From assembly GCA_025360085.1 (NCBI GenBank), contig JANYCW010000009.1, forward strand, positions 1 to 35,784: 35,784 bases of DNA, written 5' to 3'. The notes under the pieces were generated by a model. It was given only the letters and a program-made list of their open reading frames with translations, searched no databases and was not told where the DNA came from. The position numbers were made by a program, and so were the translations under genes. Shown here in pieces: positions 1-35,784 of this stretch (position 1 is the stretch's first letter; each line of letters begins with the position of its first letter). Source of the stretch: Actinomycetes bacterium (lineage in GTDB: Bacteria; Actinomycetota; Actinomycetes; Nanopelagicales; Nanopelagicaceae).

Positions 1-2
1 CA

Positions 3-119
3 TCAGATGATTTTAACTTCGATAAATACATCGTAGGTGGATGCATTGTTAGCGAAGCCAATATTGGATGTACGAAATGTGAATGGTCTGGCACTCGCAA
101 TGAGCTGGAGCAAAGCTGA
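3..119 (+). CDS. C-terminal fragment of a small Cys-containing (zinc-ribbon-like) protein
   Basis: The frame is open from the window edge to TGA at 117-119 and gives 38 residues, so the start lies outside the window. The visible part contains a Gly-Gly-Cys followed by a CTKCEW segment, which looks like half of a zinc ribbon or treble clef, and ends in a charged tail. The stop overlaps the next ATG by one base (TGATG), so the two genes are probably translationally coupled. Small coupled Cys-pair proteins of this sort are common in actinophages and integrated elements. The function is unknown, and the zinc binding is inferred from one CxxC pair only. Confidence 0.55.
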   Translation, partial: SDDFNFDKYIVGGCIVSEANIGCTKCEWSGTRNELEQS

Positions 120-325
120 TGGGGGTCTGGGATTTGATGGGGCTCCATCAAGCAATTAGGAAATGGGAGAAGCTTGCCGAGACGGTGGAACTTTCGGATT
201 CAGATCGCGACTTCTACTTAAGAAAAGTTGAAGAAGCCAAACGTGCATATGAACGCGAAACAAATGCTTGGGAGATAAGAGCTAAGAGATACGGAGAGGA
301 TGAAAATGGGCAACGTAGCGAATAG
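119..325 (+). CDS. Small hypothetical protein, probably helical (68 aa)
   Basis: The product is a charged protein rich in Glu, Lys, Arg and Ala, with a predicted amphipathic helix across residues 12-60 and no signal peptide or membrane segment. Its ATG overlaps the TGA of the upstream gene by one base, and its 3' end overlaps the start of the following zinc-ribbon frame, so it sits in a tight phage-style gene string. I do not recognise the family. A small DNA-binding or phage accessory protein would fit the setting, but nothing in the sequence proves it. Confidence 0.5.
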   Translation: MGVWDLMGLHQAIRKWEKLAETVELSDSDRDFYLRKVEEAKRAYERETNAWEIRAKRYGEDENGQRSE

Positions 326-425
326 GCAATGTCCGATGTGCAGAAGCACTGACATTCAGCAGAAGTGAACTAATGCGAACTACTACTTCCAATGCAACGC
401 ATGTGGGGAGTGGTGGAAACCATGA
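306..425 (+). pseudogene. Zinc-ribbon protein gene interrupted by an in-frame TGA
   Basis: One frame reads a first Cys pair (CPMC), reaches TGA at 366-368 after only 20 codons, and then continues in the same frame through NYYFQCNACGEWW to a second TGA at 423-425. Together the halves make the two-knuckle CxxC...CxxC layout of a compact zinc ribbon of about 39 residues. The interrupting TGA is one base from CGA (Arg), so a simple nonsense mutation explains it. ATG 306 has a GGAG nine bases upstream; ATG 300 is an alternative start. The terminal TGA overlaps the next ATG (ATGA, 422-425), which supports the full-length frame as the ancestral gene. Two separate peptides or a base-call error are the alternatives. 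Confidence 0.6.
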
Positions 426-736
426 AGAGGTTAAAAGTGACCATGGATATAGAAACCTTACGGTCTATCACTAGCTACTGCCACTGGATACCGATCACAC
501 AAGGACTCCACAAAGAATTCTTTGCAAAGAATTTTCCGGGATGGCAATGGAATGACTTTGTACCTAGATTACTTAAAAAGAAAATATTGGAATTCAAAGG
601 TGAAGGAAATGACTCCCTCGTTAAACTTTGGCAAGGCTTGTACATTTCATCCGATATTGAAGCCGTCACCTTTACACCTTCTAAAAATGGAGTAAAGATC
701 GAGCTGAAATTACGAAGTGAGGTGGACGTGAAATAG
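422..736 (+). CDS. Hypothetical protein in phage-like gene string (104 aa)
   Basis: I place the start at ATG 422, not at the earlier in-frame ATG 392, because 422-425 forms the ATGA overlap with the stop of the upstream zinc-ribbon frame. The product is a soluble protein of about 104 residues with several aromatic residues (HWIPIT, FPGWQW, LWQGLY) and no signal peptide. I recognise no domain. It is the last gene before a hairpin (780-800) and the tRNA-derived repeat at 824-841, so it may mark the right end of an integrated element. Confidence 0.5.
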   Translation: MKRLKVTMDIETLRSITSYCHWIPITQGLHKEFFAKNFPGWQWNDFVPRLLKKKILEFKGEGNDSLVKLWQGLYISSDIEAVTFTPSKNGVKIELKLRSEVDVK

Positions 737-779
737 TGTTTGAAAAAGACCTACCTAAATGCTAAGTTGGCTTTTATGA

Positions 780-800
780 CCCGTTTACCCAAAAAACGGG
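780..800 (+). terminator. Hairpin after the phage-like gene string
   Basis: CCCGTTT (780-786) pairs perfectly with AAACGGG (794-800) around a seven-base loop. It lies 44 bases after the last gene of the left-hand string. No T run follows, so it is not a classic intrinsic terminator. It could end transcription of the string or be an arm of the adjacent attachment site. Confidence 0.35.
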
Positions 801-823
801 GAATTACCCAGGATGGAGAGGAT

Positions 824-841
824 AAATCCCTCATCCTCCGC
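824..841 (+). repeat. 18-bp duplicate of the tRNA-Ser 3' end (att-like)
   Basis: The sequence aaatccctcatcctccgc is identical to 2833-2850, which covers half the T-arm, the acceptor 3' strand and the discriminator base of the tRNA-Ser gene. The bases upstream of 824 are not tRNA-like, so this is only the 3' fragment. Site-specific integrases that target tRNA 3' ends leave exactly this kind of direct repeat. It separates phage-like genes on its left from a secreted-protein gene on its right. No integrase gene is visible in the window. Confidence 0.7.
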
Positions 842-885
842 CAACTTCACTGAATTTGGATTGATCAAGCATGTTGACGACCTAG

Positions 886-1986
886 TTATTTTATCTGCCA
901 ATAGCTCTTTCCGTCACTTGCAGCGTTGCACAATAACTCTGTTCCATCAGCAGTTTTTCCGCTCGCTCCTTTTGTTGGATCACAGAGGGCACCTAACTGT
1001 TGGAAATTTGAATTTCCCGACTCCGTTGGAGCATTGGGTTTCTGAGTTTCCGCTGGTTTTATACCATTATTTGAACTACCCGAATTATTTTGTGGTGAAG
1101 ATTCTTTAGAAGCGATTGTTTCGCCTTTCAGCGCTACCCAATTCGAAGTAGTACGCCCCATCCCTGCCTTAAAATCACAAGGACTCAATTGGCGCTGAAC
1201 AAGTAGAATTTTCATCATCTCCGGAGTGATTGAATGTGATGCGAAGGCATCCAATACACTCTTAGTCATATGATCAAAAATACTTCCCAATATTTCAGCA
1301 CCATCAGGTGCGTGCGATTTTCCTTCTAAATCAATATCAAAATCAAATTGTGGGTCTGACAAAGATGCATAGCCCAATAGCTCTCCTGCCTTTACAGAAT
1401 CTCCGACTTTCAATTTTTTTGAAAAATAAATGTGACCGAATGAAAAAATGACATTCCTATCTACTGAAGTAGAAAGACCTAAGCCGTTGCCGTTCTTAGG
1501 GCGACCTACGCCGCCCTTGTCTGCTTCAAGTTGAATAGTAGAGACTGTTCCATCGAATGGTGCAAAAACTTTAACTTTGTCTATTGTTCCCTGGAATGCA
1601 GTTACTGGGTACCAATAATGTTTAAGTGAAAGATTGCTAACTGGAATCTTGTCGAAAGTATATCCATCACGATTGTGACCTGAGCAACTAGCATATTTTG
1701 AAATACTATTGATTTGATTTAAGTCGACCGGTACGGCTGTGATGTATTTAGCGTCTGGACTTGGCCAAACGAAACTTTGAGTCTTTGGATCTCCAATCGG
1801 TATCTCTCCAAACCAAATAAACTTTTTCCCAGATTTTACGCATTGATATTTTTTTCCAGAATCAGTTGCACTTTGACCAACTTTTTTGCAAGCCGTCCCT
1901 GATTTAATCGCTGCGCTAGCGTTCGGTGCAAAGAGAATGAGTGTTATCGAAATGAAAAAAATAAGAACCAATTGGCCGCGTTTCAT
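886..1986 (-). CDS. Secreted protein with M23/LytM-like beta domain
   Basis: The 366-residue product begins with a Sec signal peptide (residues 1-26, ending ASA-A). A short module with two Cys and GKK/GKKFIW follows, a pattern I recognise from predicted secreted proteins of freshwater actinobacteria. Residues 130-225 resemble a lysostaphin/M23 or biotinyl-like beta fold (APFDGTVSTI, FSFGHIYF, KVGDSVKAGELLGYAS). I see no complete HxxxD plus HxH zinc site, so peptidase activity is doubtful. A Ser/Asn/Pro-rich linker (about 285-330) leads to a second small Cys-pair module. The gene is alone on its strand between the att-like repeat at 824-841 and the 54-bp repeat. A leaderless -10 box precedes the ATG. 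Confidence 0.75.
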   Translation of the reverse strand: MKRGQLVLIFFISITLILFAPNASAAIKSGTACKKVGQSATDSGKKYQCVKSGKKFIWFGEIPIGDPKTQSFVWPSPDAKYITAVPVDLNQINSISKYASCSGHNRDGYTFDKIPVSNLSLKHYWYPVTAFQGTIDKVKVFAPFDGTVSTIQLEADKGGVGRPKNGNGLGLSTSVDRNVIFSFGHIYFSKKLKVGDSVKAGELLGYASLSDPQFDFDIDLEGKSHAPDGAEILGSIFDHMTKSVLDAFASHSITPEMMKILLVQRQLSPCDFKAGMGRTTSNWVALKGETIASKESSPQNNSGSSNNGIKPAETQKPNAPTESGNSNFQQLGALCDPTKGASGKTADGTELLCNAASDGKSYWQIK

Positions 1987-1992
1987 TTATCA

Positions 1993-1998
1993 ACCGTA
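1993..1998 (-). promoter_or_regulatory. -10 box TACGGT for a leaderless start
   Basis: Reading the minus strand, TACGGT lies six bases before the ATG at 1986 and there is no Shine-Dalgarno sequence. Transcription would begin at or next to the start codon. This fits the TANNNT pattern repeated across the window. Confidence 0.5.
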
Positions 1999-2034
1999 GT
2001 GCCTTTTATAGAAGTCACAAGTTAGGAGATGCGA

Positions 2035-2088
2035 GGAACCAGTGCTTGAAACAGAAAGTTTCTAGGTTCGGACATCCTCCGCTCGTTT
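2035..2088 (+). repeat. 54-bp imperfect direct repeat, copy A
   Basis: This copy matches 2901-2954 with seven mismatches in 54 positions, and its last 24 bases (2065-2088) are identical to 2931-2954. Its tail holds catcctccgctc, which is also the end of the tRNA-Ser gene and its flank (2841-2852). It looks like a worn tRNA 3'-end remnant or an attachment-site scar. The two copies enclose the tRNA-Ser gene. Confidence 0.75.
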
Positions 2089-2091
2089 CAC

Positions 2092-2388
2092 TCGCTTTGG
2101 CTTTATCAGGGCAACGGCAATCACACAACAAATGTCACGATTACTGTAGAAATTTGGAAGACAGGGTTATTGGGTAACCATTTCGTCTGGAAACAAAGTA
2201 TTAGAAGCCTTGGAACTACATATCCTGGTTCTCAAGTTAATAACTTCAGTACATACAGGAGATGCTTAGATGAAACTCCTACTTATTATTACGGGGTGGC
2301 ATTTTCCAAGGCTCACATCGATGGTAAATGGCAATATGCACGTCAGGTTCTCTCAAACAAAATTACACCCTTAAAGTGCCGAACTTGA
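2092..2388 (+). pseudogene. 5'-truncated gene remnant, probably of a secreted protein
   Basis: The frame is open from inside repeat copy A to TGA at 2386-2388. Codons from about 2092 encode a beta-rich segment with NHTTNVTITVEI, a central TYPGSQVNN, and a C-terminal TPTYYYGVAF and Cys-containing tail. The only start-like codon is TTG at 2170, in mid-domain and without a ribosome site. The coding sequence appears to have lost its 5' end at the repeat junction. The C-terminal aromatic motif loosely resembles the end of the frameshifted gene at 3534-4023, so the two may be relatives; that is a visual impression. A short gene starting at TTG 2170 is the alternative. Confidence 0.45.
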
Positions 2389-2390
2389 GA

Positions 2391-2396
2391 TAGCCT
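2391..2396 (+). promoter_or_regulatory. -10 box TAGCCT for a leaderless start
   Basis: TAGCCT ends six bases before ATG 2403 and no Shine-Dalgarno sequence is present, so the downstream gene is probably transcribed without a leader. Confidence 0.4.
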
Positions 2397-2402
2397 CTAA
2401 TT

Positions 2403-2735
2403 ATGGATATTGAGAACCCAGATAGCCTTTCACCTGAGCAGAAAATCCACGAACAAGATGTAATAGCGCGGTGCTTCAAGCTTATGCGTGATGAGCGATC
2501 AAGATATGAAGAACAGGCACAAAAATTATTAGCTAATGAATTCTTTTTCTCAAAAAGCGGAATCTACGACTTATCCTATTTAATTCATGATGATCGCTAC
2601 ATTTGCAATGCAATTCCACAATCGGCAGTCAGTCAGAGTTTTTCAATTGAGGCTCCGATACCTGATACCCAAAAAGAGAGAGTCGAGACACTTGTCGAAC
2701 TTTTTGCTCAAAGCGAGGTTGGTCTAATTAATTAG
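2403..2735 (+). CDS. Hypothetical soluble protein (110 aa)
   Basis: The protein is acidic, with an N-terminal helical part (residues 10-50, Glu/Arg/Gln-rich) and a C-terminal part with SFSIEAPIPDTQ. It has no signal peptide, membrane segment or recognised motif. It lies between a gene remnant and the tRNA-Ser gene, inside the pair of 54-bp repeats, and ends 31 bases before the tRNA. The start ATG 2403 is supported by a well-placed TAGCCT -10 box. I do not recognise the family, and the location suggests cargo of an integrated element. Confidence 0.5.
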   Translation: MDIENPDSLSPEQKIHEQDVIARCFKLMRDERSRYEEQAQKLLANEFFFSKSGIYDLSYLIHDDRYICNAIPQSAVSQSFSIEAPIPDTQKERVETLVELFAQSEVGLIN

Positions 2736-2766
2736 GTTTTTCTCATTTAAACCGTATGATTCCCAC

Positions 2767-2849
2767 GGAGGATTCGCATAGTGGCCGAGTGCGCGCGTCT
2801 CGAACACGCGTAGACGAAAGTCTCGAGGGTTCAAATCCCTCATCCTCCG
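2767..2849 (+). tRNA. tRNA-Ser(CGA)
   Basis: The acceptor stem GGAGGAT (2767-2773) pairs with ATCCTCC (2842-2848), followed by discriminator G. The D arm is GCAT...GTGC. The anticodon stem CGCGT/ACGCG encloses loop CTCGAAC with anticodon CGA, which reads UCG. A long class II variable arm (AGAC-GAAA-GTCT) and a T arm with GAGGG-TTCAAAT-CCCTC complete the cloverleaf. All stems pair, so the gene looks functional. CCA is not encoded. Its 3' end is the source of the duplicate at 824-841 and the likely integration target of the surrounding island. Confidence 0.97.
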
Positions 2850-2850
2850 C
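2833..2850 (+). repeat. tRNA-Ser 3' end, partner of the att-like repeat at 824-841
   Basis: These 18 bases inside and just past the tRNA are identical to 824-841, 2,009 bp upstream in the same orientation. The segment between the two copies could be, or once have been, a mobilisable unit. Confidence 0.7.
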
Positions 2851-2900
2851 TCTTAGAGCTCCGGCTGAATCACACATTCTTATTGGTCGCCCATTGACTT

Positions 2901-2954
2901 GGAACCCGTGCCTGATGCAGAAAGCTTTTTGGTTCGGACATCCTCCGCTCGTTT
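2901..2954 (+). repeat. 54-bp imperfect direct repeat, copy B
   Basis: This is the partner of 2035-2088, same length and orientation, 47 of 54 positions identical, with a 24-bp exact core at 2931-2954. It lies 52 bases after the tRNA. The lack of indels between copies suggests a fairly recent duplication or ongoing exchange. Confidence 0.75.
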
Positions 2955-2961
2955 TATCGCC

Positions 2962-2967
2962 TAACCT
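2962..2967 (+). promoter_or_regulatory. -10 box TAACCT for a leaderless start
   Basis: TAACCT ends six bases before ATG 2974 with no Shine-Dalgarno sequence. The box begins eight bases after repeat copy B, so the repeat occupies the -35 region of this promoter. Confidence 0.5.
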
Positions 2968-2973
2968 GCTCAC

Positions 2974-3333
2974 ATGGCCGAAAGATTGTTTCTACATTTG
3001 ACGACAAAGCAGGCTTGGGAGGATGCATTAATGGTGGGTACCTATTCGCTTTCCACTAAAGACAAAACTCTCAGCCAGGTCGGCTTTATTCACGGTTCAT
3101 TTCCAGATCAATTAGAAGATGTTTCAAGTTTCGTGTTTACTGGCTCGACCGAAGAGTTAGTTGTGCTGCATTTAGATATTGAGAAGCTTGAGACTAGTGG
3201 GTTGGTTGTGCGGGTTGAAGCTGGCGGTAACGGGAAGATGTTTCCACATATTTATGGCGCAATTCCTTGCAAACTCGTAGATAAAGTAACGGCAGCACAT
3301 ATGAGCCCGGACGGGCAACTCATTCAGCAATAG
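2974..3333 (+). CDS. DUF952 family protein
   Basis: The 119-residue protein has the DUF952 hallmarks in order: an N-terminal LFLHLTTKQAWEDAL, then GFIHGSF..Q near residues 37-46, a central strand VVLHLDIEKL, and FPHIYGAIP near residue 90. DUF952 proteins are small cytosolic proteins placed by fold in the ADP-ribosyltransferase-like group; no reaction is established for most of them. The length is typical, and the GFIH and FPHIYG motifs are intact. The gene is monocistronic just right of repeat copy B, so it may mark the return to ordinary chromosome or be further cargo. About 200 bp without a gene follow (3334-3521). Confidence 0.88.
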   Translation: MAERLFLHLTTKQAWEDALMVGTYSLSTKDKTLSQVGFIHGSFPDQLEDVSSFVFTGSTEELVVLHLDIEKLETSGLVVRVEAGGNGKMFPHIYGAIPCKLVDKVTAAHMSPDGQLIQQ

Positions 3334-3521
3334 GTTGATAAGATCGCTATCGGCAAAATAAAACATAGTCTTTCGAGACAAAATAAATCAAATATAACCT
3401 TTTGAAGATTCAACTCTCTCAACCACCAGTCTTTTAATTACTCTTTATTTATTTTGCTCAACCATATTTCTAACTCCAGAACTCTGCGGATAACCCGATT
3501 CATAAAGTCATAGCAAGAAGA

Positions 3522-3527
3522 TACTTT
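3522..3527 (+). promoter_or_regulatory. -10 box TACTTT for a leaderless start
   Basis: TACTTT ends six bases before ATG 3534, with no Shine-Dalgarno sequence. The intact promoter contrasts with the broken reading frame behind it. Confidence 0.45.
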
Positions 3528-3533
3528 TGATGC

Positions 3534-4023
3534 ATGCCGATAACGATTCCAAAACCAGTCTTACTCCTGCCGAAAGTCCTTAGTCTGGTTGTTGTGGGGC
3601 TCTTGGCGGCACAATTTCTACTTTTCGGAACCGGGGATAGCGTTGAGCCCAAGTGCACGCTTAGAGTGGAGCAGCCTCATTACTCAACAAGTTTAAAAGA
3701 GAGTCAAAACGTGGATGCAATAAAGCTAAACATAACTTTAACCTGCAATGTTCCGCAGAGTTACACAAGAGTTAACGCAAGCATCCAGAAAATTGAAAAT
3801 AACCGTGAAGTACAGGCTCAAAAAATTCTTTGCACAAGGCGATGTAGATCTCATTCAAAACCTTCCACTTCCCGGGGAAAATCCTCAATCTGAAGGCGGG
3901 TTTGGAATTGACACTTACCCCTATTACAGTCTTGCTTACTACGCCAATGGTAAGAATCTCTTGGCCGGATTAATTAAGAAACTCAGAACCAATGACAAGG
4001 AATTACTTACAAAACTGCGCTGA
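3534..4023 (+). pseudogene. Membrane-anchored extracellular protein, frameshifted at an A6 tract
   Basis: Two frames join into one plausible product. The first (from ATG 3534) gives a transmembrane anchor or uncleaved signal (about residues 10-32), a Cys-containing extracellular part, and KLNITLTC and VNASIQKI strands. At the run of six A near 3820 the sense continues in another frame (FFAQGDVDLIQ through YPYYSLAYYANGKN) to the stop at 4023. Removing one A would restore a protein of roughly 162 residues. In the first frame translation ends at 3893 after a basic nonsense tail. This could be a true frameshift, a sequencing or assembly error at the homopolymer, or slippage at A6. I do not recognise the family. 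Confidence 0.55.
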
Positions 4024-4125
4024 ACTGGCACTTTCAGCAAGTTCACTTTCCAGGAGTTGCTTCTCTTTTAGAGTTAGGTTCTCTAGTGAGATTGGTTTTC
4101 GACGACTTAGGAAATTAAAGAACAA

Positions 4126-5220
4126 TTACGGGACTCCTAACGCAGCCTTTAACTCAGTTTCAGTAATCCCAAGTTTTTTTGCCGCGGTTGAGAAATTTGG
4201 GGGTATTGCACCTAGTGCATCTTTCAACTGCTGCTCAGTGATTCCTAACTTCTTGGCTGCTGCGCTTAAGTCAGGACCTTGGCCTACACCTTGGGCTCCT
4301 CTAGTTTTGATAAAGTCCGTTGCAACCGTTCCGACGAACTGCCGTGCAATGTATGGGAATGCGCTTGTAATGATGTAGCAGTAGGTTCCTTTTGGAAATT
4401 CAGGAGTTACTTGAAATCGCCCATGTGCCGCGCCAAGATCGCCACTACCTGCTACGTATTCAAAATCTTGAGTGTAATCACCGTTGTATGTGCCACCTGG
4501 TCCCGTTGGTCGAACTCCCTTTTTCAATTGATAAGAAGACTTTAACGTCATTATCGAACTCTTATTATCTTTAGCTTTTGTATAACCGCGATCAAGATAA
4601 ATAGGGAACCCATCTGGACCCCAACCAATGAGTGGGGAGTGTCCGCTTCGCGAAACGATTTCACTTAAACCAATGGGTGTACCGTGATAATGATAAGTAC
4701 CGGTGGGCTGAACATGGGCGTTATTTGAATCCAAACCAAGATTTAAAAATGAGTTGAATGCTTCGATGTTCCAACCACTTGATGGATCATTGTTGTAATG
4801 CTCAGCTGTTCCCGGATCGAATACAACACCATTAATTGCCATCCCAGAAGCCGCTCCCATAATTAATTTTGGAACGCCTTGTTTTGGCACCGAGGGAATT
4901 GAATAATCCTGTTTTTGTGCCGAAATTGTGTTTGGGTTTCCTGAGTTTGGAAACGTCCCAGTTTTATGATTTGGAATTCCATTTGAAACTATTCGTCTAA
5001 CTCCATTCTTAACCGTAACACTTACTTGGCACCCCGTTGCGGTATCAGTAAATGAATAGTTACCCATTACATTGACGATAAATTTTGATGCGCCGACAGA
5101 TGGTTCGGTACTCAAAATTAAAGCTGTTAAGCCCCCACCTGTAACCGTAATTGCACTTGCAAGGCTCCCTAAAAGAAAGCCTCTCCGGTTAACTCCCGTT
5201 ACTAAAAATTCCTCTTTCAT
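4126..5220 (-). CDS. Tat-exported YHYH domain protein
   Basis: The N-terminus NRRGFLLGS followed by a hydrophobic stretch is a twin-arginine signal. The body carries the YHYH signature in GTYHYHGTP, plus HSPLIGWGPDGFPIY and GTYCYIITSAFPYI, which match the YHYH domain family. These are exported proteins of unknown function that often have metal-ligand-like His clusters. The last 50 residues contain a tandem motif: AAAKKLGITEQQLKDALG, then TAAKKLGITETELKAALG. The ATG at 5220 is favoured (GGAG eight bases upstream); an adjacent GTG at 5223 is possible. It is one of few genes here with a leader and ribosome site. It lies in a minus-strand group with the propeller protein and copper genes. Confidence 0.88.
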   Translation of the reverse strand: MKEEFLVTGVNRRGFLLGSLASAITVTGGGLTALILSTEPSVGASKFIVNVMGNYSFTDTATGCQVSVTVKNGVRRIVSNGIPNHKTGTFPNSGNPNTISAQKQDYSIPSVPKQGVPKLIMGAASGMAINGVVFDPGTAEHYNNDPSSGWNIEAFNSFLNLGLDSNNAHVQPTGTYHYHGTPIGLSEIVSRSGHSPLIGWGPDGFPIYLDRGYTKAKDNKSSIMTLKSSYQLKKGVRPTGPGGTYNGDYTQDFEYVAGSGDLGAAHGRFQVTPEFPKGTYCYIITSAFPYIARQFVGTVATDFIKTRGAQGVGQGPDLSAAAKKLGITEQQLKDALGAIPPNFSTAAKKLGITETELKAALGVP

Positions 5221-5242
5221 CACATCATCTCCGCTCTCGTTA

Positions 5243-5248
5243 ATTGTA
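5243..5248 (-). promoter_or_regulatory. -10 box TACAAT with short leader and GGAG ribosome site
   Basis: On the minus strand TACAAT is followed by a short leader that contains GGAG (5229-5232) before the GTG/ATG starts at 5223 and 5220. This gene is leadered, unlike most promoters in the window. Confidence 0.45.
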
Positions 5249-5347
5249 GAGAGTGTGCAGTCCTAAAGGTCACGGTATCTCAATCTCTCCTGAGGATTTT
5301 CTGTGAATCGAAATGTAGGAAATTCGTGGACAGAAACTGCTGGCACA

Positions 5348-6655
5348 TTATTTCCTTTTATATCCTGTAGGGCACTTCGGATTCACATCTGAAACCTTTT
5401 TCACCGCATTGCCTTTAACACACGTGATTGTAATTTTCTTCACCACTGGCTTGATTGTCTCAGATGGACTGGGCGATGCCGTTGGAGTTTGTGTTGGTTG
5501 TGGCAACGGAGTCGGTGATTGAACGGGTTGCGTGGGTTGCGTTGGGGTCGGTGATTGCATGGGTTGTGTGGGTTGCGTTGGTTGCATGACGGTTGAACCG
5601 CATGGAGGATTTATTGGGCCACCTGGGACAATTTTTGAATTCAGACAACGATCTCCCGCGTATGGCGTCGTTCCTTGACCTGGTTTTAAAACCATCACGT
5701 TTACGTATCCACCAAAACCGTGAGCAAATCCCCCACCAAATAACAGTATGTTGCCATCTTTGTCCAACAGAACATCGGGATCATTCATCTCTGTGCCACT
5801 TAAGCGAGAGTCTATTTTCGCCGTGTCAAACCATTTTTCCTCTGAAAAAATCAAACCATCGCGGCTGTGTGAATAGTGCAGACCATTTCCATTGTTATAA
5901 ATCTTTCCTGTGCCTTCTGGGTCCGCCCCGTTATCAAAATAGAAAACGGTAATTGAATTATCACTATGCCGAATTGCGGTTGGATGTTCTGCGCTTCTTT
6001 TATTACTTGGGGAGCCCACGCCTATTCGAACTCCTGGATCGCGTGTCCAATCCACACCATCATCTGATGAGGCGCTATACATCTTCCAAGGATCAGGGCC
6101 AGTTCCAGCTTTTGGTAAACCGCTGAAATACGCTTTCCATTTACCTGTACTTAGTTGAACTACGCCTGGGCCAGTAAGTCCAGAGGCTTCAGAATAGTCT
6201 GAGGCTAATAAACAGTTAGCTTTCTCCAATGTAAATGTCAATCCATCTGAAGAAATTGAACAGTTTATGCCGCCACTTGATGTTGTATATAAACGATATC
6301 GACCGTCTGAAAGTCCAACTACACGGGGTTGTCCGTTTCCTTTATCTCCACCAAAGGCATTTCCAACCCGAGTAAAACTCTTTCCATTATCTGCCGATTC
6401 CGCTGTCTCTATGCCTTTATTTTGAGCAAAAACATATGCTCTTAGTTTTCCATTTGCGAGTAAGACTACAGATACGTCAGCCACTGGTAAGCCTGCGCTA
6501 ACACCAAACATATCTGGTGTTAGCGCTCTAAAACTCAAGAGTGTCGCATCAAAAGCGCCTTTAGGGATTTCTGGAGATGCACCAAATGAGGGTGAGGGAA
6601 CAAATATTTGGGCAACTACTAAAATCAGGACAGTTAAAAATTGCTTAAGTCTCAT
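5348..6655 (-). CDS. Secreted beta-propeller protein with Pro/Thr linker (sialidase/GH43-like fold)
   Basis: The 435-residue product has a Sec signal peptide (1-26, SFGA). Residues 35-330 contain repeated propeller-type strands: SADNGKSFTRVG, SISSDGLTFTLE, ASSDDGVDWTRD and SHSRDGLIFSEE resemble Asp-box/BNR-like or GH43/GH32-like blades. I cannot identify a catalytic triad, so hydrolase activity is uncertain. A low-complexity linker of PTQPTQ and SPTP repeats (about 355-400) precedes a C-terminal module TITCVKGNAVKKV...PKCPTGYKRK, which I recognise as a recurrent tail of secreted proteins in freshwater actinobacteria and which may serve surface retention. The linker DNA is a short tandem repeat. 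A leaderless -10 box supports ATG 6655. Confidence 0.75.
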   Translation of the reverse strand: MRLKQFLTVLILVVAQIFVPSPSFGASPEIPKGAFDATLLSFRALTPDMFGVSAGLPVADVSVVLLANGKLRAYVFAQNKGIETAESADNGKSFTRVGNAFGGDKGNGQPRVVGLSDGRYRLYTTSSGGINCSISSDGLTFTLEKANCLLASDYSEASGLTGPGVVQLSTGKWKAYFSGLPKAGTGPDPWKMYSASSDDGVDWTRDPGVRIGVGSPSNKRSAEHPTAIRHSDNSITVFYFDNGADPEGTGKIYNNGNGLHYSHSRDGLIFSEEKWFDTAKIDSRLSGTEMNDPDVLLDKDGNILLFGGGFAHGFGGYVNVMVLKPGQGTTPYAGDRCLNSKIVPGGPINPPCGSTVMQPTQPTQPMQSPTPTQPTQPVQSPTPLPQPTQTPTASPSPSETIKPVVKKITITCVKGNAVKKVSDVNPKCPTGYKRK

Positions 6656-6661
6656 ACCTTG

Positions 6662-6667
6662 AATTTA
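6662..6667 (-). promoter_or_regulatory. -10 box TAAATT for a leaderless start
   Basis: On the minus strand TAAATT lies six bases before ATG 6655, with no Shine-Dalgarno sequence. Confidence 0.45.
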
Positions 6668-6711
6668 TAGGTGAACTTCAATTAATGGAAGGGCACATAT
6701 AGTCAACACAA

Positions 6712-6915
6712 TTAAGCAACTACTTGGTACCCAGCCGCTGAGACTGCTCGTGAAACCTCGTCCGTATTTAAGGTATCGGTTGAGGTAATAATTGCTATTC
6801 CTTCTGCCGCAACAGCTTTAACTTCTGATACTCCAAGGAGTTTTCCAAGTTCGGTATTCACTTTACCCTCACAATGACCGCATGACATACCTTGAATTTT
6901 GATAGTTGTTTGCAT
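6712..6915 (-). CDS. Heavy-metal-associated domain protein, copper-chaperone-like
   Basis: The 67-residue protein is a single HMA domain with the metal motif GMSCGHC (MxCxxC) near residue 10 and the usual beta-alpha-beta-beta-alpha-beta pattern ending in AAGYQVV. Such proteins bind Cu(I) and hand it to a partner such as a P-type ATPase. The start is ATG 6915, not the upstream in-frame ATG, because AGGAG lies just before it. It sits 13 bases after the end of the multicopper oxidase remnant and was probably its operon partner. The frame is intact although the oxidase is destroyed. No copper ATPase is visible in the window. Confidence 0.9.
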   Translation of the reverse strand: MQTTIKIQGMSCGHCEGKVNTELGKLLGVSEVKAVAAEGIAIITSTDTLNTDEVSRAVSAAGYQVVA

Positions 6916-6928
6916 TTTTATACTCCTT

Positions 6929-7937
6929 CTAATTAACTCGAACAATACCCATCATACCGAAATCTTCATGATCGAGGTTGTGACAGTGATACACAGTTAC
7001 TCCTTTAAAGTCACTGAATTTTAGTCTTATTGTCACTGATTTACCCGACGGAATACTCACTACATCGTGTAAGCCTTCTACCATTTCGCCGTCACCATTA
7101 TCCATAATCAAAAAACTCAAACTTTTTACCATCAAAGATTTGATGAGTGCCTGTTCCAATAGGTTTAATTAAAACCTCTACTCGTTGTCCCGGCACCACT
7201 TTAATTGAGTTAATTAGAACCGCTTCAGGGAGTCTGCCGCCATCGGTTGAAATTAGCCCTATCTCCGAGCTATCCACGTTCAAATTTAAATATCTAGATG
7301 AACACGCGTTGAGGATCCTCCATCTTTCGATTACGTTAGGTTTAGAAATAATCTGCGGGTTGAGTTGACCATTAATTAGCAAGAAGTCACCTAAACGCCC
7401 ATGTGCCTGATCCATCATATAAGTATCCATGATGCTCGAATCGCTCTCGATTCGTGGAGCTGCATACATCAATACTCGATCTGTAGAGTTTTTAAACTCA
7501 CCCTGTTTATCAATTGCGTCCTCAATAATAATCACACCTGCCAATCCTGCAAACATTTGCTTGGCAACAGACATATGATGATGTGGGTGGTACCAAAAAG
7601 TTCCACTCGGTGACACATGCAATCCATGAGTATGAAAATTCGTGGCCATTGAAGTCGAATTCAGCAATTTTATTTTTAGAGTATCTCCGGGCTTTACTAT
7701 GAGCGTTGGTGCAGGAAACCCACCGTTTTAGGTAAGCGCCCATCGCTTGGAGCCATTGAAAGGCTACATGGTCTCATCGGCTTTGAGCGTTAAATTTAAA
7801 AGACCTTTCATGCTCCAAATTCATTTTGGTTCAATCAGAGCTTGGGATGCGGCCTGCGCTGAATCCAAAAATAACTTTGAAGAAACCGTCAACAGTATTA
7901 CTGCTCCCGCGCTACCTAAAAAAGATCGTCGACTTAT
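6929..7937 (-). pseudogene. Multicopper oxidase, heavily degraded (nonsense codons, deletions, frameshift)
   Basis: On the minus strand one frame reads a Tat-type signal (SRRSFLGSAGAV) preceded by ATA where ATG is expected. It then meets TGA, TAG and TAA in frame within about 60 codons; the TAA falls at the Tyr of the conserved YNGGFPAPTL motif. The frame continues through IVKPGDTLKIKLLN and the copper motifs HTHG and WYHPHHH. Between HVSPSG and TFWYHPHHH the 25 or so residues usual in the family are missing. After FEFFDYG the frame breaks near 7100-7160, and most of the third cupredoxin, including the HPxHxH ligands, is gone. The end with HCHNLDHEDFGMM survives in another frame. The remnant would be about 330 codons against roughly 450-500 in the family. 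Confidence 0.9.
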
Positions 7938-7993
7938 TTAGGGGTCAATTAATTTAAAAAGTACTTTTACTTGGGCTAGCACTCAAACGTATC

Positions 7994-9412
7994 TTAAATT
8001 TCGACACCAATATATTTAGTTTGTAAAAATTCATGTATGCCATCAAAGCCACCTTCTCGACCCAAACCAGATTGCTTAACACCTCCAAATGGCGCAGCAG
8101 GATCTGAAATCACACCTTTATTAATCGCCACCATTCCTGACTCCATAGCTTCGGCAGTTCGCAATGCACGAAATAAGTCCTTCGAAAATACATAGCTAAT
8201 GAGTCCAAAGTCGGTGTCATTTGCCAACGCGATTCCTTCTGCATCGGTATCAAAAATTACAATTGGAGCAACTGGTCCGAAGATTTCATGATTGAGAATC
8301 GGATTATCCTTTTCAACCGTTAGAACGGTCGCTGGATAAAAAGCACCTTCTCCATCAGGCTTTATCCCACCTATGAGAACTTTGGCACCTGCAGCAATTG
8401 ACTCGTCAACAATTTCCGCTATTTTGTTGCGCTCTTTCAAGGAAACGCTGGCACCTAAAGTAGTTGTTGCATCTGTGCCACGACCCATGACAAAAGCTGA
8501 CATTGACTTTGTTAATTCAGCAATAAATTTATCTGCAATTGGGCGCTGGACATATATTCGATTCGCAGATGTGCACGCAGCTCCACCATTACGCATCTTG
8601 GCCAGAAGTAGTTGCGGAATAGTTACTGTTAAATCGGCATCATCGTGGATGATCACTTGGGCATTTCCACCAAGCTCCATTGAGCAGCGAATTACATTAT
8701 CGGCCGCTTCTTTAAGCAAAACCTTGCCCACTTCAGTTGACCCCGTGAATGAAAGATTTTTGACGCGGGGGTCGTGCAGCATCTTTGAAATTGCAGGTCC
8801 AGTTTTTTCCGGAAGTACCAGATTTAGCACTCCCTTTGGTAAACCTGCTCGCTGCATAATGTCGACGATGTACATCGCAGTTAATGGAGTTTCAGTTGCG
8901 GGTTTTAAAATCATTGTGCAACCTGCAGCAATCGCGGGTCCGATTTTGCGTGTAGCCATACCCGCAGGAAAGTTCCATGGAGTGATTAAAATCGATAGCC
9001 CGATTGGCTGATGGGTCACCAAAATTCGCTTATCTCCCGATGGCGATTTACGGAAATCTCCTGGAGTCCTCACCGCTTCTTCGGCAAACCATCTGAAAAA
9101 CTCTGCCGCATATCCCACTTCTCCCCGTGCATCTGGCATCGCTTTTCCATTTTCGCGCGAGATGAGCGTTGCGATTTCCTCAATTTCACTGCTCATAATT
9201 TCAAATGCCTTACGCAAAATTTCTGATCGATATCGAGGTGCCGTCTTAGCCCAAGCCACTGCAGCCGCATCTGAGGCAGCGATAGCGGCTTCGCATTCAG
9301 TGTCTCCTGCAAGTGAAACCTCGGTAATTATCGAACCGTCACTCGGATCATGGACGGCAATTGTGCTAGATCCATCAACCCATTGCCCGTCTATAAATAA
9401 CTGTGTACGCAT
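7994..9412 (-). CDS. gabD: NAD(P)-dependent succinate-semialdehyde dehydrogenase
   Basis: The 472-residue protein is a full-length aldehyde dehydrogenase of the GabD type, oxidising succinate semialdehyde to succinate in the cytosol. The catalytic residues are present: Asn147 in TPWNFP, Lys170 in LKPATETP, Glu246 in MELGGN and nucleophile Cys280 in GGAACTSANRIYV. FTGSTEVGK and the C-terminal PFGGVKQSGLGREGG are typical. It is monocistronic, divergent from the APC permease, and has a leaderless -10 box. With the polyamine importer and class III aminotransferase later in the window it could complete a putrescine/GABA to succinate route. Other short-chain semialdehydes are possible substrates. 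Confidence 0.93.
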   Translation of the reverse strand: MRTQLFIDGQWVDGSSTIAVHDPSDGSIITEVSLAGDTECEAAIAASDAAAVAWAKTAPRYRSEILRKAFEIMSSEIEEIATLISRENGKAMPDARGEVGYAAEFFRWFAEEAVRTPGDFRKSPSGDKRILVTHQPIGLSILITPWNFPAGMATRKIGPAIAAGCTMILKPATETPLTAMYIVDIMQRAGLPKGVLNLVLPEKTGPAISKMLHDPRVKNLSFTGSTEVGKVLLKEAADNVIRCSMELGGNAQVIIHDDADLTVTIPQLLLAKMRNGGAACTSANRIYVQRPIADKFIAELTKSMSAFVMGRGTDATTTLGASVSLKERNKIAEIVDESIAAGAKVLIGGIKPDGEGAFYPATVLTVEKDNPILNHEIFGPVAPIVIFDTDAEGIALANDTDFGLISYVFSKDLFRALRTAEAMESGMVAINKGVISDPAAPFGGVKQSGLGREGGFDGIHEFLQTKYIGVEI

Positions 9413-9418
9413 TGGTCC

Positions 9419-9424
9419 AGCATA
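9419..9424 (-). promoter_or_regulatory. -10 box TATGCT for a leaderless start
   Basis: On the minus strand TATGCT lies six bases before the ATG of the dehydrogenase (9412), with no Shine-Dalgarno sequence. Confidence 0.5.
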
Positions 9425-9457
9425 CGCTTAGCCCGTGTGAAGTTGAACCCGTCGCGC

Positions 9458-9475
9458 TACGATAGCGCCATCGTA
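9458..9475. promoter_or_regulatory. Inverted repeat in the divergent dehydrogenase/permease promoter region
   Basis: TACGAT (9458-9463) and ATCGTA (9470-9475) form a perfect inverted repeat around a six-base spacer, midway between the divergent starts at 9412 and 9516. It could be an operator for either gene, or a -10 element (TACGAT) of the permease. The evidence is symmetry and position only. Confidence 0.3.
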
Positions 9476-9515
9476 ATTACGTTGCGTCAATCGCAAATAT
9501 TTAGAGGAGTTCTGA

Positions 9516-11849
9516 GTGCCAAAGTCGTGGACTGATGATGCATCCACACCTGTTGTTTTACAAGACCATGCACACCTAAAGGACTCGCTTGCTTACACTA
9601 TTAAACGACGACTACTAGGTAATCCATTAAACCGGCACTCACTCGGCCACCAACGTTTGAAAAAACGTTTTGCGCTGGGAATTCTTGCCTCAGACTGCAT
9701 TTCATCATCAGCTTATGGCTCCGAGCAAATATTAATTGCACTTTTACCGGCATTTGGCTTAGCCGCATTTTCAATTTTAATGCCGATGACAGCAGTGGTT
9801 CTGGTTATCTTGACAATTATTACGCTCTCTTATCGCAACGTCATTAATGTTTACACCAAAACTGGTGGTGCATACATCGTTTCCAGAGATAACTTCGGAC
9901 CAGTCGTCGCGCAGATCGCTGCTGTTGCACTCATGCTCGATTACATCGTTACCGTTGCAATTCAATCTGCCGCTGGCGTAGCCGCGATTATCTCAACTTT
10001 CCCACAACTGAACTCTTGGAAAATTCCAATGATTTTATTTGTGATTGGAATTCTGACGTACGGAAACTTGCGTGGAGTTAAGGAGGCGGGCAAGGCTTTC
10101 GCGCTTCCCACTTATTTCTTTATCGCTTGCATGTTCATTGTCTTTAGTATGGGCCTTTACCGCCATTTCAATGGAAGCTTAGAGGTACTGGCAACAAATA
10201 CACCAGGGGCCATTGAAGTTGGGCAAAGTCAAGGGTTACTTACTTTTGCGGCGATTTTTATTCTGTTACGTGCATTTGCAAATGGAGGTTCATCACTAAC
10301 TGGGTTAGAAGCAATCTCCGATGGTGTGTCTTTGTTCCAACAACCCGAGCATGTCAACGCTCGTCGAACACTTTTTATTATGAGTGGACTGCTTGGCACA
10401 TTGGTGCTCGGAGTTTCTTGGTTTGCCCACAAAATTCACGCAATGCCCTACGAGTCAGGAACTCCCACTGTTATTTCGCAGATTGCGAAAACAATTGTTG
10501 GAGATGGTGCTTTTGGGCAAATTATGTTCGTAATGGTGCAGTTGGCAACAATGTTAATTCTCTTTGCTGGAGCAAATACTACATATAGCGCATTTCCTAT
10601 CTTGGTAAATTTTGTGGCATCTGACGGTTATTTACCTCGCCAGTTGACTAAGCGTGGGCACCGCCTGGCCTTCTCTAATGGAATCCTTCTTTTATCTGGT
10701 GGTGGAGTATTTCTTGTGCTCTTTACTGCAGGATCCGTCGAACACTTGGTTGCCTTCTATGCCCTCGGTGTTTTTACGGGATTTTGTTTAGCGGGCTTTG
10801 GCATGACTCGTCATGCGTTACGAAATAGGACTGGAGCTTGGCGAGCCAAAGTATTTATTAATGCACTCTCTGGATCAATCTCATTCCTCGTCGTTATAAT
10901 CTTTGCCGTCGTCAAATTTACAGAAGGTGCTTGGTTAGTACTTGTAACTGCACCAATATTAGTTATTACATTTCTTCGGTTGCGCAGGCAATATACGCGT
11001 GAACAAGAGGCTTTATCAGTAAAACGTGAGCACGAACGAGCCACTTCGATTGCCCGGCATGATGTAACTGTGTTGGTAGATAGCGTAGACATTGCAACAG
11101 TTGGTGCAATTCGATATGCCCGAAGCCTAAATCCTCGAAACTTGACTGCAGTACACTTTGTCATTGATGATCGTCGAGCTGAGGAGATTCAAAAAGCTTG
11201 GGCAGTATCGGATGCCTTAGATGATGTGATGCTCGAACTTATTGACTGTCCAGATAGACGACTTGCCAATTCAGCTCTCGACTATGCAATTCGCATGACC
11301 GAAAGAGCTGACGTAGAACTTACTTTGCTGCTACCACGTCGTTCTTACACTGGTTTCTTAGGTCGTTTATTACATGATCAAACTGCTGAAGAGATTGCAG
11401 CACCAATATCCCAACTTCCTCGTGTAGTCGCAACAATTATTCCTTTCGACGTCGATCTCATAACTTCATCTGCCAAACTTGTAGTCCATCACACACATGA
11501 AGTAGAGCCTCTTGCAATTAAAGAAGTCACAGTCAAGAAAATACCTCTCATCGATATCGATCCTGTCAGTCACTACGCTCCAAATATCACTTCTATTGGG
11601 GAAATTAAATGGAGAAATCGTGCGCAAGTTCAAGGACGCGTTACTTCCATAAAGAGTGCGCCTCGCGGTGCTGCCCCATCTTTACAAGTTGAAATCTGGG
11701 ATGAAACTGGTGGTGTCTCATTGCAGTTCTTAGGTCGACGACAAATCGCTGGTCTTGAAGTTGGATCTCAGATGCGTGCCGAGGGAATGGTGGGCGAAGA
11801 AGAGGGATCAATGGTCATTCTTAATCCCTCTTACGAACTCCTTGTATAA
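9516..11849 (+). CDS. APC-superfamily permease with cytosolic domain fused to an OB-fold
   Basis: The 777-residue protein has an N-terminal transporter region (about 40-500) with a dozen predicted helices and APC-type motifs (SDCISSSAYGSEQ, SYRNVINVYTKTGGAYIVSRD, NGGSSLTGLEAISDGV). A soluble region (about 510-650) resembles universal-stress-type cytosolic domains of related permeases. The last 85 residues (from SIGEIKWRNRAQVQGRV to ILNPSYELLV) match the small OB-fold protein that actinobacteria usually encode as a separate gene near K+/amino-acid permeases. The substrate is probably an amino acid or K+, unresolved. GTG 9516 is preceded by GAGGAG, so it is leadered. The 3' end overlaps tadA by 29 bp on the opposite strand. 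Confidence 0.88.
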   Translation: MPKSWTDDASTPVVLQDHAHLKDSLAYTIKRRLLGNPLNRHSLGHQRLKKRFALGILASDCISSSAYGSEQILIALLPAFGLAAFSILMPMTAVVLVILTIITLSYRNVINVYTKTGGAYIVSRDNFGPVVAQIAAVALMLDYIVTVAIQSAAGVAAIISTFPQLNSWKIPMILFVIGILTYGNLRGVKEAGKAFALPTYFFIACMFIVFSMGLYRHFNGSLEVLATNTPGAIEVGQSQGLLTFAAIFILLRAFANGGSSLTGLEAISDGVSLFQQPEHVNARRTLFIMSGLLGTLVLGVSWFAHKIHAMPYESGTPTVISQIAKTIVGDGAFGQIMFVMVQLATMLILFAGANTTYSAFPILVNFVASDGYLPRQLTKRGHRLAFSNGILLLSGGGVFLVLFTAGSVEHLVAFYALGVFTGFCLAGFGMTRHALRNRTGAWRAKVFINALSGSISFLVVIIFAVVKFTEGAWLVLVTAPILVITFLRLRRQYTREQEALSVKREHERATSIARHDVTVLVDSVDIATVGAIRYARSLNPRNLTAVHFVIDDRRAEEIQKAWAVSDALDDVMLELIDCPDRRLANSALDYAIRMTERADVELTLLLPRRSYTGFLGRLLHDQTAEEIAAPISQLPRVVATIIPFDVDLITSSAKLVVHHTHEVEPLAIKEVTVKKIPLIDIDPVSHYAPNITSIGEIKWRNRAQVQGRVTSIKSAPRGAAPSLQVEIWDETGGVSLQFLGRRQIAGLEVGSQMRAEGMVGEEEGSMVILNPSYELLV

Positions 11850-12279
11850 AATCTTTTAAAATTCCTGAGCACTCTTTTGCCAAAACTCCTGCTCTAACTT
11901 CTACTTTTGATAGAGCCCGGGGGTCGCGTAATAGATCCCATACTGAGCCCACGGCGCCAGCTTTTTCATCCCAAGCTCCAAAGACAAGTGTTGAAAAGCG
12001 CGCTTGGGCGATTGCTCCAGCACACATTGCGCAAGGTTCGAGAGTGACGATAATCGTGTGATCTTCTAAACGCCAGTGACCATATATCTCGGTAGCTTTG
12101 CGGATTGCAACAATCTCTGCATGGGCCGTTGGATCACTATGAAGCTCGCGTTCATTATGACCAGAGGCAATCACCTCTCCAAATTTGTTAACAATAATCG
12201 CCCCTACTGGAACATCACCGCTTATTAGTGCATCGTGCGCAATAGTTATAGCTCTGCGCATCAAATCTTCGTCATTCAC
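11821..12279 (-). CDS. tadA: tRNA-specific adenosine deaminase
   Basis: TadA converts A34 to inosine in tRNA-Arg(ACG). The 152-residue protein has the zinc deaminase signature: HAE at residues 53-55 (His ligand and catalytic Glu) and PCAMC at 82-86 (two Cys ligands). The length is normal. The start overlaps the stop of the upstream TadA-associated gene (12276-12279), so translation is coupled. The last 29 bp overlap the convergent permease gene, so the two 3' ends share sequence. Confidence 0.96.
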   Translation of the reverse strand: MNDEDLMRRAITIAHDALISGDVPVGAIIVNKFGEVIASGHNERELHSDPTAHAEIVAIRKATEIYGHWRLEDHTIIVTLEPCAMCAGAIAQARFSTLVFGAWDEKAGAVGSVWDLLRDPRALSKVEVRAGVLAKECSGILKDFIQGVRKRD

Positions 12280-12827
12280 AGTTGCAAAAGCTCAGCAAAC
12301 TGATCTCCGAAGCCAAGCCGGTTAGCAATGGCTTCTAACTGTTCATCTGGAAATAATTCGGAATCATCACAGAGTGCAGATATTTCCATGCCATTCATTC
12401 CTAAGTCTGCCAAAATTTCTAAATGTCCGATTGGACTGGCATCTTCATCCTCATCAGGGAGTTGAATATTCGCAATTCCCAATAGCTCTTCAGCGACTTG
12501 ATAATCTAGTGCGCACGTTGCATCACTTAAAAAAAGTGAAATATGTGAACCTAGAACTCTAATTAAAATAAAAAACTCCTCATCGATTGAGATTAATGCA
12601 ATCGCGCCGCCATTTGTTTGCTGAGATTTGAGGCTCGTAATTATCTGGGCAATATCTGTGGGATTTGGCAAAACGCCAAGCGTCCAACGACCATCTTCAT
12701 GCCAAGCGGCAACTGCAATGTCGAGTTCATTTGTGATGCGGCTTACTCTTGCATCGACATCAGCGACTGCATCTAAGATATCGAACTCTTCGATATCTTC
12801 GGTGAGGTCATTATCTAGTTCAGACAT
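12276..12827 (-). CDS. tRNA adenosine deaminase-associated protein
   Basis: The 183-residue acidic protein matches the actinobacterial family encoded directly before tadA, which has no known biochemical role. I place the start at ATG 12827 (MSELDNDLTEDIEEFD). The longer in-frame extension to 12920 runs into the divergent upp gene and encodes an unlikely sequence. The body has LDIAVAAWHEDGRWTLGVLP and an Asp/Glu-rich stretch LPDEDEDASPIGHLEIL. It overlaps tadA by four bases. No clear -10 box at leaderless spacing is seen. Confidence 0.88.
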   Translation of the reverse strand: MSELDNDLTEDIEEFDILDAVADVDARVSRITNELDIAVAAWHEDGRWTLGVLPNPTDIAQIITSLKSQQTNGGAIALISIDEEFFILIRVLGSHISLFLSDATCALDYQVAEELLGIANIQLPDEDEDASPIGHLEILADLGMNGMEISALCDDSELFPDEQLEAIANRLGFGDQFAELLQL

Positions 12828-12868
12828 ACGCTCATGGTTGCACTCATTTGAAAAGAATGAAAGAGCTG

Positions 12869-12874
12869 TAAGGT
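12869..12874 (+). promoter_or_regulatory. -10 box TAAGGT for a leaderless start
   Basis: TAAGGT lies seven bases before ATG 12882 of upp. The GGGG next to the ATG is too close to act as a standard ribosome site. Confidence 0.45.
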
Positions 12875-12881
12875 AAGGGGT

Positions 12882-13520
12882 ATGAAAGTACATGTTGCTG
12901 ATCACCCTTTGATTGCACATAAATTGACGGTTTTGCGTGACGAACGAACAGATTCTCCGACTTTTCGGCGCCTAGTTGAGGAGTTAGTAACTCTCCTTGC
13001 CTATGAAGCAACTCGTGATGTTCGAACACACTTGGTTTCAATTACTACGCCCGTTACTAAAACTAATGGGTTAAAAATGGCTGAGCCTCGGCCAGTGGTA
13101 GTTCCAATCCTTCGTGCTGGCCTTGGAATGCTCGAAGGTATGAGCAAACTAATCCCAACCGCTGAAGTCGGCTTCCTTGGAATGGTTCGAGATGAAAAGA
13201 CACTTCAAGCTAGTACTTATGCCAACCGGCTGCCAGATGATTTATCAGGGCGTCAGGTCTTTGTATTAGATCCCATGCTTGCCACTGGCGGAACTTTAAT
13301 TGCCGCATTTCATTATTTGATTGACTTAGGAGCCAATGACATCACTGCAATCTGTATTCTGTCAGCGCCTGAGGGAGTAGCTGCAGTTGAAAAGGAGTTT
13401 GCATCTAGCGCGGTCCCAATCACTATTGTTACAGGTGCCCTCGATGAAAGACTCAATGAAAATGGATACATCGTTCCAGGCCTGGGCGATGCCGGCGACA
13501 GATTATATGGAGTTGTATAA
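12882..13520 (+). CDS. upp: Uracil phosphoribosyltransferase
   Basis: The enzyme makes UMP from uracil and PRPP (pyrimidine salvage, cytosol). The 212-residue protein has the standard length. It shows the PRPP-binding loop [11 protein letters not shown] (about residues 128-138), [13 protein letters not shown] for the phosphate/dimer region, and the uracil-binding C-terminus [17 protein letters not shown]. It heads a three-gene plus-strand operon; the next gene starts at the base after its stop. Confidence 0.97.
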
Positions 13521-14897
13521 ATGGCATCAACATCACCTGGCTATGGAATAACCATCCGAATTGAAGGAGCTCCATCTTCTCAACCTGTTGCCCTTGCAAC
13601 AACTGTTATTTCAGGCGCCGGTGCAACGATTACTGCCCTTGACGTCGTCGAATCTCTTCTAGAAAAAGTTGTTATCGATATTACGTGCGACACCATTGAT
13701 TCGACACATGCTGATGAGATTACTGTCGCACTTGCTAAGAACCCCAACCTAACGGTTCGTAAGGTTAGCGACCGCACTTTTTTATTACACCTCGGTGGCA
13801 AAATTGAGATCGCATCTAAAGTTCCATTAAAAACACGTGATGATTTATCCCGTGCGTACACTCCAGGAGTTGCACGAATTTGCCAAGCCATCGTCGATGA
13901 TCCCTCCGATGCCCGCCGCTTAACAATTAAGCGAAATACCGTGGCGGTTGTGACGGATGGATCTGCCGTTTTAGGTCTAGGAAATATAGGTCCAGCTGCA
14001 GCTCTGCCCGTAATGGAGGGTAAAGCCGCTCTTTTCAAGCGTTTTGCCGATGTCGATGCGTGGCCTGTGTGTCTTGATACTCAGGATGTCGATGAAATTG
14101 TGCGCACCGTTCAATTAATTGCTCCGGTTTACGGCGGAATCAATTTAGAAGATATTTCAGCTCCACGATGCTTTGAAGTCGAACGCCGTTTGCGTGAATT
14201 ATTAGATATACCAGTTTTTCATGACGATCAACACGGTACTGCAATTGTGGTGCTCGCCGCGCTTCGCAACTCGCTCAAACTTGTCAAAAAAGATTTGGGA
14301 CAGGTCAAGATTGTGCTTTGCGGAGTAGGTGCAGCTGGAAATGCAATCGCTCGCTTACTCACTCTAAGTGGAGCAAATAATATTATTGGTTTCAACCATA
14401 GTGGCGTAATTAGTAGAGGCATGAAATCAAATGACTCCATGCAACAGTGGTTTATTGATAACAGTAATCCACATAACTTCATGGGAAGTATGTCTGAAGC
14501 TATGAAGGATTCAGATGTGTTTATTGGTGTGAGCGCACCAAATATTTTAACTGAAGCAGATGCAGCCTCTATGGCTCCAGGTTCAATTATTTTTGCGCTA
14601 GCTAATCCAGATCCTGAAATTGATCCGGTAATTGCGCGCAAGTATGCGACCGTTGTCGCTACTGGCCGCAGTGATCAACCAAATCAAATTAATAATGTGT
14701 TGGCATTTCCTGGAATCTTCCGAGGATTATTGGATGCAAACGCACATAAAATTACTGATACGTTATTAGTTGCCGCCGCTGAAGCAATTGCCGACTGCGT
14801 ATCTCCCGAACAACTTAATGCCTCTTTTATTGTGCCAAGTGTCTTTGATCCAACGGTCACTAAGGCAGTTGCTGCGGCGGTTAAGAAGTCGGTGTGA
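13521..14897 (+). CDS. NAD(P)-dependent malic enzyme with N-terminal ACT-like domain
   Basis: The enzyme decarboxylates malate to pyruvate. Residues 1-80 have the beta-alpha-beta pattern of an ACT domain, as in the ACT-bearing malic enzymes of actinobacteria, and probably bind an allosteric effector. The catalytic part begins KTRDDLSRAYTPGVARICQAI (Tyr of the active site) and has TDGSAVLGLGNIGPAAALPVMEGKA, then FHDDQHGTAIV (metal-binding Asp residues) and the Rossmann motif CGVGAAGNAIA. The 458-residue length fits. It starts immediately after upp, and its end overlaps the DedA start by four bases, so it is the middle gene of an operon. Confidence 0.94.
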   Translation: MASTSPGYGITIRIEGAPSSQPVALATTVISGAGATITALDVVESLLEKVVIDITCDTIDSTHADEITVALAKNPNLTVRKVSDRTFLLHLGGKIEIASKVPLKTRDDLSRAYTPGVARICQAIVDDPSDARRLTIKRNTVAVVTDGSAVLGLGNIGPAAALPVMEGKAALFKRFADVDAWPVCLDTQDVDEIVRTVQLIAPVYGGINLEDISAPRCFEVERRLRELLDIPVFHDDQHGTAIVVLAALRNSLKLVKKDLGQVKIVLCGVGAAGNAIARLLTLSGANNIIGFNHSGVISRGMKSNDSMQQWFIDNSNPHNFMGSMSEAMKDSDVFIGVSAPNILTEADAASMAPGSIIFALANPDPEIDPVIARKYATVVATGRSDQPNQINNVLAFPGIFRGLLDANAHKITDTLLVAAAEAIADCVSPEQLNASFIVPSVFDPTVTKAVAAAVKKSV

Positions 14898-15517
14898 TCA
14901 AACTTGCGGCATCTTTTGATGCCCAGCTCTCCACGCTTGCACCATTTTTCATCTATGTAGTAATCGGTACAATAGTTTTCATTGAAACCGGTGTTTTATT
15001 TGGTTTTTTCCTTCCTGGAGATTCAATTTTATTTAGCGCTGGCCTTGTAGCGGCATCGAATAATTCGGTAAACATCGTGGTTCTCGTAACCGTTGTATTT
15101 ATCTCTGCATTTTTTGGAGATCAAATCGGCTTTGTTTTGGGTCGTTTAGTTGGGCGTCCGTATTTGGAAAGGCATAATTCACCGCGTATGCAGAGCATGA
15201 TTGCTCGATCAGAGCGCTTTTATGCGCACACAGGATGGTGGGCAGTAGTTGCTGCGCGTTTCTTCCCATGGATCCGAACTTTCGTCCCACCCATTGCCGG
15301 TGCATCGAAAATGAATTACTACAAGTTTTTGACTGCTAATGCATTAGGCGCTCTTCTTTGGGGCGTTGGTTTAACTCTTGCTGGATTTTATGCCGCTTCT
15401 GTACCGTGGGTAAAAACCTGGTCATACGCGATTGCCGCTTTTTTTATCTGTGCCTCGTTGGTTTCCGCACTCGTGAACTATTTACGCCACCGGCAATCAC
15501 GCCCACATAAGTCATAA
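14894..15517 (+). CDS. DedA family membrane protein (VTT domain)
   Basis: The 207-residue protein has four to five hydrophobic segments and the DedA signatures: ETGVLFGFFLPGDSILFSAG near the N-terminus and GRLVGRPY, then the conserved ARFFPWIRTFVPPIAGASKMNYYKF. Family members act in membrane lipid or lipid-carrier turnover and envelope homeostasis; here the substrate is unknown. GTG 14894 overlaps the malic enzyme stop (GTGA). Its 3' end overlaps the convergent exporter gene by 74 bp. A second paralogue is at 20065. Confidence 0.93.
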   Translation: MIKLAASFDAQLSTLAPFFIYVVIGTIVFIETGVLFGFFLPGDSILFSAGLVAASNNSVNIVVLVTVVFISAFFGDQIGFVLGRLVGRPYLERHNSPRMQSMIARSERFYAHTGWWAVVAARFFPWIRTFVPPIAGASKMNYYKFLTANALGALLWGVGLTLAGFYAASVPWVKTWSYAIAAFFICASLVSALVNYLRHRQSRPHKS

Positions 15518-16388
15518 CAATTCCTGTTACCAAATAGCTGCTCACATGTATACCGTTAGTTGGTGAAACTAAATCAATGACAAGGGAGCCAATTAGTTGT
15601 CCTCCGACACTAAAGAGCGTGAAAGTGAGCACCCCTAAATGTTGAACAATCGTAGAAGTAAAAGCAACATAGATAACCCCAATAGCACCACCCGTATAAA
15701 TCCACCAAGGTCCCATGGGAAGAGCCACAAAATTTGTTCGGTGAGTGAGAATTCCGATAAGCATAAGAAGCAATAGAAGCGCCGTGCCAGTTACAAAATT
15801 TAGGAGCGAGGTAGTAAAACTTTGATGTGAGTATTCGTTAATCTGACCATTGAGTGCACGCTGAACACCTACTATGGCACCCGCAATGCAACCGGCTAAA
15901 ACGGCAAATAATGAAAGATTCTTGGCTTCAATGCGATCTAATACTGATACTAAAACCGCAGTAACTGTCAGAATCGCCGCTGAGCTACGCCGCCAAGTAA
16001 TGGTTTTTTTGCCTCCGCCAGTGATACCGATTCGGTCAACTACTAAGGACATTGCGGTTTGACCAGCAATTGATGCCACCGAATAGATCGCGACCCCGAT
16101 GAGAGGAACAATCTGGGTTTGAATAGCGACAAAACTTCCACCTAGTGCGCCCGCAAATATCTTCCAACGAGCAATGTTCCTAAGTGACAGGGCGCGGCGA
16201 ATATTAGAAATACCTTCTTTAATTGCTGGGCTAAAAATCGCGATTAAAGAAATTATGATTAAACCCGAACCAAATGAAACCAAAGCTGCTTCTAAACTAT
16301 TATTAATGCGATGAGAAAGTTCCCCGTTAGCACGTGCTTGCAGGGCAATCATTACCCCAGAAAGCGCGGCAAGAATATCTAACCGCAT
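15444..16388 (-). CDS. DMT-superfamily transporter, YdcZ (DUF606) type
   Basis: The 314-residue protein has about ten predicted membrane helices in two homologous halves. The halves share the internal pattern GALGGSFVAIQTQIVPLIGVA / GAIGVIYVAFTSTIVQHLGV and the GQ motifs (SIAGQTAMSLVVDRIG; SVGGQLIGSLVIDLVSP), the layout of fused DUF606 exporters. The substrate is unknown. The start overlaps the upstream UPF0114 stop by one base (TAATG), so the two are coupled. The last 74 bp overlap the convergent DedA gene; the helical core is complete before the overlap. Confidence 0.88.
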   Translation of the reverse strand: MRLDILAALSGVMIALQARANGELSHRINNSLEAALVSFGSGLIIISLIAIFSPAIKEGISNIRRALSLRNIARWKIFAGALGGSFVAIQTQIVPLIGVAIYSVASIAGQTAMSLVVDRIGITGGGKKTITWRRSSAAILTVTAVLVSVLDRIEAKNLSLFAVLAGCIAGAIVGVQRALNGQINEYSHQSFTTSLLNFVTGTALLLLLMLIGILTHRTNFVALPMGPWWIYTGGAIGVIYVAFTSTIVQHLGVLTFTLFSVGGQLIGSLVIDLVSPTNGIHVSSYLVTGIVMTYVGVIAGGVNSSRVRKPTRHR

Positions 16389-16918
16389 TAGGAATGCGTG
16401 CCGTGAAACTCTCTTTTATCGGCAATCCAATCCATGAGGGCGAATAAAACTCCTGAGGCAACAAATGTTAAATGAATAACAATTCTCCATTTAGTTCCTC
16501 CCCCGACATGATCTTGTCCCGCCAGCTCAATAAAATCTTTTAGAAGTTCGATAACGGAGATGGCCACGAGAGATCCAATTAACTTAATTTTAAGTCCACT
16601 AAAATCGATCGTTCCCATCCAATGTGGACGATCTTTTGATTCAGTTGCAACATCAATTCTAGAGACAAAGTTTTCATAGCCCGCAAAAATGACCATCAGA
16701 ATTAAATTAGCAAGGAGAGTTAAATCCAGCAATGCAAGTAAATCCAGCGTGAAGCTCTGTGGTGTTGCCTCTCCAATATGGAGTGCTAAGTGATAAACCT
16801 CAATCAAAAATCGGAAGGCGAGAAGAACGAGTGCCACGACTAATCCAAGATAAAGAGGCGCAAGAAGAAAGCGAGAACGGAATAAAATAACCTCTATGCT
16901 GTGCGAAATTTGATTCAT
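16388..16918 (-). CDS. UPF0114 family membrane protein (YqhA-like)
   Basis: The 176-residue protein has four membrane helices and the family motifs SRFLLAPLYLGL near the N-terminus, ANLILMVIFAGYENFVSRID in the middle, and the SGLKIKLIGSLVAIS segment. The function is unknown in the family. It is coupled to the DMT transporter downstream. A leaderless -10 box lies in the 14-bp gap after the ABC-F gene, so it has its own promoter as well as possible read-through. Confidence 0.92.
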   Translation of the reverse strand: MNQISHSIEVILFRSRFLLAPLYLGLVVALVLLAFRFLIEVYHLALHIGEATPQSFTLDLLALLDLTLLANLILMVIFAGYENFVSRIDVATESKDRPHWMGTIDFSGLKIKLIGSLVAISVIELLKDFIELAGQDHVGGGTKWRIVIHLTFVASGVLFALMDWIADKREFHGTHS

Positions 16919-16924
16919 ACGCGA

Positions 16925-16930
16925 ATTTTA
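16925..16930 (-). promoter_or_regulatory. -10 box TAAAAT for a leaderless start
   Basis: On the minus strand TAAAAT lies six bases before ATG 16918, squeezed between the ABC-F stop and this start. Confidence 0.5.
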
Positions 16931-16932
16931 AC

Positions 16933-18702
16933 TTATTCCTCAAGAGTTAGTGTGATTTGGAGCCACTCTTCCTCTAGTTTATTCTTTTCTGATCTCAAAG
17001 TATTCAACTCTTGGGAAACCGCTTCGAGTTTTTCTTGATTAAAGGCCTCGGCATCTTGCTCGGCTTCTAACTCTGAGATTCTTGTGTCGGCCTTTTGAAT
17101 CTGACGCTCTAAACGAGTTTTGTCCTTCTTGAGTTGGCGTTCTTCGGCTGCACTCGAACTTCCTTTTATTTTCGGTATGGAAATTGGAGTACGCATCGCC
17201 GCCTCACGAAGTTCCAAATATTCATCAACTCCGCGCGGGAGATCTCGAAGCGATTTATCCCCAAGCAAACCAACAAAGCGATCACAAACTCGCTCTAAGA
17301 AGTACCTATCATGGGAAATAACAATCAATGTTCCACCATAGCTGTCCAATAAGTCCTCTAACTCCGTCAGCGTTTCAATATCAAAATCATTTGTGGGTTC
17401 ATCAAGGAGTAATACGTTAGGGCTATCCATCAATAGGCGGGTCAACTGTAACCGGCGCCTTTCGCCACCAGATAATTCACCAACTGGTGTCCATTGAGAT
17501 TCACGATCAAAACCCAATCGTTCACATAATTGTGAAGCTGAAAGTTCACGACCTCCGCCAAGTTCAACTCGGTTAGCAATTTTTTCTACCGCCTCCAGTA
17601 CCCGCCACGTAGGGTCTAACTCATCTAAATGTTGGGTTAAAAACGCGGGCTTCACGGTCACGCCCGTAACCAACTTACCTGCGGTTGGATGAATTTCACC
17701 GACTAATGTGCGCATTAACGTGGTCTTTCCTGCACCATTTATACCAACAACACCTATTCGCTCTCCAGGGCCGATATTCCAGTAAAGATCGCTAAATAAT
17801 TCTTTGCTCCCGAGCTTTACTTGTAAATGATGAGCTTCATAAACTGTTTTACCCAATCGATTGAGCGCAAACTTAAGCAGTTCACCTTGATTTCTCGGTT
17901 CGGGCTCACCTGCTATGAGAACATTAGCGGCTTCGACGCGAAATTTTGGTTTTGTTGTTCGAGCAGGTGCACCGCGACGTAACCATGCTAATTCTTTGCG
18001 CACCAATGCATTTCGACGTGCATCCATAACTGAACCTTGGCGAGCTCTTTCTGCTTTCGCAAGTACAAATGCGCTATACCCACCTTCGTACTCTTCAACT
18101 TTTCCATCAACGACTTCCCACGTGCGATCAGTAACAGCGTCAAGAAACCATCGATCGTGTGTCACCACAGTTATCGCTAACCCTTTACGGTTATTTAAAT
18201 GGTTTGCAAGCCAAGCAACACCTTCGACATCTAAATGGTTCGTCGGCTCATCCAGTAAAATCAAATCAAGTTCATTAATGAGTAGTTTTGCTAAGCCAAC
18301 GCGCCGACGCTCACCACCTGATAACTGACCAAACTTTCGGTCAAAGATGTGGTCGTCAAAACTTCCGAATAAGCCCGTAAATACTTCTCGTATATTTGGT
18401 TCACTTGCCCATTCATGCTTTGCAGTATCCCCGAGAATCACTTCTCCGACCGTACTTTCAGGATTTTCTATATCAACTTGAGAGAGAATTCCAATTCGTG
18501 CCGAGTTTGACTTTCTGACTTGACCTGAATCAGGGAGTTCGGTTCCGGCAATGACTTTCATTAATGTACTTTTACCAGAGCCATTTCGACCAACAATCCC
18601 GATTCGCTCACCCTCGGAAACTCCGAGTGATACGCCTACTAGAAGCTCTTTTATATCAAAGGCCTTAAAGACTTCTTCAATATTTACTACATTGCGCGCC
18701 AT
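16933..18702 (-). CDS. ABC-F family ATPase (Uup-like)
   Basis: The 589-residue protein has two ABC cassettes and no membrane segments. Cassette 1: Walker A GRNGSGKST, signature LSGGERRRV, Walker B LILLDEPTNHLD. Cassette 2: GINGAGKTT, LSGGERRRL, VLLLDEPTNDFD. The interdomain linker (about 230-290) and a C-terminal coiled coil (about 510-585, Lys/Glu-rich) match Uup-type ABC-F proteins, which act on ribosomes or DNA intermediates rather than in transport. The start is divergent from kynureninase. Antibiotic-resistance ABC-F proteins are an alternative, but the C-terminal coiled coil favours Uup. Confidence 0.93.
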   Translation of the reverse strand: MARNVVNIEEVFKAFDIKELLVGVSLGVSEGERIGIVGRNGSGKSTLMKVIAGTELPDSGQVRKSNSARIGILSQVDIENPESTVGEVILGDTAKHEWASEPNIREVFTGLFGSFDDHIFDRKFGQLSGGERRRVGLAKLLINELDLILLDEPTNHLDVEGVAWLANHLNNRKGLAITVVTHDRWFLDAVTDRTWEVVDGKVEEYEGGYSAFVLAKAERARQGSVMDARRNALVRKELAWLRRGAPARTTKPKFRVEAANVLIAGEPEPRNQGELLKFALNRLGKTVYEAHHLQVKLGSKELFSDLYWNIGPGERIGVVGINGAGKTTLMRTLVGEIHPTAGKLVTGVTVKPAFLTQHLDELDPTWRVLEAVEKIANRVELGGGRELSASQLCERLGFDRESQWTPVGELSGGERRRLQLTRLLMDSPNVLLLDEPTNDFDIETLTELEDLLDSYGGTLIVISHDRYFLERVCDRFVGLLGDKSLRDLPRGVDEYLELREAAMRTPISIPKIKGSSSAAEERQLKKDKTRLERQIQKADTRISELEAEQDAEAFNQEKLEAVSQELNTLRSEKNKLEEEWLQITLTLEE

Positions 18703-18710
18703 GATGGGAG

Positions 18711-18716
18711 AGCGTA
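18711..18716 (-). promoter_or_regulatory. -10 box TACGCT for the ABC-F gene
   Basis: On the minus strand TACGCT lies eight bases before ATG 18702. It overlaps the opposite-strand -10 box of kynureninase by two bases, so the two promoters probably exclude each other. Confidence 0.35.
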
Positions 18717-18720
18717 CCTT
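18715..18720 (+). promoter_or_regulatory. -10 box TACCTT for a leaderless kynureninase start
   Basis: TACCTT lies six bases before ATG 18727 with no Shine-Dalgarno sequence. Confidence 0.45.
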
Positions 18721-18726
18721 TCATTC

Positions 18727-20001
18727 ATGAATGTCACTGACCGCGATTATGCGTTGAATCTCGATAAAATCGACCCATTGGCACGCTTTAAATCGCAGTT
18801 TGTCGTCACGAATCCGCAGATATGTTATTTGGATGGAAACTCTCTCGGTCGGATGCCCAAAGCAACAGTTACTGCAATCAATTACTTTATGGAGCATGAG
18901 TGGGGGCCAGAAGTCGTGACTGGCTGGGGACATTGGATCGATGAGACCCAATCCGTTGGTGATTTGTTAGGTGCGGCAGCTTTGGGAGCGGCTCTTGGTC
19001 AAGTACTCGTCTGCGACACCACATCCATTAATTTCTATCAGATCTGTGTTGCCGCCATTCATGCGCGTCCAGGGCGGAAAACAATTATCACGGACGCGGC
19101 GAATTTTCCAACTGATAGATATATTCTCGATGGAATCGCGCAACAACTAGGACTAAATCTAGTCATCATTGAAAATGAAGATCATACAATTGCCGAACAT
19201 GAGCGCGTCACATCCGAAGTATTAGCCCCATATTTAAACGACGACGTTGCCCTCGTATCTTTAGAGGTTATTCAATATCGCTCAGGTTCACGCACAGATA
19301 TTAAGTCGATTACAGAATTAGTACGCGCTCACGGAGGTTTAGTTGTTTGGGATGCGAGTCATGCAGTAGGCGCGATTGAATTAGATTTAGACGCCAATGG
19401 CGTTGATCTCTGTGTTGGCTGTACATATAAGTATGGAAATTCAGGTCCCGGCGCACCGGCTTGGTTATATGTAAATCGAAAGATTCAAGAAGAGTTGCAA
19501 GTTCCGATTCAAGGTTGGTTTGCCCAAGGCGCCCAGTTTGACATGGGTCCAAAATTTGAAAAAGCAGAAGGAATTCGAGGCTTTCAAATTGCGAGTCCGC
19601 CTTTAATGGGTCTCCGTTGCGTACAAAGCGCCTTTTCTATGATTAAGGAGGCGGGAATTCACGCGATCGCTAAGAAGGCTGCGATAGGGACTCAGATGAT
19701 GATCGAACTTTACGACGCTTGGCTAGTACCCCTTGGTTTCGAATTGAAAACACCACGTCAGGCAAATGAGCGTGGTGGACATATTTCATTTGCGCATCCA
19801 GATGCCGCTCAAATCTGTATTGCTCTTCGCGAAATCGCTAATGTAATTCCAGATTATCGAACCCCCAATTCAATTCGCCTGGCTATCTCACCATTGCCAA
19901 CTTCATTCGTTGAAGTCTGGGATGGTTTTGAACGCATGCGTGATTTAGTGGCATCAGGGCGGTATAAGGAGATACAAAAATATAGTTCCAGAGTCACGTG
20001 A
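18727..20001 (+). CDS. kynU: Kynureninase
   Basis: The PLP enzyme cleaves kynurenine to anthranilate and alanine (tryptophan catabolism). The 424-residue protein has YLDGNSLGRMPK and WGHWIDE at the N-terminus, the PLP-pyridine Asp in WDASHAVGAIELDLD, and the PLP lysine K235 in CTYKYGNSGPGAPAW. The C-terminal IPDYRTPNSIRLAISPLPTSF is typical. The more common KYLNGGPGA is KYGNSGPGA here, a mild departure. No other kynurenine-pathway gene is in the window, so it may act alone in recycling or supply anthranilate. It is monocistronic with a leaderless promoter. Confidence 0.92.
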   Translation: MNVTDRDYALNLDKIDPLARFKSQFVVTNPQICYLDGNSLGRMPKATVTAINYFMEHEWGPEVVTGWGHWIDETQSVGDLLGAAALGAALGQVLVCDTTSINFYQICVAAIHARPGRKTIITDAANFPTDRYILDGIAQQLGLNLVIIENEDHTIAEHERVTSEVLAPYLNDDVALVSLEVIQYRSGSRTDIKSITELVRAHGGLVVWDASHAVGAIELDLDANGVDLCVGCTYKYGNSGPGAPAWLYVNRKIQEELQVPIQGWFAQGAQFDMGPKFEKAEGIRGFQIASPPLMGLRCVQSAFSMIKEAGIHAIAKKAAIGTQMMIELYDAWLVPLGFELKTPRQANERGGHISFAHPDAAQICIALREIANVIPDYRTPNSIRLAISPLPTSFVEVWDGFERMRDLVASGRYKEIQKYSSRVT

Positions 20002-20052
20002 TTGATAACATATTTAGTCGCAAATTTAGTTAACGCATTTTTCAATAGTCGA

Positions 20053-20058
20053 TAAGAT
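20053..20058 (+). promoter_or_regulatory. -10 box TAAGAT for a leaderless start
   Basis: TAAGAT lies six bases before ATG 20065 with no Shine-Dalgarno sequence. Confidence 0.5.
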
Positions 20059-20064
20059 TGGCAT

Positions 20065-20688
20065 ATGTCAGGTTGGATCCATCACACTGCTGATTGGCTC
20101 GTTGCTAACAATTTGCAGACCCCACTATTTATTCTTTTAATTCTTCTTGCTTTTTCTGAAGCTGCCGCTTTTGTTGGTTTTGTCTTGCCTGGTGAGACTT
20201 CCTTACTAATCGGTGGAGTACTTGCTCATTCCAAAGTATGGCCACTGTGGTTGTTTATTGTTTGTGCGATTATTGGTGCAATTGCAGGTGACTCCGTTGG
20301 TTATGAAGTAGGCAAGCATTTTGGAGCTCGCATTAAGTCAACACAATTTGGCAAACTTGTTGGTGCCAAACGCTGGAAATTAGCGGAGCATATTTTTGCA
20401 AGGTATCATGGTCGAGCTATTTTCTTTGGCCGTGCACAAGCGCTGTTGCGCGCATTAGTCCCAGCACTAGCGGGTATGCATAATGTTCCTTATCGAACTT
20501 TTCTAAAGTGGAATGCGGCGGGCGGTATTGTTTTTAGTTCAACCGTTATTGTCTTGGGGTATGAATTCGCAAACTCATTACAAGTACTCGAAAAATATTT
20601 AAAGTACTGGGCAATTTTCTTTTTAGTAATTGTAATTTCTGTAATTCTGGTACTGAAGAAAAAATTAGAAAAAATAATCGAAGAGTAG
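20065..20688 (+). CDS. DedA family membrane protein, second paralogue
   Basis: The 207-residue membrane protein has SEAAAFVGFVLPGETSLLIGG near the N-terminus, GDSVGYEVGKHFG, and the conserved GRAQALLRALVPALAGMHNVPYRTFLKWN, all DedA/VTT marks. It differs clearly from the DedA at 14894: FFGRAQALLRALVPALAG stands where that protein has ARFFPWIRTFVPPIAG. The two probably serve different lipid substrates. Its stop abuts the stop of the convergent glycosyltransferase with no base between (20688/20689). Confidence 0.93.
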   Translation: MSGWIHHTADWLVANNLQTPLFILLILLAFSEAAAFVGFVLPGETSLLIGGVLAHSKVWPLWLFIVCAIIGAIAGDSVGYEVGKHFGARIKSTQFGKLVGAKRWKLAEHIFARYHGRAIFFGRAQALLRALVPALAGMHNVPYRTFLKWNAAGGIVFSSTVIVLGYEFANSLQVLEKYLKYWAIFFLVIVISVILVLKKKLEKIIEE

Positions 20689-22101
20689 TTATCTTTTAAT
20701 AATCTCGACTAAATCGCCATAGGCCTCTTTTGCGATCTCTTCCCGTCGCGCGCGATAGGCAGGAGATGCATTCGAGATTAAATGCTCAAAACGCGTGGCT
20801 GACTTAATTAATTCACGCAGTTCATCTGAATTGGTTGTATCCCCAAATATTGGTGGCGCTTGTTGGGTGACTTGAACCACTATGTGCGGATTCAGATATC
20901 GATAAACAAGTGCTAAACGGCGAATCCCTAAGTTTGCCACATGTCTTAAGCCACGATTTATATGATCCTGCACCATGAGTCGCAAGAAAGTGAAAGTTTT
21001 TGTCTTGGCGAGTTTTTCTTGTGTTGCCAACTTTAATAAGATCTCTGCAATCTCCGACCCACCAGTTGTAGCGGCAAGTTCAGCACATTTGGATGATAGT
21101 TTTGCACGAATTTCTGGATCCTGTAACTTCCGGACAGTTTCAGTGATATTTGAAAGATCACCTTGATCAGCCCGCAATGCATAGCCGAAGTCGTTGCACC
21201 ATCGCGCTCGTGCCTCTTGGTCATCGGTCCCACGGATATTTGAAACAAATACAGTTGGGACTTGTGCAGGCAATAGCTCATGTACTCCGTTATATCCTGT
21301 TGCACAGATACCAGCATCAAATGCATGTAAAACTTTTGCAAGTGGAAAATATCGTACGGTTTTAATATCTAAGCCCAAGGGTGCTAATGAATTGCCGTCC
21401 TTATCAACCGGCGCTTTAGTTAAAATAACCTGCACATCTTTCCAACCAATGAGACCTTCAAGCGCGGCAGTCATTTTGTGATTGACATCGCTATCCCCGG
21501 TTCCTAATTGCACCACTGCAGCGGGGCGACGTAAATCGAGGCCTAGTGCGCGGCGAGCATCATCGCGAGACATCGCATCTTCTTTTCTAAAAAGAGAGAC
21601 TGGAGATGTCAAAATTGAATCCTCGCGTCTAGATGTTGGACCAAAATCATATGCGCGCGCAATGTCTCCAGGCTCAATTATTGTGTCCATCATCGCTGCC
21701 TGTAAACCTAAAATGAAACGCTGCGGTTTTTTCTGCCATAAGCCGCGTCGCACCCAAACAAGTTTGAGCATTGGATTTGAATTCTTTGCGGCTATTACGC
21801 CTGGGTAAGGAACCACGCCATCAAAAGATAAGACTTTGGCTCCGGTTTCATCCACCAGAGCTAAAAGTCGATCGCGTAAATACTTATCCCATTTTTCACG
21901 TGACATCCACAAGCGATCTCGCCCAGGAATATATTCGCAACGAATACCCAAAAAGGATGGGATTTCTGCAATACCGCCGGCCATAGAAACGATGATGGGA
22001 TTTGCTACATCTTTAAGCGCTAACGCCACCGCACTTGCGCGCGCTAGGTGGCCCATTCCTACTCCATTGCTCGTCGCAAGGATGATTGTTGGCTTTAGCA
22101 C
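20689..22101 (-). CDS. GT-B glycosyltransferase, MurG/GT28-like
   Basis: The 470-residue protein has the GT-B double Rossmann plan: N-terminal ATSNGVGMGHLARASAVALAL (Gly-rich loop and His) and, in the C-terminal half, VVQLGTGDSDVNHK and the donor-binding segment DAGICATGYNGVHELLPAQVPTVFV, like the nucleotide-sugar site of MurG-type enzymes. About 110 C-terminal residues, basic and helical, are extra and may contact membrane or partner. It is a soluble or peripheral enzyme, with acceptor and sugar unknown. Start GTG 22101 is supported by a -10 box seven bases upstream. Confidence 0.82.
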   Translation of the reverse strand: MLKPTIILATSNGVGMGHLARASAVALALKDVANPIIVSMAGGIAEIPSFLGIRCEYIPGRDRLWMSREKWDKYLRDRLLALVDETGAKVLSFDGVVPYPGVIAAKNSNPMLKLVWVRRGLWQKKPQRFILGLQAAMMDTIIEPGDIARAYDFGPTSRREDSILTSPVSLFRKEDAMSRDDARRALGLDLRRPAAVVQLGTGDSDVNHKMTAALEGLIGWKDVQVILTKAPVDKDGNSLAPLGLDIKTVRYFPLAKVLHAFDAGICATGYNGVHELLPAQVPTVFVSNIRGTDDQEARARWCNDFGYALRADQGDLSNITETVRKLQDPEIRAKLSSKCAELAATTGGSEIAEILLKLATQEKLAKTKTFTFLRLMVQDHINRGLRHVANLGIRRLALVYRYLNPHIVVQVTQQAPPIFGDTTNSDELRELIKSATRFEHLISNASPAYRARREEIAKEAYGDLVEIIKR

Positions 22102-22108
22102 GTGCCAT

Positions 22109-22114
22109 AGCCTA
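22109..22114 (-). promoter_or_regulatory. -10 box TAGGCT for a leaderless GTG start
   Basis: On the minus strand TAGGCT lies seven bases before GTG 22101 with no Shine-Dalgarno sequence. Confidence 0.45.
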
Positions 22115-22124
22115 CTTTTCTAAG

Positions 22125-22130
22125 TACAGT
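22125..22130 (+). promoter_or_regulatory. -10 box TACAGT for the pot operon (leaderless GTG)
   Basis: TACAGT lies seven bases before GTG 22138, the first codon of potA, with no Shine-Dalgarno sequence. Only ten bases separate it from the opposite-strand -10 box of the glycosyltransferase. Confidence 0.5.
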
Positions 22131-22137
22131 AACGGCT

Positions 22138-23112
22138 GTGACAAAGCCCGTAATAATTGCAATTCGCGGATTGTCACGCGCTTTTGGCGAAGTCCGAGCC
22201 GTCAATGCCGTGGATTTGGATATTTTTGAGGGCGAATTCATCACCTTGCTTGGCCCATCAGGCTCTGGAAAAACCACAGTACTACGAATGATTGCTGGCT
22301 TTGAAAAACCTGATTCTGGAACCATTCTCCTAGGTGGTAAAGATGTTTCCCAATTACCCCCTTATGACCGTGACGTAAATACAGTTTTTCAAGATTACGC
22401 TTTGTTTCCGCACATGAATGTTATTTCAAATATCGAATATGGCCTACGCGTAAAAGGCGTTGATAAATCAGATCGACGTGCGCGAGCGATGCAAGCTTTA
22501 CAGCAAGTTCGACTTGAGGGTTATGAAAGTCGCAAACCTGCACAGTTATCTGGTGGTCAACGACAACGTGTTGCCTTGGCTCGAGCTTTAGTTAACCGCC
22601 CATCCGTCCTACTTTTGGATGAGCCACTGGGTGCACTAGATTTAAAATTACGTGAACAAATGCAGATAGAGTTAAAAGAGTTACAACGCGCGGTTGGAAT
22701 TACATTCATATTTGTCACTCACGATCAAGAAGAAGCATTGACAATGAGCGATCGAATTGTAGTTTTTAATCACGGACGTATCGAACAAATTGGTACGCCT
22801 CGGGAAATCTACGACAATCCACAAAGTTCATTTGTTTCGGAGTTCGTCGGACAAACCAACAAAATAGAAATTGAGGGTAAGAAGATAAATGTACGACCAG
22901 AGTTTATTGTCGTGTCAAAATCAACCAGCTACGGGAATCGCTCAGTCCAAGGAGTCTTAAGAGACGCCATTTTTGTTGGAGCCACAACTAGATATTTAGT
23001 TGATTCCTCACTTGGCAACACAATTATTTCAACAAACCCTAGAGAGGCAATCGCCATTGGCGAAACTGTCACTTTGTCATGGGATAAAGAAAAAGAATTC
23101 TTGATTCAATGA
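22138..23112 (+). CDS. potA: Spermidine/putrescine-type ABC importer, ATP-binding protein
   Basis: The 324-residue protein has Walker A GPSGSGKTT, Q loop with TVFQDYALFPHM, signature LSGGQRQRVALARAL, Walker B VLLLDEPLGALD and switch FVTHDQEEALTMSD, followed by a C-terminal TOBE-like regulatory domain (about 240-324). This is the CUT1/PotA pattern. It powers uptake through PotB and PotC with the lipoprotein PotD. It is somewhat shorter than enterobacterial PotA, mainly in the C-terminal domain. It is first in the order potA-potD-potB-potC and is followed by a hairpin before potD. Confidence 0.92.
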   Translation: MTKPVIIAIRGLSRAFGEVRAVNAVDLDIFEGEFITLLGPSGSGKTTVLRMIAGFEKPDSGTILLGGKDVSQLPPYDRDVNTVFQDYALFPHMNVISNIEYGLRVKGVDKSDRRARAMQALQQVRLEGYESRKPAQLSGGQRQRVALARALVNRPSVLLLDEPLGALDLKLREQMQIELKELQRAVGITFIFVTHDQEEALTMSDRIVVFNHGRIEQIGTPREIYDNPQSSFVSEFVGQTNKIEIEGKKINVRPEFIVVSKSTSYGNRSVQGVLRDAIFVGATTRYLVDSSLGNTIISTNPREAIAIGETVTLSWDKEKEFLIQ

Positions 23113-23124
23113 AGAGTCAAGAAC

Positions 23125-23145
23125 CACATTCAAACGCTGAATGTG
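23125..23145 (+). promoter_or_regulatory. Hairpin with loop AACGC between potA and potD
   Basis: CACATTCA and TGAATGTG form a perfect eight-pair stem around AACGC. The potD ribosome site (GGAGG) follows 12 bases later. The loop and inner stem are identical to the hairpin at 30282-30298, while the outer stem bases differ in a compensated way, which points to an RNA element. No T run follows, so it is not a terminator. It may control potD translation or mRNA processing. Confidence 0.5.
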
Positions 23146-23167
23146 AAAAATTAAGATGGAGGTACAG

Positions 23168-24361
23168 ATGCAAAAAAAGCGTCTGTTTTCACGAATTGCT
23201 GTTGCATCAGTTGCAGCACTTATTCTCGCTGGGTGCAGCTCAGGTAGCGACTCTGCATCCGATAGCGGTGTACCTAAGATAGATATGATGAAAAAGCTTG
23301 GCGCAGGTGAGGGCCAAGTTAATGTAGTCGCGTGGGCTGGATACGTCGAAAATGGCTCAACCGATCCCAAAGTTGATTGGGTGACAGGTTTCGAAAAAGA
23401 TACTGGTTGCAAAGTTAATGTAAAGAATGGTGCAACATCTGACGACATGGTTGCGTTAATGAAAACTGGTGAATATGACGTCGTTTCGGCATCTGGAGAT
23501 GCTTCACTTCGTTTGATTTACGGCGGCGATGTTGCACCAGTTAATACCGATTTGATTCCAAACTATGCAGATATTTTTAAGAACTTAAAGATGCAACAAT
23601 GGAACTCAGTCGGTGGCGTTGCTTATGGTATTCCACACGGACGTGGTGCTAATTTGTTGGCATATCGCACCGATATTGTTAAGCCCGCACCGACTTCTTG
23701 GGGTAGCGTTTTTGATGCTAATTCGCCTTACAAAGGCAAAATCACAGCCTACGACTCACCTATCTATATCGCTGATGCCGCACTGTACTTAATGGCGACA
23801 CAACCTGATCTTAAAATCAAGTATCCATATGCTCTTGATCAAGCTCAGTTCGATGCTGCAGTTGCTTTATTAAAAGTTCAAAAGCCACTGATTGGTGAAT
23901 ACTGGGGCGATTATTTGAAGCATGTGGCTTCACTTAAATCAGGTGGAACAGTTCTAGGAACAACATGGCAGGTTAATATTAATTTAGCTAAAGGTGAAAA
24001 AGTTCCTGTAGAAGGAATTAAACCAACCGAAGGCTCAACGGGTTGGTCTGATACTTGGATGATCAGCAGTAAGGCCAAGAATCCAAACTGCGCTTACCTT
24101 TGGATGAATCACATCGCATCACCTGCAGCAAATGCTGCAGTCGCGGAATGGTTTGGAGAGGCTCCATCTAACGCAAAATCTTGTGCGTTGACTGCCGATC
24201 CAAATCACTGTGCAACGTTCCATGCAGCAGATGATGCTTATTGGGCAGATGTCTATTACTGGAACACTGCAACTGAAACCTGCCTCGATGGTCGGACCGA
24301 TGTTAAGTGCGTTCCATACTCTGAATGGGTTAAAGCTTGGTCTAGTTTACGTAATTCATAA
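23168..24361 (+). CDS. potD: Polyamine-type ABC importer, substrate-binding lipoprotein
   Basis: The 397-residue protein begins with a lipoprotein signal: basic MQKKRLFSR, a hydrophobic core and the lipobox LILAGC (Cys at about 22). The mature part is a PotD/PotF-like type II binding protein: NVVAWAGYVENGSTDPKVDW, GEYDVVSASGDASLRLI, PHGRGANLLAYRTD, and TDTWMISSKAKNPNCAYLW. ATG 23168 is chosen over 23156 because GGAGG lies just before it. The ligand is probably putrescine or spermidine, but related amino-acid-derived amines are possible. A strong hairpin follows the stop. Confidence 0.9.
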   Translation: MQKKRLFSRIAVASVAALILAGCSSGSDSASDSGVPKIDMMKKLGAGEGQVNVVAWAGYVENGSTDPKVDWVTGFEKDTGCKVNVKNGATSDDMVALMKTGEYDVVSASGDASLRLIYGGDVAPVNTDLIPNYADIFKNLKMQQWNSVGGVAYGIPHGRGANLLAYRTDIVKPAPTSWGSVFDANSPYKGKITAYDSPIYIADAALYLMATQPDLKIKYPYALDQAQFDAAVALLKVQKPLIGEYWGDYLKHVASLKSGGTVLGTTWQVNINLAKGEKVPVEGIKPTEGSTGWSDTWMISSKAKNPNCAYLWMNHIASPAANAAVAEWFGEAPSNAKSCALTADPNHCATFHAADDAYWADVYYWNTATETCLDGRTDVKCVPYSEWVKAWSSLRNS

Positions 24362-24366
24362 GTAAT

Positions 24367-24400
24367 AAGCCGGGCGTGGGATATTTCCCGCGTCCGGCTT
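24367..24400 (+). terminator. Strong hairpin between potD and potB
   Basis: Positions 24367-24380 pair with 24387-24400 in a 14-pair stem (two G-U) around loop ATATTT, and AATTTATT follows. It begins six bases after the potD stop and ends before the potB ribosome site. In ABC importer operons such a hairpin usually causes partial termination or protects the 3' end of the binding-protein message, giving more PotD than permease. Confidence 0.85.
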
Positions 24401-24423
24401 AATTTATTGCAAAAGGAGCACAG

Positions 24424-25284
24424 ATGTTGGACTCGGTTGCAACCGCAATGCATCGAAGGCCACGCCTGCGTTTGGCTGCACTTTTAACTGCGCCTGTTTT
24501 ATGGCTAGTAGTGGCATATCTTGGGGCGTTAGCAACTCTATTAGTGACTGCATTTTTTACCATTGATAGCTTCACTGGAAATGTAGTCCGAAAGTTTAAT
24601 CTGGACAACTTTCATGACATGCTCACTGATGCTGCATATAAAAATGTCGTCTTACGGACTTTAGGGATTGCGATTAGTGTTACCTTGCTGTGTTCAGTAC
24701 TTGCAATTCCAATGGCTTTCTATATGGCTAAAATCGCTAAACCAAAGTCTCAGAAAATCTTAGTGGCACTTGTTTTAACACCACTTTGGGCCTCATATTT
24801 GGTCAAGATCTACGCATGGCGCACAATGTTAGAGCCAGGAAGTGGCGTTGTGGACTGGTTACTTGGACCAATTGGTATTCACTCTCCTGGTTTTGGTGGT
24901 CCGGCAATCATTATCGGCCTGTCATACCTTTGGCTTCCATACATGATTCTGCCTATTTACGCAGGATTAGAACGGCTTCCTAATAATCTATTGGATGCCT
25001 CGGGAGATTTAGGGGCGCATAATTTTTATACTTTTAGAAAAGTTATTTTGCCATTAATTTTTCCTTCCCTTGTTGCGGGATCGATGTTCACTTTTTCTTT
25101 AAGTCTTGGTGATTACATCACGGCGCAGATTATCGGTGGAAAATTACAAATGCTTGGAAATGTCGTCTATCAAAACTTCAGCATCAATCTCCCATTTGCC
25201 GCCACCATCGCCACGATTCCGGTCAGCATCATGGCGCTCTATCTCTATCTTGTTCGCCGCACCGGTGCGCTAGCGAGCATGTGA
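24424..25284 (+). CDS. potB: Polyamine-type ABC importer, permease 1
   Basis: The 286-residue protein has six predicted membrane helices and the cytoplasmic EAA-type loop LDASGDLGAHNFYTFRKVILP that docks on the ATPase. LTPLWASYLVKIYAWRTML and LSLGDYITAQIIGG are typical of PotB/PotH. AAAAGGAG eight bases before the ATG supports the start. It overlaps potC by four bases and lies behind the potD hairpin. Confidence 0.92.
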   Translation: MLDSVATAMHRRPRLRLAALLTAPVLWLVVAYLGALATLLVTAFFTIDSFTGNVVRKFNLDNFHDMLTDAAYKNVVLRTLGIAISVTLLCSVLAIPMAFYMAKIAKPKSQKILVALVLTPLWASYLVKIYAWRTMLEPGSGVVDWLLGPIGIHSPGFGGPAIIIGLSYLWLPYMILPIYAGLERLPNNLLDASGDLGAHNFYTFRKVILPLIFPSLVAGSMFTFSLSLGDYITAQIIGGKLQMLGNVVYQNFSINLPFAATIATIPVSIMALYLYLVRRTGALASM

Positions 25285-26090
25285 TGACAATATCTAGACA
25301 AGCTCGCTATGCACTTATGTCACTTATGGGGATAGGTTTGGCTTTCATTTATATACCTTTGACCGTTGTCGTTATTAACTCTTTTAATGTAAGTAAGACT
25401 TTTTCATGGCCCCCAACTAGTTTTACAACTCTGTGGTGGGCAAAAGCAATTGAAAATACAGGGGTGCGAGAAGCCCTTAAATGGAGTGTTTTAGCGGGTT
25501 TGTCGGCCACTGCAATCGCATTATTACTCGGTACAACGCTGGCCTTTGCCGTTAGCCGCTACAGTTTTTTCGGCCGTGAAATTATTTCCTTACTCGTTGT
25601 TTTACCAATCTCTTTGCCTGGAGTTGTAACTGGTATTGCTTTAAATAATGCCTTTACTAAACAACTAGGTATGTCTACTGGTTTATTGACGGTAGTGATT
25701 GGTCACGCCACTTTTTGTATCGTCATCGTTTATAACAATGCCATAGCTCGCCTTCGGCGAATGGGTACATCGTTGCAAGAAGCCTCGATGGATTTAGGGG
25801 CAAATGGCATCACTACTTTTCGCCTTATCACTTTGCCAAATTTAGCTTCGGCATTATTTGCCGGTGGATTATTAGCATTTGGACTTTCATTTGATGAAAT
25901 CGTCGTGACGACTTTTACCGCTGGCCCCGGAATCCAAACACTTCCGATTTGGATTTACAATAATCTTTTCCGGCCAAATCAAGCACCGATTGTTAACGTA
26001 GTCGCGGCAACCCTCGTTGTTCTATCTATTGTGCCAATTTATTTGTCTCAACGCTTAAGTCAAGATTCGACCTCGGGCGGGCGTTTTTAA
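25281..26090 (+). CDS. potC: Polyamine-type ABC importer, permease 2
   Basis: The 269-residue protein has six helices, IYIPLTVVVINSFNVSKTFSWPP near the N-terminus, LPISLPGVVTGIALNNAF, and the EAA loop LQEASMDLGANGITTFRLITLP, all PotC/PotI-like. The start is GTG 25281 or the adjacent ATG 25284; both overlap the potB stop. It ends the operon and faces the GuaB1 gene with a gap of only seven bases and no clear terminator. Confidence 0.92.
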   Translation: MMTISRQARYALMSLMGIGLAFIYIPLTVVVINSFNVSKTFSWPPTSFTTLWWAKAIENTGVREALKWSVLAGLSATAIALLLGTTLAFAVSRYSFFGREIISLLVVLPISLPGVVTGIALNNAFTKQLGMSTGLLTVVIGHATFCIVIVYNNAIARLRRMGTSLQEASMDLGANGITTFRLITLPNLASALFAGGLLAFGLSFDEIVVTTFTAGPGIQTLPIWIYNNLFRPNQAPIVNVVAATLVVLSIVPIYLSQRLSQDSTSGGRF

Positions 26091-26097
26091 CTTAAGA

Positions 26098-27548
<1,451 letters not shown>

Positions 27549-27554
27549 CTCAGG

Positions 27555-27560
27555 TAGAAT
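27555..27560 (+). promoter_or_regulatory. -10 box TAGAAT for the ABC exporter operon (leaderless)
   Basis: TAGAAT lies six bases before ATG 27567 with no Shine-Dalgarno sequence. The whole divergent intergenic region is only 32 bp and carries both -10 boxes. Confidence 0.55.
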
Positions 27561-27566
27561 AGATAG

Positions 27567-28493
27567 ATGCCTGAATCTCTCATCCATGCCCGTGGCCTCA
27601 CCAAGAAGTTTGGCGACTTCGTTGCCGTAAATGGAATCGATTTCGATGTCCACAAGGGCGAGTCATTCGGCCTTTTAGGTCCAAATGGCGCGGGTAAATC
27701 GACTGCGATGCGCATGATTGGTGCTACATCGTCGCGTGATGCCGGGGTGCTAACAATTCTTGGCAAGGATCCTGACAAGCATGGGCCACAGATTCGCGCG
27801 CATTTAGGGGTTGTGCCACAGCAGGATAACTTGGACATGCAGTTAAGCGTTAGCGAAAATCTCTACATTTATGGCAGATATTTCGGGTTGCCGCGGGCAT
27901 TTGTTAAAGGAAAGATTGAAGAGTTACTTACTTTTGCCCAATTGGAAGAAAAACGCGATGCAAAAGTTGAAGCCCTCAGTGGCGGCATGAAGCGCCGTTT
28001 AACTATTGCCCGCGCCCTTGTAAGTGAGCCCGAGATTTTAATGCTGGATGAACCTACAACGGGCCTAGACCCACAAGCGCGGCATATTCTCTGGGATCGC
28101 CTTTTCCGTTTGAAAGAGCAAGGCGTAACACTTCTTATCACAACGCACTTCATGGACGAGGCTGAACAGTTATGTGATCGATTAATCGTTATGGATAAAG
28201 GCAGCATCATGGCCGAAGGAAGCCCGGCTTCGCTCATTAAAGACTACTCAAGCAAGGAAGTTCTTGAGGTTCGATTTGGATCTGATAGAAATCAAGAGTT
28301 GGCCGAAAAACTACGAACGTTATGTGAGCGAATTGAGGAGTTACCTGACCGCATCTTGATGTATACCGAAGATGGCGAAGCGCTTCTAGGGCAAATTTAT
28401 GCATCTGGCATGCATCCCAAGACCTCACTTGTGCGTCGCAGCTCTTTAGAAGATGTATTTTTGCGCTTAACCGGAAGAACATTGATCGAATAA
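27567..28493 (+). CDS. ABC exporter ATP-binding protein (DrrA/NodI-like)
   Basis: The 308-residue protein has Walker A GPNGAGKST, signature LSGGMKRRLTIARAL, Walker B EILMLDEPTTGLDPQ and switch TTHFMDEAEQL, followed by a C-terminal domain (about 230-308) ending RRSSLEDVFLRLTGRTL, the usual tail of DrrA/NodI-type ATPases. It drives the two permeases that follow. It overlaps the next gene by one base (TAATG). The substrate is unknown; drugs, polysaccharide or lipid are typical for the family. Confidence 0.9.
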   Translation: MPESLIHARGLTKKFGDFVAVNGIDFDVHKGESFGLLGPNGAGKSTAMRMIGATSSRDAGVLTILGKDPDKHGPQIRAHLGVVPQQDNLDMQLSVSENLYIYGRYFGLPRAFVKGKIEELLTFAQLEEKRDAKVEALSGGMKRRLTIARALVSEPEILMLDEPTTGLDPQARHILWDRLFRLKEQGVTLLITTHFMDEAEQLCDRLIVMDKGSIMAEGSPASLIKDYSSKEVLEVRFGSDRNQELAEKLRTLCERIEELPDRILMYTEDGEALLGQIYASGMHPKTSLVRRSSLEDVFLRLTGRTLIE

Positions 28494-29332
28494 TGAGTAT
28501 TACAACTATTCGTCAGGGATCGATTCAACTTGTCAATTCAAAGAAGATTCAAGCCCAAGGCGCGATTTATGTTGCAGAGGCGCGCATACGCGTGATGATG
28601 AAGTGGCTTTGGCTCATCATAGGTATTGCTATCGCAAATCCAGTTCTATATTTGATTAGCGTTGGAATTGGCCTCGGTGGCTTGATAGATAAAAATGTAG
28701 GGGCAACCGGCGTAGATGGCGTCAAATATCTGACCTTTTTAGCCCCGGCTCTGCTTGCACAAGCGGCGATACAGGGAGCAATGGAAGAGACAGTTTTTCC
28801 AACAATTGAAGGATTTAAATGGAATAAGGTTTTCTTTGCGATGAATTCAACTCCTTTAAGCGGAGCCCAGATATCTTTAGGCGTTTTTCTTGCCGCGTTT
28901 TTCCGAACCATCTACACCGTTCTATTTTATTTTGGAGTCATGTGGCTTTTTGGCGCCTTGGATTCTTCAACTGCATGGTTAGCAATCCCAACTGCGATAT
29001 TTGCCGGTACTGCATTTGGCGCACTGATGCAGGCACTAGCCGCCAAACTCGAGAATGAAAATATCTTTTTCGTCATCGTGGGTCGCTTTATTATGATGCC
29101 GTTATTTCTATTTTCTGGGACATTCTTTCCGCTCACATCAATGCCATTTTTTTTACAGTGGATTGGATGGATTTCACCTCTGTGGCATGCCACCGAATTA
29201 GGGCGACATTTAACTTATGGACATGCTATTTCCTCCACGATGATGTGGGTCCACTTCTTAGTTTTAGCGACCATGCTGGTTAGTGGTCTTTACCTTTCCA
29301 CTCGAATTTTTACCAAGAGATTGGCAAAGTAA
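28493..29332 (+). CDS. ABC-2 type exporter permease 1 (NodJ/DrrB-like)
   Basis: The 279-residue protein has six hydrophobic segments, the ABC-2 core with AQAAIQGAMEETVFPTIEGFKWNK, and PLFLFSGTFFPLTSMPFFLQWIGWISPLWHATELGR, a common NodJ-type signature. The N-terminal 30 residues are cytosolic. It overlaps the ATPase stop by one base and is followed directly by the second permease. The pair probably forms a heterodimer. Confidence 0.9.
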   Translation: MSITTIRQGSIQLVNSKKIQAQGAIYVAEARIRVMMKWLWLIIGIAIANPVLYLISVGIGLGGLIDKNVGATGVDGVKYLTFLAPALLAQAAIQGAMEETVFPTIEGFKWNKVFFAMNSTPLSGAQISLGVFLAAFFRTIYTVLFYFGVMWLFGALDSSTAWLAIPTAIFAGTAFGALMQALAAKLENENIFFVIVGRFIMMPLFLFSGTFFPLTSMPFFLQWIGWISPLWHATELGRHLTYGHAISSTMMWVHFLVLATMLVSGLYLSTRIFTKRLAK

Positions 29333-30160
29333 GTGTTTATTCCGATGGCCGTGGCGATTGCCGAAGCACGGATTGGTAAATGGGGAGAGCGTTATTACTC
29401 AGGGCGTGTTCTTCAACTACTTGAGCGCGGATTAATCGCTTTCCGATCTTCAACGTGGATGATTGTGTTCTCTGGTTTTTTTGAACCTGTCCTATATCTA
29501 CTTTCTTTTGGCTATGGAATTGGAAAATTGTTACCGACCATTGATGTCGGTGGAGAGACCGTGAAGTACGCTGTTTTCATTGCCCCCGCATTGCTTGCAA
29601 CAAGTGCAATGAACGGTGCGATTTATGATTCGACAATGAACGTATTTTTTAAACTCAATCATGACCGTATTTATCACGGCATGCTCGCAACATCAATGGG
29701 GCCACTCGACGTAGCTTTAGGTGAAATTAGTTGGGCTCTCATACGTGGTTTAAGTTATGCATGTGCGTTTATGGCTGTAGTTGCACCCTTAGGGTTAATT
29801 CCCAGTATGTGGGGTTACCTTGCGATTCCAGCCGCCGTCCTAATCGCCTTTGGTTTTGCTTCTATCGGGATGGCCTTAACGTCGTACATGAAATCTTTTC
29901 AACAGTTAGAGATAATAAATATGTTTTTATTACCAATGTTTCTTTTTTCTGGATCTTTTTACCCATTGAGCGTCTTTCCTGAATGGTTGCAGTTTACTGT
30001 CAACTTATTTCCGCTCACACATGCAATTAATTTAGTTCGTGGCTTATGCCTAGGCCATATAAATGTAGCGTTAGCCGGTCATGCGATGTATTTCGTAATT
30101 ATGATAATTTGTGGACTTTTCTTTACAACTCGGCGATTAAACGCACTTTTTATGAAATAA
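29333..30160 (+). CDS. ABC-2 type exporter permease 2 (NodJ/DrrB-like)
   Basis: The 275-residue protein is a diverged copy of the preceding permease with the same layout: N-terminal amphipathic part, ATSAMNGAIYDSTMNVFFKLNHDR, and MFLFSGSFYPLSVFPEWLQFTVNLFPLTHAINLVRGL. GTG 29333 starts at the base after the previous stop. Encoding two separate permeases rather than a homodimer is the noteworthy point of this operon. Confidence 0.9.
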   Translation: MFIPMAVAIAEARIGKWGERYYSGRVLQLLERGLIAFRSSTWMIVFSGFFEPVLYLLSFGYGIGKLLPTIDVGGETVKYAVFIAPALLATSAMNGAIYDSTMNVFFKLNHDRIYHGMLATSMGPLDVALGEISWALIRGLSYACAFMAVVAPLGLIPSMWGYLAIPAAVLIAFGFASIGMALTSYMKSFQQLEIINMFLLPMFLFSGSFYPLSVFPEWLQFTVNLFPLTHAINLVRGLCLGHINVALAGHAMYFVIMIICGLFFTTRRLNALFMK

Positions 30161-30197
30161 AAACTGGATTCTCACGTAATGACTGGGAGTTTCGGGG

Positions 30198-30227
30198 TTG
30201 CTTTTAAAAAACGGCATGAGATACTTA
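30198..30227 (+). promoter_or_regulatory. Promoter candidate for the aminotransferase
   Basis: TTGCTT (30198-30203) and TACTTA (30222-30227) are spaced by 18 bases. Transcription would begin near 30234, leaving a leader of about 85 bases before ATG 30320, unlike the leaderless genes of this window. Confidence 0.4.
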
Positions 30228-30229
30228 AC

Positions 30230-30298
30230 CCTTAGTTCGTAAGGACTAAAAAACCGAACCGGGAGAGTACTTCTCAAACGAGTTTCAAACGCTGAAAC
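30230..30298 (+). promoter_or_regulatory. Structured leader with three hairpins before the aminotransferase
   Basis: Three perfect short hairpins follow one another: CCTTA/TAAGG (30230-30244, loop GTTCG), GAGA/TCTC (30263-30275), and GTTTCA/TGAAAC (30282-30298, loop AACGC). The last shares its loop and inner stem with the hairpin in front of potD. No terminator or anti-terminator pair is evident. It matches no riboswitch class that I can recall. If transcription starts near 30234, as the promoter candidate suggests, the first hairpin would lack part of its 5' arm. Confidence 0.4.
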
Positions 30299-30319
30299 CT
30301 TTGCCGTACAAGCTTTACA

Positions 30320-31714
30320 ATGATTACACAAACTAATCACAAGGAAACTTTTAGATTCGTCCCTACAACATCAGTAGAAATACCACCTGAAAGAGTTGCA
30401 GCCCTCCTGAAATCTGAATGGGAGTTATTTACTAAGCATACGGGTAAGAGCGCCGAAGAGAGTAAGCGCTCCTTTAAATCTCTACCTCTAGGTGTAACTT
30501 CAAGCTTTCAGCATTGGGATCCTTATCCAATATCAATTGCCAGCGCAAAAGGTGCTTGGATGACCGATGTCGATGGGCGCGAGCTCCTCGATCTCTCCAT
30601 GGGCTTTGGCGCGATGCTTGCCGGCCACCTGAATCCAACAGTGGTTGAAGAGGTAACGATCGCCTTAGAAACGGGGATGCTCTTTGTAACCCCTTCACCG
30701 ATTTCAACCGATGCTGCCGAGCGAATCTGTCGCCGCTTTGCCATTGATCAGGTTCGCTTCACCAATAGCGGAACTGAATCAACAATGTATGCCATTCGCA
30801 CTGCGCGTGTGGCAACTGGAAAGAACGGCATAGTCAAAGTCGAAGGTGGATACCACGGCAGTTACGACCCGTTTGTAGTTTCAGCAAAGCCACCCGTCGA
30901 TAAGATTGGTGATGTTAGCGACCCAATTGCTCACGTTCCCGACGGAATTGTTCCTGGAGAAATTTTTGTTGTCTCCTATAACGACGCCGATTCACTTGAG
31001 CGAATCTTTGAAAAGAACTCCTCCACAATTGCATGTTTCATTATCGAACCAGTTATGGAGAACCTTGGAATTGTTTTACCGGACGAGGGTTATTTAGAGC
31101 GCGTACGTGAACTCTGTAATGAGTACAACGTTGTTCTGATTTTTGACGAAGTAAAAACCGGATTAACTGCTGGGCATCAGGGTGCAGCACAACGCCTCGG
31201 AGTAATTCCTGATTTAATTACACTGGCTAAATCAATCGGTGGCGGCTTAACTTTGGCGGCCTTTGGTGGAAAAAAGAAGTACATGGATTTTGTCTCTAAT
31301 GGAAAAATGGCACACTTCGGTACTTTTAATGGTAATCCTTTATCAATGGCTGGAGTACGCGCAATCGATAAAATCTGTACGAAAGAAGCCCTTGACGTTG
31401 CCGAAGCATTTAATCAACAGGCGTTGGATCGCATTAACGCAATAATTGATGAATACCAACTGCCCGCCCATACCGTTGGTTTTGGTGTTAAAGGCTGCAT
31501 CACGTGGTCGACAAAACCACTGCGTAATTACCGCGACTACAAAGAAACTGACTTTGCAGTTGCCGAACTTTCGTGGCTTTACTCGCTTAACCGCGGAATT
31601 ATTACCCCGCCTGGACTAGATGAACAGTGGTTAATTTCGCTGGCACATGGCCAGCGCGAGGTTGATCTATTGGTTGAAGACTTCCGATCTTTTGCTCAAG
31701 CTCTTCGAGCATAA
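30320..31714 (+). CDS. Class III aminotransferase (glutamate-1-semialdehyde aminomutase-like)
   Basis: The 464-residue PLP enzyme is of fold type I, class III. Key residues are visible: Asp276-Glu277 in IFDEVKTG (binds the PLP ring), the PLP lysine K304 in LAKSIGGG, SGTESTMYAIRTAR for the phosphate loop, and HFGTFNGNPLSMAG. An extended N-terminus (about 45 residues) is unlike HemL. Its closest look is the HemL-like subgroup, which includes aminotransferases acting on GABA-like, beta-amino or other omega-amino substrates; the true substrate is open. No Shine-Dalgarno sequence precedes ATG 30320, and there is no other start codon nearby. A structured leader lies upstream. Confidence 0.85.
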   Translation: MITQTNHKETFRFVPTTSVEIPPERVAALLKSEWELFTKHTGKSAEESKRSFKSLPLGVTSSFQHWDPYPISIASAKGAWMTDVDGRELLDLSMGFGAMLAGHLNPTVVEEVTIALETGMLFVTPSPISTDAAERICRRFAIDQVRFTNSGTESTMYAIRTARVATGKNGIVKVEGGYHGSYDPFVVSAKPPVDKIGDVSDPIAHVPDGIVPGEIFVVSYNDADSLERIFEKNSSTIACFIIEPVMENLGIVLPDEGYLERVRELCNEYNVVLIFDEVKTGLTAGHQGAAQRLGVIPDLITLAKSIGGGLTLAAFGGKKKYMDFVSNGKMAHFGTFNGNPLSMAGVRAIDKICTKEALDVAEAFNQQALDRINAIIDEYQLPAHTVGFGVKGCITWSTKPLRNYRDYKETDFAVAELSWLYSLNRGIITPPGLDEQWLISLAHGQREVDLLVEDFRSFAQALRA

Positions 31715-31796
31715 TTAACCTCTTTTAAGAGCCAAGGAGCTCCGTGGTGGCTTGCCCTGCCTTGGGAAAAACACTGAGGGAAATGACTTAACAAAG

Positions 31797-31901
31797 ATGT
31801 CAAAGTTTGTCCCTCTACTCCGTCGAAATATAGAGGCCCTTGGAAAACTAAGTGGCCCTGAGCTTGAAACCGCCTTTTCACGCTTAATTACGAAATGGTA
31901 A
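31797..31901 (+). CDS. Possible small protein (34 aa) before the DUF4097-like fragment
   Basis: ATG 31797 opens a 34-residue frame (MSKFVPLLRRNIEALGKL, then SGPELETAFSRLITKW) ending TAA at 31899-31901. It looks like an amphipathic helix pair and has no signal. It lies seven bases before another ATG (31908) and just upstream of the DUF4097-like fragment. It may be a real small protein or what is left of a larger gene. I recognise no family. Confidence 0.35.
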   Translation: MSKFVPLLRRNIEALGKLSGPELETAFSRLITKW

Positions 31902-31917
31902 ATCTCATGTCAAAATT

Positions 31918-32190
31918 TTGGCAGAGTCAGAGAAAACAAAGCAGTTAGCAGAGTCTGTCGAAATTGTAGAGTCCCACGGGAAATTAACGGTAAGCGTAGA
32001 TAAAAAAAGTCGCAACTTTTGGGGCTTAGGCGATAGTGGACTTCATGCTCTCTCGATTGAATTAGCTTTACCAAAAACTGCTAATGTAAAAGTAAAAACA
32101 GTTTCAGGTGATATTGCAACGCATACTTTTTCAGCCTGTGACTACACGCTTAAGAATGCTAGTGGCGACTTTAATTTAGTTAGAAATTAA
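31918..32190 (+). pseudogene. DUF4097-like (toastrack/beta-helix) gene fragment
   Basis: From TTG 31918 the frame encodes 90 residues with the DUF4097 pattern: ALSIELALPKTANVKVKTVSGDIATHTF, then TLKNASGDFNLV, where SGD repeats mark successive beta turns. Full members have about 200-300 residues and many more turns; this one stops after two. ATG 31908 opens a different frame that ends after 13 codons, so an early frameshift or a lost start is also likely. It is best read as a truncated remnant. The 180 bp to the next gene hold only the hairpin at 32342-32372. Confidence 0.5.
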
Positions 32191-32341
32191 TCAAGAGAAA
32201 AGTTGAAAAAATGGAAAATAAAAATTACCTTGGGTGTGTACACAAAAAAGCGCCAAAGAAAATGCGGCCAGAGCTGGCCAATGAGGAAAGTTTGAACATT
32301 CACTACATGTAGGGTCTCGGACGAATTAACTAGGCAACTCC

Positions 32342-32372
32342 GCTATTTAGCGCGAATTAGCGCTTAAATAGC
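32342..32372 (-). terminator. Hairpin directly after the giant surface-protein gene
   Basis: GCTATTTAGCGC (32342-32353) pairs with GCGCTTAAATAGC (32360-32372) with one bulged base around a six-base loop. It touches the stop codon of the minus-strand gene at 32373. No T run follows on the minus strand, so termination may be weak or need a factor. Confidence 0.55.
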
Positions 32373-35300
32373 CTACTTTTGCCCGTAGATTTCGACTCGG
32401 CGGTTGAGCGCAAAGGCAGCTTTGGTTTTCGCTTTTACCGCTGGGTTAGCCGGACCGAAATACTTTATTTGAATAGATACTTTTGGAAGCAGCTTTTGCA
32501 AATAAGACCTAGCGGTATTAGCACGTTGCCTCGACAGCCAAATATTATCTACGCCCTTTATAATATCGGTATAGCCATATAACCAAATCTTTGAATACTT
32601 TAAAGATTTTGCAGTTTTAGCAACTGCATTCAACTTATCGTTATTGGCTCTAGTTAGACCCCAGAAATTGGTTGTATAATAAACTTTATCCAGAAGTTTG
32701 ATTTGCTTCGCCAAATTAGCCTGTACAAGTAGGCCTACAGCGGCTTTTCTCTGCACGCCAGTGGTTGTAATTCCTTCAACCTGCATCGTGTGATCACCAA
32801 TAGTGATCTTCGTTGATACAGGGAAGGTTGCTTTGAAAGTTCCATCGGCTTTAACGAGAGCTTCACCAAGGAATATTGGTGTGGAGAATAAATAAACTCG
32901 AGCCATCGTGCCAGCTTTGAATCCAAAACCACTAGTTGTGGCATCTACTCCCTGGATTAAGACAATTACAATACTAGATGGATCTGTTGGTGTTCCCTGA
33001 ACGACATCTTTAGACCCAGTGATTTGAATCTTCCATCCATCGCCAGCAATTTCAACTGACTTCGGTTTCTCTGTGGCTACCAAAGATGGAATCAACTTGA
33101 CGGTAGTTGGAACATTTACACCGTTTTCAGTTGCGGCACTCACTCCTGGAATCACTTCTTTAACTACCACTGGAACGATTGAAGCTCCAGGAGTTGGCGT
33201 AGGAGAAGGAGTTGGTGTTGCAGTAGGTCTTGGCGTAGGAGAAGGAGTAGGAGAAGGAGTTGGTGTTGCAGTAGGTCTTGGTGTTGGTATTGGCGTAGGA
33301 GAAGGAGTAGGAGAAGGAGTTGGTGTTGGAACCGGTGCTGGAACTCCAGGTTCGGCAGCCCATACCGCATACAGCGTTAGTGAAGAATTGGGAGAATATC
33401 GACTGCTAACAGCGGCACCAGAAGTAGAGGTAGACCATCCGGCAAATATAAATCGTGACCTCACTAATGTACCGACACTCGGCAGAGTGATTGCCGTACT
33501 GCCTACAGTAAATATTGAAGAAGCAGGGGCTGAGCCATCAGTGTTGCCATTGCCATTATAAGTAATTGTGTATACATCTACTGTCCATACTGCATACAGA
33601 GTTAAAGATGAAGCCGGAGTATATGGACTGCTAACAGCCGTACCAGAAGTAGAGGTAGACCATCCGCCAAATGTAGAGCCGGACTTCACTAGTGAGCCAA
33701 CACCTGGCAGCGTTAGCGCGCTTCCCCCAACTGTGAAAGTGGATGCAGAGGGTGCAGTTCCTCCCGTATTCGAATTACCGTTATAAGAAACGGTAAAAGT
33801 GGCCGCCGCCGTCCATTGGGCATAGAGCATTGTGGCGCCAGCGCTAAATGGATAGCTTGCACTATTTGCATGGGTAGTTCCACCGCCCCCAAAGACTGTA
33901 TTCCAACTGGCAAATGTGAAGCTAGTTCGCGTAAATGTATTGGTCGTTAAGTTCGTCGCCACTCTAGCAACTTGAGTGTAATCAGATCCACTACCACCAT
34001 TTGCATTAAATGTGACAGTTGAATTCCATGCAGCATAAACGGTCGCGCTTGAAGTCGGTGAATAACTATCCCCACCCGCACCAATTGATGTAGTCAGACC
34101 AGAATCTGAGTTCCATCCTGCGAATGTATAGCCAGTTTTAGTTGGGGTAGGCAAAGTGATCGCAGTGCCACCAGTGATGTAATCAGAAGTGACCGTCGCG
34201 GTATCGCCATTTGCCTCGTTGTAGTTATAAGTAGTCGTAAACGTAGTACCTGTCCATTGGGCATACAGCGTGGTGGCCCCAGAGTTAAATGGGTAACTTG
34301 CGCTATTTGCATACTCCACAGTTCTTACACCTGACGCCGTTGACCAGCCCCCGAATGTGTAGTTAGTTCTACTAAAAGTATTTGCGGAAAGAGCAGTTGC
34401 CTTGTCTGCCGTTTGCGTGTAGTCAGATCCCGTTCCACTGTTAGCGTTAAAAGTAACGGTGGCGTTCCACTGTGCAAAAAAAGTAATTGCAGAGGTTACA
34501 GTTAAAGTATCGCCAGTCGCATTATAAGTGCCAGATCCATTTGACGCAGTGTTCCAACGAGAAAAAACGTAGCCATCTCTAACTAGCGATCCCGAGTTAG
34601 TTGAGACTGTGGCAGTTGTGCCAATTCCTGGTGAACTGCTACTTGGAACAGTTCCGCCGGTAGATGAGTTCCCGTTATATGTAAAACTGACTCCGTTGAG
34701 AGTCCACTGCGCATAAAGCGTCGTAGCACCAGCGGTGAAGGGGTAGCTCGCACTATTGGCATAAGCAACTGATGCAGATCCAGAAGTCGTAGACCACCCC
34801 GCAAATGTGTAGTTGGTCTTACTAAATCCATTTGCCGTCAAGACTGTTGCAGTATCTGCTGTTTGTGCCGCAGTACTTCCTGAAGTTCCAGTATTAATAT
34901 CGAATGTGACGGTTGAGGCCCACTGCGCGTAAAGCGAGAGATCATCAGTAAAGCCATAACCTCCGCCATTTGCATAAGAGGTACCAGTTCCATCTGCATT
35001 GGTGGACCACCGAGAAAATGTGTAATTTGTTTTCGAAAAACCATTTGTGGTCAGCGGACTAGATTCAGTAGCTTCCTGTGCGGCAGTAGTTCCGGTGCCA
35101 CCATTAGCATTGAAAGTTACGGTTCTTCTAGAACCAGCCCACTGTGCATATAAGACTACCGCTGATGTGACTGTGAATGTATCTGATCCGGAAGCCGTAT
35201 AGAAAGTACCTGTTCCATTATCAGCGGTGTTCCAACGAGAAAATGTAAATGATGACTTTGTAAGTGAACCCGAGTTAAGTGATACAGTGAAGGTAGACCC

Positions 35301-35783
35301 GTATTCATAAGCGCTACCCGCCGGGACGGTGCCACCATTTGAACCATTGCCACCATATGTAACGCTATAAGTGTTTACAGTCCATTGCGCATACAGTGTG
35401 GCTGCTCCACCTGTAAATGGATAACTAGCACTATTAGCATAGGCAACTGCTGCGGATCCTGATGTAGTGGACCAACCAGCAAATGTATATCCAGTTTTGC
35501 TAAAACCATTTGCCGTCAGTGCTGTCGACGTTTTTGCTGTCTGAGAGGCCGTTGATCCGCTTGTTGCTGTATTGCCATTAAAAGTTACTGTTGTGTTCCA
35601 CTGTGCATAAAGGGTAATGGATGAAGAAAAAGCATAGTTCGCTCCATCGGCATACGTCGTCCCCGTTCCATCTGAAACTGTTGCCCAGTTTGCAAATGTA
35701 TATCCACTTCTAGTAAAACCATTAGAGGTCAAGGCCGTTGAAGTAGTAGCACTTTGTGAGGCGGTAGTTCCGGTTCCGCCATT
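32373..35783 (-). CDS. Giant surface protein: InlB B-repeats, Pro-rich linker, OmpA-like C-terminus (5' end missing)
   Basis: The frame is open to the window edge, so only the last 1,136 residues are seen. Residues 1-810 hold at least eleven Listeria-Bacteroides (InlB B-type) repeats of about 65-75 residues. Each ends in a YAQW, FAQW, YAAW or YAVW signature, with two alternating subtypes (TVTFNANxGTG... and TYNGNxxTGGTVP...). A P-T-P-S linker spans about 813-866. A beta-sandwich segment follows, then an OmpA-like domain in the last 100 residues ([10 protein letters not shown]...[16 protein letters not shown]...NRRVEIYG) that should bind peptidoglycan. The layout suggests a wall-anchored adhesin or sensor; no LPxTG motif is present. 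Confidence 0.88.
33186..33345 (-). repeat. Low-complexity Pro-Thr-Ser linker repeat
   Basis: The DNA repeats a six-base theme (on the plus strand ggagaagg/agttgg units) and encodes [11 protein letters not shown]-type sequence between the B-repeats and the C-terminal domains. Such tracts change length by slippage. They also create long spurious open frames on the other strand. Confidence 0.85.
33354..35783 (-). repeat. Tandem InlB B-type coding repeats
   Basis: At least eleven units of roughly 200-225 bp lie in tandem. They are clearly homologous at protein level but diverged in DNA, and two subtypes alternate irregularly. Short stretches such as those encoding YANSASYPF recur in several units. 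The array runs off the window edge. Confidence 0.85.
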
Positions 35784-35784
35784 A

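Follow-up and report, generated by a model that had tools for sequence, protein, structure and literature searches.

Based on sequence comparison across a genus, we conclude that the left part of the window (the whole stretch of 35,784 nucleotides analyzed here, which is the start of contig C2 and has the contig end at position 1) very probably belongs to a tandem pile of site-specific cassettes located downstream of a tRNA-Ser(GGA) gene. The locus and its counterparts in relatives display tRNA-end repeats, inverted arms and ends that are conserved although the cargo is unrelated; some relatives have empty sites or lack single units, and near-identical cassettes are found in distant species.

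The sequence AAATCCCTCATCCTCCGC occurs twice, at 824–841 and 2833–2850, as exact copies on the same strand and 2,009 bp apart. No further copy with up to three mismatches was found in the window and none in 100 shuffled versions, so the 18-bp repeat is real and chance is excluded. The second copy is the 3′ end of a tRNA-Ser gene recognized by ARAGORN. Coordinates, strand and spacing, as given in the first-pass annotation, were thereby confirmed, and tRNA-targeted integration, which it had proposed, is well supported. Overlooked at that stage were partial core copies, CATCCTCCGC, at 2073–2082 and 2939–2948, both enclosed by a 54-nt repeat (2035–2088 and 2901–2954, 87% identity). Further to the right, in 2949–7993, the best match to the core has 13 of 18 positions, equal to shuffled sequence. 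Two reading frames of the region are broken: a zinc-ribbon-like ORF at 319–420 has an in-frame TGA, and a gene for a secreted protein at 3534–4023 is split across two frames. At 5508–5588, a 36-nt tandem repeat encodes the Gln/Pro/Thr-rich linker of a secreted protein that matches BNR weakly.

Table 1. Features of the left part of the window and the observations on which their assignment is based.
Feature	Position	Strand	Basis or remark
Right part of a putative class-1 integrative element	1–841	+	attR at right edge; contig starts at 1; synteny in relatives
Conserved class-1 right end	755–841	+	~70–87 bp, 84–97% identical to cassette ends of relatives
Arm GGGGAATTACCCAGG	798–812	+	Reverse complement of the C11 arm after tRNA-Ser(GGA); alignment
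att core, copy of tRNA-Ser 3′ end	824–841	+	Reaches 843 (..CGCCA) when compared with tRNA-Ser(GGA)
Class-2 unit	842–2082		Degenerate left end 842–867, cargo gene, right end 2035–2082
Cargo gene, secreted protein of 366 aa	886–1986	−	Weak M23 peptidase match
Class-2 unit with a complete tRNA-Ser(CGA) at its right end	2083–2850	+	Class-2 left end
Remnant of a secreted protein, C-terminal half	2170–2388	+	~155 aa long in G010
Protein of 110 aa, recurrent in CGA units	2403–2735	+	Outside known Pfam, PHROGs and NCBIfam families
TATGAT, candidate −10 box for tRNA-Ser(CGA)	2755–2760	+	Comparison of CGA copies
tRNA-Ser(CGA)	2767–2850	+	ARAGORN; 3′ end is the att core
Class-2 unit of 98 bp, both ends, gene-free	2851–2948		13 instances of this module aligned
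Remaining variable island	2949–7993		DUF952, YHYH and other genes
Aldehyde dehydrogenase (ALDH), native right flank	7994–9412	−	Syntenic in relatives

In the same genome, a tRNA-Ser(GGA) gene lies near the end of another contig, C11, after genes which, from their sequence, are presumably recR, dnaX and the SRP RNA. Downstream of this tRNA come a 161-aa ORF (weak AbrB/MraZ-like match) and then a tyrosine integrase (PF00589, E = 7.8e-19), in which the catalytic R, H-x-x-R, H and Y are readable; the gene runs off the contig end, and its last residues are cut. The C11 sequence CCTGGGTAATTCCCC, after the GGA tRNA, is the reverse complement of the DNA directly left of 824–841, and CCAGGACCTGGGTAATTCCCC, directly 3′ of this tRNA, includes the reverse complement of GGGGAATTACCCAGG. 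Together with the synteny in relatives, this complementarity makes it most likely that an element inserted at tRNA-Ser(GGA) has its right end (attR) at 824–841 and its left end, with the integrase, on C11. Since tRNA-Ser(GGA) is followed by ALDH in the 36 relatives that carry both on one contig, C11 and C2, the join of which is absent from the assembly, would by synteny most likely be neighbors. The first-pass annotation had offered two options for the repeat, and the one in which 824–841 is a right end with tRNA and integrase to its left fits best, the tRNA being GGA instead of CGA. A second tRNA-Ser(CGA) to the left of the window was not found and is rejected, as the tRNA there is GGA; the expected tyrosine integrase exists on C11, so that by synteny both a tRNA and an integrase are present upstream.

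The arm, allowing up to one mismatch, was found in 29 of the 135 genomes of the genus that were searched, against 1 match for the control. Arm and core occur together on 22 contigs of the genome_contigs set, and most of those that reach far enough have ALDH less than 6 kb downstream. An integrase of the C11 type was found in only two of the 135 genomes, our own and G143, adjoining attL at the left end and at a contig end both times. Accordingly, no complete helper element was found among the 135 genomes, both integrases sitting at contig ends. G143 has the same arrangement of tRNA, integrase (90% identical) and arm, but after its CGA tRNA. While attL and attR of our genome are on two contigs, G119 and G125 have both on one contig but without an integrase.

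The interval between tRNA-Ser(GGA) and ALDH is filled with variable DNA and ranges across relatives from 3 bp to approx. 8.4 kb. In G104, G107, G001 and G127, only 3–11 bp separate the tRNA 3′ end from ALDH, so these are empty sites; non-empty intervals measure 0.2 to approx. 8.4 kb. Related genomes with the repeat and no variable content, which had been named as a possible objection to integration, are thus not what is seen: the content varies among relatives. Carriers of class-1 ends include the acI isolates IMCC26103 and IMCC19121, which are classified as acI-A4 and acI-A7, respectively (PMC5301498). This acI-like att end is also present in four public MAG records (L198, L200, L202, L204) whose titles, Streptomyces griseus or Bifidobacterium breve, look wrong.

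Two classes of ends were distinguished. Class-1 right ends of approx. 70–87 bp are common to cassettes with unrelated cargo, e.g., a two-component system, a GNAT acetyltransferase, a zinc-binding dehydrogenase or an HTH regulator. Clear class-1 left ends bearing the inverted arm were seen in C11, G143 and G119, and degenerate ones in G125 and G171; in many units, the left arm is degenerate or absent. Class-2 ends delimit gene-free modules of 95–100 bp as well as longer units, and their left-end pattern was confined to this locus in our search. A structured RNA was considered for the class-2 module and set aside, as single-sequence folds disagree. In the window, the degenerate class-2 left end of the unit 842–2082 was assigned from 75% identity between 832–867 and 2073–2108. 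The cargo protein of this unit matches PF01551 with E = 0.01, short of the curated cut-off. The left end of 2083–2850 is common to units in G010, G141, G037, G039 and G054, and the unit is 86% identical to that of G010 over 608 bp. Its 110-aa protein has no match in Pfam, PHROGs or NCBIfam. Together with the secreted protein of approx. 155 aa, it forms a gene pair (2170–2735 in the window) which often directly precedes the final tRNA in the pile and which recurs, likewise without a family match, in the islands of G010, G037, G039, G054, G141 and G052. A class-1 right end was also observed at a second, non-tRNA place in G104 (C16, approx. 296144; L095/L219–L220). There, the core match stops after AAATCCCTCA; this may reflect an off-target insertion and give a hint of where crossover occurs.

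The DNA between the two perfect repeats is two stacked units, not one. In G010, the CGA unit begins, with its class-2 left end, immediately after the class-1 attR, and 842–2082 is cleanly absent; this segment is therefore a separate insertion. The second option of the first-pass annotation, a unit 842–2850 carrying the tRNA, thus holds for the tRNA, but the unit in question is 2083–2850. A single mobile element with its own tRNA-Ser(CGA) would be bounded by perfect 18-bp repeats, and recombination between them would excise exactly 842–2850; nevertheless, we consider it highly improbable, as the internal core at 2073–2082 is flanked on both sides by class-2 ends and the direct contact between attR and the right half in G010 indicates that the two halves move separately. 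The CGA tRNA itself was found in 16 of 135 genomes, in 15 of them sharing a contig with, and lying beside, GGA or ALDH (in G171 it is on a different contig). CGA could be a resident tandem copy of GGA that was pushed away by cassettes and is not cargo. This is a real possibility, somewhat short of an even chance; it concerns the CGA tRNA only and is compatible with the rest of the cassette model. GGA and CGA are 28–30 bp apart in G053, G042 and G143, and most CGA genomes form one clade of 18. However, displaced CGA genes follow several different cassette genes, often with the TATGAT box and without the short spacer, G039 and G141 each have two CGA copies within the pile, and CGA is also present in the distant G042 and G157. 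TATGAT is identical in 9 of 17 CGA copies despite differing upstream DNA. In G052 (L088) and G060 (L094), a unit ends in a second, altered GGA-like tRNA or a tRNA fragment, so that travel or decay within the pile may affect further tRNA copies as well.

Movement of the cassettes between species is suggested by their similarity. The cassette shared by G105 and G106 has 94.4% identity over 3 kb, as opposed to 68.9% for the flanking ALDH, and that of G158 and G173 has 89.0%, as opposed to 72.9%. Mapped on a 41-genome ALDH tree, the distribution is patchy and calls for at least 10 (class-1), at least 8 (class-2) and at least 7 (CGA) changes. A spread solely by homologous recombination in the tRNA and ALDH flanks, with the repeats as fossils, would agree with most islands lacking an integrase: when coordinates of domain matches were compared with those of the islands, no integrase domain was found within the islands of 28 genomes. 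We nonetheless regard this as unlikely, since ALDH flanks are only 69–73% identical while the cassettes reach 89–94%, the arms are maintained in many genomes and G104 has a class-1 end at a non-tRNA site; flanking recombination could be an additional route for cassettes between strains. Near-identical cassettes in divergent genomes, together with the rare left-end integrase, instead make movement by a visiting helper integrase likely, as far as can be read from the sequences. There is very little chance that 824–841 is the right end of a prophage. The tRNA target would suit a prophage, and the tyrosine integrase matches phage integrase families. However, no phage gene was found nearby, relatives of the integrase are absent from IMG/VR and phage records, and the attR pattern is absent from IMG/VR. 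The phage-like genes reported to the left of 824 could not be substantiated, the best PHROGs match having E = 0.04; the protein at 422–733 has no relative in IMG/VR, and no phage structural or replication genes were found in the part of the element within the window, its middle being missing. With no phage match to these genes, to integrase relatives or to the attR pattern, a prophage was rejected. Among plasmids, relatives of the integrase amounted to a single weak match of 29%. Also dismissed was an integron (15.9 bits with the integron integrase model, cut-off 265; the unit border is a tRNA 3′ end).

For the tandem pile of cassettes, we propose the following mechanism. An occasional element, with its left end on C11, would supply a tyrosine integrase. 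With the arms as guides, this enzyme would recombine the 18–20 bp core at the 3′ end of the tRNA gene with a second, matching core. The same integrase may also move resident cassettes which have the same kind of end and no integrase of their own. Every insertion would restore the tRNA and deposit a core copy at the right edge of the unit, and for this reason units would stack. The core at 824–841 would be one such right edge, with 842–2082, 2083–2850 and 2851–2948 as further units; 2083–2850 would bring an accessory tRNA-Ser(CGA), its 3′ end being a possible new target. Rather tentatively, the locus might even be a helper-dependent system based on a tyrosine integrase and a tRNA site, in which integrase-free cassettes, some of approx. 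100 bp, keep common ends for a visiting integrase. In such a system, the tRNA-Ser(CGA) carried by a cassette would serve as cargo and, at the same time, as a new site for insertion.

The locus is thus a detailed and partly new example of a known route of gene gain and loss in bacteria with small genomes. It offers a base-level view, across many genomes, of gene turnover at one tRNA in an abundant, streamlined freshwater lineage, suggests that a tRNA gene can travel within such a cassette, and has ends and empty sites precise enough for testing helper mobilization of integrase-free cassettes. In the open-licence papers searched, no precedent was found for shared ends on small integrase-free units combined with a tRNA-bearing unit. 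The nearest known kinds are additive genomic islands and cis-mobilizable elements (CIMEs) that accrete in tandem. Additive flexible genomic islands at tRNA genes are described for ‘Ca. Actinomarinales’ (PMC7771536) and Methylophilaceae (PMC10872708). As in those, we found a conserved tRNA and conserved flanks around variable genes, small cassettes whose borders each carry the tRNA 3′ end as a direct repeat, empty sites in relatives, a streamlined aquatic host and exchange between taxa. In contrast to them, the host lineage, judged by named relatives, is acI/‘Ca. Nanopelagicales’, two conserved end classes, inverted arms and gene-free units are resolved, an integrase is present at the tRNA in two genomes, and one unit bears a tRNA. 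CIMEs and their tandem accretion (PMC5704250) provide the term for stacked elements that lack an integrase. Likewise, the units here bear att sites, have no integration or transfer genes and are stacked with an integrase element at one tRNA; both ends are recognizable and the integrase is absent in G119, G125 and G171, with the left end of 842–2082 in the window being degenerate and the absence of conjugation and other transfer genes judged from the listed ORFs alone. The units differ from CIMEs in their size of 0.1–3.7 kb and in usually holding one operon, and are known here from sequences alone. Tycheposons, described as 4–200 kb long (PMC10872708), share the tRNA site, the tyrosine recombinase and the presence of cargo, whereas our units are much smaller and mostly lack a recombinase. 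A close parallel is provided by the ssrA islands of Dehalococcoides, tandem units which have 20-bp repeats of an RNA gene 3′ end at their borders and 15 of which have no integration module (PMC3146451); there, a serine recombinase acts at a tmRNA gene, while here a tyrosine integrase is paired with tRNA-Ser.
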